The translations under genes and the position numbers were made by a program. Shown here one piece after another: positions 1 to 64,000 of a stretch of 64,000 nucleotides of DNA. Each line of letters begins with the position of its first letter. Positions within the stretch are counted from its first letter, which is position 1. The notes below the pieces were generated by a model that worked only from the letters and a program-made list of their open reading frames with translations, was not told where the DNA came from and did not search any database. The DNA comes from Thermodesulfobacteriota bacterium (GTDB lineage: Bacteria > Desulfobacterota_D > UBA1144 > Nemesobacterales > UBA2774): the NCBI GenBank assembly GCA_021604765.1, contig BQJP01000002.1, forward strand, positions 1 through 64,000, given 5' to 3'.

Positions 1-63
1 GGGATTTGACCCCGTTGATTTTGTTTATTCTTGTGATAAAGTGTAATCCTCCACAGTTTAGAC

Positions 64-141
64 GGCCCCTTCGTCTAGCCTGGCCTAGGACGCAGCCCTC
101 TCAAGGCTGAAACACGGGTTCGAATCCCGTAGGGGCTACCA
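64..141 (+). tRNA. tRNA-Glu, anticodon CTC
   Basis: The sequence folds into a full cloverleaf. The acceptor stem GGCCCCT pairs with AGGGGCT (first pair G-U). The anticodon stem is CAGCC/GGCTG around the loop CTCTCAA, giving anticodon CTC, which reads GAG (Glu). The T-arm carries TTCGAAT, and the 3' CCA is encoded at 139-141. The 5' part closely resembles known bacterial tRNA-Glu. It delivers glutamate to the ribosome. Confidence 0.93.
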
Positions 142-456
142 GCATCTATTGGCACTAGATTCCAATTTAATCTGAGCTTGAAAAAGGGGGGGGGTGAATT
201 AAAGGTTGTTTATTACAACGGAAGTTACCTTCATTCTGCGATTAGATACCGAACACCGATACAGGCGGAAGAGGAGTATTTTACAAAAATCATAATTCGT
301 ATTTTAAACGCAGCTTGAGTATTCTGGGTCTGAATTATACCTATTTATGTCATAAGCACTGAGACTATTAAATTCCTTGATTTAAATACTGAAGCTGTGA
401 TATGATAGGGCTGATTGCTTGTTAGAATAATAAATTAGGGGTATAGGGGGTTTAAT
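142..456. other. Intergenic stretch, no gene seen
   Basis: I see no gene in this stretch between the tRNA and the small repeat protein. A run of nine G residues lies at 186-194, and a purine-rich ribosome-binding region lies just before 457. I recognise no hairpin terminator or known RNA. Confidence 0.5.
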
Positions 457-732
457 ATGAAGCGTTCATTTTATCTGTTTTCGATGTTGCTATTTTTAGG
501 TATTTTTGCTGTTTATTTTACATTATATATGGCACATGCTAATGATGCGACAACGCTCAAAAGCAGCAAGTCGAACTCCAGCGAGCGTCAATTACAACCT
601 AATCCTGAACCTGTTGAGGGGACAACAGTCAAAGGCAGCAAGTCCAACTCTGATAATCGCCAAATACAACCTAATCCTGAACCTGTCGAGGGGACAACAG
701 TAAAAAGCAGCAAGTCGAACTCCAGCGAATGA
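457..732 (+). CDS. Small secreted or anchored peptide-repeat protein
   Basis: A 91-residue protein of no recognised family. Residues 1-28 form a basic start plus a hydrophobic segment ending near AHA, which fits a signal peptide or membrane anchor. The rest is 2.4 copies of a 24-residue repeat containing KSNS, Q-x-QPNPEPVEG and TTV, rich in Ser, Lys and Pro, so probably disordered and outside the membrane. The last repeat stops after nine residues. A G-rich ribosome-binding site lies just upstream of the ATG. It could be a real secreted peptide or a reading frame created by repeat expansion; only the signal-like N-terminus favours the former. Confidence 0.5.
   Translation: MKRSFYLFSMLLFLGIFAVYFTLYMAHANDATTLKSSKSNSSERQLQPNPEPVEGTTVKGSKSNSDNRQIQPNPEPVEGTTVKSSKSNSSE
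559..729 (+). repeat. 72-bp in-frame tandem repeat, about 2.4 copies
   Basis: Units lie at 559-630, 631-702 and 703-729 (partial). The second unit differs from the first mainly in the middle codons, while the partial third matches the first unit almost exactly. The unit length is a multiple of three, so copy changes keep the frame of the small secreted protein. Confidence 0.85.
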
Positions 733-874
733 CTTCGGACGGACATTTCATCCGCTACTGAGATTGGTTATTGACTAGCTTTTGTCTGCAATGTAGACCC
801 AATGTCACAAATTTTTATCTTTTTAGGCTAGAGTTGAGATTCAAACTTAATAAGAGCTTGACAAAAGTGGCGCA

Positions 875-1339
875 TTATAGGCAGGCTCCCTGTATTAATC
901 TTCTAATTACCACAAACGCAGGGATAATTAGTAAAATAAGTATAGAGTTGTTCTTTGTTCCTGAAGCAGCAAGTGAGCATGAGTTGCCACCACCGCCATT
1001 ACCTCCATCGTCAGGAAGAGGTGATGATGAGGATGATATAACAATATCTCCTACAAAAAATCCAACATCTATAGGTGAGCCAACAACCATGTTAGTGGCA
1101 GTATCAATAACTGAGACGTTTTTAGCATTTAAATTTGTCACATATGCACGCGTACTATCGGGTGATATCGCAAGATTTGCGGTAGTAATCCCAACTGCTA
1201 TAGGTGAACCAACAACCTTGTTAGTAGCAGTATCTATTATAGTAATGCCTTCGCCGCTAGCAACATATGCAAAGGGCTGTGCATAGCTTGTGCCTATATA
1301 AAGTATCGATAGAATGAAAACAGTAAGAATAATTCTCAT
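875..1339 (-). CDS. Short YVTN-type propeller surface protein with C-terminal sorting signal
   Basis: A 154-residue secreted protein. Residues 1-20 are a signal peptide ending near SYAQ. Residues about 25-105 hold only two YVTN-type beta-propeller blades (AYVAS..., AYVTN..., each followed by a TIIDTATN/SVIDTATN and VVGSPI strand). Then comes a Gly-rich linker, a lone Cys (GGGGNSCSLA), a hydrophobic stretch and a basic tail (RRLIQGACL). That three-part end resembles surface-sorting signals and matches the end of the giant protein at 12314-18073. A full propeller needs far more blades, so this is probably internally deleted or a minimal derivative. A strong GGAGGGAGAG ribosome-binding site precedes the ATG at 1339. 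Confidence 0.7.
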   Translation of the reverse strand: MRIILTVFILSILYIGTSYAQPFAYVASGEGITIIDTATNKVVGSPIAVGITTANLAISPDSTRAYVTNLNAKNVSVIDTATNMVVGSPIDVGFFVGDIVISSSSSPLPDDGGNGGGGNSCSLAASGTKNNSILILLIIPAFVVIRRLIQGACL

Positions 1340-1435
1340 TTCTCTCCCTCCATAATCATATTAGTAATTGATACTATTATGTATAAGATATAAATATACC
1401 CAAACAATTGGGAGCAGTGTTATAACAGACTACGG

Positions 1436-2278
1436 CTACTTAACGAGAGGCGGCTGAATGATGTCGAACTTGCCCTCCGTACGCACGTATATCATGCAAT
1501 CTTCTCCGTCTTCGCACGAAATCTGATGCACCGAATTACCCTTAGAACCAAAATAACTGCCAGGCTCCATAGTCTTAACATCGACCTCTCCTGGCACCCG
1601 GTGTTTGGGTTGACCCTGAATCACTACAGCGTGAAAGGTCGAGCCTGAGCTGCTCATCATTCCAGTAAACCCGGCCGGTAGTTTAACAAGGGTCCCGCTC
1701 AGCTGATCATGCTGCGGACTGCCCCAAAGAACAGCTATCTTTGGTCCATTGGCAGAGGCTGGCATTCCGGGCTGATCGACCCAGTTGATGCTCGAGGCCT
1801 GCACGACAGTCGCCTCGGTTTCTTTATTAGTCGCTTCCTCGGCAGGAAGGACGTCTAACGCTCCCTCAAACTCTATGTATGCCAGACTGCTGCCCTTTGC
1901 TGCTGTAATGTGCACACCTCCGTCGGGCTGCGTCCAGAAGGAGCCGGCCGGCAGATACACCTCCTTGGCATCAGGTTCTGCGTTGTGAACGGTGCCTTTA
2001 ATGACCACTCCGTGGTAGTTGGCTGTGTGAATATGAGGTGGCGACTTGAAGCCGTCCACTAGCTTAAGGAGAAAGCCTGAGGGCCCAGAGCCAGTGCGGT
2101 CACCCCAAAGGGTGGCAGCCATCGGGCTATTGGAGCTGCGGGCGGGGTTGAGCTGCTCCCACTCGACTTCGGATGTCAAGACAACATTGTAGGTTGGCTC
2201 GGCTAAAGTGGTCTCAAGATTAAATAGGACTATAAACACTAATAAAAGTGTAATGTTAATAGTTTTAAGTAGTTTCAT
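1436..2278 (-). CDS. Secreted cupin-like DUF4437 protein
   Basis: A 280-residue protein with an N-terminal signal peptide (residues 1 to about 26, ending LAEP). The rest is two related cupin-like halves, each with a WG..., a hydrophobic LVKL strand, an H-rich turn ([13 protein letters not shown] in the first half; FHAVVIQG in the second) and a GSFW/GSYFG strand. This fits the DUF4437 family, small beta-barrel proteins of unknown reaction. The metal-type His cluster is clear in the first half and weaker in the second. I chose the ATG at 2278, which follows GGAGGGG; a GTG one codon upstream is possible. Function beyond the fold is not known. Confidence 0.75.
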
Positions 2279-2296
2279 CACATCCCCTCCATTTAA

Positions 2297-2330
2297 GTTA
2301 AAACCAAGTGCCCAATTGTGGGCATTGGTT
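2297..2330 (-). terminator. Rho-independent terminator of the glycosyltransferase gene
   Basis: Arms AACCAA-G-TGCCCA and TGGGCA-TTGGTT pair over 12 bp with one bulged G and a 4-base loop. On the minus strand the hairpin is followed by TTTTAAC. It sits between the stop of the glycosyltransferase gene at 2349 and the next minus-strand gene. Confidence 0.75.
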
Positions 2331-2348
2331 CATTCTATCGAATGATTA

Positions 2349-3311
2349 TCAAACTATGACTTCTTTTGCGTACAAACTCGCGTAATAGGAAAACCATGAC
2401 TCGGGTGGGAATCTCACCAGTACATCACTCTTTGCCAGTAAAAACATTTCAATCACGGTGGATGTCGCCGTTTCAACCGGCAGCTCTTGATGGAGTTCTT
2501 GGGAGATGTCCGAACCGAAATCCTTTTCATAAAAGACCAGATTTTCAACCGACTGAGAGAGAAAATCGTGAACTAAGCCTGAGTCCGTAGACAGGAAAAC
2601 AACATATTCAGATTGTTTCAATCCGGAAGCTGCCTCTTTAATCTTATTCAGACAAATGCATAAAGCCTCTACTTGATCCTGCCAATATTTGGTGTGATCT
2701 GAATGCGCCATACTCCGGTTGTAGTATCTTATATGCACTCCTATGACCTTTTTATTCTTGAAATTTCTTTCTGCAAACAAGTCAACCTTCTCTTGGAATT
2801 CAGGATTCAATTTAAGTGAGTCGAAGAAATGTTTTAAATTATCGCGTGGTGCATAGCAACTATGTGTTATCAGTACCCTGTTTTGTATGTCCTCATGATT
2901 TTTGATGATTCTATCTGTAACTCCCTTCCTCTTGAGAAGTCTTTCTTTGAAAAGGCTTTGTGCTGACTTTGTTATCTTGCTAAATAGCTTATAGATTGAC
3001 AAAATCGGATCAGGAAAAGGCAGATAATAGAGGGGGTGTGATATAAGAAAAGTAGAAATAGGGTCAATATTTGGCTCTACTACGACAGGAACACCTTCAA
3101 TTTTCTCAGGCACTTTGAAAAAATGGCTGAATGCATTCACCTTTTTGTCGGCAAGGTACCTTGAAGGCTGCCAGACTATAACCAGGGTTCTATTTGTATG
3201 TTTGGCATAGCACCATGAATTGGCAGCAGCAAGAAGATTGTCTCCAAGACCATTGTTTCGTTGTGAAATAACAACTCTCGGATATTTTTTAAGTAAGCTG
3301 ACTATAAACAT
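2349..3311 (-). CDS. NodZ/alpha-1,6-fucosyltransferase-like glycosyltransferase
   Basis: A 320-residue cytosolic protein with no signal peptide. The N-terminus has RNNGLGDNLLAAANSWCYA, typical of the first Rossmann strand and turn in GT-B glycosyltransferases of the NodZ/FUT8 group. Around residues 190-200 lies GVHIRYYNR, matching the HxR region that binds GDP-fucose in that group, followed later by FLSTDS. It may transfer fucose or a related sugar to a surface glycan or lipid. It stands alone between unrelated genes, with no polysaccharide cluster around it. The start has only a weak ribosome-binding site. The family call is by motif; substrate is inference. Confidence 0.65.
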   Translation of the reverse strand: MFIVSLLKKYPRVVISQRNNGLGDNLLAAANSWCYAKHTNRTLVIVWQPSRYLADKKVNAFSHFFKVPEKIEGVPVVVEPNIDPISTFLISHPLYYLPFPDPILSIYKLFSKITKSAQSLFKERLLKRKGVTDRIIKNHEDIQNRVLITHSCYAPRDNLKHFFDSLKLNPEFQEKVDLFAERNFKNKKVIGVHIRYYNRSMAHSDHTKYWQDQVEALCICLNKIKEAASGLKQSEYVVFLSTDSGLVHDFLSQSVENLVFYEKDFGSDISQELHQELPVETATSTVIEMFLLAKSDVLVRFPPESWFSYYASLYAKEVIV

Positions 3312-3431
3312 GTTTTTCCGTTCTCATACTATCAACAATCACGATGTTAACCAATATAAAATCAGGCTTCAACCGTTGCAAGTCCCTGGATTTAATTGCA
3401 GTTAATTATAGAAGGGGATAAAAACAAAAGG

Positions 3432-3477
3432 TAGAGAGAAAAGACTGCGGCAAACCATAATTGACTTGCCGCAATCT
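3432..3477 (-). terminator. Rho-independent terminator of the OmpA lipoprotein gene
   Basis: Arms AGACTGCGGCAA (3442-3453) and TTGCCGCAATCT (3466-3477) pair with one mismatch. On the minus strand the stem is followed by TTTTCTCTC. It lies just after the stop of the OmpA-like gene. Confidence 0.8.
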
Positions 3478-3498
3478 TATTACATTATGATTTAGAAG

Positions 3499-4041
3499 TT
3501 AATTATCTAGCTCAATTATAACAAGTTCCACACGTCTGTTTTCAGCGCGGCCTTGTTCAGTATTGTTTGAAGCAATTGGGTTAAGAGGCCCAACTCCCAC
3601 ACCAGCTAGTCGGTCTCTAGCAATCCCTTCTTTAACAAGCAGATTTACAATTGCATCTGCGCGTCTTTTTGAAAGCCCTAGATTGTAGTTAAAGTCACCT
3701 GTGTTGTCTGTGTATCCAACGACAGCAAGTTCTAGAGTTGGATGATTTTCCATCATACCTGCAATTTTTGCAGCAATGGCCTCAGCGCCTGGATTTACTT
3801 TTGCACTGTCAAATGCAAACAGTATTCCACCGCTGATTGCAACACTGCCGTCTCTATAAAGTGCTGTATATATCTCCTGCTCGGATGCTTCGTTGATATT
3901 GAATTTGGACATCTGTCCAATTTGACCACGTGGTGTCGGTGGTGGATTGCTCCCACCCAGTGATGCACAACCTGCCAGCATAGCAGTTGAACCAGCAACT
4001 AAAATAACCAATAAAAACAACTTCTTGAGTTTATCAAACAT
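3499..4041 (-). CDS. OmpA-family peptidoglycan-binding lipoprotein
   Basis: A 180-residue lipoprotein. The signal peptide ends in the lipobox LAGC (Cys about residue 25). The C-terminal 100 residues are an OmpA domain: ILFAFDSAKVNPGA, VVGYTDNTG, NLGLSKRRADAIVNLLV and NRRVEL, which carry the diaminopimelate-binding Asp and Arg. It probably ties the outer membrane to peptidoglycan, like Pal. It has no tol genes next to it, so Pal itself is not assured. A TAAGGAGGG ribosome-binding site precedes the ATG, and a terminator follows. Confidence 0.9.
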   Translation of the reverse strand: MFDKLKKLFLLVILVAGSTAMLAGCASLGGSNPPPTPRGQIGQMSKFNINEASEQEIYTALYRDGSVAISGGILFAFDSAKVNPGAEAIAAKIAGMMENHPTLELAVVGYTDNTGDFNYNLGLSKRRADAIVNLLVKEGIARDRLAGVGVGPLNPIASNNTEQGRAENRRVELVIIELDN

Positions 4042-4253
4042 ATTACCCTCCTTAAAAGTGTAATTTTATACCGCCGTATATTGAAAAGACCCGCCTTCAT
4101 AAACCCACGTAAGTTCATTCTATCACAAACTGTGGGTGCTGTTAAATAGTTCACCCTGAATCTTATCTATTAGAAATTCCTCTTATTTAATAGAACAAGA
4201 AAAGTTATAATGTTTTAACTTTCGACACATATAAAGATTGAGGAAGCTCGTAT

Positions 4254-6875
4254 ATGTTAGCCAAACAACTCCAGCACTGGGCAGAGACACAGCCTGAAAA
4301 GATAGCGCTTCAGATAAGAGACACCGAAGGCTCGTATTGGAGCTATACATATAAGGAACTACATGCCAACTGCTTGAAGCTGAAATCAAAGCTTAAGAAG
4401 ATGGGATATAAACCTGGTGATTATATCTCGGTCTATGGTGATAACTCACCTAACTGGGTCGTTTCATATATTGCAATCAATTTTTTAGGGGGAACGGTGA
4501 TTCCGCTTGATGCTTTGTTAGGGGCTCAGGATATATATAACTTTCTGGAATTCGCTGAAGTTAAAGCAGTTATTGTTGATGAATCGCATATCGATGAACT
4601 CGAAAAAGAATTAGAAGACAAAAGCTCTGAGATAAAAGTTATACCCATGGAGCCAACAATTAATGAGCCTGGTGAAAGTGAATCAATTAAGCCTTACAAA
4701 CCGGATCCTGATGATTTGCTTGCAATACTTTTTACATCCGGTACTACCGGAACCCCCAAAGGTGTTCAGCTTTCCAACCAAAACGTCTTCGGTAACGTAC
4801 AAGCGCTACTTAGCTCAATTGATGTGATTCAAAAGGACAATATTTTAAACATACTACCGCTTCATCACGGATACTCATCAATAGTGGCGCTCTTTTCCCC
4901 ACTCTGGACAGGAGCAACAGTAACTTTTTCAGAATCAATTAAAAGCACAGACCTCTTAGCCAGTATAAGAGAAACAGGAGTTACCATATTCCCTGGAGTG
5001 CCGAGACTATTTGAGCTCTTGTTTAACGAAATTGAAAATAGGGTCAAACGTTTACCATTTGGGCAGAAAATAATATTTAACAGTTTATATAAAATTTCAG
5101 AATCAACGTGGAAGTCCACAAATATCAGACTCGGAAAAATGTTTTTCGGAAAAGTTCATGAGCCTTTTGGAAAGCAGTTTCGCTTTTTTACTTCAGGAGG
5201 GGCAAAACTCGACCCTAAAGTGTATACCGGATTTCTGACTCTGGGATTTAAAATTGCGGAAGGATATGGACTTACGGAAACATCCGCTGTTGCAACTTTG
5301 ACATCACCCGATATTCCAAACCCTGGCAGCGCTGGGAAGCCTCTTCCAGGTGTTGATGTCAAAATCGAAAACCCCGATGAAACAGGAACTGGTGAGATTT
5401 GCTTAAGAGGGCCTAATATAATGCGGGGCTACTATAAAAACAAGGAAGCTACTAATGAGATGATAAAAGATGGATGGCTTCACTCTGGCGACCTTGGACA
5501 TGTGGATTCAGACAACAACGTATTTATTACCGGCAGGGCAAAGGAAGTAATAGTACTTCCCTCCGGGAAAAACATATATCCCGAAGATGTTGAAAACCTC
5601 TATAATAAGAGCTCTCTATTTAAAGAAATATGCGTCATAGCGCATAAATCTGCCTCAGGAAGTATAAAAGGTCTGGGAGTGGTGGTAGTGCCCAATATGA
5701 GAGAAGTCAAAGAGAGGGATGTGTTTGATGTTAGAGATAGAATTCGCTCTGTAATATCTATGGAAAGCTCAAAACTGCCTTCTTATATGCAGATATCAGA
5801 GGTATTAATCTCTAATACCGAACTACCCAAGACCAGGCTTGGCAAGTTTAAGCGAAACGAGATTGATAAGATTGCTATTCAGTTGAGGTCTGGTGATCAG
5901 CCAAAAGAGATAGAACTTAAACCACAAGAAATCGAGATACTAAATAAGCCTGAGTCAGTAAGATTCCTGGGACGTTTTTCAGAAATTACTGAAGTCAAGG
6001 GACCTTTTCATCCTAATGACGACCTTACACTCGATCTTGGAGTCGATTCACTTACTCTTGCTGAAGTTAACGCGCTTCTTGAAAGAGAATTTGGCGTATT
6101 TATACCAGAGGACGAAATTCCAAATGTGCGCAGTATTGGAGATATTTTAGAAAGGCTTCCTGAATCTCCCACAATAAATGCTGATGCCATTTCTGAAGCC
6201 AGAAAAGAGAACAACGAATCACTTGAGGATATATTTGATCTCAACCGCAACTTTGTTAAGCGAACTGCGATTAGAATTATCCAACTCTTATTGAGATTTA
6301 TTGTTTTAATTGCATTTAGATCTCGACTTAAAGATGTGAAGAAAATTCCGAGAAATAGAGCAGTCTTAATATGCCCTAATCATCAGAGCTTAATTGACCC
6401 GATTTTGATTTATGCCCTACTACCTGGGGAGATGTTAGAAAAAACTCTTTTTACCGGCTTTGGAGAGTATTTTAGCAAAGCGCCCCTTTCTTGGATAGTT
6501 CACCCGATGAGAATAATCCTCACTGGAACAGGAAGAACATCCTCTGAATCGATAAGACTCGCTTCAGAGGGATTAAATCAGGGTTATTCAGTTTGTATAT
6601 TTCCTGAAGGCGAAAGAACGAGTAGCGGAACAATCATGAAACCTCGCATTGGAGCCGGATTACTTAGCGTAGAGACTGATACGCCAATAGTTCCAATCTA
6701 TATAGAGGGTGCAACAAAAACACTGTCTCCAATCAATCCTGGCTTAAGCTTTCCAAATGTTAGAGTTACAGTGATGGAAACAATTGAACCTGCAAAAGGT
6801 GACAAAGAACCAAGAGAGTTATATCAAGACACGGTTGATGAATGGTTAGCTGCTATGGAAGAAATAGAGACATGA
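4254..6875 (+). CDS. Fused acyl-adenylate ligase, acyl carrier and PlsC acyltransferase
   Basis: An 873-residue three-part enzyme. Residues about 10-540 are an AMP-binding ligase with FTSGTTGTPKGV (about 159-170), GYGLTET (about 337) and HSGDLGHVD. Residues about 555-640 look like an acyl carrier domain with LGVDSLTLAE, whose Ser would take phosphopantetheine. Residues about 685-870 are a PlsC acyltransferase with NHQSLIDP (about 707) and FPEGERT (about 783). A hydrophobic segment near 670-690 may sit in the membrane. The likely role is to activate a fatty acid, load it on the built-in carrier and pass it to a lysophospholipid, as Aas does with domains in another order. The exact acceptor is inference. 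A GAGG lies ten bases before the ATG. Confidence 0.88.
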   Translation: MLAKQLQHWAETQPEKIALQIRDTEGSYWSYTYKELHANCLKLKSKLKKMGYKPGDYISVYGDNSPNWVVSYIAINFLGGTVIPLDALLGAQDIYNFLEFAEVKAVIVDESHIDELEKELEDKSSEIKVIPMEPTINEPGESESIKPYKPDPDDLLAILFTSGTTGTPKGVQLSNQNVFGNVQALLSSIDVIQKDNILNILPLHHGYSSIVALFSPLWTGATVTFSESIKSTDLLASIRETGVTIFPGVPRLFELLFNEIENRVKRLPFGQKIIFNSLYKISESTWKSTNIRLGKMFFGKVHEPFGKQFRFFTSGGAKLDPKVYTGFLTLGFKIAEGYGLTETSAVATLTSPDIPNPGSAGKPLPGVDVKIENPDETGTGEICLRGPNIMRGYYKNKEATNEMIKDGWLHSGDLGHVDSDNNVFITGRAKEVIVLPSGKNIYPEDVENLYNKSSLFKEICVIAHKSASGSIKGLGVVVVPNMREVKERDVFDVRDRIRSVISMESSKLPSYMQISEVLISNTELPKTRLGKFKRNEIDKIAIQLRSGDQPKEIELKPQEIEILNKPESVRFLGRFSEITEVKGPFHPNDDLTLDLGVDSLTLAEVNALLEREFGVFIPEDEIPNVRSIGDILERLPESPTINADAISEARKENNESLEDIFDLNRNFVKRTAIRIIQLLLRFIVLIAFRSRLKDVKKIPRNRAVLICPNHQSLIDPILIYALLPGEMLEKTLFTGFGEYFSKAPLSWIVHPMRIILTGTGRTSSESIRLASEGLNQGYSVCIFPEGERTSSGTIMKPRIGAGLLSVETDTPIVPIYIEGATKTLSPINPGLSFPNVRVTVMETIEPAKGDKEPRELYQDTVDEWLAAMEEIET

Positions 6876-6929
6876 CGAAGATAGAATATACTTTATAATA
6901 ATTATTCAAAACTAAGGAGACCTACTCAT

Positions 6930-7367
6930 ATGAAACTAGTTGTTACGTCCATCCTACTGTTGTGCTTTATTTCTATAAATGCGCACAGCTACGATCAATG
7001 GCTTAAGTACTATTACATGGACAAGAAAGGAAAACTAAACGGAGAAGAAGTATGTATGTCCGGTAAGGTAAAAAGAGAGAAATACGAGTGCAGTGGGATG
7101 ACTGTAGGTGGAGGAATTTGTATGGCCAGCAATGAGAAGAGAGAAAGATATCAATGCAAAAGCTTAACTCTCGGAGAAGGGATTTGCATGGCAGGGAATA
7201 TTAAAAGAGAGAAGTATGATTGCAAAGGAATGACTGTTGGGGGTGGGATTTGTATGGCTAGCAATATAAAAAGAGAAAAATATGATTGCAAAGGTCTTTC
7301 AATCAGTGAAGGAAAATGTATGGCTGATGATGTTAATAAGTCCAGGTACGAATGTAAGGGTAAATAG
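6930..7367 (+). CDS. Secreted Cys-paired tandem-repeat protein
   Basis: A 145-residue secreted protein of no recognised family. After a signal peptide (residues 1-19) come about five repeats of about 20 residues, each with the pattern G-x-CM(A/S)xxxKRE(K/R)Y-x-C(K/S)GMTVG. Each repeat holds two Cys about 11 apart, so about ten Cys in total could form a ladder of disulfides or bind metal. The repeats are also Lys/Arg rich. It lies 54 bp after the acyltransferase fusion and 52 bp before a small lipoprotein, so the three may be one transcript. A GGAGA site precedes the ATG. Function unknown. Confidence 0.75.
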   Translation: MKLVVTSILLLCFISINAHSYDQWLKYYYMDKKGKLNGEEVCMSGKVKREKYECSGMTVGGGICMASNEKRERYQCKSLTLGEGICMAGNIKREKYDCKGMTVGGGICMASNIKREKYDCKGLSISEGKCMADDVNKSRYECKGK

Positions 7368-7419
7368 AATAGATTTTAAGATCAGGTAATTTATATAATA
7401 AGGCGGTAGAGCGAATCAA

Positions 7420-7686
7420 ATGAAAAAAACATTATTGCTTCTTGTTCTATTATTGTTCACTGCATGTTCCGGCGGAAAGAATAATGAAGTCAACGAGCAT
7501 GAGTTATACGGCAAAAAGAGAGTTGACTGCACAAACACAAAGAGCACAGATGAAGCGGCCAATGTTACTCAGTGTGCAAATATCCGACCAGATGCCAAGG
7601 AAATTAAAGATACATCTAATAATTTCAGTGAAACTGAAAGTGACAGTTCTTTAAGAATCATCAAACTCCCAGATTCCGCTAATTGA
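7420..7686 (+). CDS. Small lipoprotein of unknown function
   Basis: An 88-residue lipoprotein. The hydrophobic signal peptide ends in the lipobox FTAC with the acylated Cys near residue 16. The short mature part holds two more Cys (VDCTNT, TQCANI), is otherwise polar, and has no domain I recognise. It may be co-transcribed with the Cys-repeat protein just upstream. Confidence 0.65.
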   Translation: MKKTLLLLVLLLFTACSGGKNNEVNEHELYGKKRVDCTNTKSTDEAANVTQCANIRPDAKEIKDTSNNFSETESDSSLRIIKLPDSAN

Positions 7687-7957
7687 AGCCGAGAAGAAGA
7701 GAGCTAAAAGAATCATAGAATCCGGTTGTTAAAGAGATTAAGGATACCTCCCTATAATATCAAAATAGTATTCGCTTAATATTAGTAAAATTCTCCAATT
7801 AAAATTCTTGTATACATCATAAAAAATATATTGTAGACTGGGAATTAATAGATCTTACAATAGGCGGTAGGGTTTAGTTTGTTCAAAAATTGCTAGTAAA
7901 AAAAGGGCTGCAAAGCCTACTGCATAGTGAACAACCTTACTGCAAAGGAGGTTTGTC

Positions 7958-8272
7958 ATGCCATGGAAAACTGGCTCGATCTGGGCACAAAATGTGTTTT
8001 ATAGAAAAAATTTCGGTGGAATCGACACCGTTACTTTAAATCTCGCCAACCTTGATATCACGGTCGACGCTGCTATAGCCCTTATAACTCACGGGAGAGA
8101 TAGTATTTGGGCGGAGTGCGGCGTCTCGCGCATAGTGAGCAATAACAATGTGGAGACTTTTGATCCTCCACTACCAAGAATCGAGAGATCAAACGTAACA
8201 AGCATAACCTATAGGTCAGCAGCGAGTAACTGTGACATATGGTCACGCTGGTCTATGATGGTCTGGACATAG
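7958..8272 (+). CDS. Small protein of unknown function
   Basis: A 104-residue protein with no signal peptide, membrane segment or family I recognise. It has two Cys and is rich in aromatic residues at both ends. A very good AAAGGAGG ribosome-binding site seven bases before the ATG supports translation. It ends 12 bp before the next start, so the two genes are probably one transcript. A small GNRA-type hairpin (GGCT-GCAA-AGCC) lies about 40 bp upstream. Confidence 0.6.
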   Translation: MPWKTGSIWAQNVFYRKNFGGIDTVTLNLANLDITVDAAIALITHGRDSIWAECGVSRIVSNNNVETFDPPLPRIERSNVTSITYRSAASNCDIWSRWSMMVWT

Positions 8273-8283
8273 GAGAAACAACT

Positions 8284-8610
8284 ATGACAAAAGCAAACAT
8301 AGAAGAACTAGAATTTGAGACAACGAGCTGCTTTATGGCATATGATGCTAAAAGCGGAGAGGTCCTATATATACACGAATGCATGAAACAAAAAGGTCCT
8401 TACGAGCCTGAAGCTGACCCGAATGAGGACACAGTGCTTCAAATGGTCCGTGAGGATTATGGCAACCGAAATCTAAAAGTAATGAAACTGCCGGAGGACT
8501 TTGAACTAAAATCCGAATCGACTTACCATGTTGATCCCAGCTCTGGAGAATTAGAAGAATCATACAGCCCGACAGTCAAATTTCGGGATTTTATCAAACA
8601 GGCAGAGTAA
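8284..8610 (+). CDS. Small acidic protein of unknown function
   Basis: A 108-residue acidic cytosolic protein. I chose the ATG at 8284 because TAGGAGA lies just before it and the upstream gene stops at 8272; a longer in-frame version from 8239 would overlap that gene. Features seen: a CFMAYDAKSGEVLYIHEC segment with two Cys and a His, then a Glu/Asp-rich middle. I do not recognise a family. Confidence 0.65.
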   Translation: MTKANIEELEFETTSCFMAYDAKSGEVLYIHECMKQKGPYEPEADPNEDTVLQMVREDYGNRNLKVMKLPEDFELKSESTYHVDPSSGELEESYSPTVKFRDFIKQAE

Positions 8611-8737
8611 GTTTTACTTAAGCTCTAGGACTTCCAGCTTATAAGTTCCCAAAGATCAAATGAAACCGGGGACAAGGAATCTTCGTATATTCACTTGAGA
8701 AGTAAATACAAATTTCTTAAATGGGAGGCATTGTCGA

Positions 8738-9208
8738 ATGAAGACTCTAATTATCATTATAGTATTGATTGTCCTAGTAATAGCCTGGTATTTGTTCCGA
8801 CCTGAAAAACTTTTAATTAGCTCAAAAGTTAACGAAGATTTCCCTGAGGCTGATTCCGGGCAGTCAGAGATTATCTTTGAAGGAAACTTCAAGCCTGTGG
8901 CCCATGACGGAGAGGGTCTTGCTACTATATACGATATGGGAGACGGCAACCGTGTGATGAGGTTCACCGACTTTGCAGTTTCAAACGGACCTGATGTTCA
9001 TGTATATCTGGTATCGGCACCAGACCCCATGGACAGCAAAACCGTGAAAGAATCTGAGATTTACGAGCTTGGACCTATTAAAGGTAACGTTGGAAACCAG
9101 AACTATGATTTAGGACCCGATGTTGATCTGGACAAGTTCAAATCAGTTGTTATCTGGTGCAAAAGATTTGGTGTTAATTTTGCAGTAGCTCAGCTAGAGC
9201 CTAGATAA
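8738..9208 (+). CDS. Membrane-anchored DM13-domain protein
   Basis: A 156-residue protein with one N-terminal membrane helix (residues 3-20) and an outside DM13 domain. Visible DM13 features are the PVAHDGEG turn, the FTDFAVSNGPDVHVYLV strand and the closing VVIWCKRFGVNFAVAQL, whose Cys is conserved in the family. DM13 is predicted to be a redox or electron-transfer domain; no partner is encoded next to it. A GGGAGG site precedes the ATG. A hairpin overlaps the stop codon. Confidence 0.85.
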   Translation: MKTLIIIIVLIVLVIAWYLFRPEKLLISSKVNEDFPEADSGQSEIIFEGNFKPVAHDGEGLATIYDMGDGNRVMRFTDFAVSNGPDVHVYLVSAPDPMDSKTVKESEIYELGPIKGNVGNQNYDLGPDVDLDKFKSVVIWCKRFGVNFAVAQLEPR

Positions 9209-9216
9209 GGCTCTAG
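9194..9216 (+). terminator. Hairpin overlapping the DM13 stop codon
   Basis: CTAGAGCC and GGCTCTAG form a perfect 8-bp stem with a 7-base loop that contains the stop codon. There is no T run after it, so it may act as a weak terminator or an mRNA 3' end rather than a classic one. Confidence 0.45.
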
Positions 9217-9236
9217 GCATCACTATATATACCTTA

Positions 9237-9265
9237 TTGACAAGAATTTCTATATATAATATAAT
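9237..9265 (+). promoter_or_regulatory. Perfect consensus sigma-70 promoter
   Basis: TTGACA at 9237-9242 and TATAAT at 9260-9265 are separated by exactly 17 bases. Both hexamers match the consensus fully, so strong constitutive transcription would start near 9272, at the beginning of the structured region below. Confidence 0.8.
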
Positions 9266-9271
9266 CGAAAT

Positions 9272-9452
9272 TGCACATAGGGTAGATGATCGGCAAACAG
9301 ATATGAGCAGGGGTAGTTCCCCCTGCTACGTCTATCGGGGAGTCCGGTGGGTGCTGTTTGTTCCGTTTATTAGAAGATCTGCCACAAAGTCTGGGCCGAC
9401 AGATTTTTTGTTGAACCGGCGGGGAAGTTCGGCTCTTCCCCGTGCCTGAACT
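9272..9452 (+). ncRNA. Candidate structured small RNA or structured 5' leader
   Basis: Behind the consensus promoter lies a run of nested stems. CAAACAG (9294-9300) pairs with CTGTTTG (9354-9360) and encloses the perfect hairpin AGCAGGGG/CCCCTGCT. Next, AGATCTG pairs with CAGATTT and runs straight into TTTTTTG, a terminator-like end near 9408. A third hairpin, GGC-GGGGAAG/CTTCCCC-GT-GCC (9418-9446), ends about a dozen bases before the next start codon. No known riboswitch or housekeeping RNA was recognised: it lacks the SRP GGAAG core and the cobalamin box. It could be a free RNA of about 140 bases, or an attenuating leader for the Tat lipoprotein. Confidence 0.5.
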
Positions 9453-9458
9453 AATAAT

Positions 9459-9800
9459 ATGTCTATATACGATATTACAAGAAGGAAGTTTTTACAGCTA
9501 AGCAGCGCTGTAGCCGCGACAGCTTTTATTGGTATTTCCTGTGACGGAGGAGATGGGAACCAATCTGGCTCCGATCAAGCTGTAATGGTTTACCGCTTAT
9601 CTGTCAGGGGAAGAAGAGGGTCTAATGCTTCAAAGAAACATAATGCAAATCATCTGTTCTTAACACCTGAAGCAGCAGATCAAAACAGAGCCCACCCAGG
9701 TGATAGATCGCGTATAGTTTCAGTTGTAATAAGTGAATCCAGGTTTAATCAACTTTTTAATGGTGGTGCTGTGGAAGTTGCTGATTTAAGGGACTTCTAG
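9459..9800 (+). CDS. Small Tat-exported lipoprotein of unknown function
   Basis: A 113-residue protein. The N-terminus TRRKFLQLSSAVAATAF is a twin-arginine signal, followed by a lipobox-like GISC, so it is probably exported folded and lipidated. The mature part contains a basic RGRRGSNASKKHNANHLF segment and a Pro/Asp turn (EAADQNRAHPGDRSR), which I do not recognise. There is no ribosome-binding site; the start follows directly after the last hairpin of the structured RNA, so its translation could depend on that RNA. Confidence 0.7.
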   Translation: MSIYDITRRKFLQLSSAVAATAFIGISCDGGDGNQSGSDQAVMVYRLSVRGRRGSNASKKHNANHLFLTPEAADQNRAHPGDRSRIVSVVISESRFNQLFNGGAVEVADLRDF

Positions 9801-9835
9801 ATTTGATCACTCACACAATTCTCTAAGTAGCAATC

Positions 9836-11209
9836 TCAAATCTTTTTCTTATAAAAATCTTTATAAGCATTAAAAATAATCTGATACAGGAACGGGAAGA
9901 CTATAAGTGCGCCTATGAACCATAGTTCGTATCTATGGGCTGGGTTACGGCCGATTTGAATTAGCAAAATAACAAGAGCAGCAAAACAAACTAGCGCTCC
10001 CAGAATACAAATCCATCTTTTGCTTTTTGTCTCCTTTGCAAGTTTTGCGTTCGCAATATTGACCATCAAGAATGTAATGATGAAACCTGAACTTGCGGCA
10101 GCGGCCAGAGCATGAAGGTCTAAAAAATTCGCGATAACAAGAACTAAGACAGTAATCACCAGAAGCCCAACAGGTGTGCGTCCCCAGATTTTCCTTTCAT
10201 ACCTTTCAGGAGCCTCCCCTTCTTTGGCAAGCATCCGCGGGAGCTTGGAAGCACCGAAGAGTCCTGCATTAATTGCCGAAGCAGTAGCGAGTATGGCACC
10301 CACAGAGAGAAGAACAAAACCAGTTTTACCAATAAACACCTGGGCTGCAGCAGAAAGAGCATAATCTCTGGAAGCAGTAATAGCTTCAAAAGAAAGATGG
10401 CCTATTACCACAACAATGATGAACATGTAGAAAACCATTGCAGTAATTACGCTTCCAAAATATGCGTAACTCAGATTCTTTTCCTTGTCCCGTACCTGGT
10501 CCGATACATTTGCGATAAGCTCAAATCCCTCATAGCTTATAAAAACGAGCATTCCAGTAGCTATTATGGCAGGTGCAGATACCCAATCGGCTGGACCGAG
10601 TCTATCAAAAGAAAGCTCACCGGCAAATAATCCCATCACAACAAAAGACAAAAGAATAAGAAGCTTACTCACGTTAAAAAAACCTTCTGACCGCTCAGCT
10701 ATGCTGGGGCCAATGAAATTAATAAGAGAAAGAACTATCATAACAGCGCAGGTAAGTACTCTATGCCAAAACTCATAGTCAGCTTTGGGAAAGAAAGTAG
10801 CCGCAGTATAGGTAGCAAATGCATAAGCATATACAGCCAGGAGAACAACATAGCTCATTATCAGCAATACATTTAAACTCCCGGTGAATACACCCTCGCC
10901 AAAAGCCTGGTTTATGAATTTAACAGTACCTCCTCTGCTGGGATAAGCTACCGATAACCTTAAATAAGAATATGCTGTAAGAAGAGCAACCACTCCACCA
11001 ATCAGAAACGATAGATATGTAGCCCCGCGGGACTCCACAATGGCGAGTCCGATCGTAGCAAAAATTCCCCCGCCAACAATCCCACCGATACCGATTGAGA
11101 ATGCATCTATGAAGCCTAGCGAATTTTCACTAGTTGAAATTTCAACCTTAGGATTATTCATCCGATGACTTAATCGAGATAGTAGAGGCATATCAAATTT
11201 TACCGTCAT
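9836..11209 (-). CDS. APC-family amino-acid permease
   Basis: A 457-residue inner-membrane transporter with about 12 hydrophobic segments. The first helix carries IGIGGIVGGGIFATIG, the Gly-rich substrate-binding break typical of APC-superfamily amino acid/cation symporters, and later FISYEGFELIANVSDQ is the conserved helix 6 region. It should take up amino acids or amines; the substrate cannot be told. It stands alone, convergent with the Tat lipoprotein. Confidence 0.88.
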   Translation of the reverse strand: MTVKFDMPLLSRLSHRMNNPKVEISTSENSLGFIDAFSIGIGGIVGGGIFATIGLAIVESRGATYLSFLIGGVVALLTAYSYLRLSVAYPSRGGTVKFINQAFGEGVFTGSLNVLLIMSYVVLLAVYAYAFATYTAATFFPKADYEFWHRVLTCAVMIVLSLINFIGPSIAERSEGFFNVSKLLILLSFVVMGLFAGELSFDRLGPADWVSAPAIIATGMLVFISYEGFELIANVSDQVRDKEKNLSYAYFGSVITAMVFYMFIIVVVIGHLSFEAITASRDYALSAAAQVFIGKTGFVLLSVGAILATASAINAGLFGASKLPRMLAKEGEAPERYERKIWGRTPVGLLVITVLVLVIANFLDLHALAAAASSGFIITFLMVNIANAKLAKETKSKRWICILGALVCFAALVILLIQIGRNPAHRYELWFIGALIVFPFLYQIIFNAYKDFYKKKI

Positions 11210-11354
11210 CCTTTGTGTTTTATGTCTTGCTTATACAAAAGTAACTTTACGCAAAAAAAGAGAGAATTAAAAATATGCTTAACTTTTCATAAATATTTAT
11301 GTTATTTTTGGAATAGATAGCGGTAGGTATAAAAAATGATGGTAGGAGGGAATT

Positions 11355-12260
11355 ATGAAGAAATTAATTATATTTGCGGTGATACCGGTTTTATTCTTAT
11401 CTTTAAGTAGCTGTTTATTAGATAGGAGCGGTTTAGCCCCGGCTCCAACTATTAGGCCTAGCTCCCCAGTCGGAGAAGAAGGACCTCCCGGTTCATGGAG
11501 TGCTGATGCATTTCCGGGATATGCCTGTCCAGCAGACAATATTACATTAGAGTGGAACGTTGGCGATCCGATGTGCCCAACAGGAACCGGACCAAGCTGT
11601 CAGACGCTGACAGCAACGGATACTTTGGGATTACTAACGCCACCTTTTACTAGTAGAGACTTAACTGGAACTCATGTAAATGGAAGCGTTTCAAGTTTAG
11701 GCACTAGCTGGTCAGGAGCTAATCCGGTATTCACTTTTTCCGTTGCTCATGATGATGCATCTGACCCAGGATGGAATGATGCTACATCAGAGGTAGTAAT
11801 TGTTCAAAACCCTCCTGCTGATCCAATAGCTGTGAACTTCAAAGCTTTCTCTACCGGGTGTGACGGTGCTTTAGGGTGGAGGCTTTCACAATACAGACTA
11901 GATATGACCCAACAAGATTTTATTGATGCTACTAAAGGTTTTGGAGACTGTGTACGAATCACCTCTGTATGCTATTTGCCAAATGAGGCAAGCGCCAAAA
12001 GGCCTAACCCAGTGATTGTTAGTTTAGTTGGTGGTGGACCAATGGCTACTTCAACTCTTTCCTTAGGTGAATGTGTTGACGGGTTTAGCATAGGAACAGA
12101 TGTAGCTTTCGACGTGCAGCCTGCAACTCCAGTTATACCAACTCACGAAGGCAACTGTATAGAAGGTGATGTTGCAGGAGCACCAGTTACCGCTCCACCT
12201 TTCACCCAACTACTGCTTACCTTTGGATGTGATACAACATTAGATGAATGTGGGAATTAA
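11355..12260 (+). CDS. Secreted lipoprotein of unknown function
   Basis: A 301-residue lipoprotein with a signal peptide and a lipobox ending SSC near residue 16. The mature part is about 280 residues, probably all beta, with eight or more Cys (YACPADN, MCPTGTGPSCQ, GDCVRITSVC, ECVDG, FGCDTTLDECGN) that suggest several disulfides. No family was recognised. A good AGGAGGG site precedes the ATG. It converges on the first G8 gene and shares its terminator hairpin. Confidence 0.7.
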   Translation: MKKLIIFAVIPVLFLSLSSCLLDRSGLAPAPTIRPSSPVGEEGPPGSWSADAFPGYACPADNITLEWNVGDPMCPTGTGPSCQTLTATDTLGLLTPPFTSRDLTGTHVNGSVSSLGTSWSGANPVFTFSVAHDDASDPGWNDATSEVVIVQNPPADPIAVNFKAFSTGCDGALGWRLSQYRLDMTQQDFIDATKGFGDCVRITSVCYLPNEASAKRPNPVIVSLVGGGPMATSTLSLGECVDGFSIGTDVAFDVQPATPVIPTHEGNCIEGDVAGAPVTAPPFTQLLLTFGCDTTLDECGN

Positions 12261-12310
12261 AAGTTTGAACTACCGGTATCCCTAATTAAAGGGATACCAG
12301 TTTGCTTTTG
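12261..12310. terminator. Bidirectional terminator hairpin, repeated at 18213-18272
   Basis: CCGGTATCCC (12273-12282) and GGGATACCAG (12291-12300) form a stem with one mismatch. T-rich sequence follows on the plus strand and a shorter one on the minus strand, so it can end both converging genes. The stretch from the lipoprotein stop to this hairpin is nearly the same as that downstream of the second G8 gene. Confidence 0.75.
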
Positions 12311-12313
12311 TTG

Positions 12314-15300
12314 TTAGTAATTCATCTTGACTCTTCTTCTAAGCAGGACAGCGGCTGGGATTAATCCATAAATAAGTAGTCCGGCTAATCCGCCTTTTAC
12401 ACTGCCAGAACCAGCGATAGCGCATGAACCGTCGCTTGTACTTTCTGAGTCATCTCCACCACCGTCACCAGGTGGATCTGTAGGGTTCGAATCAGCTATA
12501 TCCAAATGATCCGGCAATCCGTCTCCGTCGGTATCTAATATTATGCATGGCGAACCAGTTCCCGGATGCACACTATCAGCAAGACCATCATTATTCTCAT
12601 CTGCTGAATCATCATGAATACCATCGTCATTTGCATCTATACAACCAGCTGTTTCATTCGTATCTGTCAGACCGTCTCCATCTGAGTCCTTATCCAGGAA
12701 GTCTGGAGTACCATCTGCGTCAGTATCATGCAGGGGCAGGGCAACTCCTCCCTGATCTGTATCATGCGCGTCGTGAAGACCATCGGCATCAGAATCTACA
12801 AAATTATCAGAGGTGCCATCACTATTAGCATCGTTAATTCCGCCAGCTTCAAAGTGGTCAGGAAGCCCGTCGCCGTCAGAATCCAGATCGAGTTCATTTG
12901 GAATGCCATCCCCGTCAGGGTCAGCCGGTATTTCCATCCTAGTTGATGTAGAAGGATCCACTCCGTTGGTAGCAGTTTCCATATTGTCGGGTATGCCGTC
13001 ATTATCTGAATCAACATCAACACCATTAGCTACACCATCGCCGTCGGCGTCAGTTGGACCTCCACCGCCTCCTCCAGGAGGTGGTGTTGGTGTCGGAGGA
13101 TTCGTAGGAGATGGACCTCCGCCGCCAGGAGGGTCTGTGCAGAATTTTGGATCATCTACAGGGGTACCTTCGCATGAACCGGCGATAGTGCCCGCAGTAT
13201 CTAAAGTGATATCCCATGGAGCTTCTTTCGGAAAGCACTTAGGATCAGGTCTGTGACCGTCTCTAGTACTGATTAAAATATTACCTTTATCATCTGGAAC
13301 GAAACTGTTTGGAAGCGTGATAGAAAAACCCGGACATCCCTCAAGTGGGCAATCTATATCTTTACCTACCCACTTACCGCATATGTTGCCTGCCTCGCAA
13401 GCAGCTTTATCGTCCCCAGTAAGGTTACTTGAGCATACGCATTGGTCTCCTTGTGGGGTGCAGAAGCTTGAGGGCTGGCAAAAATCTAATTCGGCAGCTT
13501 TGTATTGGCCTTCAAAACTTTTCATATCCACCGTTACTGTTAGAATCCCCGTACCCGGATTGTAGCTTCTAAACCATCCTATGTCCTCATCATTCCACAT
13601 AACTTTTGGGTCTGTCGAAAATGTTATTGGGAAGGTTGCGATATTAGCTCTTTGAGCACTAACAATCTCCGGGTTGTCCGGATTAATAGTAGAATCTATC
13701 CCCACATAAAATTGATATGTCTGTTTGGATGAAGCCTTAGTGTAGAGGAAATATGTATAAAAAGTATCTCCTCCTTTAAATACGTTTAGACTCTTGGCAC
13801 TTTTTCTCTGCTCAGCTTCCGAAACAGTAGTGTTTACAAGGTAAGTTGCGTGGTTAAGCGTCATCATGCTTCTCTGATAGAGATCCATCCCAGCCATTCG
13901 TATTCCCGTAGTTGATAGATCTTTGGCATCTTTCGTGGTTAAAAGCTGGCGCTCAAGCGGAACACCGTAGCAGTCTGTATTGGTACAAGGTCTTCCCCAT
14001 GTAGCGCTGCACGTCCCAGATAAATCACAGTCAGCCGGAGTTGTGCAGCTTTTGCTACCGTCGTTTGTGCACTTGTTGTTAACACAGTTTCCTTCATTAG
14101 CACACTCCCCACCCCATGAGCATACGGCGCCCGTGTTTGAACAAGTTCCCAAGCAAGTGTTGTTTGTGGCGCACTTAGGATATATAGCCGTTGTTAGGTA
14201 TTCGTACGGGCTGGTTTTAGCAGTATCAAATGACTTACACTCTGTGGCTTCAATCGGAGTATTAAAAAACGGATCGAGGTTCACGGAAATGCTCTCTACA
14301 AACTCACTACTAACAAGCCCTGTAAGCGAGCCGTCATCATCGTTTACCACAGTCTGACGGTCAACGCTGCTGAAACTGCCAAAAGTGTTTTCTGCATTAA
14401 AGCGGCAGTAATCCTCTCTTAATTTAACCTCGTCTGTTTTAAATGTTCCCGGTAACCACAAAGGCTCAAGAACATAGTGGCGTATATTTACATTATTAAA
14501 GAATAGACCGTCTGAGTGGAAAGCGGGCGGATAGTAAAAACCGTTTGGCTGCTTCCACCCTATAGCCGCATTGGGCAGAACACACGTATCGGTCATCTTC
14601 TCAGGAGTTCTAGATTTATCAACAGGTATACCTATTGTTCGAGTGTACATCCACTCCGGCTTTCCTGTAAAAACAGGAGTGGATCCAAACTGAGGACAAT
14701 TGCCTTTGCCCGGGGTACAAAGTGGTCCGAGTTGAGTTTCCACTATGTCCAGATAACCAACTTTGTCTTGAAAGTTAGGCCCGTCGTAGATGTTAAACAT
14801 GCGCTGATTCACCGCAAAATTATCAATCGGCATACTTATACCTTCTTTTGCCGATCTGCAGTGGTTGGTATCGCCGCTGTCGCAAGTAAGTCCTTTAACT
14901 TTACCGTCAGCACTCATTAGAGGGTTAAACGGTCCTGCGTTTGATGTAAAAGGGTTATCCTTTTGAGTTTCGCCTACAAATACTGATCTTGTAGCAAGCT
15001 GCCATTGACCGGGAACTACGTTTGAAAGTGTATAGTCTCCTCCGGTAACAAAACCAAGCCCGCCGTTCTGGGAATCTGAAAGAAAGCTGTTAACGTAAAG
15101 GTACCACTGTGGGCGGAGCCATATTGCCGCAAAATTCTGCTGAGGCCAGTGAAATGATGAAGTGTATTTATCAAGCACAGTTACCATGCAATTATCACGG
15201 TTGCCTGTGCTACATCTGTTGAGAATTTTACTTGGCCCGCAGTCCGTACCGTCACATTTTGTAGCAAATCTACCGCCGCCAGCTGTAACTTTAGGATAAA

Positions 15301-18073
15301 AAGTCTCTTTATTTTGATCCATTTTTCCGCCCTCTGCGGTAGGCAGCACTGCCGGCACAGGCGCGTTGGGGTTAGTAGCAGGACCTAACGTATTTAAACC
15401 CAGACAATCATCTGTAGCTCCGACTGTATTAAAAGACATCATGGCTGATGAACAGTAATTACCCTTAAAGGTTCTAAGAGGAGTCATTCCGGCGCGGCCC
15501 ATATTAACCTCATACGTTTCGCCGGCTTCAGTCATGATCTGGCCTGTCTGCATAGATGCATAGGAATCCCATTTCCTACCCTGTGAAGGTCCGCTGTTCG
15601 TACCTGGAACAAGCCAGTAACATACTCCGCAACCGGTCGCTCCGGCTGCCACATTATATTCAAAATCGTTCCATCCGTTCATTATCCAGAAAACTGTCGG
15701 ATTAAAAATATCCGAGTTGTATGGGACGAAAGCAGTGTTAGGACTTCCGGCCCAGGCTAAAATGCCCGGAACCTGTCTTGGATTCTGATCATTTTTTACA
15801 GCCGCACGGGCAAGAATTCCAAGATTTGAATAAAGTTTGTTATTGATCTCAGTTCCATCTTCAAGATAAAACCCGTGCCCGATTGACATACAGCCAACAT
15901 TTCTGGCCAATGTCACGCCTTGAGCGCCGTGTAAAGTAATCCATCTAGTCATGGAATCAGTTATAGAAGAGTCTTTGACAAATGTTCCTTCAGGGGTCTT
16001 TCTAGTTTGATGGAAATGCACGGGATAGTGCCCTAACTTGCCACCCTGACCAAGCTGATGAAACTGAACTCCCTGTACTTTAAACTCTTTAACACCCTGG
16101 CGAACCATAGTGTGTCCTCCAAGATGGTTTCCGGGTGTTGGAGGAAAATCAGACATAAATGTACCGCCAGCCGAGACTATCATAATGCTTCGTGACAACA
16201 GTCCCACAGCAGCTCTTGTCTCAGCAGCAGGCTGTCCATTGACCTTTATGTCTATACAGTCTTTGTTCTTGTCACAATCTTTCAGGTTGTCTGGCAGTCT
16301 GTCTAAAGAATATGGGGTACCGTTATGAGGATACTGGAGTCCCGGTCCCTCGGGGTGATCAATTCCCTTAAATTGATCGATCAATTTAAATTTAAATGTG
16401 GTTGCACTAACAACTTCAGTTATTTCTACAACTTCTGAATGTCCCGGCAAATAGTCTGTTGATGTAATAACTATTCGGTCACCTACTCCCCAATCTACCG
16501 CCTTGTTTACTGTAAGTTGAGTTGCCTCTATTCCTACATCACCATCGAGCCTTGCCCAGCTCATGCCTGAATTGTCAGAATCTAGATTATCAGGAAGCGT
16601 CGAGCCTTTCTTCCCAAACATTCTGAGTGTGCCGCCGTATGAAACTCCAAGCACCTTGTAGCCGAAGTAGGCGTTAGGGTCGCCGTCATCCTGAGGCAGC
16701 GGTTTATATTGATAGAAATAATCCTCGACCATTCCGGGGAGCATTTGTGGACTTGAGCCGTTTGAGTTCCATACACCTATCGGAATACCGCAAGGTCCGA
16801 CTGTTGCAGACGTGGGGGTTTTGCATGGAACACCCGATCCTCCGACACCCTGATTTTCACCGTACAAATGTATTGTCAGCTTACCGTTCATACCTATTGG
16901 GTCAGTATCCGAGCCCGCAATCAGGCTGCCTTTATATTCAACGATTATGCCATACGCCCAGAAATCTATTACCTCGTCTTTAAAAGTCAGTGAAGCATTA
17001 TCACCATAAATATTCACGTTTCTGTAATGGTATGTACCCGCTTTAACTGTACAGGGACCAGTAACTTTAAGGTCTTCACCACTACCAGGAAGAATATCGC
17101 CCGAAGTACATTCGAGCTCTGCTACAACAGCATCATGAACCCTAGGGTCGGTATTAAGTCCGGAATCTTGTTTCTGAGGACTATCTGTAGGCATAAGCGC
17201 ACCGACAATCGCGGCGCTTGAGAAATCGGCACCTGTGGTGTCTGCATTCTCCAGATTCGCCATACTAAGATCAGCATCTGAGAGATCGGAATTAATTAAT
17301 ATTGCATTTGTAAGATCAGCGCCAGATAAATTTGCGCCTCTTAAGTTAGCCCTGCTTAGATCAGCGTTTATTAAGCTTGCACCGCTAAGGTTTGCATCAA
17401 TCAAAATTACATCTACCAATATGGCGTTGTCTAAAATCGCATTACTCAAATCTACACCGCTTAAATCTAAGCCATTTAGATTTATGCCGTTTAGATCACA
17501 ACCTATACATTTATTACTATTTAAGACCGATGTCATATTTTGGAGCGCTTCATCAGATGCTGTGCTTAGAAGAGATTTATCAACACCCGCAACTATGAAG
17601 ACAGCCACTCTTTCATCTGATTTGCCGTCGTGACGAATATGCATTTCATAGTCCCCTTCGCCTAGAGTAGTGGTAACACAAACTCCTGCAGCCTCGACTG
17701 TAAAGACTTCTGCGCCTTCAGTATCGAAGAGAGTCATAGAGTGCTCTGCGGATTCATTGTCGTCGTCCCAGCAGAACGTCTGTTCTATAGCTTCTGTATA
17801 TTTGTAAGGGATGATGTCAAGACCAATCGCACCAGTGTCGTTTTCTTCATCGGCTGCTGATGGCGGCTCTAAGAATGTCGCAACAATCCCACCTTCAGGA
17901 AACGCGGATAACTCTGGATCCCGGGCAAAGTCGCTCTCGGTAAGTACACCCGCTGATTGATCCGGTGAGCTTCTAACGAGTTTGGTAAAGGTAAAAACCC
18001 CGCCAAAGACAAAGAGTATCGCAAGAAGTATAGTTAATTCTGATTTGCCTATTGCAGTCCTGAACTTAGACAT
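12314..18073 (-). CDS. Giant G8/beta-helix surface protein with pentapeptide and TSP3-type repeats
   Basis: A 1919-residue surface protein. Residues 1-36 are a signal anchor. About 188-286 are pentapeptide repeats (A/N-x-[12 protein letters not shown]). About 328-400 are a G8 domain. About 650-745 are parallel beta-helix repeats with PVHFH, WITLHG and [14 protein letters not shown], the pattern seen in CEMIP/PKHD1L1 proteins. About 1300-1365 are a Cys-rich insert absent from the paralog next door. About 1670-1865 are Asp-rich TSP3-type calcium repeats (DTDGDGLPD). The end is a lone Cys (GSCAIAG), a hydrophobic helix and RRR, a sorting-signal shape. I start at 18073, after G6, not at the leader ATG at 18136. 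Binding or cleaving of polysaccharide is inferred from the family. Confidence 0.88.
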
Positions 18074-18102
18074 TGAAAAATCCCCCCTTTTTTTCAAATG
18101 AA

Positions 18103-18180
18103 CCATCCACTCATATAATCTACGTTTTAAGAACATAGATTAGATTAGTATTATAATAGTTTAACTGAGTTTTTGGAAGG
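18103..18180 (-). promoter_or_regulatory. Shared promoter and hairpin leader, copy 1
   Basis: On the minus strand TTCCAA (18173-18178), 17 bases, then TATAAT (18150-18155). Downstream, ATCTATGT and ACGTAGAT form an 8-bp hairpin, followed by the conserved stretch TTATATGAGTGG. The same arrangement occurs upstream of the second G8 gene and the M23-like operon. Confidence 0.8.
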
Positions 18181-18212
18181 GGGTTCCTTTGCTTGAGATA
18201 CTAGACTAGAAA

Positions 18213-18272
18213 AATGCGGGAATTAAAAAGTTTGGAATGCCGGTATCCCCGCTTATAAGTCAGGGATACCGG
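18213..18272 (-). terminator. Terminator of the second G8 gene
   Basis: CCGGTATCCC (18240-18249) and GGGATACCGG (18263-18272) form a perfect 10-bp stem; on the minus strand it is followed by a CTTTTTAATT stretch. Both stem and flank repeat the terminator of the first G8 gene, so the 3' flank was duplicated along with the coding region. Confidence 0.8.
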
Positions 18273-18299
18273 GTTATATTATCAAGTTAAATAATTGAA

Positions 18300-21200
18300 C
18301 TACTCATTTTCACATACACTGCCTGACTCACCATCCGTACATGTATCAAGTCCGCCGCCACCTTCAATCATGTCATCTCCTGGCCCACCGTCTATGTCAT
18401 CTCCGCCTGAGCCGCCAAGAATCGAATCATCCCCACTTCCTCCGTCGATATCATCAGCGCCTTGCTTACCTTCGATTACGTCATCACCTGAGTTTCCATC
18501 TATTTCGTCATTACCTCTTTGTCCTATCAGCACGTCATTGCCGTCTCCGCCTGAGATGTCGTCATTTCCTCTGCCGCCTTTGACAAAGTCGTCGCCTTCT
18601 CCTGCGTCAATGTTGTCTGCTCCTTTTCCACCCAAGAGCAGGTCATTGCCTGGTCCACCGACTATAGTGTCGTCTCCCACATTTCCACTTAAGGTATCGT
18701 CCCCGGGTCCGCCCTCTATGATATCGTCTCCGCCTCTGCCTTTTATTTCGTCATCTCCACCAAAACCAATTATAAGATCAGGTCCCATTGTACCGCGAAG
18801 TTTATCCGGACCTGCTGTTCCTTCAATAATGTTTCTAGTTGTACCTACATTGCCGCTTCCGCCATCACCAAAATTACTAGGAGGTGTAGGGAATTCATAG
18901 CACTCCTGACCGGCTAATGTTGGTCCTACTTTTGGCCAAGACACATCCCAACCTGCTCTAGGGAATGGAGTTGGTTCTGGGCGGTGGCCCATATCATCAT
19001 CCGCAACAAAGACGCTTGGCATAGTAATACCAAAACCTAGACATCTAGAAATAAAATTCGGATCTGTTGGAGTTCCAACATTAAACACTGGACAGTCAGG
19101 ATCGTTTCCAGACCATCTGCATATATCTATTCGTTCGCACTCTGCAAATAGTTCAGGGTCTTCATCCATTAAGGTTTTTGAACATTTACAACTACTGCCC
19201 GAAGGTTCACAAAAACTTGAAGGTCTACAACTCTCTATTTTTGCGTCATCAAAGTTTTGTTTAAAATTCGCCATATCAACAGTAACAGTCAAAATACCCG
19301 TGCTGTTGTCATATTGCCGATCCCAACCGGTGTCATCCCATGTATCGAAACCTGGAATTGTATCAAATCCTACATTTAAGGTTGCAATATCAGCTGCAGT
19401 AGCCTGAACAATCTGAGGGTCAGTTTCACTAATACTTGGATCTACACCTACATAGAATTGATAAGTCTGTTTGATCTCAGGCTTGGCAAAAATGAAGAAT
19501 GTATAGTAAGTCTGGTTTGCCTTGAAAATGTTTTTAAGAGGGAAACTTTGCTGAACTGAATTTCTGGTTGTGTCTATGTAGTAAAGGCCATTATTAGCTG
19601 TCAGGTTAATACGACCGGCAATTGCAGGTCCCTGCATTCGTATCTCGGTCTCAGAATTCAGATCTTCAGTTCCTGTTAGATATTGACGCAATAACGGCAC
19701 ACCGTAACAACCGGACGTACAGTTGGCGCTCCATTCAGCTTGATTACAAGTCACTCCACAATCTGGGTAAACAACGGTTGATACATACTCATAGGGGCTG
19801 GTTTTAGCAGAAGCCTCAGAGCGGCACTCAAATTGTTCAATGGGAGCTGTAAAGAATAGGTCTTCGTTTACGGAGATTGTTTTTTCCACTCCGGTAAGTG
19901 AACCGTCATCGTCGTTTAAAATGGTCTGACGGTCAATTGCAGTCCATCCAGTAAACGATCCGGGGTTATAAGTACAATAATTCTTTTTAACAGCCTCTAG
20001 ATTAGTGTTGAATGTGCCTGGATCGAACAACGGTTGGATAACAAAATGTCTGATCTCTACATTGTCAAAGAACAAATTATCTGAATGGAAAGCAGGTGGA
20101 TAATAAAAACCATTTGGCTGCTTCCATGCTATTCCAGCATTAGGCAGTACGCAATTATCCTTAACCACACGTTTTACCAGGTTTCCTTCAATAACTTCTT
20201 CTACATCTCTAGGTACACCGAGCACCCTTCCATACATCCAGTCACTTGTTTCGCAGGTGTTGGCTTCATTAGTTGATGGTGAGCAATCAGTAATTTGAGT
20301 TTTTGTAATATCAAGATAAGCGTTTGAAGCCTGGTTAGCAGGACCGTCATAAATGTTGAAGAAGCGCTGGTTCATACCATAATTACTAAGAGGCATACTG
20401 ATACCTTCATTGATCCTAAGACAGTAATTATTATCTTGTATTGGGTTCTCACAAGTGAGACCACTTTTACTGAAAGGACCCGCATTGGAAGAAAACGGAT
20501 TTCCTTTCTCGGTGTTGCCAATAAATACGTTATTAGCAGCTAACATAAAGCTTCCGGGAAGAAGTGAGGACTGAGTATAATCACCGCCAGTAACAAAAGT
20601 AAGACCAGCATTTAAGACATTTGTTATAGCACTGTTTATTACAGTGAAAAAGGCTCGCCTTAGCCATATGGCTGAAAAGTTGGTTTCAGTCCAGTGAAAT
20701 GCTGTGGTGTAGCGATCCAACACAGTAACCGCACAGTTATCAACGTTAGCTCCAGAACAGGCTGCAACTCCGCTACAATCAGTACCAGCGCATCTAGTAG
20801 CATTAGGATTTGCAGAGAATGCTGGATAGTAGAACTCGTTCTGCACACACGAATCTAATGTCAGGTTTGGTTTTCCATCAGACGTGCATGAAGTATTTAG
20901 AGCAGGTGCAAGTGGATTTGGAACTGGCTTAATCTGAACTGACCCACCTTGACCCACGCCAACACAAGGTGTCGTACTTACAGTCGCATTATATGAATTC
21001 ATTGCTGTTGTGCAGTAATTTCCTTTAAATTTCTTAATAGGAGCTGTGGCGTCGCGACCAGGTCTGGGTTTAATAGATGCATATGACTCCCAATTTTGTC
21101 TTCTGGAAGGTCCGCTTATTGCAGCATTTACGGGCCAATAGCATGCTCCACAGGCCGTTGCACCAGCTGCCATGTTGTACTCAACATCATTCCATCCGTT

Positions 21201-22757
21201 TGTTAACCAGAACACTGTAGGATTAGTGTAATCTGATACTGCTGTTAATACATTTATGTTTGCTGGATTTGTATTTGCAGCCAGAATTCCTGGAACTCTA
21301 CGAGGATTCTGATCATTTTCCACTGCAGCTCTTGCAAGAACACCCAAATTTGATTGCAGCTTGTTGTTAATCTCTGTTCCGTCTTCCAGATAATAGCCAT
21401 GACCTATGGACATATATCCCACGTTTCTGGCAAGAGTGATTCCCTGTGTCCCGTGAAGAGTAATCCAGCGGGTCATAGAGTCATGAATTGAGTTGTCTTT
21501 TATAATTGTTCCAGGGGATTTTCTCAATAGATGCATATGAACGGGATAACGACCTTTAATACCACCTTGACCTAGCTGATAAAACTCAACACCCTGAATC
21601 TCTGCGGATTTGACACCCTGCCTTACCATCAGATGTCCACCGAAGTGGTTGCCTGGAGTTGGAGGACCAAATTCCTGACCAACGCTATTACCCGCCGAAA
21701 CAACTCGTATACTTCTTGACAAAAGCCCAACAGCAGCCCTTGTTTCAACAGCAGGTTGTCCGCCTGCCATAATGTTAAGCCCTACACGGGCAGGAACCTT
21801 ATCAAGTTTATAAGTGTCGCCATTATGTGGATACTGTAGTCCTGGTCCTTCAGGTATATCTTTGTTAGAATGTGGATCTACAACTTTAAAATCGAATTGC
21901 CTCATTCCTGTTTTACCAGTAATTTTTAACTTCTCAGAATGACCCGGTAGGTAGTCGGTAGTAGTTAGTACAATGTAATCATCAATATCCCAGTCTACAT
22001 CTCTATCAAGTGTCAGACTGGTCTCTCCCTTATTTATTACTCGTCCCATATTTAATCTTGCCCAGCTTGTGCCTGAATTTGAGGGCGAAAGATTGTCATA
22101 AGTAGCACCTTTGCTACCATACATCTGGATTGTTCCGTTATATGATACTGCAAGAACCTTAGAGCCGAAAAAGCCTACTTCTGGGCTATCTTGAGGATCT
22201 GGGTAATCATAGAAACAGTCCATCTCCTTATCAGGCATCGTACTCTTTGTACATGATGTTGGGTTAATGGTACTCATTGTGTTTGTACCCCATACATCTC
22301 TGTCGATACCGCAAGGCACACCTGAGGTCTGCTGAGGAGACTTACACTCGACATCAGGATCGGTTTTGCTGCCGTAGAGATAAATAGTTAGTTTTCCACC
22401 ATTTGCTCCGAAGGCTCCTGCTGCGCTTTTTTCACCTGCTTTCAAACTACCGCCACTCTCAACAAGTATGGACTTGGCCCAAAAATTAGTTTCTGCACCT
22501 TCATCTAGAAAATTGAGCACGCCGTTATTTATAACATTGACGTTAAGGTACTTATATTCACCAGCTCCAACATCGCACGGTGCTGTAATCAAAAGATTTT
22601 GAGTGCCATCGCCTGGATTAAGAGTGCCATCAGCACAAGTATCTGTATCTTGTGCAGATGCTAGATTTGACAACATTAAGAAACCACTTAACAATAATGC
22701 CATAGATAAAAATAGCGTTATTACGGATTTGTCTTGTACTGGTATAAATTTGGTCAT
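18300..22757 (-). CDS. Giant G8/beta-helix secreted protein with RTX calcium repeats
   Basis: A 1485-residue paralog of the neighbouring protein. Residues 1-35 are a Sec signal peptide ending near ASAQ. About 62-126 are the G8 domain (FWAKSILVESGGSLKAG). About 380-470 are beta-helix repeats with PVHMH, WITLHG and [14 protein letters not shown]. The core is collinear with the first paralog. The C-terminus differs: residues about 1306-1476 are RTX nonapeptides (GGPGDDTLS, GGRGNDDIS), and there is no hydrophobic sorting tail. RTX ends usually pair with type I export, so their presence with a Sec signal is unusual. I chose the ATG at 22757, behind G7; a GTG eight codons upstream is less likely. 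Confidence 0.88.
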   Translation of the reverse strand: MTKFIPVQDKSVITLFLSMALLLSGFLMLSNLASAQDTDTCADGTLNPGDGTQNLLITAPCDVGAGEYKYLNVNVINNGVLNFLDEGAETNFWAKSILVESGGSLKAGEKSAAGAFGANGGKLTIYLYGSKTDPDVECKSPQQTSGVPCGIDRDVWGTNTMSTINPTSCTKSTMPDKEMDCFYDYPDPQDSPEVGFFGSKVLAVSYNGTIQMYGSKGATYDNLSPSNSGTSWARLNMGRVINKGETSLTLDRDVDWDIDDYIVLTTTDYLPGHSEKLKITGKTGMRQFDFKVVDPHSNKDIPEGPGLQYPHNGDTYKLDKVPARVGLNIMAGGQPAVETRAAVGLLSRSIRVVSAGNSVGQEFGPPTPGNHFGGHLMVRQGVKSAEIQGVEFYQLGQGGIKGRYPVHMHLLRKSPGTIIKDNSIHDSMTRWITLHGTQGITLARNVGYMSIGHGYYLEDGTEINNKLQSNLGVLARAAVENDQNPRRVPGILAANTNPANINVLTAVSDYTNPTVFWLTNGWNDVEYNMAAGATACGACYWPVNAAISGPSRRQNWESYASIKPRPGRDATAPIKKFKGNYCTTAMNSYNATVSTTPCVGVGQGGSVQIKPVPNPLAPALNTSCTSDGKPNLTLDSCVQNEFYYPAFSANPNATRCAGTDCSGVAACSGANVDNCAVTVLDRYTTAFHWTETNFSAIWLRRAFFTVINSAITNVLNAGLTFVTGGDYTQSSLLPGSFMLAANNVFIGNTEKGNPFSSNAGPFSKSGLTCENPIQDNNYCLRINEGISMPLSNYGMNQRFFNIYDGPANQASNAYLDITKTQITDCSPSTNEANTCETSDWMYGRVLGVPRDVEEVIEGNLVKRVVKDNCVLPNAGIAWKQPNGFYYPPAFHSDNLFFDNVEIRHFVIQPLFDPGTFNTNLEAVKKNYCTYNPGSFTGWTAIDRQTILNDDDGSLTGVEKTISVNEDLFFTAPIEQFECRSEASAKTSPYEYVSTVVYPDCGVTCNQAEWSANCTSGCYGVPLLRQYLTGTEDLNSETEIRMQGPAIAGRINLTANNGLYYIDTTRNSVQQSFPLKNIFKANQTYYTFFIFAKPEIKQTYQFYVGVDPSISETDPQIVQATAADIATLNVGFDTIPGFDTWDDTGWDRQYDNSTGILTVTVDMANFKQNFDDAKIESCRPSSFCEPSGSSCKCSKTLMDEDPELFAECERIDICRWSGNDPDCPVFNVGTPTDPNFISRCLGFGITMPSVFVADDDMGHRPEPTPFPRAGWDVSWPKVGPTLAGQECYEFPTPPSNFGDGGSGNVGTTRNIIEGTAGPDKLRGTMGPDLIIGFGGDDEIKGRGGDDIIEGGPGDDTLSGNVGDDTIVGGPGNDLLLGGKGADNIDAGEGDDFVKGGRGNDDISGGDGNDVLIGQRGNDEIDGNSGDDVIEGKQGADDIDGGSGDDSILGGSGGDDIDGGPGDDMIEGGGGLDTCTDGESGSVCENE

Positions 22758-22776
22758 TGACCCCCCCTTTGTATTA

Positions 22777-22870
22777 GCCACCCACTCATATATCTATCTA
22801 CGTTCTAAAAACATAGATCAGATTAATCATCATATTGTTATTATAATAGTTTATCTAAGATTTTGGAAGG
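22777..22870 (-). promoter_or_regulatory. Shared promoter and hairpin leader, copy 2
   Basis: Minus strand: TTCCAA (22863-22868), 17 bases, TATAAT (22840-22845), then the hairpin ATCTATGT/ACGTAGAT and the conserved ATATGAGTGGGTGGC. The spacer between promoter and hairpin is longer than in copy 1, but both ends are conserved. Confidence 0.8.
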
Positions 22871-22938
22871 TGTGGTGAATACCAACTTTCAATAATCTTG
22901 CATACCCATCATTCGACCTTTAGAAAAAATTCATCTTG

Positions 22939-23757
22939 TTAGAGTCCGTTTTTTTTCATTTTACGATAATAAATTACTAAAACTAAACCAAAAGAAATAA
23001 ACAATATGATTAGTCCAAAAGTGTTGAGTACAGGAACATTCGGGAAAGGCTGTTCTTCTCCCATCAACTGAAATGACAAATCAGGAAAGTCTGCACCGCA
23101 TTCAGCCAGGGCATAGCTAAAAGTTGTGCACCCGGTTCCAAAGCCGTCACCGGGATTTTCCCATACAAATGGGCTTAGAGTCTGAACAGTGTTTTCATTC
23201 CAGAACCATTGTCCGTTTGGAAGAAATAGCATATTAGCGCGAACCGACATCCAGTAAGTTCCAGAACGTAAGAAACACGGTGTTGGCAGGTTAATTAGGA
23301 AACTCGGGTCATTTAGATCCACAGGTAAAATGTTTACAAAGTTGCAACCATTTACTAAATTTCCTGGAAGGCCCCCTTCGTCAGTATAGAAAACTACATC
23401 TAAAGACTGAAGGGAATCCGGCGCAGCACCATCAAATGTGCCAAATACCTTGACTGTCTCCACCTTCCACAGAAAAGCCTCAGGGATAAGAAAATCATCA
23501 GCTGCGCGCGAGTCAAAAGTATCAAAAATAACGTCAATGAAATCCTGCGAAACTATATCAGTATCAGATGCGTTTTCTGTTTGATCCCAAAGGACATCGA
23601 TTTCCATAGGTACTACAACCGTTGATCCGTCTGATCTGTCAAAATCCGGTTGCGCAAATGTAAGCTGTGAAAAGGAGAGGACAGCAACAAAAATTGAGCA
23701 AATCACAAAAGATGTAATGATATAACTCTTCATAAATAAGTTGGAAATCCACCGCAT
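22939..23757 (-). CDS. Surface protein with IPTL-CTERM-like sorting signal
   Basis: A 272-residue secreted protein. A signal peptide (to about residue 35, ending FAQP) leads to a beta-rich domain of about 200 residues with four Cys that I do not recognise. The C-terminus is NVPVLNTFGLIILFIS, then hydrophobic residues, then YYRKMKKNGL. This is the layout of IPTL-CTERM signals, recognised by an exosortase (XrtH type), with Phe in place of the usual Trp. It starts 47 bp after the M23-like gene and is probably co-transcribed with it. A GGAGGG site precedes the ATG. Confidence 0.72.
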   Translation of the reverse strand: MRWISNLFMKSYIITSFVICSIFVAVLSFSQLTFAQPDFDRSDGSTVVVPMEIDVLWDQTENASDTDIVSQDFIDVIFDTFDSRAADDFLIPEAFLWKVETVKVFGTFDGAAPDSLQSLDVVFYTDEGGLPGNLVNGCNFVNILPVDLNDPSFLINLPTPCFLRSGTYWMSVRANMLFLPNGQWFWNENTVQTLSPFVWENPGDGFGTGCTTFSYALAECGADFPDLSFQLMGEEQPFPNVPVLNTFGLIILFISFGLVLVIYYRKMKKNGL

Positions 23758-23804
23758 ATTTTTACCCTCCAGACAAAATGTAAATCAGAGCTAAAATATC
23801 ATAA

Positions 23805-25103
23805 TTAAGGGAATTCTACAATTCTAAGATTAAGAGGTAAATCATTGTTATGTATTCCAGGAAAAGCTACCGGAAGGACTTCAATGCTATTTCCTATAAT
23901 CAACCCTGTTTCTTCATCTACAAAAGGTGTGTTGTCCTCAAGCCCTTGATCAAAAAAGGACTCATCAGTCGTTCTACCTATTAAGTTATATTCCTCAAAT
24001 ACATGAGGCAGTCCGTCTGAGCCTAGTGAAGAAGCTGTTTCCATGATGTGAAGATGTAAATGTGGGGCGCTCGTGTTCCCTGTATTGCCTAATTTACCAA
24101 TAACCTGTCCTTTTGTGACAAAATCACCCTCTTCAACTGTAATACTGCCGGGTATAAGATGGGCATAGAAAGCGAACTGACCATTCGGCAATGCCAGTAT
24201 AACGTGATTACCATCTATTTCATCAAGTGTAATCTCCCCTACTTCTGCTGGCAGGATAAATGGAACTTGATCGGGGAACTTATCAACAACTCTTACCACC
24301 TGAGCATCTGATACTGCAAGTACGTTTTCGTTATATCCCTCCCAGTTATCCAGAACTTGAGGATCACCAACATAAAGACGGTTCTCTTGATCAACTTTAA
24401 TCCAGTCAATTGCATAACGCTGTGAAATATGAAGTTTGCTATTTACTGCAAGCACCGACCTTACATGGGTGAAAGAATCACAGCAGCCGTTGACAACTAC
24501 CCAGCCTGAGCCCTCAAGAGGAGGACCAAAAACGAACACATCCATATTGTCTACTGCTACCTCTGCTCCAAAATTGGTAATATCCTCTTGATCTTCCGGC
24601 AATTCTAGGAAGGTTGTAATAAATTCCGGTAAACCCCCAGGAACAGTAATCTTTATTTTGTGCAACAAGGTATCAGGTATATCTTCCTCGTTCTCAACTG
24701 TGAATGTTAAAAAAACCAGACCGCTCTGTGTGGGTATAAGTGAATTAGTTGGCTGCCTTGTTCCTATAAGCTGCATCTTATCCATTACTTCATCTGCGGC
24801 GATAGTGAGAAGCACCTGTCCCTCAGGATGGCCATCTAAGACTTCAATTGATAATACTTCCCAATCAAAAGTGTTTGCATTAGAAAGGGACAGCTCATAA
24901 GTAATGTGATACTTACTATCGGATCCTTTCACTGGAACTGGGGGAGCCAAAACTGAGAAAACAATAGGGGTAAAAGCATTATCAGCATCTGAGATAACAT
25001 TGCCCATATTGTTGCCATTGCTGTTGTGGCAACCTCCGTATGAAAATAATACCGCCAGGACTAACACTGCACACAAAGAAACCTTATTTATAAGCGAGTT
25101 CAT
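23805..25103 (-). CDS. M23/LytM-like lipoprotein, first metal ligand apparently missing
   Basis: A 432-residue lipoprotein (lipobox YGGC near residue 25). The C-terminal half is an M23 (LytM) domain with YAHLIPGS, GQVIGKLGNTGNTSAPHLHLHI; the HLHLH pair is the usual third zinc ligand and base. The first motif, normally H-x-x-x-D, reads RYAIDW preceded by SQ, so the His is not in place. It may be a non-catalytic M23, like activator proteins of amidases, or use another ligand. It leads a two-gene transcript with the IPTL-type protein and has copy 3 of the shared leader upstream. Confidence 0.82.
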   Translation of the reverse strand: MNSLINKVSLCAVLVLAVLFSYGGCHNSNGNNMGNVISDADNAFTPIVFSVLAPPVPVKGSDSKYHITYELSLSNANTFDWEVLSIEVLDGHPEGQVLLTIAADEVMDKMQLIGTRQPTNSLIPTQSGLVFLTFTVENEEDIPDTLLHKIKITVPGGLPEFITTFLELPEDQEDITNFGAEVAVDNMDVFVFGPPLEGSGWVVVNGCCDSFTHVRSVLAVNSKLHISQRYAIDWIKVDQENRLYVGDPQVLDNWEGYNENVLAVSDAQVVRVVDKFPDQVPFILPAEVGEITLDEIDGNHVILALPNGQFAFYAHLIPGSITVEEGDFVTKGQVIGKLGNTGNTSAPHLHLHIMETASSLGSDGLPHVFEEYNLIGRTTDESFFDQGLEDNTPFVDEETGLIIGNSIEVLPVAFPGIHNNDLPLNLRIVEFP

Positions 25104-25155
25104 TTTTCAACCTCCGCAATTGATCTTTATCATTTATTTTTTTGATTTGAATTGA

Positions 25156-25251
25156 GCCACCCATCTCATATAATCTACGTCGGCACACAGTAGAACGGAT
25201 TATCAAGAGAAGACTAAAGTATTATAATATTTTAATTTCGATTTTGGAAGG
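25156..25251 (-). promoter_or_regulatory. Shared promoter and hairpin leader, copy 3
   Basis: Minus strand: TTCCAA (25244-25249), 17 bases, TATAAT (25221-25226), then TCTAC pairing with GTAGA and the conserved TTATATGAG-TGGGTGGC. The left arm has changed from copies 1 and 2, yet the base of the stem still pairs, which is weak evidence that the hairpin matters. Confidence 0.72.
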
Positions 25252-25393
25252 CGGATAGCTAAAGATAGTTCTAAATTTCCTTTACTAATAATTTTTCAGT
25301 AAGATTTATTTAAATAAGCCCTCAATAGGATTAAATTTTTTCGCTTAATATCGTGAACATTAATACCAAACAAATTCTTTTCCCAAATGGCTT

Positions 25394-25741
25394 ATGATTG
25401 TAGTAATTGTTCTTATAGAAATTGGGATTTTCATACGCTTTTACGATTTAGACTGGAAGTTCTTTTGGGGAGAGGAGATACACACTATTTTGTATACGGC
25501 TGGATTTACTGAGACAGAATTGATTAATGATATAGCTGGCAGAGAAATTGAGATTGACCACTTAAATCCTGAGGTTAGGCTAATCACACTTACTGATCTG
25601 GACAAATTTCAGCTACCAGAACGCAATGGTGATATATTTATATATGATCTGACTCCAGAGATAAGAAAAAATTCAGAGAATTTACCTGGTGTAAGAATAG
25701 AAGAAGTTAATGCAGATGATCGTCTGTGGCGTTTGAAATAG
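25394..25741 (+). pseudogene. Internally deleted remnant of a GT39-type membrane glycosyltransferase
   Basis: The 115-residue frame begins with a hydrophobic helix and RFYDLDWKFFWGEEIHT, the first-loop signature of polytopic GT39/ArnT-like sugar transferases, then GREIEIDHLN as in that family. It then jumps near residue 57 to the kind of soluble tail that ends these proteins (DIFIYDLTPEIR, RLWRLK). The roughly 400 residues with the other membrane helices are missing. There is no ribosome-binding site. I call it a deletion remnant; a very short real protein is possible but less likely. Confidence 0.6.
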
Positions 25742-25761
25742 TCCGAATATAAACCTATAAA

Positions 25762-26133
25762 TTATGTGCTACTTCCGGATTCCAATTTTATTTTAGTCTT
25801 TCTTTTTCTTCTTTTCTTTTGTTTCTGGATTTTTCGGATTTTCAACTGTTCTTTTGTTGGTTTTCCAGATAGTTGTTCTTCTATTTTTGACAGCAAAGAC
25901 CGGCGAGCTAAAAAACGATTAACCCCTTGTGTGCGATCCTTCTGGATTTTTACTGTAATTTCTGTTGGTAGATGTTTTAATTGAACGCAGGTTGCTACTT
26001 TGTTAACATTCTGCCCACCAGGGCCGCCTGAGCGGATGAATTTTTCATCAAGGTCGGATTCTTTGACCCCAAGCTCGTTCATTTTTTTAACTAGCGCTTC
26101 CTCTTTCTCCGGGCTAACGCCAAACTTGCTCAT
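25762..26133 (-). CDS. RF1-domain (ArfB-like) peptidyl-tRNA hydrolase
   Basis: A 123-residue protein with the class I release-factor core. RSGGPGGQNVNKV (residues about 34-46) holds the GGQ that hydrolyses peptidyl-tRNA in the ribosomal A site. It has no codon-recognition domain, and the C-terminus is a Lys/Arg-rich tail (KQKKRRKRKTK) as in ribosome-rescue factors, where the tail enters the mRNA channel. A rescue role is likely. Its start overlaps the CBS gene by four bases (ATGA), so translation is coupled. Confidence 0.85.
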   Translation of the reverse strand: MSKFGVSPEKEEALVKKMNELGVKESDLDEKFIRSGGPGGQNVNKVATCVQLKHLPTEITVKIQKDRTQGVNRFLARRSLLSKIEEQLSGKPTKEQLKIRKIQKQKKRRKRKTKIKLESGSST

Positions 26134-26597
26134 TCTTCTTTAAAGCCTTCAAATTTCTGAACCACCATCTTTAACAGATCATGCCTAGAGAGAATTCCAA
26201 CAGGAACTTCATCTCTAACAACCGGCAGTCTATGTACCTTTTGTTCGAGCATTCTCCTTACAGCTTCGGCGACTGTATCATCCTCGCCAATAGTAATAGC
26301 AGGTTTACTCATGACTTCCTGCACTTGTATGTTGCGGGCAGCTTCGTAGGCTTTATCAATCCCCTCTTTGGACATCCATTCGCCGAATAACTGCGGGGCG
26401 TAATTTCTTGAGAAAGGAATAGCATGCTCTTTAGCAGAAAAATCAGATTCTGTAACCATGCCAACTATTTTTCCTTCATTATCAACAACAGGTAGGCCCC
26501 CTACTTTACTATTCAGCATTATATGAGCTACTTCTTCCAGGCTTCTATCCTGAGTGATTGTTAATACTGGTTGTGTCATAATCTCACTAACTTTCAT
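26130..26597 (-). CDS. CBS-domain pair protein
   Basis: A 155-residue cytosolic protein made of two CBS domains (about 1-60 and 88-150). Each has the usual V-x-D-E/R-x-x-x-LV-IVT/LSRHDLL pattern. The pair should bind an adenine nucleotide. No enzyme is fused, so the partner is unknown. It shares a transcript with the ArfB-like gene, whose start overlaps its stop. A CGGAGGA site precedes the ATG. Confidence 0.87.
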   Translation of the reverse strand: MKVSEIMTQPVLTITQDRSLEEVAHIMLNSKVGGLPVVDNEGKIVGMVTESDFSAKEHAIPFSRNYAPQLFGEWMSKEGIDKAYEAARNIQVQEVMSKPAITIGEDDTVAEAVRRMLEQKVHRLPVVRDEVPVGILSRHDLLKMVVQKFEGFKEE

Positions 26598-26753
26598 TTC
26601 AGTTCCTCCGATAGGATTGGTCTCATCTATATTAAATAATTATTACCACTTAATGACCTTGAGCATAAGAAATTATAGATTCTACTAATTATTTTGCAAT
26701 GTTTTATTGCTCCATATTATTGAAAGGATATTAAAAACATTTATACTAAGGCC

Positions 26754-26993
26754 ATGGATCCAAATGAAATAAAAGCAATGATAGAAAATGGTATGTCAAA
26801 CTTAGTTGTAAATGTTGATGGAGACGGCACGCATTTTGAGGCACTCATAGTATCAACCGAGTTTGAAGGTAAATCCCTCATTGACCGTCATAAACTGGTT
26901 TATAGTGTGCTGGGGGATGCGATGAAAGAAAAAATTCATGCACTGTCATTAAAAACCTTTACCCCTGAGCAGTGGGATAGCCAAAGTAGTTAG
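26754..26993 (+). CDS. BolA/IbaG-family protein
   Basis: A 79-residue protein with the BolA fold: a helix, then DGDGTHFEALIVSTEFEGKSLIDRHKLVY, holding the family's FVD-like strand and the RH that helps ligate [2Fe-2S], then a C-terminal helix with HALSLKTFTPEQW. It lies 68 bp upstream of a monothiol glutaredoxin. BolA and Grx4 form [2Fe-2S]-bridged dimers involved in iron sensing and cluster delivery, so the two are likely partners. Confidence 0.9.
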   Translation: MDPNEIKAMIENGMSNLVVNVDGDGTHFEALIVSTEFEGKSLIDRHKLVYSVLGDAMKEKIHALSLKTFTPEQWDSQSS

Positions 26994-27061
26994 TCTCGGT
27001 ATTAGATAGGATATAAATATTCATACTTGTAATAACTACTATAAAGATTAGGAGATAATAA

Positions 27062-27373
27062 ATGTCAGATGTAACTGAAAAAATCGAAAGCCAGATAAAA
27101 GGCAATAAAGTTATTTTATATATGAAAGGCAATAGAGAAATGCCGCAATGCGGATTTTCAGCCAGAGTTGTTCAAATTCTTGACTCCTATGATGTCATGT
27201 ATGAAACAGTAGATGTTTTATCAGACCCTGACATCAGGCAGGGAATTAAGGATTATTCAAACTGGCCCACCATCCCTCAACTCTATGTTAACGGTGAGTT
27301 TATAGGGGGATGTGATATTTGTATCGAGCTATTCCAAAGTGGAGAGCTTGAAACAATCCTTAATCCAGCCTAA
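27062..27373 (+). CDS. grxD: Monothiol glutaredoxin, Grx4 type
   Basis: A 103-residue monothiol glutaredoxin. The active site is CGFS within [17 protein letters not shown] (residues about 21-37), followed by [19 protein letters not shown], the glutathione- and cluster-binding segment. Grx4 holds a [2Fe-2S] cluster with glutathione and passes it to apo-proteins, often with BolA. The length is usual. An AGGAGA site lies before the ATG, and BolA is just upstream. It converges with the ECF sigma gene. Confidence 0.93.
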
Positions 27374-27388
27374 GTTTTAATATTCGTT

Positions 27389-28075
27389 CTAATTTTTATC
27401 CCACTCAGTGTAATAATTTGAGAGCTTGTCTCTTAAGAAGAGCCTTGCTCTAAGTACTCTAGATTTTACAGCCGGCAGAGATAGATTAAGAACCTTCGCA
27501 ATTTCTTTGCTCGTCATTCCTTCAATATCTTTCATATGGAATACTATCTTGTATTCTTCGGGCAGCTCAGAAATGGCCTTCTCTATGAGCTGAGTTCCCT
27601 CTAAACTAAGAAGCTTGTAGTCAGGAATATCGCTCCAGTCTTTATCTTGAACCCCTTCGAGTACTCCATGATCATTATAAGGTTTATAATCATCGAAACT
27701 GACCTGGCTTTCTTTATTCTTCTTTCCTCCGCGGAGAAACATGTAACTAGCATTAGCAGCTACTCTGTAGAGCCAGGTAGAGAATCTAGACTCTTGCCTA
27801 AAAGTATTTAGCTTCTCAACTAAAATTATGAAGACTTCCTGTAACACTTCCTCAGCATCATCCGGATTACCAGTGATTCTGTATGCCAGCCTGTAGACTT
27901 TGTCAGAGTATCTATTTACAAGCTCGGTAAAAGCCTCTTCATTCTGTGAATCTACAAAAAACTTAACTAGTAATTCATCTTTAGAATTTTCAACATCAAG
28001 GTAGCCCGGATAACTGGCATTTTGAACGTTGATCGCTGAAATATTCTTAACATCATTTAATCTTGAATTCTGCAT
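27389..28075 (-). CDS. ECF sigma factor, RpoE-like
   Basis: A 228-residue extracytoplasmic-function sigma factor. Region 2 carries DDAEEVLQEVFI and RFSTWLYRVAANAS; region 4 carries LPEEYKIVFHMKDIEGMTSKEIA and LPAVKSRVLRAR. An extra 30-residue N-terminal tail is present. There is no anti-sigma gene next to it. A TetR-type gene sits upstream, and a near-palindrome in this promoter matches the one in the TetR promoter, so the TetR protein probably represses it. Confidence 0.9.
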   Translation of the reverse strand: MQNSRLNDVKNISAINVQNASYPGYLDVENSKDELLVKFFVDSQNEEAFTELVNRYSDKVYRLAYRITGNPDDAEEVLQEVFIILVEKLNTFRQESRFSTWLYRVAANASYMFLRGGKKNKESQVSFDDYKPYNDHGVLEGVQDKDWSDIPDYKLLSLEGTQLIEKAISELPEEYKIVFHMKDIEGMTSKEIAKVLNLSLPAVKSRVLRARLFLRDKLSNYYTEWDKN

Positions 28076-28097
28076 CTTGTTTGCCTCCTGCTATTAT

Positions 28098-28126
28098 ATT
28101 TTATAGTTGACCGGTTGGTTTGTCAA
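28098..28126 (-). promoter_or_regulatory. ECF sigma promoter with TetR operator in the spacer
   Basis: On the minus strand TTGACA (28121-28126), 17 bases, TAAAAT (28098-28103). The spacer is filled by ATAGTTGACCGGTTGGT (28103-28119, read on the plus strand), which matches 15 of 17 bases with the site in front of the TetR gene; the changed central bases keep the palindrome core (CCGG versus CTAG). Confidence 0.75.
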
Positions 28127-28154
28127 GTTATAAAAAAATATATAAAACCAACCC

Positions 28155-28781
28155 CTACATATTATCTCCTAAAGCAACTTTCTTTTTAGAAATACATAAT
28201 TGCGTCATTCCTTCGCCTAATCTACTCAACATCGTTGGGTCATTAAAGGTTTTCCCCATTAAGGAAACGCCTTCCATGTAAGCCAATATTGCTTGAGATG
28301 TTGATCTGGGGTCTGTATCCACCGAGAGTGTGCCCTCATTAATTGCGTCAACAATCATATCCTCAAAATACTGTGCCCATTCTTCAAATATCTGCTCTAT
28401 TTTCTGGCGAATAATTTCATCCTGAGTACTTAGCTCTAAAGCAAGGTTGCCTATACCACAGCCTGTAACACAGCCAGTACACTCTTTTGCCGAAGTTTGA
28501 TACTCGTAAGATTTATTGATTAAAACATTTAACTTTTCAAATGCTGGTATATCTGAATTGAAGATCGGATCCAGCATTTGTTCCTTGAATTTAGTCCACA
28601 TGGCATCTATAGCTTCTAAAGTCAGATCTCTTTTTGAAGGGAAGAAATGATAGAAGCTACCCTTTTTAACCCCCGAGTGGTCGCAAAGCTCCTGAACCCC
28701 AACAGCGTTATAGCTGCGGTTGCCTATAAGCTCAATTGCGCTTGTTATCAATTTTTCTTTTGCTGTGCTTGTTCTTCCCAT
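28155..28781 (-). CDS. TetR-family regulator
   Basis: A 208-residue repressor. The N-terminal helix-turn-helix is AVGVQELCDHSGVKKGSFYHFFPSKRDL in outline (residues about 22-50); the C-terminal ligand-binding part holds a CTGCVTGCGIG cluster with three Cys, which could sense a thiol-reactive compound. I start at 28781 because the TetR fold begins there; a start 14 codons upstream would lie over the operator. It probably represses itself and the ECF sigma gene through the two matching operators. Confidence 0.85.
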   Translation of the reverse strand: MGRTSTAKEKLITSAIELIGNRSYNAVGVQELCDHSGVKKGSFYHFFPSKRDLTLEAIDAMWTKFKEQMLDPIFNSDIPAFEKLNVLINKSYEYQTSAKECTGCVTGCGIGNLALELSTQDEIIRQKIEQIFEEWAQYFEDMIVDAINEGTLSVDTDPRSTSQAILAYMEGVSLMGKTFNDPTMLSRLGEGMTQLCISKKKVALGDNM

Positions 28782-28793
28782 TTTTCTAACCTT

Positions 28794-28810
28794 ATAGTTG
28801 ACTAGTTGGT
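28794..28810. promoter_or_regulatory. TetR autoregulatory operator
   Basis: ATAGTTGACTAGTTGGT on the plus strand lies directly upstream of the TetR start codon. It differs from the ECF promoter site only in the two central bases. Its position fits self-repression. Confidence 0.7.
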
Positions 28811-28953
28811 AAAATAATATCACTTAAAAAATATTTGTCAAGACTTTTTTTTGCAAAAAAATATATATTATTAAATTTTTATCCTGAATCCTATTCCCAG
28901 CGTATTAAAAGTTAAAGCTAATATGCCGTTAGATGTAAGTTTAAGAAGAATTT

Positions 28954-28988
28954 CCGCTTGAGGTGTCCCCTTCACAGTCCTCAAGCGG
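28954..28988 (-). terminator. Hairpin downstream of the sigma-70 gene
   Basis: CCGCTTGAGG and CCTCAAGCGG form a perfect 10-bp stem with a 15-base loop. On the minus strand it is followed by AAATTCTTCTT, so the T run is poor but the stem is strong. It probably ends the TetR/sigma transcript. Confidence 0.65.
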
Positions 28989-29009
28989 TAAGCATTATTA
29001 GTTTTCTTA

Positions 29010-30218
29010 TCAGTTTTTTTCTATCAAGCTCTTTAGCGCGGGTGCGGATGCGGAGTCTCTTATCTTTTGGAGCGCCTTTTTCTCAATCTGTCTTATCCTC
29101 TCTCTTGTAAGATCAAAATTCTTTCCAATCTCATCTAAAGTGAAGGATTGATTATATCCAATTCCAAAGCGCATCTTTACGACATCTCTTTCTCTTTCTT
29201 CTAAAATTTCAAGGGCATGCTCAATACTGGAAGGTATAGAGACCTCAGCAATTAGACTATCAACTGGCAGGCTTTCAGAATCCTCCATATAGTCCATATA
29301 AGTTGCTCTTTCACCATTCCAAATAGGGGAATCAAGCCGAACCATATTATTGCCATTGTTAGATTCAAGCACCTGCCTTACATTCTCAACACTCATATCA
29401 ACCTTGGAAGCTATCTCAATTGGGTGAGGCTCTATTCCAGTTTCTTCAACAAATTTAGCACGCTCACTCCAAACCTTTCCAGCTTTCTCCAATACATATG
29501 CCGGGATTTTTACCGTTCTTGTCTGGTTGAACACACCTCTGTTCATAGCTTGGTTTATCCACCAGCATGCGTAAGTTGAAAACCTGTAGCCTCTGGTATG
29601 ATCAAACCTCTCGACTGCTTTAATAAGACCTAGGTTCCCTTCCTGGATCAAATCAAGAAACGGAATACCACGCCCAACATATTTTTTAGCCATACTCGCA
29701 ACCAGTCTCAAATTTGCCCTAACAAAGAAATTTCGTAATTGATTGGCTTTTTTCACATATACTTCGAGAACTGCTACATGCTTCTGAAAACTTTCATATT
29801 GTTCATTACCAACTTGCATTTTGAAAGAAGAATTGCCTAAAAAATTCTTGTAATATGCAGCAATTTCTTCTATGGAGCCTTTAAATTTCCTGCTTGAGAT
29901 TTCCTGAATTACTTTTATAACTATTTTTGCCTGTAATTCACACTCTTTAATTTTTGCGGCAATATGAATCTCATCTTCTGCTTTTAAAAGAGTCTCGGAC
30001 CCTACTTCCTTAAAATAAGCATTCACAAGTCTAAGTTCCTGATTGAATTTGTAGTTATCTTTTTTTGCTTTGCTTTTTACTGGCTTATTATCATAATCAG
30101 ATTCGCTTTCGGTAAAATCTTCCTTTACTGACACGGTGTCCAGCATATCCCCATCCATAAAACCAATATTATCGGCATTATAATCATCTACAGCGGTCTC
30201 AAATGATGTAGCTTTCAT
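29010..30218 (-). CDS. Primary-like sigma-70 factor lacking region 1.1
   Basis: A 402-residue sigma factor. Region 1.2 starts near residue 60 (LVNAYFKEVGSETLL). Region 2 holds NLRLVASMAKKYVGRGI, DLIQEGNLGLIKAVERFD and YRFSTYACWWINQAMNR. Region 4.2 holds LDEIGKNFDLTRERIRQIE. There is no acidic region 1.1 nor the large insert of RpoD, so it looks like a group 2 (RpoS-like) or small RpoD-like factor. I start at 30218, after AAGGAGGAAGG, rather than 21 codons upstream. It follows a TetR gene by 46 bp, suggesting that the repressor controls an alternative sigma. Confidence 0.88.
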   Translation of the reverse strand: MKATSFETAVDDYNADNIGFMDGDMLDTVSVKEDFTESESDYDNKPVKSKAKKDNYKFNQELRLVNAYFKEVGSETLLKAEDEIHIAAKIKECELQAKIVIKVIQEISSRKFKGSIEEIAAYYKNFLGNSSFKMQVGNEQYESFQKHVAVLEVYVKKANQLRNFFVRANLRLVASMAKKYVGRGIPFLDLIQEGNLGLIKAVERFDHTRGYRFSTYACWWINQAMNRGVFNQTRTVKIPAYVLEKAGKVWSERAKFVEETGIEPHPIEIASKVDMSVENVRQVLESNNGNNMVRLDSPIWNGERATYMDYMEDSESLPVDSLIAEVSIPSSIEHALEILEERERDVVKMRFGIGYNQSFTLDEIGKNFDLTRERIRQIEKKALQKIRDSASAPALKSLIEKN

Positions 30219-30264
30219 GATTTTCCTTCCTCCTTCGATTATGATTTTTTTTAGTTTGCTAAAC

Positions 30265-30912
30265 TTATTCATCTTGTTCAATTGGGTGACTATAAACCTC
30301 TGATCTTAAACCTGCTGCACAAAAAGAAATGAGTCTATTGACGATTTCTTCCTGGTCTTTAAGCTTGCAAATACCTCCAGAGAGCAAAGTAAGCCCTCTG
30401 TAATTGGTGCAGGTGTGAATTATCGATCCTATTAAAAAATGCATTTTCCACATTAGATCTTCATCCGACATATGTGGTAAAGAGACAATGAAAGCTTCTT
30501 TGAATCTTGTGAAAACATCTTGAAAATTAGAGATGTAGATCTTGTATGTTTCCTCATCTGGATGAGAAACTATTTGACCTGCGATTTTAAGGAAATGGGG
30601 TGCTTCAAAACTCATTCTAATCTCTGGATAAATAAGAGAATACAAAGCATATTCGAGGGGAACAGATCCTATCCCAAAACTTTTCTCATATTTATCAAGA
30701 AGCTTCAATCTCTTTCGATTAAGTGGTTTTAACCTTTGCTCCATTATTGCCTCTAACAAGCCGTCCTTAGTTTTAAAATGGTAATTCACAGCTGCTAGGT
30801 GCACATTTGCGTGAGAGGTAATATCTCTTACCGAGGTTTCTTTCAGACCTTTATTTGCAAATAGGTACTCGGCTGAGTCTAAAATTTTCTCTTTTGTGTT
30901 AGGTTCCGTCAT
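30265..30912 (-). CDS. TetR-family regulator upstream of the sigma gene
   Basis: A 215-residue repressor. The helix-turn-helix region (residues about 8-50) reads KEKILDSAEYLFANKG, TSVRDITSHANVHLAAVNY and HFKTKDGLL. The C-terminal domain is of the CecR/AcrR type with about 150 residues. I start at 30912, behind TAGGAGG; an ATG 24 codons upstream with AAGGAG is possible. A 14-bp perfect palindrome lies 33 bp before the start and is a likely operator. It shares a transcript with the sigma factor. Confidence 0.85.
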   Translation of the reverse strand: MTEPNTKEKILDSAEYLFANKGLKETSVRDITSHANVHLAAVNYHFKTKDGLLEAIMEQRLKPLNRKRLKLLDKYEKSFGIGSVPLEYALYSLIYPEIRMSFEAPHFLKIAGQIVSHPDEETYKIYISNFQDVFTRFKEAFIVSLPHMSDEDLMWKMHFLIGSIIHTCTNYRGLTLLSGGICKLKDQEEIVNRLISFCAAGLRSEVYSHPIEQDE

Positions 30913-30944
30913 ATCGAACCTCCTATCCGAACGTAAATTCATAG

Positions 30945-30958
30945 TGTCTATATAGACA
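30945..30958. promoter_or_regulatory. 14-bp perfect palindrome, likely TetR operator
   Basis: TGTCTATATAGACA is a perfect 14-bp palindrome upstream of the second TetR start. A CGAACGTA (30928-30935) and its inverse TACGTTCG (31053-31060) flank the promoter region as a second pair of possible half-sites. Confidence 0.55.
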
Positions 30959-31076
30959 TCTACTTTTATTGCCTGCCTGCTCATAGTTTTGTTACCGCTC
31001 CTTAAGTAATGAGACAGAAATATTTTGTATAATTTGTCTTCTTAAAAAGTAGTACGTTCGTTTGAAGCTAGATGGA

Positions 31077-32381
31077 TTAAATCAGGATGGAATTAGCGGA
31101 AAAAAATACTCCGGCAATACATGCGGTCATCAGACACGCTAGGGTGGCTGCGATTAAAGCTCTGAAACCCATAGCCGCTATATCTTTCTTTCGTGATGGT
31201 GCAAGCGCAGCTACTCCGCCAACAAAAATGGCCATTGAAGCTATGTGCGCAAAACCACAAAGAGCGTATGCTGTGATTATTGAGGACCTGGGATGTTTAA
31301 GCAAACCATTCTCAATAGCATATGCTAGGTCATTATATGAAACCACTTCTGTAACTATAGTCCTCTCGCCAATAATTTTTGAAATCGTATATGCATCCGT
31401 GTAAGGAACGCCAATTATTAGGGTTAGAGGATAAAACAAATAGCCCATAAAACCTTTAAGAGACCAGTCTATATTGATTCCAATGAAGCTATTAATATGA
31501 ACCCCGACTCCTCCGACAATTAAATCGAGTAGTGCTACTAACCCGAGAATAGCTATCAGAAGAGCGACAATGCCAATAATCAGCTTCACTCCGTTTTCAG
31601 CTCCGTTTATTATGGACTCAAAAAGACTCCCGTCTTTGTCATAATAAGGATCTACATTGGTTCCAAGAGTTTCAGGTGTCCCGTCTTCAGGAACGAGTAG
31701 TTTTGACATCACAACAGCCGCCGGGGCTGACAGTATAGAAGCTGATATGAGATGACCGGCAATTGTAGGAAACTGATTCTGGAGGCTAAATACATATAGG
31801 GCAAGGATATTGGATGATACTGTAGCCATCCCTGCTGTGAGAACAGTGCAAATCTCAGACCGGGTCATATTATCCAAATAGGGTTTAATGGTAAGAGAAG
31901 ATTCGACACCTACAAAGATATTACTTGCAGCGCTAAGAGATTCTGCGCCGGATATTCTCATCAGCTTGGTAAAAGCATAGGAAAAAACTTTAATAACCCT
32001 CTGCATAATATTGTAATAGTAGAGAATCGACACCAACGCCGAGAAAAAGATAATTGTGGGCAGTGCCTGGAAAGCTAGGAAGAATCCGAGTGACTCTTGT
32101 CCGTATTGATCTGTTGTTCCAGGGGGAAGAGCAAGTCTTCCAAAAAGAAACTCAGAGCCTGCCGAGGCAGAATTAAGAACTTTAACCACTACATCATTTA
32201 AATATAGGAAAACTTTGGAACCTGAGGGAACTAAGAAAATAAAACCCGCAAATATGAACTGAATAACTAACGCCCAAATAATTACTCTGTAATTAACGTT
32301 TCTTCTATTTGAGGAGAACAGCCAAGCGAGAACAAGCAATATAAAAATCCCGACAAAGCTTACGAGGTTATAAATACTCAT
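31077..32381 (-). CDS. Concentrative nucleoside transporter (NupC/CNT family)
   Basis: A 434-residue inner-membrane transporter with about ten hydrophobic segments. Typical CNT stretches are seen: AASNIFVGVESSLTIKPYL near residue 155, MATVSSNILALYVF, SILSAPAAVVMSKLL, and YALCGFAHIASMAIFVGG near the C-terminus. These line the nucleoside and Na+/H+ site. It imports nucleosides with a cation gradient. An AAGGAGA site precedes the ATG. Length is normal. Confidence 0.92.
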   Translation of the reverse strand: MSIYNLVSFVGIFILLVLAWLFSSNRRNVNYRVIIWALVIQFIFAGFIFLVPSGSKVFLYLNDVVVKVLNSASAGSEFLFGRLALPPGTTDQYGQESLGFFLAFQALPTIIFFSALVSILYYYNIMQRVIKVFSYAFTKLMRISGAESLSAASNIFVGVESSLTIKPYLDNMTRSEICTVLTAGMATVSSNILALYVFSLQNQFPTIAGHLISASILSAPAAVVMSKLLVPEDGTPETLGTNVDPYYDKDGSLFESIINGAENGVKLIIGIVALLIAILGLVALLDLIVGGVGVHINSFIGINIDWSLKGFMGYLFYPLTLIIGVPYTDAYTISKIIGERTIVTEVVSYNDLAYAIENGLLKHPRSSIITAYALCGFAHIASMAIFVGGVAALAPSRKKDIAAMGFRALIAATLACLMTACIAGVFFSANSILI

Positions 32382-32571
32382 AGAATCTCCTTATTTGAAT
32401 ACGGATGAGATGAAATTATACGACATTTTTTCTTATTATTAAAAATGAGATCAAAACACAGAAGATATCCTGAATTAATAAATGCGATAAATATTGTAGT
32501 TATAGATCATACTATATATACTTTCTTATGTTTGATAAAACTATTTAGACAAATGGGGAGGTATCAATAAT

Positions 32572-32997
32572 ATGGCAACAAGCAAAACTCCGGCTCGCAA
32601 GCCAAGAAAGACTACAACAAAACGAGCAAGCAAACCTATAGTGGAAACTAAGCACAAGGTTGAGAAACATCTAGACGAGATCAAAAAAGATATCATGGCG
32701 TTAAAAACAAAAATAGGAAAAACCAAACAAAGTGATCTTACAAAGTTATCCGAAGATGTTGCTCAAAAAGTAAGTGATTCGGCATCTGAGATTATGAAGA
32801 ACTCTACGGATGTTTTACATAAAGCTACGAAAGTGCTTCAGTTTGCGGCGCTAGGGGCTCTTGAGGGTGGAAAGAAAGCTCTAAAACAAGATAAAAAACC
32901 CAGACGCAAAGCAACAACAAAGTCAACAGCAAAGAGAACAACAACCAGAGCAAAAACCGCAACAAGCAGAAAAACGACTAAAAGTAAAAAGAGTTAA
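32572..32997 (+). CDS. Histone H1-like Lys-rich protein
   Basis: A 141-residue protein in three parts: a basic start (PARKPRKTTTKRASK), a middle helix of about 70 residues with heptad-like spacing (HLDEIKKDIMALKTKIG ... ATKVLQFAALGAL), and a basic tail of Lys/Arg/Thr/Ala repeats (KSTAKRTTTRAKTATSRK). The tails should bind DNA, as in bacterial H1-like and AlgP-like proteins; the middle may make a coiled coil or a phasin-like bundle. A GGGGAGG site lies before the ATG. Confidence 0.78.
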   Translation: MATSKTPARKPRKTTTKRASKPIVETKHKVEKHLDEIKKDIMALKTKIGKTKQSDLTKLSEDVAQKVSDSASEIMKNSTDVLHKATKVLQFAALGALEGGKKALKQDKKPRRKATTKSTAKRTTTRAKTATSRKTTKSKKS

Positions 32998-33316
32998 GTC
33001 ACTTTTTTAATTTTTATTATTTATTAACTGGATCGCATATCAAAGCTTAATGTAACGATAGTTTTGTAAGCATCTGTAGGAAATCGGATAATTAACAGTA
33101 TTAGCAACTAAATAAATAAAGTGGGTGAGGTGTATTAACTCAATTGTACTTCTACCCAGATTATGTAGCTTCTCCCTTTAACCCTCTAATATTTTTCACA
33201 AATACTTTGAAGAATAACAATAGACATCGATGTATAACTAGCTATTATTCATGTCTGCCCTTTCACAAATCTTAAACTTGGATACAATATAGTAATTAAA
33301 TAATCGGAGGACCGGA
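32998..33316. other. Intergenic stretch, no gene seen
   Basis: I find no convincing gene or known RNA here. A ten-base palindrome ACATCGATGT lies near 33223, between weakly pairing arms. The last 20 bases hold the ribosome-binding site of the next gene. Confidence 0.4.
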
Positions 33317-33853
33317 GTGATAAATAAATTTATTTTTAGTTGCGTAATCCTATCATTCCTCATATTAATTGGTTGTACCCCAACCAATGTGAACGTTTAT
33401 CAAGCTCCTAAGAGCACATATGAGAGTTACGAAGTTATTCTAATACCAGATTTTAGGAAAACGGATTTAGAATGGGTCCCATATGATTCGGGCGTTGAAA
33501 TCGCGGATATGGTAGCCGAAGAATTAAGAACGCAAAACAATGTAGAAGTTGTTAGCCGTTCTTCAACCTATGACAGCAACGGACAGCAAAAAGTGTTGTT
33601 AGTTAGAGGAACTGTCAGCGGTTATGTCAGAGGCTGCAAGTACTGCGAGTACGTTTTTAGAGGAATCAAGGACAAGGGTAAAATGTCTGTCCAGGTTTGG
33701 GTTACGCTGATTGATGCTACCACAGGAGAAGTTCTTGCCGATGTAGGTATTGACGGCAGGGCAACTGATACTGGTACTGGTAGAAGTAAGTACACGAGAG
33801 TAGTTGATGAAATAGTCAACGTTGTTGAAGTAGTAAATAGTGGGCAATCATAG
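33317..33853 (+). CDS. DUF4410-like lipoprotein
   Basis: A 178-residue lipoprotein starting at a GTG behind CGGAGGACCGGAG. The lipobox is LIGC (Cys about residue 20). The mature domain has the DUF4410 pattern: an early VILIPDFRKTD strand, a helix with ADMVAEELRTQNNVEVV, then VLLVRGTVSGYVRGC and VWVTLIDATTGEVLADVGIDG. Such proteins are periplasmic, with unknown role. Three extra Cys (GCKYCEY) may form a disulfide. Confidence 0.75.
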   Translation: MINKFIFSCVILSFLILIGCTPTNVNVYQAPKSTYESYEVILIPDFRKTDLEWVPYDSGVEIADMVAEELRTQNNVEVVSRSSTYDSNGQQKVLLVRGTVSGYVRGCKYCEYVFRGIKDKGKMSVQVWVTLIDATTGEVLADVGIDGRATDTGTGRSKYTRVVDEIVNVVEVVNSGQS

Positions 33854-34069
33854 TCTTAACTATTTATATTAAAATACTCTCTGCCGCACTTGCTGATTCG
33901 ATTTAGAGTAGGCTAAGTTAACCCGGATAATAGGTTATGGCGCAGATATTAAATACATAATATTATAAGCCTTAGAGCACTTTCACTTAATTGTTCGATA
34001 TCCTTTTTAGTTATACTTAGTTCTATCTTAATCCAAGCAAGCTGGGGTAGGGATCGAGGTGAGGAAGAT

Positions 34070-35080
34070 ATGAAACTTAAGATACTATTTTTTATTTTAG
34101 GTGTATTAGCCGGTTTTGGAATTTCATATCCAAATTATGAATTTCCTTTACCTGTTGTAATTGGAGTTTTATTTGGAATTGTTACTGTAGGGATTGTCTG
34201 GGGATCAGAATTTATTATAAAGTCCTATAACTCGAGAGCTATTTTAGGTGGGGCACTGGGTATGGGAGCTGCGGCTCTATCGTTCTTTGCTCTAACTGAG
34301 GTATTAGGAACCTTATCTATTCCAGCTAATATATTCCCTTATATTTCTGCTGCTTTTTTTCTCTTACTATTTCACATTGGAATAACAATTGGAGTAAACA
34401 AAGGCAAAGATGCTGAAGAATCGGGCCGCAGATATTCATCAAGAGCTGGTGGGGAAGCCAAAATTCTAGATACAAGCGTTATTATTGACGGCAGAATTGC
34501 TGATGTAGCTGAAGTAGGCTTTATTACCGGACCTTTAATAGTACCTAAATTTATTATTAAGGAGCTTCAGCATATTGCAGACTCTTCTGAGCCCATAAAA
34601 AGGGTAAGAGGTAGAAGGGGGCTTGATGTATTAAAGAGAATGCAGAAAGATATTCCAAATGTGTCGATTAAGATTACCAGTCAAGATTTCCCTGAAGTTA
34701 GAGAGGCTGATTTAAAGTTAGTAGAGCTTGCAGCTAAGATTCATGGGCTAATTATTACTAACGACCATAACTTAAATAAGGTCGCAAGCCTTCAAAATGT
34801 TAAGGTTTTAAACTTAAATCAACTTTCAAATGCGCTTAAACCTGTAGTGCTTCCTGGTGAAACAATGAATATTCATGTTGTAAAAGAAGGTAAAGAGGAT
34901 AATCAGGGCATTGGATACCTAGAAGACGGCACTATGGTTGTGGTTGACGATGCCAAAAGACATCTAGGGAATAAGATAGACGTCTCAGTTACTAGTGTTC
35001 TTCAAACACCTACAGGAAGAATGATATTTTCTAAAGTAAAAGACGATAACAGACGCATGGCTTCTAATTATAATGGCTAA
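34070..35080 (+). CDS. Membrane-anchored PIN-TRAM protein (YacL-like)
   Basis: A 336-residue protein with four N-terminal membrane helices (residues 1-110), a PIN nuclease domain (about 130-255: LDTSVIIDGRIADV, KRVRGRRGLDVLKRM, IITNDHNLNKVA, holding the acidic residues) and a C-terminal TRAM RNA-binding domain (about 268-325: GYLEDGTMVVVDDAKRHLG). This is the YacL architecture. It overlaps ispD by eight bases and leads the isoprenoid genes, an arrangement known from many bacteria. An RNase role is predicted. Confidence 0.9.
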   Translation: MKLKILFFILGVLAGFGISYPNYEFPLPVVIGVLFGIVTVGIVWGSEFIIKSYNSRAILGGALGMGAAALSFFALTEVLGTLSIPANIFPYISAAFFLLLFHIGITIGVNKGKDAEESGRRYSSRAGGEAKILDTSVIIDGRIADVAEVGFITGPLIVPKFIIKELQHIADSSEPIKRVRGRRGLDVLKRMQKDIPNVSIKITSQDFPEVREADLKLVELAAKIHGLIITNDHNLNKVASLQNVKVLNLNQLSNALKPVVLPGETMNIHVVKEGKEDNQGIGYLEDGTMVVVDDAKRHLGNKIDVSVTSVLQTPTGRMIFSKVKDDNRRMASNYNG

Positions 35081-35798
35081 TATAAATACTGCCGCCATTA
35101 TTACAGCTGGCGGTTTAGGAAAAAGATTCGATGGAACGGGGGATACATTGCCAAAACAATTTATCCCTCTTTCCGGAAAACCTGTTATTGCCTACTCAAT
35201 CCTAAGTTTTGAAAGCTCCAAATTAATAAATGAGATAGCAATCGTTGTGCCTGAGAATTGGGTTGAATATACCAAAACTGAAATTGTTGATAAATTTGAT
35301 ATCAAAAAGGTTTCAAAAGTAATCTCTGGTGGAGACGAAAGACAAGACTCCGTGAAAATAGGGCTTCGTTCTCTTTCAAAAATACCTTCAATAGTAGTTG
35401 TTCATGATGGTGTGAGGCCTTTGGTTACAATTCAAACAATAGACGAGGTTATTACTCAAGCCGAAAAAACCGGCGGAGCAATTGCAGCTATCCCGGCAAC
35501 AGACACAATTAAAAAATCCGCTCCCGAACACACAATTAAAAACACACTGCGCAGAGAAAACATATGGTTTGCTCAAACCCCGCAGGCATTTAGATATGAG
35601 ATTCTAAAAGAAGCATTTGAAAAAGCCTCAGAAGATGGTTATTTAGGTACTGATGAGGCAGAGCTTGTAGAAAGGCTGGGAAAAGAGGTAAAACTTGTAA
35701 AAAGCTCTAAATATAATATCAAGATAACAACCCCAGAGGACTTAGAGTTAGGAGAAATATTCTTAGCATCAAGCTTGCACAGAAATAAAGGGAATTAA
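35073..35798 (+). CDS. ispD: 2-C-methyl-D-erythritol 4-phosphate cytidylyltransferase
   Basis: A 241-residue enzyme of the MEP isoprenoid pathway that joins MEP to CTP, giving CDP-ME. The N-terminal nucleotide site is AGGLGKRF with the following Lys in PKQF; later GGDERQDSV and VVHDGVRPL are family signatures, and ITTPEDLELGE closes the protein. Start and stop overlap or abut its neighbours (8-base overlap with the PIN-TRAM gene, 2-base gap to ispF), so it is in an operon. Confidence 0.95.
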   Translation: MANINTAAIITAGGLGKRFDGTGDTLPKQFIPLSGKPVIAYSILSFESSKLINEIAIVVPENWVEYTKTEIVDKFDIKKVSKVISGGDERQDSVKIGLRSLSKIPSIVVVHDGVRPLVTIQTIDEVITQAEKTGGAIAAIPATDTIKKSAPEHTIKNTLRRENIWFAQTPQAFRYEILKEAFEKASEDGYLGTDEAELVERLGKEVKLVKSSKYNIKITTPEDLELGEIFLASSLHRNKGN

Positions 35799-35800
35799 CC

Positions 35801-36280
35801 ATGTATAAAATAGGATACGGCTTTGACGCCCACAAATTTTCTCAGGATAGCAAGCTCATCATAGGCGGTGTTGAGATTCCATTTGAATTTGGACTTAAGG
35901 GGCACTCAGACGCCGATGTTCTGAGCCATGCCCTCTGTGACGCACTATTGGGAGCTCTGGGAGAAGGTGACATAGGAACCTACTTCCCGGACTCTGATCC
36001 AAAGTACAAAGGAATGTCGAGCTTACTATTTCTTGAGGAGACGATAAACTTACTAAAGGAAAGAGGGTTTGAAATTGAAAATCTGGACAGCGTCATTGTT
36101 TGCGAGAAACCCAAAATTGCCCCACATATTCAAAATATAAAAGAAATACTTGCTCCAGTCTTGGGAATCTCTTCAAAATCAATTGGCATAAAGGCAACAA
36201 CTACGGACCAAATGGGATTCACTGGCAGGGGTGAAGGCATTGCCGTACACGCAGTAGCATTAATAAAAACCATAAATTAA
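35801..36280 (+). CDS. ispF: 2-C-methyl-D-erythritol 2,4-cyclodiphosphate synthase
   Basis: A 159-residue MEP-pathway enzyme that cyclises CDP-ME-2-phosphate to MEcPP with release of CMP. It has GYGFDAHKF, with the zinc-binding Asp and His, GHSDADVLSHALCDALLGA, DIGTYFPDSDPKYKG and KATTTDQMGFTGRGEGI. It forms a trimer in the cytosol. It follows ispD by two bases in the operon. Confidence 0.96.
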   Translation: MYKIGYGFDAHKFSQDSKLIIGGVEIPFEFGLKGHSDADVLSHALCDALLGALGEGDIGTYFPDSDPKYKGMSSLLFLEETINLLKERGFEIENLDSVIVCEKPKIAPHIQNIKEILAPVLGISSKSIGIKATTTDQMGFTGRGEGIAVHAVALIKTIN

Positions 36281-36430
36281 TCACTAGACAGTATTAAACT
36301 TACATACCTACAACTTAAATAGATTGAATCTCCACAAAACTTTTTTTGAGAAGCTGCGGACTTATTTAAACAATACTTTTATTAATACTCTTGTTTCAAC
36401 TATACTGTCAAATATAACTTTGCACTCCAT

Positions 36431-38827
36431 ATGGGGAAAATGAAATCAATTTCTAATCTAACTTATGCGCTTTTTAACAAGCACAAAATAGTAGTGATTG
36501 TGATTAGTTTTATCGCTGGGATTCTTTTTAATGAATACACCGGCAACCCTTGGATAATAATTGCAATATTAGGAATAATTGGGGCAATTTTATCTCTGAT
36601 AATTAGAAATTTAGGTTTTCTACTGTTCATACCGCTGGGATTAGCATTCTCAGCGAATTCTCAATTAATTTCTACCAACAACATCCTAAATTTCACTGAA
36701 AAGAAAATAGAGGTAGAAGGGGTTTTATACAGATCCCCTGAGAGCAGAGAGTCGGGTGCAAGGCTATATCTTGATACGGATACGATAATTCACGACGGAG
36801 TAACTAAGTCCGTTTCCGGAAAAGTAATAATATACTCAGCGGACAATACTCAATTATTGGCATATGGAGATAGGGTCCGTTTTCTGGATGTAAAACTTAG
36901 ATCCATTGAGAATTATAAAAACCCGGGAGGATTTGACCTAAAACGTTTCTATGAACGACAAAGTATCTATGCCAGAGGATTTGTTGACAGCGACAATTCT
37001 CTTATTTCATTTGGACTAGCTGAATCTTATAGTCCAATTTTGCACTATATTGACGGATTGAGAATTAAATTCAGAAATTTTGTGCTAGCCGGATTTCCTA
37101 GTCCTGAAAGCGCAATTTTAAATGCCATAACAGTAGGAGATAAAGCCGGGATACCGCAGGAGACCAGAGCTGAGTTTTCAAAGGCCGGTGTAGCTCATAT
37201 TCTGGCCATATCAGGCCTACATGTAGGAGCAGTTGCAATAGCATTCTTTTTTCTTATTAAGTGGCTACTAAAACGCTCAGAATACGTCTTGCTTAGGTTT
37301 CAGGTGCCTAGGTTGGCTGCTGGCATGACTATCTTGCCTATATTCTTATACACGGCTGTTGCAGGTTTTTCCACTTCAACCGTAAGAGCTTTTATAATGA
37401 TCAGCCTTTATTTAGTTTCAATTATAATTGGGAAAGAAGAATATAGGGTCAATACCCTTTGTGCGGCAGCATTAATAATCCTTCTTTGGCACCCCTGGTC
37501 ACTCTTTGAGTTATCGTTTCAGCTTTCTTTCGCCGCTGTGTTTGGAATATTAATAGCTCACAAGTTTTATCCATTTAAGTTCAACACTTTTAAAGATAAA
37601 TTTTACAGTTTAACAAAAACAACAATTGCAGCAACACTTATAACATTCCCATTTATAGCACATTCATTTGGAATTCTACCTCTGGTTTCAATACCTGCTA
37701 ACTTAATATTAGTTCCCCTTGTCGAAATCATAATTGTCCCAATGAGCCTATTATCATTCATTGGGTATCTAATATCTCCCTCTATTGCCGGGGTTTTCAT
37801 ATCAGTAAATATATTTTTCATAGGAATGCTGAGCTTTGGAGTTGAAGCAGTTCTTAGGGTCCCTTATTCCTCACTCACTATACCACCAATGAATTTTGTG
37901 AGCTGGGTAATGTTCTTCTTAATAGTTGCTTTTCTTATTCTAAATTCGGTCTATCCAAAAATTAAATATATAATCCCTCTTATTATTTTGGGGTTCGTAG
38001 TTTCTCTTGTTAGTCCATATCCAGGAAAATCTTCAAACGGCATTTTAGATATTAGCTTCCTAGACGTCGGAGCGAGAAAAAATCTCGTATTTGTAAAACT
38101 ACCTAGCAATAAAAACATCGTCATAGATGGAGGCTACTCAAAAAGTGATCAGAATGGATACTTAGAAAAAACTGTTATTACAAAGTATCTATTAAACGAG
38201 GGGGTGAGGGAAATAGATATCTTAATTCTTAGCTCTACAGATAAAGACACTCTAAGTGGAGCCGTTCATCTTATAGATACATTTAATGTGGCGAAATTAA
38301 TGACAAACGGTGACAAACTAAGCGGCAGACTATGGGAGCAAATAAATAATAAAGACATCAAATGGGATAACTTATCAAACGCTGACGAATTACTATCATC
38401 TACAGATCTGAAGTTCAAGATATTACGAGCCGGAGATGAATTTCAAATTGAAGATTCATCAATGCCTGATCCCATAGCGTTTAAATTAATATATATGGAA
38501 GATGAATTTCTTTTTGGCAATTCCTTAGATCTAATCTCTTTCCAAAACGAACTTATTAATGAGTATAGCAAAAACATAGATAGTACAGTTATTTACCTTC
38601 CTAACATTAATATACAAGAAGATTTTATTGATTATATTTCGCCTAAAATATTGGTTACAGGAAATACTAACATTGCTTCTAATAAGTTAAGAGAAAACCT
38701 ATCGGCAATACGAAAGGAAATGATAATTCTAGAAACTGATAAAGACGGAGCTATTACTATAACTTCCGACGGGAAAAAATTGAGAGTAAGATCGTTTACT
38801 AATGAAAAAGAATCCGTTTTACATTAA
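36431..38827 (+). CDS. comEC: ComEC/Rec2-family DNA-uptake channel
   Basis: A 798-residue membrane protein. The N-terminal part has a small DUF4131 region. The central Competence domain (residues about 235-510) holds AHILAISGLHVGAVA and AGFSTSTVRAFIM in a bundle of helices. The C-terminal part (about 540-780) is the beta-lactamase-like domain, here starting ISFLDVGARKN and IVIDGG, but lacking a clear HxHxDH, so nuclease activity is doubtful. The channel moves single-stranded DNA across the inner membrane. No other competence genes are in this window. The start may be the ATG three codons in. Confidence 0.88.
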   Translation: MGKMKSISNLTYALFNKHKIVVIVISFIAGILFNEYTGNPWIIIAILGIIGAILSLIIRNLGFLLFIPLGLAFSANSQLISTNNILNFTEKKIEVEGVLYRSPESRESGARLYLDTDTIIHDGVTKSVSGKVIIYSADNTQLLAYGDRVRFLDVKLRSIENYKNPGGFDLKRFYERQSIYARGFVDSDNSLISFGLAESYSPILHYIDGLRIKFRNFVLAGFPSPESAILNAITVGDKAGIPQETRAEFSKAGVAHILAISGLHVGAVAIAFFFLIKWLLKRSEYVLLRFQVPRLAAGMTILPIFLYTAVAGFSTSTVRAFIMISLYLVSIIIGKEEYRVNTLCAAALIILLWHPWSLFELSFQLSFAAVFGILIAHKFYPFKFNTFKDKFYSLTKTTIAATLITFPFIAHSFGILPLVSIPANLILVPLVEIIIVPMSLLSFIGYLISPSIAGVFISVNIFFIGMLSFGVEAVLRVPYSSLTIPPMNFVSWVMFFLIVAFLILNSVYPKIKYIIPLIILGFVVSLVSPYPGKSSNGILDISFLDVGARKNLVFVKLPSNKNIVIDGGYSKSDQNGYLEKTVITKYLLNEGVREIDILILSSTDKDTLSGAVHLIDTFNVAKLMTNGDKLSGRLWEQINNKDIKWDNLSNADELLSSTDLKFKILRAGDEFQIEDSSMPDPIAFKLIYMEDEFLFGNSLDLISFQNELINEYSKNIDSTVIYLPNINIQEDFIDYISPKILVTGNTNIASNKLRENLSAIRKEMIILETDKDGAITITSDGKKLRVRSFTNEKESVLH

Positions 38828-38838
38828 ACTAACATCCC

Positions 38839-39303
38839 ATGAAATATATTATCGCTTTAGTAATTATTGCTGTCCTATTATTTTATTTTTTCATCCCTGC
38901 TGGTGAAGATAAAGATGCAGCTGGCAAAATTGAAATTGTTCTAAACAACCTTATCGAATCCGGTGAACGAAAAGACCTGAATGTAGTTATGGAATATTTT
39001 TCTCCTGATTACAAAGACAGCTCAGGAAGAACAATTCTCGTCGTTAGAGATATCATTCAAAGCGCTTTTGATAGATTTGAGTCTATAGAAGGAGGCTATT
39101 CAAATTTGATTGTATCTACAACGGAAGACGAAGTCGGGGATACTCAAACTATAGCTAACCTAGATATATGGATAAGCGGGAATAATAGTAAAACTGTTTA
39201 TAAACTAATAGGAACTAAAGATAAGCCTCAAAATGTGGATATTGTATTTGAGAGTTTAATGCTAGGCGGATGGAAGATCTTAAGCGTAGAGAATATCAAG
39301 TAA
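38839..39303 (+). CDS. Small membrane-anchored NTF2/SnoaL-like protein
   Basis: A 154-residue protein with one N-terminal membrane helix (residues 2-20) and an outside domain with an early amphipathic helix (AGKIEIVLNNLIESGERKDL), the EYFSPDYKD segment and late beta strands ending GGWKILSVENIK. This pattern resembles NTF2/SnoaL-like domains. It starts 11 bp after comEC, so it is co-transcribed with it. Function not known. Confidence 0.6.
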   Translation: MKYIIALVIIAVLLFYFFIPAGEDKDAAGKIEIVLNNLIESGERKDLNVVMEYFSPDYKDSSGRTILVVRDIIQSAFDRFESIEGGYSNLIVSTTEDEVGDTQTIANLDIWISGNNSKTVYKLIGTKDKPQNVDIVFESLMLGGWKILSVENIK

Positions 39304-39321
39304 GACTTAGAGGACCTGCTT

Positions 39322-40074
39322 TTACTCGTCCCCACCTTCCATCTTTGCATTAATAAAATCGCTTAGGATTTCAACATCGGTATTCTTAGCTTCTTCAACC
39401 GTTCCTGTAAAAACAATCTTACCGTGATAGAGAAACGCTATCCTGTCAGAAATTTCAAAAGCACTTTGCACATCGTGAGTAATGATCACTCCTGTAATAC
39501 CGAACTGTGCCTGCATATCTCTTATTAAGTGGTTAATTCTAGTAATGTTGGGTGGATCAAGACCGGTAGTTGGCTCATCATAAAGAAGTATTTTCGGATT
39601 CATAGCCATAGCTCTGGCAAGCCCGACACGTTTTTTCATACCACCACTTAGATCTGAGGGCATCTTGTCCTGGATATCGGGTAGTCCAATCATTTCAAGA
39701 TTTTTTGCAACAATTTCCTTAATTTCATCTTCTGGGAAGTTTGCATTTTCTCTAAGCGGATAAGCAATATTCTCTTCTACAGTTAGAGAATCAAATAGAG
39801 CCGCGCCCTGAAAAAGCATCCCTATCTTTTTTCTAACATTTACTAGTTCGGTTTCATTCATATGAATAATGTTATCTCCGTCTACAACAACATCTCCGCT
39901 GTCCGGTTTTAGGAGGCCTGTAATTTCTTTTAGAAGAACGCTTTTCCCTGATCCACTGCCCCCTAGCACCGTAATGTTTTCACCGCGCTCAATAGAGAGA
40001 TTGACTCCATTATGAACTTCTTTAGTATCAAACGCTTTATAGACGTTATTTATCCCTATTATTTCTTCAGACAT
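39322..40074 (-). CDS. mlaF: Phospholipid-transport ABC ATPase (MlaF-like)
   Basis: A 250-residue ABC ATPase. Walker A is GGSGSGKS (residues about 35-42), the signature is LSGGMKKRVGLARA, and Walker B is ILLYDEPTTGLDP. The signature with MKKR and the DPPNITRINHLI tail is typical of MlaF, which drives lipid transport between the membranes together with MlaE and MlaD. No mlaE or mlaD lies next to it here, so its partners must be encoded elsewhere. Confidence 0.87.
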   Translation of the reverse strand: MSEEIIGINNVYKAFDTKEVHNGVNLSIERGENITVLGGSGSGKSVLLKEITGLLKPDSGDVVVDGDNIIHMNETELVNVRKKIGMLFQGAALFDSLTVEENIAYPLRENANFPEDEIKEIVAKNLEMIGLPDIQDKMPSDLSGGMKKRVGLARAMAMNPKILLYDEPTTGLDPPNITRINHLIRDMQAQFGITGVIITHDVQSAFEISDRIAFLYHGKIVFTGTVEEAKNTDVEILSDFINAKMEGGDE

Positions 40075-40122
40075 TCAATAACACATCCTTTAAAAGTTGA
40101 AACTATGCATTAGATTCCTATC

Positions 40123-40138
40123 GATTCTAATTAGAGTC
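40123..40138. promoter_or_regulatory. Near-palindrome in the mlaF/methyltransferase intergenic region
   Basis: GATTCTAATTAGAGTC is a 16-bp palindrome with one mismatch, between two divergent genes. The sequence closely resembles the 18-bp perfect palindrome at 40927-40944. Both may bind the same regulator. Confidence 0.45.
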
Positions 40139-40309
40139 AATCAATTTGTCAAAAAAGACCCAAAAGACTCATAATGATTATATCAAATATTCTAAAATGA
40201 TTGACTTTTTGCGCAGATAGATGTATAAAATGATAAACCAAAACAACTGACTGGGTCGAATTGAATCTCCAATTACAAAGGTTGTTTATCAAAAGCGAGC
40301 AGTAGTTTT

Positions 40310-40924
40310 ATGAGAAGACAGAATATTAGTGCAGAGAACGAGCTGGAAGTTAATCTAAAGTTTTTAACTCAATTTTTAATCCACCCAACCAAAATAGGGG
40401 CAATAGCTCCATCTAACAATAAGCTCTGTGACATGATCACAGATATGGCAGAGCTCGACAAAATATCAACCGTAATTGAATTTGGCTCTGGAACTGGTGT
40501 AATCACTGAAAAGATTGTTAATAAGGTTTCTAAAGATACTACTTTTTTTGCAATGGAAATAAATGAAACATTAGTTGAGGCAACAAAAAACCGTTGTCCT
40601 GACGCAACTGTTTATCTCTCATCAGCAAGTGATGCTAAAAAGTATCTCGAAATTCATGGTGAGAATGGATGTGACCGAATAATCAGCAGTCTGCCGTGGT
40701 CTACATTTAGCGATAATTTACAGGATGATTTAATGGAAACGGTAATGGATGTTCTCAATCCGGGAGGCAAATTTCTCACCTATGCATATGTCCCTGGGCT
40801 AGTCTTTCCATCGGCCATAAGGTTCAGAAAAAAACTGAACGAAAAGTTTGATAAAGTTAGTAGAAGTAAAATAGTCTGGACAAACTTCCCTCCTGCTTTT
40901 ATATATTACGCTGAAAAAACTTAA
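40310..40924 (+). CDS. PmtA-like phospholipid N-methyltransferase
   Basis: A 204-residue SAM-dependent methyltransferase. Motif I is VIEFGSGTGVIT (residues about 56-67); DRIISSLPWSTF is the motif IV region (about 121-132), and NPGGKFLTYAY follows. The early FLTQFLIHPTKIGAIAPSN is a signature of bacterial phosphatidylethanolamine methyltransferases and related enzymes that act at the inner membrane. The probable product is methylated PE or phosphatidylcholine. It is divergent from mlaF, a lipid-transport gene. Confidence 0.8.
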   Translation: MRRQNISAENELEVNLKFLTQFLIHPTKIGAIAPSNNKLCDMITDMAELDKISTVIEFGSGTGVITEKIVNKVSKDTTFFAMEINETLVEATKNRCPDATVYLSSASDAKKYLEIHGENGCDRIISSLPWSTFSDNLQDDLMETVMDVLNPGGKFLTYAYVPGLVFPSAIRFRKKLNEKFDKVSRSKIVWTNFPPAFIYYAEKT

Positions 40925-40926
40925 TA

Positions 40927-40944
40927 ATTCTAATTAATTAGAAT
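40927..40944. promoter_or_regulatory. 18-bp perfect palindrome after the methyltransferase gene
   Basis: ATTCTAATTAATTAGAAT is perfect over both 9-bp arms and begins two bases after the methyltransferase stop. It lacks a T run, so an operator or transcription-end site are both possible. Confidence 0.5.
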
Positions 40945-40961
40945 CTAGAAAATAAAACATC

Positions 40962-41059
40962 TTGACATAGAATAAAATTTATTAGAGAATAGATTGATGT
41001 AGGCTATTGACCTTTCTTCAAGTTACTTGGAGGCATGGGGGATGAATCAATAGCTTATA
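40962..41059 (+). ncRNA. Candidate structured leader or small RNA
   Basis: TTGACA (40962-40967), 17 bases, then GAGAAT (40985-40990) would start transcription near 40997. Exactly there a 13-bp stem begins (40998-41010 with 41047-41059, including two G-U pairs), enclosing the smaller hairpin TTCAAG-TTA-CTTGGA. A GGAGG and an ATG lie in the loop. No T-run terminator follows, so it may be a leader of the gene at 41228. Confidence 0.4.
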
Positions 41060-41227
41060 TTGTATTGCTCTGACTTACATTTGGTTCTGAATCTCATTCT
41101 TTCCTTATTCACTTCTAATAAAGTCTTTAGCTTACTCAGAAAAATTAGCTTGAATTAATCAGTTTATTCATACTATTATTATAATCGGGTCTAAAAATAG
41201 AAAAAATACTAGTAGGAGGTATTAACG

Positions 41228-42055
41228 ATGAAAGACTTTTCAAAAAAGATGCTTACAGTTTTATTCTTGTTATCTGTAACTCTATCTGTTTCCTCAGGAA
41301 CACAGAAAGCCTATGCAGAGATGGATGGGGCCAATCTTCCGGGACCACAGCTAGTAACTGATGCGTGGATGTTTATTGCATCTTACAAAGCTGATCCAGA
41401 AGTTTTGAAAGCGATGCTGCCTGAAGGGCTTGAGCCAAACCCCAATGGTACAGTTGTAATAAATATGTATACAGTTCCAAACGGTAATGAGACCTCAGGA
41501 TTTGGCGCTTATACCCTTACTTATCTTACAGTAGAGTTGGCTGGTCAGGATTCATACATAATGAACTCTGATGCCACTATTCCTGGAAGATATTTTATTT
41601 ATTATTTCAACAGCTCACCGTTGATGCGCGCATATACCAAGAAAGCTGGTATGCCTGTAAATGAAAATACTAATGTCTTAACTACTACAACAGTAGAGGA
41701 CGGTAAACTAACGGCAACATTAACTATGGATGGGAAACCAATCATAGTATCCACAGCAGATGTAGGAAGTGAGCTTGGTAATTTCGGTGGTGGTCATCTT
41801 AATTATTTTGGATTAATTAGTACTGATGAAGACGGCAAAACGAAGAATCAGGTAGTTAAGTACCCTATCCCTTGGAATGGTGGGGTTGTTGATACACAAA
41901 ATGCGAAAATTAAAATCACCGCACCCGAAGGACACCCTTTAAACAAGGTTAAACCTATTGCTGACCCAACATGGGCAATCTGGACAAAAGGAAGTTTTGT
42001 ATATCCTCAGTATCAGGTTGTAAATGAATACGTGACAGAAGCAGCTAAGAAATAA
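41228..42055 (+). CDS. Secreted acetoacetate-decarboxylase-like protein
   Basis: A 275-residue protein with a signal peptide (residues 1-30, ending YAEM). The mature part resembles the acetoacetate decarboxylase superfamily: an early EVLKAMLPEGLEPNPNG segment, AYTLTYLTVEL, and GRYFIYYFNSSPLM where the enzyme would have its GREL...PKK region. The catalytic Lys of true decarboxylases is not evident, and export is unusual for that enzyme. It may be a binding protein with this fold. AGGAGG precedes the ATG. Confidence 0.62.
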   Translation: MKDFSKKMLTVLFLLSVTLSVSSGTQKAYAEMDGANLPGPQLVTDAWMFIASYKADPEVLKAMLPEGLEPNPNGTVVINMYTVPNGNETSGFGAYTLTYLTVELAGQDSYIMNSDATIPGRYFIYYFNSSPLMRAYTKKAGMPVNENTNVLTTTTVEDGKLTATLTMDGKPIIVSTADVGSELGNFGGGHLNYFGLISTDEDGKTKNQVVKYPIPWNGGVVDTQNAKIKITAPEGHPLNKVKPIADPTWAIWTKGSFVYPQYQVVNEYVTEAAKK

Positions 42056-42062
42056 TCTATCT

Positions 42063-42108
42063 CAGGGCCGCCTTAGTGGGTAAAACCTTGCCCATTACGG
42101 GCGGCCTG
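42063..42108 (+). terminator. Strong hairpin after the secreted decarboxylase-like gene
   Basis: CAGG-G-CCGCC pairs with GGCGG-CCTG over nine base pairs with one bulge; TGGG and CCCA pair inside. It begins seven bases after the stop codon. There is no T run, so termination or 3'-end protection are both possible. Confidence 0.5.
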
Positions 42109-42183
42109 AATTATCCTCTATACTTACTCTTACACATTTTGTATAATGTCTAACAAGACTTTATTAAGGCGGAGGGAGTCTAT

Positions 42184-42822
42184 ATGCCATGGTATGACTG
42201 GGTATTATGGATACTTGTACTATACATGACGTTGGGTTCGGATTTCGGTCTCAACTGGCTCACCGGAGTATCGCTCGGTAAACGTATCGATAAAAACTCC
42301 ACGAATATATTCAATAAAATTTATTACTACGTCTGGGCGGCGACTGATCCTATGTCAGGACCGGTTGACAGGAGCGTAATGGATGACAGCGGCGTGACCG
42401 CACCTATCAACAAGAAACCCCTTGCACCAGCAGTAGTTGCTATATGTCAGATAAACGCGGTTATCACTTTAAGCTTAGAAGTTTTGATTCTAGTTGGGAT
42501 GTTTACACATGGTCCTTACTTAAGACCCGCAGTTTTCATATTCGTATTTCGTGGTCTTTTGGAAATAGTTTACGCCTCACAGTTGATCTGGGGAAAGGCT
42601 GGCATCAGGGGTTGGGCACTGGTGAGTTATTTGATAATAGGGCTAATCCCGCAAACTCTTGCACCGTTTTTATTGGCAATGCGGTTTGCGACCTCAATCC
42701 AACCCAACATACTCTGGTGGCAACCATTAGTTTTCCTTGTGATTCCATATGGAATATTTATATGGACAAGTATTGTAAGCTACAATAATCAGGAAGAAAG
42801 GCTCAAAGAATACTCCGGATAA
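42184..42822 (+). CDS. Integral membrane protein of unknown function
   Basis: A 212-residue protein with five predicted helices: one at residues 4-22, then four between about 80 and 200. A hydrophilic loop of about 55 residues (GKRIDKNSTNIF ... APINKKPLAP) follows the first. I recognise no family. GCGGAGGGAG precedes the ATG. The stop codon lies in a small CGGATA-ATA-TATCCG hairpin. Confidence 0.65.
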   Translation: MPWYDWVLWILVLYMTLGSDFGLNWLTGVSLGKRIDKNSTNIFNKIYYYVWAATDPMSGPVDRSVMDDSGVTAPINKKPLAPAVVAICQINAVITLSLEVLILVGMFTHGPYLRPAVFIFVFRGLLEIVYASQLIWGKAGIRGWALVSYLIIGLIPQTLAPFLLAMRFATSIQPNILWWQPLVFLVIPYGIFIWTSIVSYNNQEERLKEYSG

Positions 42823-42855
42823 TATATCCGCTGATAGAGGACGTTGAAATCACAA

Positions 42856-44436
42856 TTAAGGATATAGGCTTGGTAATCTTTCGCTTCTATAAGTAAAGTT
42901 TTCAGATAGAGATAGATCAAATACCTTTTGGGCCGGTGTTGTACGAGTAACTTCAATTAGCCGGGCAGGCTGTGTTCCCCCAAAAGTAATAAGCACATTA
43001 CCAGTCATCGGCTGATAATCTGCATCACCTATAAAAAATGTATACAAAGTCTCATCCTCAAACTGGCCGTATTCCCATAGAATCTCAACTTCCTTGGTAA
43101 TAGGATTAATACTATATTCAACAGCCCTGCTGAAATTCTCAGAATCAGGAAGGGTTGGATCAAAAGGGCTTGCCCTGTTATTACCATTATCATAAATAAT
43201 ATATGTTCCCTCATCTGTTATATCAGGAGCATGCTGATGGTACTGGAAGAAGAATTCTTCATCTGATTGAGGAGTTAAAAGAAACTGTCCGAACTCCTCT
43301 AAATCCCAGTTCTCATGAGGACCAAGAATCCATATCAATTCTCCGGTTTGTCTGCTGAATTTAACGACTGCATCCTGATGACGGAGTGATACAATAATGG
43401 AGTCGTCCCAAGGATCATGTATTACTGCATTTCCGTGAGACCAATCTATTGTTTCTACTGGTCTACCTACTACTGACTCAAGAAAGCCGTCATAAATTCC
43501 AAGAAGAGAACTATAATTAATTCGGTATGGATCTAGCACATCTAATAATGACCATTCATTGACAACAGTCCCATCAGGGGCAAACTCGACTATGACATCT
43601 CCAGCGACAATAGCGCTCTCAGTAGGTGCAAATGGATCAAAAGCGCTTGTAGGGTAATCCGAAAATCTGCGAAACTCGACACTTAACACAAGAAGATTGC
43701 CAGATTGCATTTCAGAAACTTCATGATGAAAAGCCAAGGTATCTACAGCGATACTTCCAGGGTCACCTTCTTCAGAACCGGTAGGATGCCACATATTAAT
43801 AACATTACCGAGCATATCTAACTCGACTATCCTACCTCTAGCTAGTAATAATAATAAGTTTCCATTGTTCATGCGTCTAACATCACGATCGAGGGTTCCT
43901 GCAAAAAACTGTATATCGTGGTACCACACAACTTCACCTATCTCGTTAACAGCTATCAAATAACCAGATGCTTCAAATAACGTTACACCTGGTTCCATAA
44001 GCTCAGGGATACTTGTTACGCTTATTGCAGGAAATTCTTCAGGAAGTGGATCAGTAATAACATCAAAAACAACCGGCTCTATCAAATCTACGCCATTAAT
44101 ACCTTGAACACTAACTGTAACGGTATGGTTTCTATTAGGTTTAAAACCTAAAACAGGTAGGGAATGGTTAGAGTTAAATTCCTCGAAATCGTTGCTCCAC
44201 AGATCAATGCCATCGCTGACAGTTAGTGAAACTCTTGAAAGACCAGAGGTCTCCAACTCAAGTAATCCCGCAAGAGGAGTACTGGGGTTAGGAGCCATTA
44301 TGAGTGTAGGGAATCTGCTAACAACATTTGCATCTGTGGTTGAGCTATTGTTGCATCCCGAAATACTAACAAAACTAATGAATAGAATTAATACAAAATT
44401 GCGCAGCAGCTTAGTACTATGAACAAAATTCCTCAT
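42856..44436 (-). CDS. Arylsulfotransferase-like beta-propeller lipoprotein
   Basis: A 526-residue lipoprotein (lipobox ISGC, Cys about residue 28). The mature part follows the arylsulfotransferase (ASST) family: EIGEVVWYHD, MNNGNLLLLLARGRIVELDMLGNV, TLAFHHEVSEMQSGNLLVL and DWSHGNAVIHDP, whose His corresponds to the residue that carries sulfate in ASST enzymes. It is a six-bladed propeller in the periplasm or on the surface. Activity on aryl sulfates is likely only by family. Confidence 0.82.
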   Translation of the reverse strand: MRNFVHSTKLLRNFVLILFISFVSISGCNNSSTTDANVVSRFPTLIMAPNPSTPLAGLLELETSGLSRVSLTVSDGIDLWSNDFEEFNSNHSLPVLGFKPNRNHTVTVSVQGINGVDLIEPVVFDVITDPLPEEFPAISVTSIPELMEPGVTLFEASGYLIAVNEIGEVVWYHDIQFFAGTLDRDVRRMNNGNLLLLLARGRIVELDMLGNVINMWHPTGSEEGDPGSIAVDTLAFHHEVSEMQSGNLLVLSVEFRRFSDYPTSAFDPFAPTESAIVAGDVIVEFAPDGTVVNEWSLLDVLDPYRINYSSLLGIYDGFLESVVGRPVETIDWSHGNAVIHDPWDDSIIVSLRHQDAVVKFSRQTGELIWILGPHENWDLEEFGQFLLTPQSDEEFFFQYHQHAPDITDEGTYIIYDNGNNRASPFDPTLPDSENFSRAVEYSINPITKEVEILWEYGQFEDETLYTFFIGDADYQPMTGNVLITFGGTQPARLIEVTRTTPAQKVFDLSLSENFTYRSERLPSLYP

Positions 44437-44667
44437 CCGTGCACCGTCCGTATTTTATAGTTTGAAATGTGGTTGATTAACTTTAATAACCCCGTCCTAA
44501 ACTATATATCATATGTGTTAAGTGAAATCAATTATAAAGAATAAAGAGCTATTTATTATTCTACTGATAAATGAAATTACCCTAAATAAAATTATAGCCT
44601 AATTTCTACAGAGTTGTGGTTTGTTGTTATAAAGAGGAATTATTTTGAGTCACATAACGATCAAAAT

Positions 44668-45759
44668 TTAAGGAGCATGGGCTAGCTCACGCAACCAATT
44701 GTAGTGAGAACGGAGACCGTCCAGGAACCCACCGTGAGATGAATAAGTTATCCCGTATTCATTACAAGTCCTCTCAACTATTTGAGACATATCGGGATAG
44801 TTGATATGACAAATCCCGGGGAATAAATGATGTTCTACCTGGTAATTAAGTCCACCCAAATACCAAGTTAGAACTTTATTTCCTCTAGCAAAGTTCACTG
44901 TAGTAGCGAGCTGATGAACAATCCATGTTCTGTCCATTATTCCAGCTTCTTCATCTTGCATTGGAAATTCTGCTTCCTCCACACAGTGCGCAAGCTGAAA
45001 TACTATAGACATTATAACGCCTTGCATCATCGCTATTAACACATAGAATCCAAGAACATAAAGTATAGGATAATATAGTGATGGAATTACAAACGCTATA
45101 GTAAAGAAAAATATTTTCCCGCCAAAAAATATCACAGCATCTAATCCTTTTGGCCGCTCTATCTCATGATCATTTATCTTTCCGGTAAAGTATGTATAAA
45201 AATCATCGAACAAGTGCCATTTAATAGCCAGTAATCCATATAGAAACCAAATGTAAATATGCTGGAACCGATGGAAAAAGTATTTTTTATGATGGGGAGT
45301 AAATCTTGCGAATATACCAACTTCTACGTCATCGTCATGACCAGTTATATTGGGATATGAATGATGATAATGGTTATGTTTATTGCGCCATAAGTACGAG
45401 CTTCCACCAATCAGATCTAGCCAATGACCCATAAGTCTATTTACAATTTTATGTTTGGAATAGGCACCGTGAATTGCGTCATGCATAACATTAAAAGCTT
45501 TTGCATTAAGAGCTAAACTTAGTGAAATAGAAGACAGCACAATACCCCACCATGGAAGTCCTGCGAAGACTATTAAGCAATAAGAAACAATAACCCAGGA
45601 TATAGAAAGAAAAGATTTGAGATACATTCTAAAGTTGTCTCTTCTTGATTTTGAGGCGTTTTGAAAGTAGGAATTAACTCTCTTTACGAGCTCTCTTTCA
45701 AATTCAGTATTCTTCGCAAAACGTATTTGATTGGGTTCAACTATAGTTTCATTTGTCAT
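44668..45759 (-). CDS. Front-end fatty-acid desaturase
   Basis: A 363-residue membrane di-iron desaturase. The three His boxes are visible: HDAIHG (about 93), HNHYHH (about 128) and QVEHHLFP (about 310). The Gln in the last box is typical of front-end (delta-5/delta-6) desaturases. It lacks a fused cytochrome b5 domain, so electrons come from a separate protein. Four or more membrane helices are seen. It should add a double bond near the carboxyl end of acyl chains, probably for membrane fluidity or polyunsaturated lipid. Confidence 0.9.
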   Translation of the reverse strand: MTNETIVEPNQIRFAKNTEFERELVKRVNSYFQNASKSRRDNFRMYLKSFLSISWVIVSYCLIVFAGLPWWGIVLSSISLSLALNAKAFNVMHDAIHGAYSKHKIVNRLMGHWLDLIGGSSYLWRNKHNHYHHSYPNITGHDDDVEVGIFARFTPHHKKYFFHRFQHIYIWFLYGLLAIKWHLFDDFYTYFTGKINDHEIERPKGLDAVIFFGGKIFFFTIAFVIPSLYYPILYVLGFYVLIAMMQGVIMSIVFQLAHCVEEAEFPMQDEEAGIMDRTWIVHQLATTVNFARGNKVLTWYLGGLNYQVEHHLFPGICHINYPDMSQIVERTCNEYGITYSSHGGFLDGLRSHYNWLRELAHAP

Positions 45760-45981
45760 AATTGTTATACGATTATATTAAGTCCAGCAACCTAAACTGT
45801 GGGGGGTATTTACTCAAGAGCCGGGTTAATTTTTATCCTCTTCTATTTTTAGTAGAGTTGTTAATAATATTAGAAGGAAGTTAAAAACAACCCTTAAAAT
45901 CTAGGCTACATTATATCATTTCGTTCAATAAGTACAATGAGGAGGGGAATATAGTAAGAAATTTAGCATTTAGAAATTCTT

Positions 45982-47388
45982 CTACTCTATGGCTCTGATT
46001 TGAATTGCGTCAATTCCGGACCCGGCAATGATATCAGACAAAACAACCACACGATCGCCGGGTTGGAAACCTTCTCTAGTTTTGAGTATCACAAGAGCGC
46101 TCTGGATTGTTTTTTCGGGATCTTTGCTAAATGCTATGCGGTGCGCGAATACACTGCGGTTTAAGAATAGTTGACGTCTTGTTCTGTTATCATTTGTGAA
46201 CGCATATATTAATGTCTTAGAAGGTCTACAGTTAGTTAAAAATTGCGCCATTATCCCGCGTCTTGTTATAACTAAAATTCCTTTTGCATTAATTGATTCA
46301 GCAAGACTTACAGCGGAAGCTGCAACATCTTGTTTTATATCATTTACTTGTAGATTCTTACTAAAATTCATACCAGGGAGCTGCTCTGATGCCCTTGCAA
46401 TTTTATCTATATTTTCAATACAGCGGATTGGATATTTCCCAACTGCTGTTTCACCCGAAAGCATAACAGAATCAACCTCGCTATAAACAGCATATGCAAC
46501 GTCCGTTACTTCAGCCCTGGTCGGAATAGGATGATCAATCATCGATTCAAGGAGATGAGTAGCTACAATTACTCGCTTACCTTTCTCCTGGCATTTACGC
46601 ACAATAGTTTGCTGAACATTGGGCAGCTCTTCTAGAGGAATTTCGATGCCCAAATCACCTCGCGCAACCATAATGGCATCCGAAACATCTATTATTCCAT
46701 CTATATTACTAACGCCATCCTGATCTTCGATTTTTGAGATAATTTTTACTTTATCTACTTTATCACCCAGAAGTTCCCTTAATTCCAGAACATCACTGGC
46801 TTCCCGAACAAATGATAGAGCAATAAAATCAACCCCTTGCTCAATGCCAAAAAGCACATGCTCTTTATCGTGGTCAGTAATTGAGGGCAGATTAATTCTG
46901 ATACCAGGCAAGTTAACATGGCTCTGACTCTTGAGTGTCCCTCCGTCAAGAACCCTACACTCCATAGTGCCCCTGTTTTTCTTGAGAATCTCCAGATTGA
47001 TAAGACCACTATCCACAGTAATATGATCGCCTTCATGTAAAGTATTAATGAGGTCTTCATAATTGATACTAAACGAAGATATCTCTGCCTCTTCATTACC
47101 TACAGAGACAGTAATAATATCTCCCTCATTTAACTGGAGATCATTTTGTAGTGTGCCTGTTCGTATCTCAGGACCCTCTAGGTCCATAAGAACAGGAATA
47201 GAATCCTTAATCTTCTGGTTAATGTTTTTAATGGATCTGATGACTTTTTCATGACCCTCATGAGTTCCATGAGACATATTAAGCCGAACAACGTTCATGC
47301 CCGCTACGTACATCTTCATCAACATCTCGTATGAAGCTGTCTTAGGCCCTATAGTGCAAATTATCTTAGTTTTTCTTAACGGATACAT
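45982..47388 (-). CDS. pyk: Pyruvate kinase
   Basis: A 468-residue glycolytic enzyme that turns phosphoenolpyruvate and ADP into pyruvate and ATP. It has KIICTIGPKTAS, VVRLNMSHGTHEGH, FIALSFVREASDV, KIISKIEDQDG, MVARGDLGIEIP and the late VDSVMLSGETAVGKYPI. It is a homotetramer in the cytosol. The length is normal. No ribosome-binding site is seen before the ATG, so initiation may be leaderless or weak. Confidence 0.96.
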   Translation of the reverse strand: MYPLRKTKIICTIGPKTASYEMLMKMYVAGMNVVRLNMSHGTHEGHEKVIRSIKNINQKIKDSIPVLMDLEGPEIRTGTLQNDLQLNEGDIITVSVGNEEAEISSFSINYEDLINTLHEGDHITVDSGLINLEILKKNRGTMECRVLDGGTLKSQSHVNLPGIRINLPSITDHDKEHVLFGIEQGVDFIALSFVREASDVLELRELLGDKVDKVKIISKIEDQDGVSNIDGIIDVSDAIMVARGDLGIEIPLEELPNVQQTIVRKCQEKGKRVIVATHLLESMIDHPIPTRAEVTDVAYAVYSEVDSVMLSGETAVGKYPIRCIENIDKIARASEQLPGMNFSKNLQVNDIKQDVAASAVSLAESINAKGILVITRRGIMAQFLTNCRPSKTLIYAFTNDNRTRRQLFLNRSVFAHRIAFSKDPEKTIQSALVILKTREGFQPGDRVVVLSDIIAGSGIDAIQIRAIE

Positions 47389-47470
47389 AATTAAATATTA
47401 AACCTAAGTATGACTTGTAATTGAATATTGTAAAATTTTCTTAACTAAAGATTAATACCACTCTAAAAAA

Positions 47471-47550
47471 TTGATGGAGATGAGGGGAATTGAAACCTCG
47501 AATCCCGTGTTAGAATAGCACTGCCCTCCCACACCTAGGCTGTACCCTAT
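47471..47550 (-). other. Degenerate tRNA-like sequence
   Basis: Read on the minus strand, the sequence has a tRNA-like 3' half. GAGGT-TTCAATT-CCCCT stands in the T-arm place, then CATCTCC-A, then TCA where CCA would be. A CTATTCTAA stretch sits in the anticodon place and a GCC/GGC pairing in the D-arm place. The 5' acceptor (GGAGATG) is missing, and several stem pairs fail. It is most likely a decayed tRNA or the remains of an integration site, not a working gene. Confidence 0.3.
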
Positions 47551-47685
47551 TTAAAATCAACACAGTTATATAAAACCTTTTATTATAAATCTTCGTATTT
47601 TGTAATATTGCTGAGTTAATCCCTTTTGTGATATGATGAGATTACTAGCAAATTTAACAATTACTTGTTTTATTGGGGGTAAGAC

Positions 47686-48636
47686 ATGAGAAAATTATTT
47701 AAGAATTTGTGGTTAATCATTGGTATATTTTCAATGTTTATATTTACGTTTTCTGCATGTGATGATGATTCTAATAATGTAGGGAATGGACCTAAGCTTC
47801 AGGATCCCCGGGGTATCGCTGTTGAATTCAACGGGAACCTTGTTGTAGCGGATCGCGGTATACCGGCCATTGTACGCATTGATGTCACTAACGGTAATCG
47901 CTCTATCTTGTCCGGCGTGGGTGTTGGGAGAGGGCCGGAATTAATGGATCCAAGAGGTTTAGATGTGCTTGAAGACGGCACTATAGCTGTGGCAAATGCG
48001 GCGGCTAATACTATATTAAATATTGATCCTGAAACCGGAGACCGTACTGTTCTATCAGGCGACGGAGTCGGGAGTGGGCCTCCGCTTATGGAACCGAGAG
48101 ATCTGGCATTGGAAGCAGATGGCAACATTGTCGTGAAGGATCGAGGTCTTGAAACGGTTTTAGGCGTGGATGTAGACACTGGAGACCGAGTAATTATATC
48201 CGGTCAGGGAATGGGTGGGGGACCTCCATTCGATACTCCAAGAGGAATTGCTGTCTTGGCTGATGGTGATCTAGTTCTAGCTGATGTCGGACTTGTAGCT
48301 ATATTGCTTGTGGACCGTATCACTGGAGACCATACAATCCTATCAGATGCTGAGACCGGTAACGGGCCACTTTTTATAGCTCCCACACAGATAGCAGTAG
48401 AAGATGACGGTAATTTGTTGGTTACTGATTCTGATCTGGCTGCTGTTTTTCGCATAGAGCCAAATGGAGACCGTACGATTTTATCCGATGCCGATACTGG
48501 TAGTGGACCAAGATTTAGACGCGCTGTTGGAGACCACTTGGATTTTGACGGTAGTCTGGTAGTGACGGACAACGAAAGAGACGCAGTGATTCGTGTAAAT
48601 TCAATTACAGGAAACCGTACACTTATATCAGAATAG
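47686..48636 (+). CDS. NHL-type beta-propeller lipoprotein
   Basis: A 316-residue lipoprotein (SAC lipobox near residue 26, then DDDSNN). The mature part is six repeats of about 45-50 residues, each with P-R-GIAV, DGNLVV-D and a TGDRTILS end, followed by GxGSGPxLxxP. That is an NHL-like six-bladed propeller, facing the periplasm or the surface. Its binding partner is unknown. GGGGGTAAGAC precedes the ATG. Confidence 0.8.
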   Translation: MRKLFKNLWLIIGIFSMFIFTFSACDDDSNNVGNGPKLQDPRGIAVEFNGNLVVADRGIPAIVRIDVTNGNRSILSGVGVGRGPELMDPRGLDVLEDGTIAVANAAANTILNIDPETGDRTVLSGDGVGSGPPLMEPRDLALEADGNIVVKDRGLETVLGVDVDTGDRVIISGQGMGGGPPFDTPRGIAVLADGDLVLADVGLVAILLVDRITGDHTILSDAETGNGPLFIAPTQIAVEDDGNLLVTDSDLAAVFRIEPNGDRTILSDADTGSGPRFRRAVGDHLDFDGSLVVTDNERDAVIRVNSITGNRTLISE

Positions 48637-48692
48637 ATAAAAGAAAAATAGACCTCAATCGAAATTTCTTTGCTGCTGCGACTAGTGTGTAA

Positions 48693-50240
48693 TTAAACGC
48701 CTTTCATTGTGGCTATTTTTGGGTGCTCTTTACGCCAGCGTAGTTTGTTCAAAGCGTTGACATATGCTTTGACGCTTGCCACTACTATGTCAGTATTAGA
48801 GCCTTGTCCTTGAGTTATAACCCCTTCGTCCTCAACTCTGACAGTAACCTCGCCCTGGGCGTCTATACCCTCAGTGATTGCGGCTACATTATAAGTTTCA
48901 AGAGTAGGATTTAGCCCAGTTGCTTTAGACACAGCCTGATAGGCCGCGTCAACAGGACCATCACCAACTTCTGAGACTGTAACTTCTTCTTCATTAATGA
49001 GAAGTTTTACAGTTGCTACGGGTCGCATATCAGAACCACCTGAATAGTTTGCGGAAATAACTTTGTAGAAATCTGAAGACCTCACAAATTCTTCGCTGAT
49101 AAGAGCTTCGATGTCTTCATCAAACACATATTTCTTCTTATCCGCAAGGTCTTTGAACTTAACAAATGCCTTCATAAAATCGTCATCTTCGAGGAAATAA
49201 CCGTACTCCTCAAGACGTGTCCTGAAAGCGTGACGTCCTGAATGCTTACCGAGCACAATTTTATTAGACGGAATTCCAACCTCTTCAGGGCTCATGATTT
49301 CATAAGTAATTCTTTCTTTAAGCACACCGTCCTGGTGAATCCCGGCTTCATGGGCAAAAGCATTTGCTCCTACAATAGCTTTGTTGGGTTGTACATTAAT
49401 ACCTGTTATTTGTGATACAAGCCTACTTGTCGGATATATTTGCTCTGTATTAATTCTTGTTATATATGGATTGTGATCATTTCTTACCTTGAGACCCATA
49501 ACAACTTCTTCAAGTGAAGCGTTACCAGCCCTTTCTCCAAGCCCGTTAATTGTGCACTCTACCTGACGCGCGCCTGCCTGAACTGCTGCAGTTGAGTTTG
49601 CAACAGCAAGCCCAAGATCGTTGTGGCAATGAACACTAAGAATCAAATCATCAAGTCCATCTACCTTTTCTAAAAGAGTTCTGATTATATGAGCGAACTC
49701 CTCAGGAACTGTGTATCCAACAGTGTCTGGAATATTTATAGTTGTGGCCCCAGATCTAACAGCTAGATCAACAGCTCTTACAAGGTAATCAAGATCGGTT
49801 CTGGTGGCGTCTTCACATGAGAATTCAACATTATCTGTGTAATTCTTTGCATGTTTTACTGCACCGCTGATGATTTCCAGTACTTCATCTTTTGATTTTT
49901 TAAGTTTATATTTTAAATGAATGTCCGAGGTTGCAATAAAGGTGTGAATCCTAGGAGCTTCAGCTCCTTTTACAGCTTCCCAGCCCCTGTCTATATCTCT
50001 ATAGTTAGCTCTGCAGAGTCCTGCTATTTCACAATTGCGAATTGTGTCAGCTATTACCTTAACAGACTGGAAATCACCTTCTGAAGAAATCGGAAAACCG
50101 GCTTCGATGATATCGACACCCAACTTTTCGAGCTGGTGCGCTACACGTAGCTTTTCTTCAGCAGTCATCCCGCAACCAGGAGCCTGTTCACCGTCTCTTA
50201 AAGTCGTATCGAAAATCTTAACCATATTACTACTTCCCAT
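48693..50240 (-). CDS. leuA: 2-Isopropylmalate synthase
   Basis: A 515-residue enzyme, first committed step of leucine synthesis, joining acetyl-CoA to 2-oxoisovalerate. The catalytic TIM barrel starts IFDTTLRDGEQAPGCG and includes HCHNDLGLAVANS and the metal-binding NGLGERAGN. The C-terminal 130 residues are the LeuA regulatory domain, which binds leucine for feedback control. I start at the ATG at 50240, behind AAGGAGG, not at the TTG nine codons upstream. The remaining leucine genes are not in the window. Confidence 0.95.
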   Translation of the reverse strand: MGSSNMVKIFDTTLRDGEQAPGCGMTAEEKLRVAHQLEKLGVDIIEAGFPISSEGDFQSVKVIADTIRNCEIAGLCRANYRDIDRGWEAVKGAEAPRIHTFIATSDIHLKYKLKKSKDEVLEIISGAVKHAKNYTDNVEFSCEDATRTDLDYLVRAVDLAVRSGATTINIPDTVGYTVPEEFAHIIRTLLEKVDGLDDLILSVHCHNDLGLAVANSTAAVQAGARQVECTINGLGERAGNASLEEVVMGLKVRNDHNPYITRINTEQIYPTSRLVSQITGINVQPNKAIVGANAFAHEAGIHQDGVLKERITYEIMSPEEVGIPSNKIVLGKHSGRHAFRTRLEEYGYFLEDDDFMKAFVKFKDLADKKKYVFDEDIEALISEEFVRSSDFYKVISANYSGGSDMRPVATVKLLINEEEVTVSEVGDGPVDAAYQAVSKATGLNPTLETYNVAAITEGIDAQGEVTVRVEDEGVITQGQGSNTDIVVASVKAYVNALNKLRWRKEHPKIATMKGV

Positions 50241-50333
50241 TTCACTAACCTCCTTAGATTTAAACAATTATTGTAAGTCTGGACTAAAGTATTGTCAATT
50301 ATGTATAGGTATGGATCAAAGCGGGTATAAGCT

Positions 50334-51092
50334 TCACAAACCGGTGGGTAAATCAATGAAAAGCACATCAATCTTTAGCCTTTTCTCAAGAACTTTAGAA
50401 AGAGCTTTAAGACCGACTGTTTCTGTAGCGTGATGTCCTGCAAATATTACGTTCATTCTAGAATCCTTTGCCGTGTAATAAACCTCAGCAGTATCTCCTG
50501 TAATATACAAATCGGCATTTAACTCCAGAGCTTCATAAAATCCTCCGTAACTCCCTCCGCCGCTACATACGGCAACTGATTTTATGTTCTCTTTACCGAA
50601 TGGTAATATTATACACTCCGTATCTAGACTATCAACAAGTTTCTGCTCTATGTCTTTTAATGATAGTGCCCTTTTTCTCTCACCTAACCATCCGATGTTC
50701 TTACCTTTATGAAACATAAACTCTTTTTTGATAGGAGCCCCGAGGAGTTTGAGAATCTCAGCGTTGTTTCCAACCTCTTTGTGTCTATCTAGGGGAAGGT
50801 GGCATGCATATAGGGATATATCGTTATTATATAGTAGATCTATACGTTCTTTTGTCCAGCCCACAATAGAAGGATTGTGATTGCTCCAAAAATGCCCATG
50901 ATGAACTATGAGCATATCGGCATTTGCCTGGGCGGCTTTCTCAAAGGATTCAACTGAAGCATCTACGGCAAATGCAATTTTTTGAATCTTTCCAGATCCT
51001 TCAAACTGCAGACCGTTCCACGATGAATCCTCTATCTCATCAATTTTCAAATAGTTATCCAGAAAACTGACAACTTTTTTTAGTGTTGGCAT
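50334..51092 (-). CDS. Nif3-like dinuclear metal protein
   Basis: A 252-residue protein of the Nif3/YbgI family, a hexamer with a two-metal site. The ligands are visible: HHGHFW (about 62-65), ACHLPLDRH (about 98), and late GHHATETVG (about 220). SVAVCSGGGSYGGFYEA marks the second half. The role is not settled; a GTP cyclohydrolase-like activity has been proposed for relatives. The ATG at 51092 is my choice; a TTG three codons upstream is possible. Confidence 0.9.
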   Translation of the reverse strand: MPTLKKVVSFLDNYLKIDEIEDSSWNGLQFEGSGKIQKIAFAVDASVESFEKAAQANADMLIVHHGHFWSNHNPSIVGWTKERIDLLYNNDISLYACHLPLDRHKEVGNNAEILKLLGAPIKKEFMFHKGKNIGWLGERKRALSLKDIEQKLVDSLDTECIILPFGKENIKSVAVCSGGGSYGGFYEALELNADLYITGDTAEVYYTAKDSRMNVIFAGHHATETVGLKALSKVLEKRLKIDVLFIDLPTGL

Positions 51093-51122
51093 TTGTTTCA
51101 AGTATGAAAAAAGCAGCTTGGA

Positions 51123-51374
51123 CTATCTTTTCACCATACGATAGATAAGCAGTAATACGATCGAACCCACAACGGCAAATATAAAGCTAGTAAGGTTAAA
51201 ACCAGGTTCTACACCAGCAAAACCTAGTATATTTGCAATAAAACCACCAACGAGCGCTCCGACTATACCAATAACAATAGTCATTATGAAACCACCCGGG
51301 TCTTTCCCAGGAAGAATCATTTTAGCAACAGCACCTGCAATCAATCCAAATATTATCCAAGAAATAATTCCCAT
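51123..51374 (-). CDS. GlsB/YeaQ/YmgE-family membrane stress protein
   Basis: An 83-residue inner-membrane protein with three helices and the family pattern IIFGLIAGAVAKMILPGKDPGG, then GIVGALVGGFIA. Members are induced by stress, but the molecular role is not known. An AAGGAGG site precedes the ATG. It lies 31 bp upstream of the Nif3-like gene, so the two are probably co-transcribed. Confidence 0.93.
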   Translation of the reverse strand: MGIISWIIFGLIAGAVAKMILPGKDPGGFIMTIVIGIVGALVGGFIANILGFAGVEPGFNLTSFIFAVVGSIVLLLIYRMVKR

Positions 51375-51457
51375 ATTAAGCCTCCTTTGCCTTTTATATG
51401 TAAAAAATCTTCGATGTTAAATATTACTATTAATTGTTTGGAAGATCAAAGGACAAA

Positions 51458-51907
51458 TTATTTCATTCTCTGACTATAGTCCCAAGAATAAAACCAGATC
51501 GGATCGATGCATATTGCTGTTTCGGTATCCTTTCTACTTAGCAGCCAATTGCGTAAATCTGAATTTGAATCATCTAAAAATCGGTCTATTAATTTTTCAA
51601 GCACAATAGAACCTTGTTCACGAACTAATTTAGCATTGCCCTTACCTCTCACTCCCATATAAGGGCTTTTATTTGGGCCGACTTCAAATCCACATCTATT
51701 GTTAGCTCTTAGAATCTTTGCAATTGCAGAATCATATTGAACTGCGCACCAGATTAATCCCTCTTCATATAGATACCATAAGGAAAACACTGTTGGATAA
51801 CCCTTAGAAGTAACGCATGAAAATCTTAAAGGAAATTTAGTCTGATCCAAATACTCTTCAACTTTACCAAGATCCCAATCGCCTTTAATTTCCGTCATTT
51901 TATTCAT
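51458..51907 (-). CDS. Pyridoxamine-phosphate-oxidase-like FMN protein
   Basis: A 149-residue protein of the PNPOx-like split-barrel fold. An early FRFSCVTSKGYPTVFSLWYLYEEGLIWCA is the FMN-binding strand pair, then AIAKILRANNRCGFEVG and GVRGKGNAKLV. It probably binds FMN or F420 and acts on an unknown small molecule. It is alone, divergent from the TRASH protein. Confidence 0.8.
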   Translation of the reverse strand: MNKMTEIKGDWDLGKVEEYLDQTKFPLRFSCVTSKGYPTVFSLWYLYEEGLIWCAVQYDSAIAKILRANNRCGFEVGPNKSPYMGVRGKGNAKLVREQGSIVLEKLIDRFLDDSNSDLRNWLLSRKDTETAICIDPIWFYSWDYSQRMK

Positions 51908-52029
51908 ATCCTCTTTTGTGAACTAAATTAAGTTATATTTATTATAGCTTGATTGAAAGAATATGTGAGCAAGTTGCAGATTATGAAAATACCATTATTC
52001 TATTTGATACGTATTTAAGGAGGAATTCT

Positions 52030-52416
52030 ATGACTAAAAAATCACTATTCACAAAAGTACTAATTCTAAATTTATTTGCTTTGATTGTTTTGATATCCTT
52101 TAGCAGTCAATCATACGCTGATAACTCTAAACAACAGAGTTCTGCATTGAGTGAAGTAGATTCGAAATATGTATGCATGATCACAGACCAAGAGTTTGCC
52201 AGAGAACAGATCCCAGTTGAAGTTGAGGGTAAAACATATTACGGCTGCTGTGAAATGTGCAAGGCTAAAATAAAAAACAATCCACAAAGTAGATTAGCTA
52301 CAGATCCTGTAAGCGGAAATAACGTTGACAAAGCAGAGGCTGTGATAGGAGCCGCACCAGACGGGAAAGTTTTTTATTTTGAGAGCGAAGAGAATTTATC
52401 TCAGTACACTCCATAA
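52030..52416 (+). CDS. Secreted TRASH/YHS-like metal-binding protein
   Basis: A 128-residue protein with a signal peptide (residues 1-30, ending SYAD). The mature part has the TRASH/YHS pattern: VCMITDQEF (Cys), then YYGCCEMCKAKI, where CCxxC supplies further thiol ligands, likely for copper or another soft metal. A second segment, ATDPVSGNNVDKAEA, resembles a further YHS unit without Cys. I start at 52030, behind AAGGAGG, not at the TTG 27 codons upstream. It may be a periplasmic metal carrier. Confidence 0.78.
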   Translation: MTKKSLFTKVLILNLFALIVLISFSSQSYADNSKQQSSALSEVDSKYVCMITDQEFAREQIPVEVEGKTYYGCCEMCKAKIKNNPQSRLATDPVSGNNVDKAEAVIGAAPDGKVFYFESEENLSQYTP

Positions 52417-52441
52417 GAAGTAAATTAGATTCCGTCACAAT

Positions 52442-53629
52442 ATGCTAGACATGAATATTAAGAATCTGAAGAGATTGGTTTACCCATTCAAATACATAGC
52501 CCCTTACCTTTTCCTAATATGCATCTTGTTTCTTGCGCCCGGTTGCGATTCAAATAATAAGAACTCATTAGATCCTGAGCTTGCAGAAAGATTAAAACAA
52601 ATTCTCACTAACAATATGGAGGAATTCGGCATTCCTGGTGCATTGGTGGGTGTTTGGATTCCCGGAGAAGGAAGGCTTATAATTGAACAAGGCGTATCCA
52701 ATATTGAAAACAATGAAGCTATTGTGAAAGAAGATCATATGCGTGTAGGAAGCGTTACAAAATCATTTACTGTAACAGTAATACTTCAGCTTGCAGAAGA
52801 AGGATTAATAGATTTGAATGACCCGCTTAATAAATTTTTCCCTGAAATAGAAAATAGTGCCGCTACTGTTGGTGAGCTGGCCAATATGAGAAGCGGGATA
52901 TTTAACTACACGGAAGACAACGATTTTGTTCTTGAGCTTATCCAAAACCTACTAAGAAAATGGTTACCTCAGCAACTTGTTGATGTTGCGGACAGGAATG
53001 CGCCTTATTTTCCCCCTGACGGAGGTTGGCACTACTCTAATACAAATACGGTTATTTTAGGAATGATTATAGAGCAGGTGACGGGAAATTTTGTAGGGGA
53101 TGAAATTCAAGAAAGAATAATTGAGCCTCTAGGTCTTGGAGGAACAATATATCCGACATTACCTGATATACCTGACCCATTCTCTAGAGGGTATGCAGAA
53201 TTTGATCCGGAAGTCGGTTTGATGGATGTTACGTTTTCTGATCCCTCTGCTTCTGCAGGTTCGGGTGCTATGATTTCAACACTATCGGATTTACGCATCT
53301 GGGGCGAGGCGCTGGGAAGAGGAACCCTCCTTAATAAAGAAACTTGGCAAGTGCAAATAAACAGCTTAAGTCCGATCGTATTTGATCCATGTGATGACGA
53401 CGATCCTGAAAGAGCGAAGAGAGAATGCCCTGAATATGATAAATACGGCCTCGGAATCGGAGAGCTAAACGGTTGGATCGGACATACTGGAGAATATATA
53501 GGATACACAGCTTTAGTAATGTTCGAGCCCAAAAGCGGATCCGTGGTTGTAATCCTAATGAATATATTTGGTGTAGGAGAGCACGTTCCTACAAAAGTAT
53601 TTAGGGAATATGCAGAGATTCTGAATTGA
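52442..53629 (+). CDS. Serine hydrolase lipoprotein, class C beta-lactamase fold
   Basis: A 395-residue lipoprotein (LAPGC lipobox near residue 35). The catalytic SVTK (residues about 105-108, with the Ser nucleophile), YSNTN (about 200) and HTGEYIGY (about 350) fit the beta-lactamase/D-Ala-D-Ala carboxypeptidase family. It probably trims cell-wall peptides or hydrolyses esters. It lies 25 bp after the TRASH gene. The ATG at 52442 or the one at 52451 may be the start. Confidence 0.87.
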   Translation: MLDMNIKNLKRLVYPFKYIAPYLFLICILFLAPGCDSNNKNSLDPELAERLKQILTNNMEEFGIPGALVGVWIPGEGRLIIEQGVSNIENNEAIVKEDHMRVGSVTKSFTVTVILQLAEEGLIDLNDPLNKFFPEIENSAATVGELANMRSGIFNYTEDNDFVLELIQNLLRKWLPQQLVDVADRNAPYFPPDGGWHYSNTNTVILGMIIEQVTGNFVGDEIQERIIEPLGLGGTIYPTLPDIPDPFSRGYAEFDPEVGLMDVTFSDPSASAGSGAMISTLSDLRIWGEALGRGTLLNKETWQVQINSLSPIVFDPCDDDDPERAKRECPEYDKYGLGIGELNGWIGHTGEYIGYTALVMFEPKSGSVVVILMNIFGVGEHVPTKVFREYAEILN

Positions 53630-53665
53630 GTGAAATTTTAGTCTAGCCTTTTTTAATAAAGACAA

Positions 53666-54271
53666 TTATTTAAAAAGTTGGCCGAGCATTTTAGGTAACC
53701 CACTTCTGGCGAGATCTGCCATATCCACATCACCGTCGCCATCAGTATCCAACATCTGTTCAATTGCCGACATTGAATTTGGTTCCATTCTTTTCATTTC
53801 GTTAGTATCGTTGTTTAACATTTCTCTTAGAGATCCTGAATCTACGCTCCCTCGAGATTTTAATGAACGCCCTATTGCACCCATAATAATAGGAGCTGCT
53901 ATCTTTAATATCGTACTCATTGTACTAGAATCTAAACCAAACGATTTACCCATACTGGACTCTACACGAGAGCGTTTTGAACCAAATATATGTCCCAAGA
54001 TTCCATCACCCGGTCCATGATCTGGATCATTAATTAAATCATCAAGACTATCGAGTATGCTACCATCGTGGTCCCTGGAAATAGCGTTTTTCAAACTCTC
54101 TGCTTCATCTGGACGCGAAGCATTTTTAGTTAGGGCTTCTAAAAGTACAGGAAATGCTGCACTCAATGCCCCTGTAGCGTTTTCCTCACTAGTGCCAACC
54201 CTTCTGCCTAGTTGATTTATACCGCTACTCCTTGATATCGATCTGGTAATTTCTTCAAATAATTCTGACAT
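53666..54271 (-). CDS. DUF937 protein with EF-hand-like loop
   Basis: A 201-residue protein. The N-terminal 150 residues fit DUF937: SSGINQLGRRVGTS, then a helical body with ILKIAAPIIMGAIGR. The C-terminus has DTDGDGDVDMADLARSG, an EF-hand-like calcium loop. No signal peptide. Function unknown. A GGGGTGAGAG site precedes the ATG. Confidence 0.78.
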   Translation of the reverse strand: MSELFEEITRSISRSSGINQLGRRVGTSEENATGALSAAFPVLLEALTKNASRPDEAESLKNAISRDHDGSILDSLDDLINDPDHGPGDGILGHIFGSKRSRVESSMGKSFGLDSSTMSTILKIAAPIIMGAIGRSLKSRGSVDSGSLREMLNNDTNEMKRMEPNSMSAIEQMLDTDGDGDVDMADLARSGLPKMLGQLFK

Positions 54272-54308
54272 AATCTCTCACCCCACTAAGATTAAATTTG
54301 TAACCAAG

Positions 54309-54602
54309 CTAGCCATTAACTATATCTAGGAAAACTCTGTTTACAGGACCGTCTAAAATATCACGGATTTTTTGTAGATCGCCTCTTTCAGCACGCCAAT
54401 GGTGGTACTTCTCATAGTGTTCTTTGGATGCCCATTTTTCTACTAAATATAAACGGCCGGAATCTTCAGCATCTGTGCATAGCGTTACACCCTCGCATCC
54501 TTCAAAGTTGCGTGTATCAGGAAGCAGTGTTCCGAAAAATTCTTTAAATGTAGAAAGACCTTCCTCTTTTATCTTTGCGTCTACAATAATCATTATGCTC
54601 AT
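54309..54602 (-). CDS. ABM-family monooxygenase-like protein
   Basis: A 97-residue dimeric ferredoxin-like fold protein of the antibiotic-biosynthesis monooxygenase (ABM) family. It has the early IVDAKIKEEGLSTFKEFF, then GCEGVTLC and LVEKWASKEHYEKYHHW, the typical ABM strand-helix motif. It may oxidise a quinone-like compound or scavenge reactive species. An AAAGGAGA site precedes the ATG. Confidence 0.8.
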   Translation of the reverse strand: MSIMIIVDAKIKEEGLSTFKEFFGTLLPDTRNFEGCEGVTLCTDAEDSGRLYLVEKWASKEHYEKYHHWRAERGDLQKIRDILDGPVNRVFLDIVNG

Positions 54603-54636
54603 CTAAGTATCTCCTTTTATGAATAACAAATTTGAA

Positions 54637-54715
54637 TGGCTGGGGCTCTTGGATACACTTCGAACCCCTGCTTATTAGAATTATTTAAGCATTTATAATA
54701 CAATTTTTCAAGAAT
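54637..54715. repeat. 79-bp dispersed repeat, copy A
   Basis: This stretch matches 59798-59876 over 79 bases without gaps, about 87% identical. It contains a GGGG...CCCC imperfect hairpin near its start and a TTTAAGCATT block. Both copies end about 50-60 bases past the stop codon of a minus-strand gene. Confidence 0.8.
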
Positions 54716-54765
54716 TAATAAGGTATTAAGGTGTATTTTTTAGTACTCACATTTGTTATTAGGTC

Positions 54766-57700
54766 CTACCTAATAACATTCACGCTTCCATCAATGCTCA
54801 CCTTAATCTCTTTTGCTCCATTTGGAATATCAGAAAGAGTCGTTGCGCCTCCTGGCCACATCACACTGATCTGACTAGGATTTACAGGAGATTTCATTAG
54901 CTGAACTGAAGAATCCTGAGACCAGTAGCCTGAGCCTGAGTGTATTTCCCTGGATGGCCCAAAACTATCACCGTTAGAAAGTCTTATTTGAGCTCCTATC
55001 CCCTCTGGATTTTCTTTAGGTCCAGCTAGGCGTATGCGCAGTCCTGGTTCTGCCTTTATATTTTGATAAAGCTTAGTCTGAGCACCATTTTGAGTAACTG
55101 CAAGATCGATTCTTCCATCATTATCAAAATCACCAAAAGCTGAACCTCTGGAATCACCGTAGACTTTAATGCCTGAGTCCTGACCCGGAATTGATACTAA
55201 GCCGCCCTTTCCATCACCCTTTAAAATTAGCCCTCTTCCTGCATCAATACGAGGTGTTTCGATTTGTGAAGCAAAGAAGTTTTGGGCAATAAAAACATCT
55301 TCATGACCGTCACCATTGTAATCCGCCACACCTACACCGAACGAAGGAGCAAACTGAGCCTCAATAGGTAAGGAAATCGCCTCAAAATCATTTCCCCTAT
55401 TCAGAAATACCATGTGATCAAGTGTATTTGCAGTAACTACATCTGATTTTTCAACCTCTTCGCCATATATATCTTCGATGCCTGCAGAACCGAATTGTTC
55501 GTAAGTCTCAATTTTCGTCTTAATAAAAGGCATCGCGTTTGATGAGCATGACAACCCACGCTCGGGCACTATATCGGCCATTGTTTCGTTATAATGCGCT
55601 TCAACTATATCGAGTGTCCCGTCCTGGTTAAAATCTTTGTAATATATGTATAATGGATGCTCATCGTCTAAATGGTATTTGTGGTTCAAACCCCAGTTTG
55701 TGGCAACAATATCCATTCTTCCGTCACCGTCGAGGTCCCCTGTAGTAACCCCATTCCACCATCCATTATATTCTGCAAGTCCGAGATTCTCGGTAGCATC
55801 CGTATAATGACCCTTATCATTTTTGAAAACCCTCACTGGTCCCCACTCTGTGGCTAGAACGAGTTCGGGAAATCCATCTCCATTGAGATCGCTAAATACT
55901 GCGCCGCTTACCATCCCTAGCAACTTGAATTTGGCGCTATTATTTAAATCCACTTCGAATTTGCCTTTGGAGTTTATGTATAACATAGAAGACACGGGCT
56001 CTGGATACCTTCCGGGGATAGTGCGTCCACCCACAAAGAGATCAAGGTCGTTGTCTCCGTCAATATCCGCCATGGCAATAGGACCTGTTGAAGACTCTTT
56101 TCCGGGCAGTGCATCCGCAATGTTTATAGATCCTTTTTTGTAATAATAATTTAGTGCTGATGGAGAAGGACTCTTATGGTCCTCAAAATTAGAAAACCCT
56201 ATAATTATTGAAGATGAATCCACATCATTACTCCAAGCAACGACTGATGTTTGATCGAGCTTTGTTTCTATATTGCTTTGAGGATCCAGAGGAGAAAACT
56301 CCCCGTTATCATTATTAATATAAATAGAAAGCTTCCCTCCCTTGCCGCTTGATATAATCAGGTCTTCGTTTCCATCTTGATTTAAGTCGTGCCATGCAAT
56401 ACCGGGTCCCAGCTGGCTCAGCCTGTTCGGGAGTAGTGATTGGAGCTTAAAATCGTCAAACTCTTCTTCGTGGTGTGAGTGATTTATCAGATTGCTTACG
56501 TCTTCAAAAAAGGGCTCAGCAACAACAGGTTCTATAGGTTTTGAATCCTCAGCGTATTTTTCATCAATCAGATATATATGATTAGGTTTTACATTTTCAA
56601 TAAAACTCTTTTTGCCGCTTCTCCATGTAACCTCGATTGTCATATCATCTTTTGAATCTCCTGTGGCAAATGTAACAACAGGATCTGAGCTTGAGAGATA
56701 CTTCCCTCCTGATATAACCTCTTTACTTTGTTCAACAGGGCCGCCCAGAATTTTAACTTGCGCACCAATACCATATGTATTAGGAGAAAGACCCTTTAAA
56801 CGCACCGATACCCTTGGTTGTATGGAATCGTTTCTGTATATGCTCGCTGGGCTTTCAAGATTATTAAGCACTAGGTCGAGATCCCCATCGTTATCAAGAT
56901 CGGCGAGAGCAGCGCCGTGGGATATTGCCTTTAAATCCAATCCCCATTCGCTGCTTACTTCCTCAAACCTTAGATCGCCCATATTCCTGTATGCCAGGTT
57001 CTTAGTTTCAAGTCGCGGGTAAAGCAAAAGCGCCTGCCTCTGAGCCTCTGCATCTTCAAGTTTTAATGATCTAATATGGTTTATAGTATCGGTATCCTGA
57101 ACATCCCTAGCATGACCGTTTGTTACAAACAGATCTTCGTAACCGTCCAGATCGATGTCGAAAAAGACTGGCGCCCATGACCATTCTGAATCCTCAAGGC
57201 CGCTTAAGTTAGCTATCTCAGCGTAGGTGTTATCTCCTCTGTTGAGAAATAACGTGTTACGCATTATCTGCGGACGGTTGTCGATTTCACCAATTGATGC
57301 CGGCGTTGGCTTCATAGTTCCCATCTGCATTTTCCTGAGCCTGTGGTCACGGCTCAACATATCAACAACAAAAAAATCATAGTCCCCATCCCGGTCTATA
57401 TCAGAGACATCAACTCCCATAGAAGTGGCACTAGTATTTCTAAGAGCAACTTTGTCTATTGCTCTAAACTTACCGCTGCCGTCATTAATCCATACCCTCT
57501 CAGGACTCCAGAAATCGTTACATACATAAATATCCGGGTCACCGTCTTTGTCCATATCCTGTAGAATTGCGGAAAGACCCCAGTCTAGAGGTGGTCCTGA
57601 TAAATTTTTGCCGTCCTCGTCTACAAATGTGCCGTCTGTCCAGGATAGGGGAGTAAAATTTCCATTCCCGTCGTTGATATAAAGAAAATCCGGTTCTCCG

Positions 57701-58467
57701 TATTCCTTTAACTTTCCGTCTACTATAACAATCCGGTCCTTGAGTTCATCTGGTATGGAGAGTTTGCCGTCTACCATCTCAAGAGTGAGTTCTGTTGCCT
57801 GATCTTTTATAGTTTCAGCGCGGTAATTTGCTGTATATAAATCCAGGTCACCGTCGCCATCTATATCTGCAAGTGCTACAGAATGGGTTCCGTATTCGTT
57901 ATTAAGCCCGGCAGATCCTGTGATATTCTTGAATTTTCCATTGCCCTCATTAAGAAAAAGTTTTACTCCATTTCCAAGTCCGCCAACTATAAGATCCTGG
58001 TCATAGTCACCGTCCACATCAGCAAATGTAGCCCCAGTTGAAAACTGCTGGGCGAGCGCGATGTCAGCACCAGCTTCCGAAGTTACATCTTTAAATTTCC
58101 AGCCACCAAGGTTTTTATAAAGCACATTTGGACCATCCAGGCTAGAGAAATATATATCTGCGAGCCCATCGTTATCTATGTCCCCTGCAGCCACACCTGA
58201 CCCATTGTTACGTATTCGGTTTGAGGTTGATTGCTCGTCTTTTAATGTATTACGAAACGTAATGCCTGTTTGTTCAGAAGTAAGTGATGTAAAGCCTGTT
58301 TTTCCATCTACTGGAACGTTAAGAAGCTTGAAGCTAAAACCTTCTTCATTATTCCAGCCTTTGCCGTCACTATAAGGTCCGGACTCATCACTTTTACATC
58401 CTGGGAAAAATAATAACCCTGAAACAACTAAGGTAATGAATGTTATTATGAAACTTTTTCTTCTCAT
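54766..58467 (-). CDS. VCBS/FG-GAP and double UnbV (ASPIC) lipoprotein
   Basis: A 1233-residue lipoprotein (lipobox FPGC near residue 24). About 40-540 are FG-GAP/VCBS repeats (DGDGDLDLYTANY, DIDRDGDYDFFVVDM) with calcium-binding Asp. About 546-636 are an ASPIC/UnbV domain (GIGAQVKILGG). About 650-1130 are a second set of VCBS repeats, and about 1140-1230 a second UnbV domain (GIGAQIRLSNG). The same two-part layout occurs twice, so the gene grew by internal duplication. It is a propeller-rich surface or periplasmic protein of the CRTAC1-like group; the ligand is unknown. The start is the ATG at 58467; a GTG three codons upstream is possible. Confidence 0.87.
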   Translation of the reverse strand: MRRKSFIITFITLVVSGLLFFPGCKSDESGPYSDGKGWNNEEGFSFKLLNVPVDGKTGFTSLTSEQTGITFRNTLKDEQSTSNRIRNNGSGVAAGDIDNDGLADIYFSSLDGPNVLYKNLGGWKFKDVTSEAGADIALAQQFSTGATFADVDGDYDQDLIVGGLGNGVKLFLNEGNGKFKNITGSAGLNNEYGTHSVALADIDGDGDLDLYTANYRAETIKDQATELTLEMVDGKLSIPDELKDRIVIVDGKLKEYGEPDFLYINDGNGNFTPLSWTDGTFVDEDGKNLSGPPLDWGLSAILQDMDKDGDPDIYVCNDFWSPERVWINDGSGKFRAIDKVALRNTSATSMGVDVSDIDRDGDYDFFVVDMLSRDHRLRKMQMGTMKPTPASIGEIDNRPQIMRNTLFLNRGDNTYAEIANLSGLEDSEWSWAPVFFDIDLDGYEDLFVTNGHARDVQDTDTINHIRSLKLEDAEAQRQALLLYPRLETKNLAYRNMGDLRFEEVSSEWGLDLKAISHGAALADLDNDGDLDLVLNNLESPASIYRNDSIQPRVSVRLKGLSPNTYGIGAQVKILGGPVEQSKEVISGGKYLSSSDPVVTFATGDSKDDMTIEVTWRSGKKSFIENVKPNHIYLIDEKYAEDSKPIEPVVAEPFFEDVSNLINHSHHEEEFDDFKLQSLLPNRLSQLGPGIAWHDLNQDGNEDLIISSGKGGKLSIYINNDNGEFSPLDPQSNIETKLDQTSVVAWSNDVDSSSIIIGFSNFEDHKSPSPSALNYYYKKGSINIADALPGKESSTGPIAMADIDGDNDLDLFVGGRTIPGRYPEPVSSMLYINSKGKFEVDLNNSAKFKLLGMVSGAVFSDLNGDGFPELVLATEWGPVRVFKNDKGHYTDATENLGLAEYNGWWNGVTTGDLDGDGRMDIVATNWGLNHKYHLDDEHPLYIYYKDFNQDGTLDIVEAHYNETMADIVPERGLSCSSNAMPFIKTKIETYEQFGSAGIEDIYGEEVEKSDVVTANTLDHMVFLNRGNDFEAISLPIEAQFAPSFGVGVADYNGDGHEDVFIAQNFFASQIETPRIDAGRGLILKGDGKGGLVSIPGQDSGIKVYGDSRGSAFGDFDNDGRIDLAVTQNGAQTKLYQNIKAEPGLRIRLAGPKENPEGIGAQIRLSNGDSFGPSREIHSGSGYWSQDSSVQLMKSPVNPSQISVMWPGGATTLSDIPNGAKEIKVSIDGSVNVIR

Positions 58468-58675
58468 ATAACACACCGGTAGTAAAGATTTAATTTGTTT
58501 TATATAAGTCTTATTTTGAATGTAGTTCCTACGCCTAATTAATATTATACCTAAAACAAAAAATTGTGAATATCAATCAATAGACTATTGCATATATATT
58601 CATAATATGATATTTTGGGGTTATAGCTTTTACCCTGTTGGTTAAAAGCAATAAATAATGGCGGAGGAAGGAAAT

Positions 58676-59569
58676 ATGAATATTCCAAAAGTGTTTTATT
58701 TAGCGGCATTTGCGCTTTTTGGATTGGTTTTTATGACTTTACCTAGTTATTCCCAAGTTACAGAAACTTACTGTAGCACAGATGTGCCACTCCCTGTACC
58801 CCCAACAGGCACGGGAGGTTTTGGTACTGCCCCTACACTGTCCGACCTAGTTGTACCGGCTAGTGCTATTGAAGGTGGTGAGGTTACAAAAGTAGTAGTG
58901 AAAATGTATATAACTCATACATTTGATTCTGACCTTGAAATATCGTTGGATTCTCCCATTGCTACTAATGTAGAGATAAGCACTGATAACGGAGGCGCAG
59001 GAGATGATTACGGAAGTACCTGCGGCACTGATGATATGGACCCTGATTCTGTGTTTGACGACGATGCCGGAACAGCTGTAACTGATGGTGCAGCACCATT
59101 TGTAGGTTCATTTAGTCCTGAAGGGTTGTTACGCGACTTTAATGGAGAGGATCAAGAAGGTACCTGGACACTTATAGTTGGAGATGATGCGACTGGTGAT
59201 TCAGGAACTTTAAACTGCTGGTGTCTTGATATTACAACATCAGAACCACTAGAAACTGAAGGTATATTTCCAGCAGTTAGTAATAACTACAACTCTATGA
59301 CAGCCAGCGGAGCTAGTCCTGGTGGTAATGTGGCATTCTTATGGTCATTCATGTATGGCTCGACAACTATTGCTGGACCAGTGTGTCCTGGTCTTGAAGT
59401 CGGGTTAAGTCCGGTGAATATTCTGGCGATAGAAACTGCCGATGTAGACGGAATGGCTGAGGCAATATTTTTTGTGCCGCATTGGGCCATAGTATTATAT
59501 ACACAGATAGTTGATATTGACACATGTCGTGCGGGTGAAGTTATCGAAAACGTACACTCGAACAACTAG
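58676..59569 (+). CDS. Secreted protein with proprotein-convertase P-domain
   Basis: A 297-residue secreted protein with a signal peptide (residues 1-27, ending SYSQ). Residues about 30-185 form a P-domain: YCSTDVPLPVPPTG, DLEISLDSPIATNVEI, LLRDFNGEDQEGTWTLIVGDD and GTLNCWCLDI. Such domains usually flank subtilisin-like proteases, but no protease is fused here. The last 110 residues are a beta-rich part with two Cys that I do not recognise. I start at the ATG at 58676, behind GGAGGAAGG; the one at 58658 overlaps that site. Confidence 0.82.
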   Translation: MNIPKVFYLAAFALFGLVFMTLPSYSQVTETYCSTDVPLPVPPTGTGGFGTAPTLSDLVVPASAIEGGEVTKVVVKMYITHTFDSDLEISLDSPIATNVEISTDNGGAGDDYGSTCGTDDMDPDSVFDDDAGTAVTDGAAPFVGSFSPEGLLRDFNGEDQEGTWTLIVGDDATGDSGTLNCWCLDITTSEPLETEGIFPAVSNNYNSMTASGASPGGNVAFLWSFMYGSTTIAGPVCPGLEVGLSPVNILAIETADVDGMAEAIFFVPHWAIVLYTQIVDIDTCRAGEVIENVHSNN

Positions 59570-59625
59570 CAGGTATTTTTGTTGTGTTTAATTTGCAAGA
59601 TGTTTATTAATAATTGAAAACGACT

Positions 59626-59656
59626 GGGGCAAACTAAAACGGTTTGCCCCTTTTTT
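59626..59656 (+). terminator. Rho-independent terminator of the P-domain gene
   Basis: GGGGCAAAC and GTTTGCCCC form a perfect 9-bp stem, followed by TTTTTT. It lies 57 bases after the stop codon. Confidence 0.92.
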
Positions 59657-59797
59657 ATTTAGCTTGAAAGCTATGTCGTAAGAAATTTATCCTCAACTTA
59701 ATATTGAACAAACTATAGAGGCCCTACCAGTTTAATTTTAAATTACATTTAACCTATAGAATTAGGAATCTGCTTGAGATTATATTATTAGAAAGTT

Positions 59798-59876
59798 TGG
59801 CTGGGGCTCTTGTATACACTTCGAACCCCAACTTACTATGAATATTTAAGCATTGATAACACAATATTTCAAGAAT
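59798..59876. repeat. 79-bp dispersed repeat, copy B
   Basis: The second copy of the 79-bp repeat at 54637-54715, in the same orientation and about 87% identical. It lies between the terminator of the P-domain gene and the stop of the DUF2254 gene, in a 364-base gap that otherwise holds no gene. Confidence 0.8.
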
Positions 59877-59933
59877 ATGCTTTGGTTGGTTAATTTAGTT
59901 ATCATTAGAAATTGTATTTAAAGAGAATAATGA

Positions 59934-61310
59934 CTATACAGACTGTCCTTTACCATCTAATATAGCTATTAGTTGCATATATCTTAGATCAACGTCTTCT
60001 CTATCCAGTTGCTCAGGTAATGACTCATCGCTACTTCTCTTTATCATTTCTGCATGCTGTCCGATTGCCTGTTTATCTTTATCTCTACTTGTGTTGGAAG
60101 CAATTACAATCAAACTTTCCAGAAGACGAATGGTTACAGAAACACTGTTTCTTCCATATTGACGTATTTGGTTAAATGCAGAATTTAACAAATCATCAAA
60201 AGTCTTTGGTTTGGCCAAAACTCTTAAATTATTATTTTTATCATAGCGATAAGCTGATGGCGTAGATCTTCCAGCTACCCTGCTGAGTGCTACAGAAAGA
60301 TTATCTATACACATAATAGCAGTAAAAGGGTCATTGATTCCTGGGGAAAGAGCTCTGACCGCGATCTCAACAAGTTGATCTATAGCAAATTCCGTATCCT
60401 GCTCACTTGTTCTCTTATTGCCAATTAATAAAGTACTACTAATGTTATTCTGGATTTCATCATCGACTTTACTTCCTGGCCATACTGTAACTATGGGGCT
60501 ACCTTTGACAATAAAATTTCCAGGATGATTTTCTATTCTGAGAATAAGGTCTTTTTCAATTGCAATATCGAGGACCCCTGCATTATCAATGACTCGTAGG
60601 TAGCCACTTTTAGGTGAGGTAACTGAATAGAGATCATCCTCATAGTCAACGGGTAATTCACTAGGTGTATTCCACCAATCCGGTAACTCAGTTTTTGCTT
60701 GACCTATTCTCTCAGGAAATGTGAAGTCAATTGTACGTTGAAGATTTCGACTCACACCTGAAATTACATTTGAAGCTTGGATAGAAGTTGCAGCGTGATG
60801 AATGAAATAAATTAATACACTTATACTTAAGATAGCAAATACTACACCAACAGTAACAGAGAGATGCGGGACAAAAGAACTATCTTCCCCCCCTCTTATG
60901 GTGCGTAATATCAATAGGCAGTAAGTGAATGTGGCAATGAAAGTTCCAAGTACTACTTGATTTCCCTTATCTCGCATAAAGTTGCCGAGTAGTCTTGGAC
61001 CGTATTGAGTAGAGGCTAGCGTTAAGGCAACGATTGTTATCGAAAAGACCACACCAGCCACTGTAATCATAGAGCCCGCAACTGTTGAGAGAAGCGCACG
61101 CGCCCCTTCCGGTTTATTTTCATAAATCCACCCCAGCGACTCGATCCAGCTAACTTTTATAACATTGGCATCCAGATAAATCATTATAAATGATAGTAAT
61201 ATTGAAGAAGAAACCATTAAAGCGGGTAAGAACCAGAAGCTTGCACTGACGGTGTACCAAATAGCTTTTACAAACCAAAATACGGATTTAATGTTTTTCA
61301 AAAAACTCAA
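59934..61310 (-). CDS. DUF2254 membrane protein
   Basis: A 458-residue inner-membrane protein. Four N-terminal helices (residues about 15-175) lead to a soluble part with the DUF2254 signatures QLVEIAVRALSPGINDPFTA and CIDNLSVAL. The family is widespread, of unknown role. The annotated start is TTG at 61310; no clear ATG lies near it, and a GAGG upstream is about 15 bases away, so the start is uncertain. Confidence 0.85.
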   Translation of the reverse strand: MSFLKNIKSVFWFVKAIWYTVSASFWFLPALMVSSSILLSFIMIYLDANVIKVSWIESLGWIYENKPEGARALLSTVAGSMITVAGVVFSITIVALTLASTQYGPRLLGNFMRDKGNQVVLGTFIATFTYCLLILRTIRGGEDSSFVPHLSVTVGVVFAILSISVLIYFIHHAATSIQASNVISGVSRNLQRTIDFTFPERIGQAKTELPDWWNTPSELPVDYEDDLYSVTSPKSGYLRVIDNAGVLDIAIEKDLILRIENHPGNFIVKGSPIVTVWPGSKVDDEIQNNISSTLLIGNKRTSEQDTEFAIDQLVEIAVRALSPGINDPFTAIMCIDNLSVALSRVAGRSTPSAYRYDKNNNLRVLAKPKTFDDLLNSAFNQIRQYGRNSVSVTIRLLESLIVIASNTSRDKDKQAIGQHAEMIKRSSDESLPEQLDREDVDLRYMQLIAILDGKGQSV

Positions 61311-61402
61311 TATTTAGGCCCAGTCCTCATTGCTTTTCAGGTTCTTAGTTTTGATAATAACATATTTTAGAGAGCATTTTATTAGTATAGAAACCGTCGA
61401 TA

Positions 61403-61448
61403 AAGTCAAAAATAAAGCGGCTCATCGAGCATAAATCGACAAACCGCT
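61403..61448 (-). terminator. Terminator of the DUF1328 gene
   Basis: AGCGG (61416-61420) pairs with CCGCT (61444-61448), with further TCGA/TCGA pairing inside. On the minus strand the stem is followed by TTTATTTTTGAC. It lies just past the DUF1328 stop. Confidence 0.75.
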
Positions 61449-61483
61449 GAATGTTTGTTGTTATAACAAAATTTAATACATGT

Positions 61484-61648
61484 TCATGCCGGCGGTCGTC
61501 TTCCAAAAATAAGAGAAATTACGAACACTACCAAAAAAACGACGAATAATATTTTCGCTATACCAGCTGCTGCTCCTGCAATCCCAGTAAATCCTAAAAA
61601 CCCAGCAATCAATGCTAAAACTAAGAATGATATTGCCCAACCTAACAT
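61484..61648 (-). CDS. DUF1328 (YtjA-like) small membrane protein
   Basis: A 54-residue protein beginning [20 protein letters not shown] and continuing [14 protein letters not shown], then two hydrophobic turns and the tail FGRRPPA. This is the DUF1328/YtjA pattern: two membrane helices with a Gly/Ala-rich first one. Members are often induced by stress; the role is unknown. An AGAGG lies before the ATG. It is preceded by nothing and ends at its own terminator, so it is a single-gene transcript. Confidence 0.88.
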
Positions 61649-61838
61649 AATCGCTTACCTCTTTTTGATTAAATTAACATCTTCTTAAAAACAGTTCGCG
61701 AGAATTCGTTCTTTCAGAATAACAAAATACAGGTTATTAAAACCAAATAGGAAATAGGATATCCTCCTTCTAAGATTCACCCATTTCCCTTTTTGATTTT
61801 TCCTTAGGAACTCATTTTTATTCCCATCTAATCTATTA

Positions 61839-62486
61839 TTAATTAGATCCCGGATCTACTACTACTTGCTCAGACTCTACCGATTCTGAAACTGACCAAG
61901 CTTCAAGATGTTTATTTATACCATAAGGTTTCCCGTCTCTGACGTTAACAATAACAATGTCACCAACTTCAATGGTTTCAGCCTGAAGCTCTTCCATATC
62001 CTGCTTGCCTGTAACCTTCACAGAATGCATGGAGCCATCTTTACTCTTAAACTTGATTTTGTCACCGTCAACCTCAGTAACTCTACCCTTTACTGTAGTT
62101 GTATTTGCAAGATCGGGTAAATCTACATCTGGCATATCTAGATCTACAGCCCAAGGCTCTGCTACTTTAGAGATCGCATAAGGTTTAGCGTTTCTAGACA
62201 TTACTACAACTCTATCCCCTACTTCAAGGGTTTCGACTTGTAATTCTTGCATATCCTGGAATCCAGTAACATTGACTTTATGCATATTACCGTCTTCGTC
62301 TTTAACCGTAATTGAATCTCCGTCTATGGCAGTCACTTTTCCGGATACATCACCATATTCATTTGTATCATTGCTTACTTCTGCCGTAGCTGCTGAATCT
62401 TTACTGTGATCTTCGTCTGCAAAGGAATTTACTCCATAAACGAGAAATCCCATTACTAAAATAGTGGATAAAATGATTTTACTCAT
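61839..62486 (-). CDS. Secreted DUF5666-like double-repeat protein
   Basis: A 215-residue secreted protein. The signal peptide covers residues 1-24 (ending SFAD). Two similar halves of about 75 residues follow, each with V-x-GKVTAIDGDSITVKDEDGN in outline, HKVNVTG, DMQELQVETLEVGDRVVV and a KPYAI strand. That is the DUF5666 type of small beta-barrel. I start at 62486, behind ACGGAGG, not 16 codons upstream. A short hairpin (AAAGTG/CACTTT) sits in its 5' region. Function unknown. Confidence 0.75.
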   Translation of the reverse strand: MSKIILSTILVMGFLVYGVNSFADEDHSKDSAATAEVSNDTNEYGDVSGKVTAIDGDSITVKDEDGNMHKVNVTGFQDMQELQVETLEVGDRVVVMSRNAKPYAISKVAEPWAVDLDMPDVDLPDLANTTTVKGRVTEVDGDKIKFKSKDGSMHSVKVTGKQDMEELQAETIEVGDIVIVNVRDGKPYGINKHLEAWSVSESVESEQVVVDPGSN

Positions 62487-62810
62487 ATTTATCACCTCCG
62501 TAATTTTGATATTTAAGTAAAGTGCAACAAGCATGCCACTTTGTATTTGATGTGATATTTGCTGTGATAACAGTAGTTTCAGAATATATACGGGAGTTAG
62601 AAAAAAGGTGATTCCAATATTTGTAGGATCTTTAACAGTTGTATATGTGTATATGTGATCAAAAATAATCTAGATAATGGGCAGATCACAATTCAACATA
62701 TCTAATACAAATATGAGATATAAAAATTGAGTTCGCATTAAAGCACAATGAAAATGGGGAAATTTTTAATGTGGTAAAATGGTATATATTTTGCATAACA
62801 ACTGACGTAT

Positions 62811-63866
62811 ATGAAAATACTACTACTATCACTAGCATCTATTCTAGTTTTCGTGACTATACTACCCTTGGTTCACCATGAGGCATGGTGGATACGTATA
62901 TTTGACTTCCCGAGAACTCAGATTGCCATAATCGGGATCTTTATACTTGCAATATTCTTAATTTTTTACTTCAATGGCAATTTCGTTGAAATTTCAGTTC
63001 TATTAGCGCTGTTATTAAGTGTAGCTTACCAAATCTACAGTATGTATCCATATACGTCTATTTCGGCAAAACAAGTCTTAGATAGAGAGATTATTGATCC
63101 AGATAGAAGCTTCAGCATTTTGGTTGCAAACATATATATCAAAAACAAAAATCCTGTAATGTTTATTGAGACAGTCAAAGAATATGATCCAGATATAATA
63201 TGCATTCTCGAACCTGACAAATGGTGGCAAGATCAATTAAGTGTTCTAGATGATAAATACTCTTATTCTGTCAAACGTCCCTCTGATGATACTTACGGTT
63301 TAATCTTTTATACAAAATTAAAACCAATTTTTGCTGAAATAAATTATATTGTAGAAGATAATATTCCCTCTGTTCAATCTGTTTTGGAATTAAAGTCTGG
63401 AGACCTAATTGAATTTTACTGTCTACACCCTAACCCTCCCAATCCAAAATTCGCGGATGATACAACTGAGCGCGATGCGGAACTTCTAATTGTTGGCAAA
63501 AAAGCAAATGAGTCTTCAAAACCTGTTATCGTAGCGGGAGACTTAAATGATGTGGCATGGTCTTATACCACCAAACTATTCCAGCAAATCAGTGGGCTGC
63601 TTGATCCGAGAATTGGTAGAGGGTTTTACAACACATTTCACGCGAAAATACCTATATTACGTTTTCCCTTGGATCATGTTTTCGTATCCAAATCTTTTCG
63701 TTTAATCAAACTAGTGCGATTGTCTGATATAAATTCTGATCACTTTCCAATCTATGCTGAATTAAGTTATGAACCAGAAAATAGTGCTGAACAGGAAAAA
63801 AGGGATTATGAAGCAGGGAAAGAAGACAAAAAAGAAGCTCAAGAAAAAATTGATAAAGCCGAATAA
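62811..63866 (+). CDS. Membrane-anchored endonuclease/exonuclease/phosphatase-family protein
   Basis: A 351-residue protein with three N-terminal helices (residues 1-80) and an EEP domain (about 95-320). Motifs seen: ILVANIYIKN, DIICILEPD, HPNPPNP, VIVAGDLNDVAWS, FPLDHVFVS and SDHFPIYA, which supply the metal-binding Asp, Asn and His. It may be a phosphodiesterase or nuclease facing the periplasm. The tail is Lys/Glu rich and probably coiled. No clear ribosome-binding site. Confidence 0.85.
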   Translation: MKILLLSLASILVFVTILPLVHHEAWWIRIFDFPRTQIAIIGIFILAIFLIFYFNGNFVEISVLLALLLSVAYQIYSMYPYTSISAKQVLDREIIDPDRSFSILVANIYIKNKNPVMFIETVKEYDPDIICILEPDKWWQDQLSVLDDKYSYSVKRPSDDTYGLIFYTKLKPIFAEINYIVEDNIPSVQSVLELKSGDLIEFYCLHPNPPNPKFADDTTERDAELLIVGKKANESSKPVIVAGDLNDVAWSYTTKLFQQISGLLDPRIGRGFYNTFHAKIPILRFPLDHVFVSKSFRLIKLVRLSDINSDHFPIYAELSYEPENSAEQEKRDYEAGKEDKKEAQEKIDKAE

Positions 63867-63899
63867 TCAGCGAATTAGATTACCTTAATTAAAAGAAAG

Positions 63900-64000
63900 T
63901 TATTTGAGAAAGGGGTTTACTCTCCTAGTAGCAATTCGTAAAAGTTTTCTGTCTGATCTTATGTCTTCATCCAAAGAATTATCTAACAATTCCGCCACAT
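63900..64000 (-). CDS. C-terminal end of a gene running off the window
   Basis: The minus strand has an open frame from the window end to a stop at 63900-63902, coding for at least 33 residues that end RIATRRVNPFLK. The visible part is helical and mixed-charge, and I recognise no family. It converges on the EEP-family gene. Only the tail is visible, so the identity is open. Confidence 0.55.
   Translation of the reverse strand, partial: VAELLDNSLDEDIRSDRKLLRIATRRVNPFLK

Follow-up and report, generated by a model that had tools for sequence, protein, structure and literature searches.

A conserved structured RNA lies directly upstream of a gene for an orphan Tat-signal protein in the window, the whole 64,000-nucleotide (64-kb) stretch of Dadabacteria DNA analysed here. 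Comparison of seven sequences indicates that the feature is a genuine conserved RNA, which spans positions 9273–9445 and adopts a nested four-way junction formed by helices P0–P3 plus an arm with P4–P6. It is best read as a new, narrowly distributed class of 5′ leader, in kind an orphan structured leader. The RNA and the exported-protein gene very probably work together, and the RNA most likely controls the gene. That it belongs to a new leader family controlling translation of this protein is the reading we prefer, at a probability of roughly 55%. The elements of the locus are as follows.

9237–9265, + strand: sigma70-type promoter, TTGACA-N17-TATAAT; 7/7 copies have a near-consensus promoter in this position
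9273–9276, + strand: 5′ strand of P0, GCAC, at the predicted +1; pairs with 9442–9445, with 4/4 pairs kept in 7/7 copies
9277–9280, + strand: P0/P1 junction, ATAG in the window and AAAG in the five copies besides the window and G010 (from the alignment)
9281–9287, + strand: 5′ strand of P1, GGTAGAT; pairs with 9377–9383, with double changes at 6/7 pairs
9292–9298, + strand: 5′ strand of P4; pairs with 9356–9362, with double changes at 5/7 pairs (model-based alignment)
9306–9327, + strand: P5 hairpin of the variable arm, from the minimum-energy fold; differs among homologues
9329–9353, + strand: P6 hairpin of the variable arm, from the minimum-energy fold and the RNAalifold consensus
9356–9362, + strand: 3′ strand of P4 (model-based alignment)
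9377–9383, + strand: 3′ strand of P1, ATCTGCC, from covariation
9384–9388, + strand: P1/P2 junction, ACAAA in the window and GCAAA in 5/7 copies; CAAA is invariant
9389–9420, + strand: P2, with lower stem GUCUGG/CCGGC containing a bulge, a GC/AA internal loop and the upper hairpin P2b
9421–9441, + strand: P3 hairpin, GGGGAA/UUCCCC (GGGGAG/CUCCCU in L025), with a conserved CGG loop motif, from covariation
9442–9445, + strand: 3′ strand of P0, GTGC, from covariation
9446–9458, + strand: A/U-rich tail CTGAACTAATAAT between P0 and the start codon, without a Shine–Dalgarno sequence
9459–9800, + strand: 113-amino-acid Tat-signal protein of an orphan family; in every copy it follows the RNA directly

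Promoter and architecture of the RNA

The promoter consists of TTGACA (9237–9242) and TATAAT (9260–9265) separated by a 17-nt spacer. It scores 12/12 against the sigma70 consensus, as the preliminary description of this DNA had stated, and no other site in the window matches perfectly; with one mismatch allowed, the window holds 4 sites against 0.73 expected. P0 starts 7 nt after TATAAT in the window copy and 7–8 nt after it across all seven copies. This near-consensus promoter at a fixed distance places the beginning of P0 at about +1, a transcription start predicted from promoter geometry.

P0 is GCAC/GUGC in the window and G010 and GCAG/CUGC in the remaining five copies. The three strong stem regions noted initially are real, but they belong together in a single nested four-way junction and are not separate hairpins. 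The run of six T residues, described at first as the end of a stem, forms the loop of P2b (9397–9413), whose stem covaries as CGACA/UGUUG, CGAUU/AAUCG and CGACC/GGUCG. A terminator at this run was rejected, since a covarying hairpin holds the run in its loop and several homologues lack it; it does not supply the terminator of its own that would mark a free-standing small RNA. At the end of the RNA, no terminator-like T run is conserved across the seven copies.

Conservation and covariation

Compensatory changes in relatives, which the preliminary description proposed looking for, are present. The alignment comprises the window copy and six homologues. When aligned with MAFFT, 97.4% of pair cells hold standard pairs and 13/28 pairs show double changes, a result matched by 0/500 shuffles, and sliding the partners as a control lowers pairing to 37–49%. 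A model-based alignment, which leans toward the structure, gives double changes at 15/34 pairs. Run unguided on five sequences, RNAalifold recovers the same four-way junction. The RNA thus has the conserved secondary structure with compensatory changes characteristic of a 5′ cis-regulatory leader.

A covariance model trained on the five closer copies, without loci L025 and L019, detects L025 at an E-value of 1.4e-23 and L019 at 5.4e-19. Both loci had been located through the protein, so that the RNA found upstream of each is independent evidence. Folding energies say less. The region 9237–9470 is more stable than expected (z = −2.8, with 2/200 shuffles equally stable), and the minimum-energy fold of the window sequence contains every helix of the junction. 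Single-sequence folds of G014, G028 and G058 partly prefer other structures, and the case for the structure therefore rests on covariation and not on energies.

A coding reading of the segment was rejected: the homologous RNAs measure 187, 186, 185, 181, 177, 240 and 167 nt, and neither lengths nor frames upstream of the ATG are conserved among the seven homologues. This agrees with the first assessment that nothing convincing is coded there.

The downstream protein and its start codon

The protein is 108–115 amino acids long among homologues and carries the conserved stretches RGRRGSNAAKxHNAN and NRAHPGDNSRIV. Its assignment as a Tat lipoprotein stood in part. The Tat motif (TIGR01409) scores above cut-off in the window and L005 and just below it in L003. 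The lipoprotein label is tentative because the lipobox is weak: a cysteine is present in the Dadabacteria copies but the motif around it is poor, and L025 lacks the cysteine. Pfam and NCBIfam contain no family for the protein beyond its signal, a PDB sequence search returned no relative, and the best PDB fold match to its AlphaFold model (pLDDT 69) had an E-value no better than 0.6, with none convincing.

Between the end of the last helix (9445) and the ATG at 9459 lie 13 nt, in keeping with the gap of about a dozen bases first reported. This gap is 13–17 nt in five copies, 24 nt in G028 and about 32 nt in L025, and the start of P0 lies 176–188 nt from the start codon in 6/7 copies. The ribosome-binding site was correctly described as missing. 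The Shine–Dalgarno energy at this ATG is −1.7 kcal/mol, compared with a median of −5.6 at the first ATG of 34 long open reading frames of the window, 53% of which reach −4 or better. Shine–Dalgarno sequences are absent at the start codons of all six Dadabacteria copies. The Acidobacteria copy (L025) starts with TTG and has an SD-like GAGGA.

The tail sequence CUGAAC could base-pair with GUUCGG in the P3 loop, which suggests a possible pseudoknot (helix 77% paired). The pairing is complete in the window and G015, comprises five pairs in G014 and includes one compensated pair difference; it does not hold in G028, and in others it is interrupted. With this partial support, we treat it as a lead only. 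An earlier pseudoknot idea, GGGCC with the P3 loop, was dropped when sequence changes were found to break the pairing. Predicted accessibility of the start site gave no consistent on/off pattern among the copies.

Distribution and genomic setting

The six further copies comprise five from Dadabacteria, spread over two families within a single order, and one from an Acidobacteria metagenome-assembled genome (MAG). A DNA search of related genomes located G010, G015, G014 and G008; G028, which belongs to a different family of that order, came from a protein search. A protein-alignment search of a public genome collection recovered four of these copies and one more, in an Acidobacteria groundwater MAG, where the same RNA again precedes the protein gene. 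We rejected a misbinned contig as the source of the Acidobacteria copy, as its tetranucleotide correlation is 0.93 with its own genome and 0.29–0.63 with Dadabacteria.

In all seven copies the RNA lies just upstream of the same protein gene and on the same strand. The RNA model and the intact gene occur together in the same 6/58 Dadabacteria genomes and the same 1/396 Acidobacteriota genomes, and among these genomes the RNA was never found without the gene. Three extra weak partial matches in Dadabacteria (E about 0.18–0.2) were taken as chance. The window genome has a single RNA copy, and 162 genomes of the class of the Acidobacteria copy yielded only the copy already known. A pattern scan of viral sequences gave 13 matches, all judged chance by model and inspection; viral contigs scanned for the protein gave none, and plasmids and phages gave nothing meaningful.

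Six other genomes belong to the window's genus, and none of them has the cassette. One of them, G005 (L054), offers a natural empty site, in which the end of the DM13 gene abuts the end of an amino-acid permease gene (compare 9209–9835 in the window) and the whole promoter–RNA–protein cassette is missing. The downstream permease is common to the window and G010, neighbours differ in other genera, and no flanking direct repeats were seen around the cassette. This distribution would be accounted for by vertical descent with repeated loss, combined with either deep ancestry or one or more transfers across phyla. The protein search also found a decayed gene in G009 (L020:1501–1653), which is interrupted by an internal stop and not preceded by any convincing RNA match; this remnant suggests that RNA and protein gene decay together.

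Several neighbouring genes of the window were recorded. A DM13 electron-transfer domain protein (8738–9208, + strand; PF10517, E 8.8e-23) lies just upstream of the promoter. At 6930–7367 (+ strand) is a 145-amino-acid, secreted-looking protein with cysteine-containing repeats of about 22 residues (CKGMTVGGGICMASNIKREKYD) and no Pfam match, a homologue of which occurs near DM13 in G004 (L006:2356–2793). An 873-amino-acid open reading frame (4254–6875, + strand) is by eye a putative fusion of AMP-dependent ligase, acyl carrier and acyltransferase. On the − strand, 12314–18136 encodes a 1940-amino-acid protein that has a pentapeptide-like stretch towards its N terminus and calcium-binding-like DxDxDG repeats in its C-terminal part; G010 has a similar protein close to the cassette, and one in G004 is similar N-terminally but has RTX-like repeats.

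Relation to known RNAs

Rfam 15 at gathering score gave no match for the RNA segment of the window or for any of five homologous loci, and at E ≤ 10 four copies returned unrelated noise only, bearing out the initial failure to place the RNA in a known class. Across the whole window Rfam reported one tRNA only. No report of such an RNA was found in an open-access subset of the literature, which is weak evidence.

Two resemblances were considered and rejected as signs of membership. The strand GCAAAG..C..GGGCC looks like part of the core of the c-di-GMP-I riboswitch (GEMM, RF01051). No match to that family appeared at E ≤ 10 in four copies, and the four-way junction differs from the GEMM fold. 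Similarly, AAAG-U-C..GGGC with GAACCGGC looks like the P4 strands of bacterial RNase P RNA (RF00010). This family also gave no match at E ≤ 10, and a separate, normal rnpB is present in the window's genome and in 15/16 genomes of its family overall. The corresponding stretch of the relatives' RNase P RNA differs, as does the topology.

Stabilisers of the ompA 5′ UTR type carry a paired 5′ end right where transcription starts. The present RNA resembles them in pairing its 5′ end at the predicted start and departs from them in having a conserved multi-helix junction and unpaired residues conserved across phyla. A likeness in genetic arrangement is seen with the yjdF motif riboswitch, a structured leader found almost exclusively before one gene of unknown function (PMC4793209). 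As with that motif, the single gene of unknown function does not allow the ligand to be guessed from context. The present RNA differs in matching no Rfam family, in its far narrower distribution, in a structure that starts at the predicted +1 and in Dadabacteria genes without a Shine–Dalgarno sequence.

Discussion

The preliminary description left the choice between an abundant small RNA and a control element for the lipoprotein gene. Strict coupling to the gene and the lack of a terminator favour the control element, without proving it, and disfavour a free-standing small RNA. A related view is that a dual-purpose or trans-acting abundant small RNA binds protein or RNA, with the exported-protein gene co-transcribed behind it as a partner. 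Such an RNA would suit the near-consensus promoters of all seven copies, a structure beginning at +1, weak translation signals downstream and junction sequences more conserved than a stabiliser needs. We nevertheless consider it unlikely, given that no terminator-like T run is conserved at the end of the RNA, that the gap to the ATG is short and fixed and that the RNA was never found without the gene. Somewhat more improbable still is a passive 5′ stabiliser or translation-start enhancer, in which the paired 5′ end would protect the message in the manner of the ompA 5′ UTR with no sensing. P0 does pair the very 5′ end of a very stable structure, and a strong promoter with a start at +1 would also suit it, yet the conservation of unpaired CAAA, the CGG loop and AAC across two phyla goes beyond the needs of stability.

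The RNA might be a ribozyme or another RNA machine, either self-cleaving or belonging to a mobile cassette, with the companion protein carried along; this would account for the patchy distribution, the presence or absence of the cassette between the same neighbours in G005 and the differing neighbours between genera. Several observations make it very unlikely: direct repeats do not flank the cassette, no transposase was recognised among the adjacent open reading frames examined, no known ribozyme model matches, and the synteny kept between the window and G010 points to vertical inheritance and loss. That ordinary intergenic DNA folds this way by chance, for which the modest z-score taken alone might speak, is refuted by the covariation controls, with cross-phylum detection and gene linkage also against it, and the probability of this reading is negligible.

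For the preferred reading, a leader that controls translation, we propose the following model. Transcription would start from the sigma70 promoter at the first base of P0, and the leader would fold into the four-way junction with its conserved A-rich junctions (AAAG, GCAAA) and conserved CGG loop. The message would run on into the Tat-exported protein gene, which lacks a Shine–Dalgarno sequence, and the leader would govern how that gene is translated. One of its folds, with a ligand, an ion or a protein perhaps stabilising it, may alter how accessible the A/U-rich start region is; the P3-loop/tail pairing, which would involve the strand beside the ATG, is a possible means. Because only one gene is ever found downstream, the context gives no clue to the ligand. 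A broader and more tentative proposal, which we regard as possible though doubtful, is that the RNA and its dedicated exported protein form a two-part unit, in which the RNA either detects a new ligand or is itself active, the cassette being common to Dadabacteria and Acidobacteriota.

An RNA structure that is well supported, uncatalogued and linked to just one orphan exported protein is a rare entry to unknown signals or chemistry. With a predicted 5′ end, a structure, a partner gene and a natural empty site all at hand, reporter and probing experiments can be planned immediately. The finding also means that uncultured phyla contain RNA classes missing from the public library.
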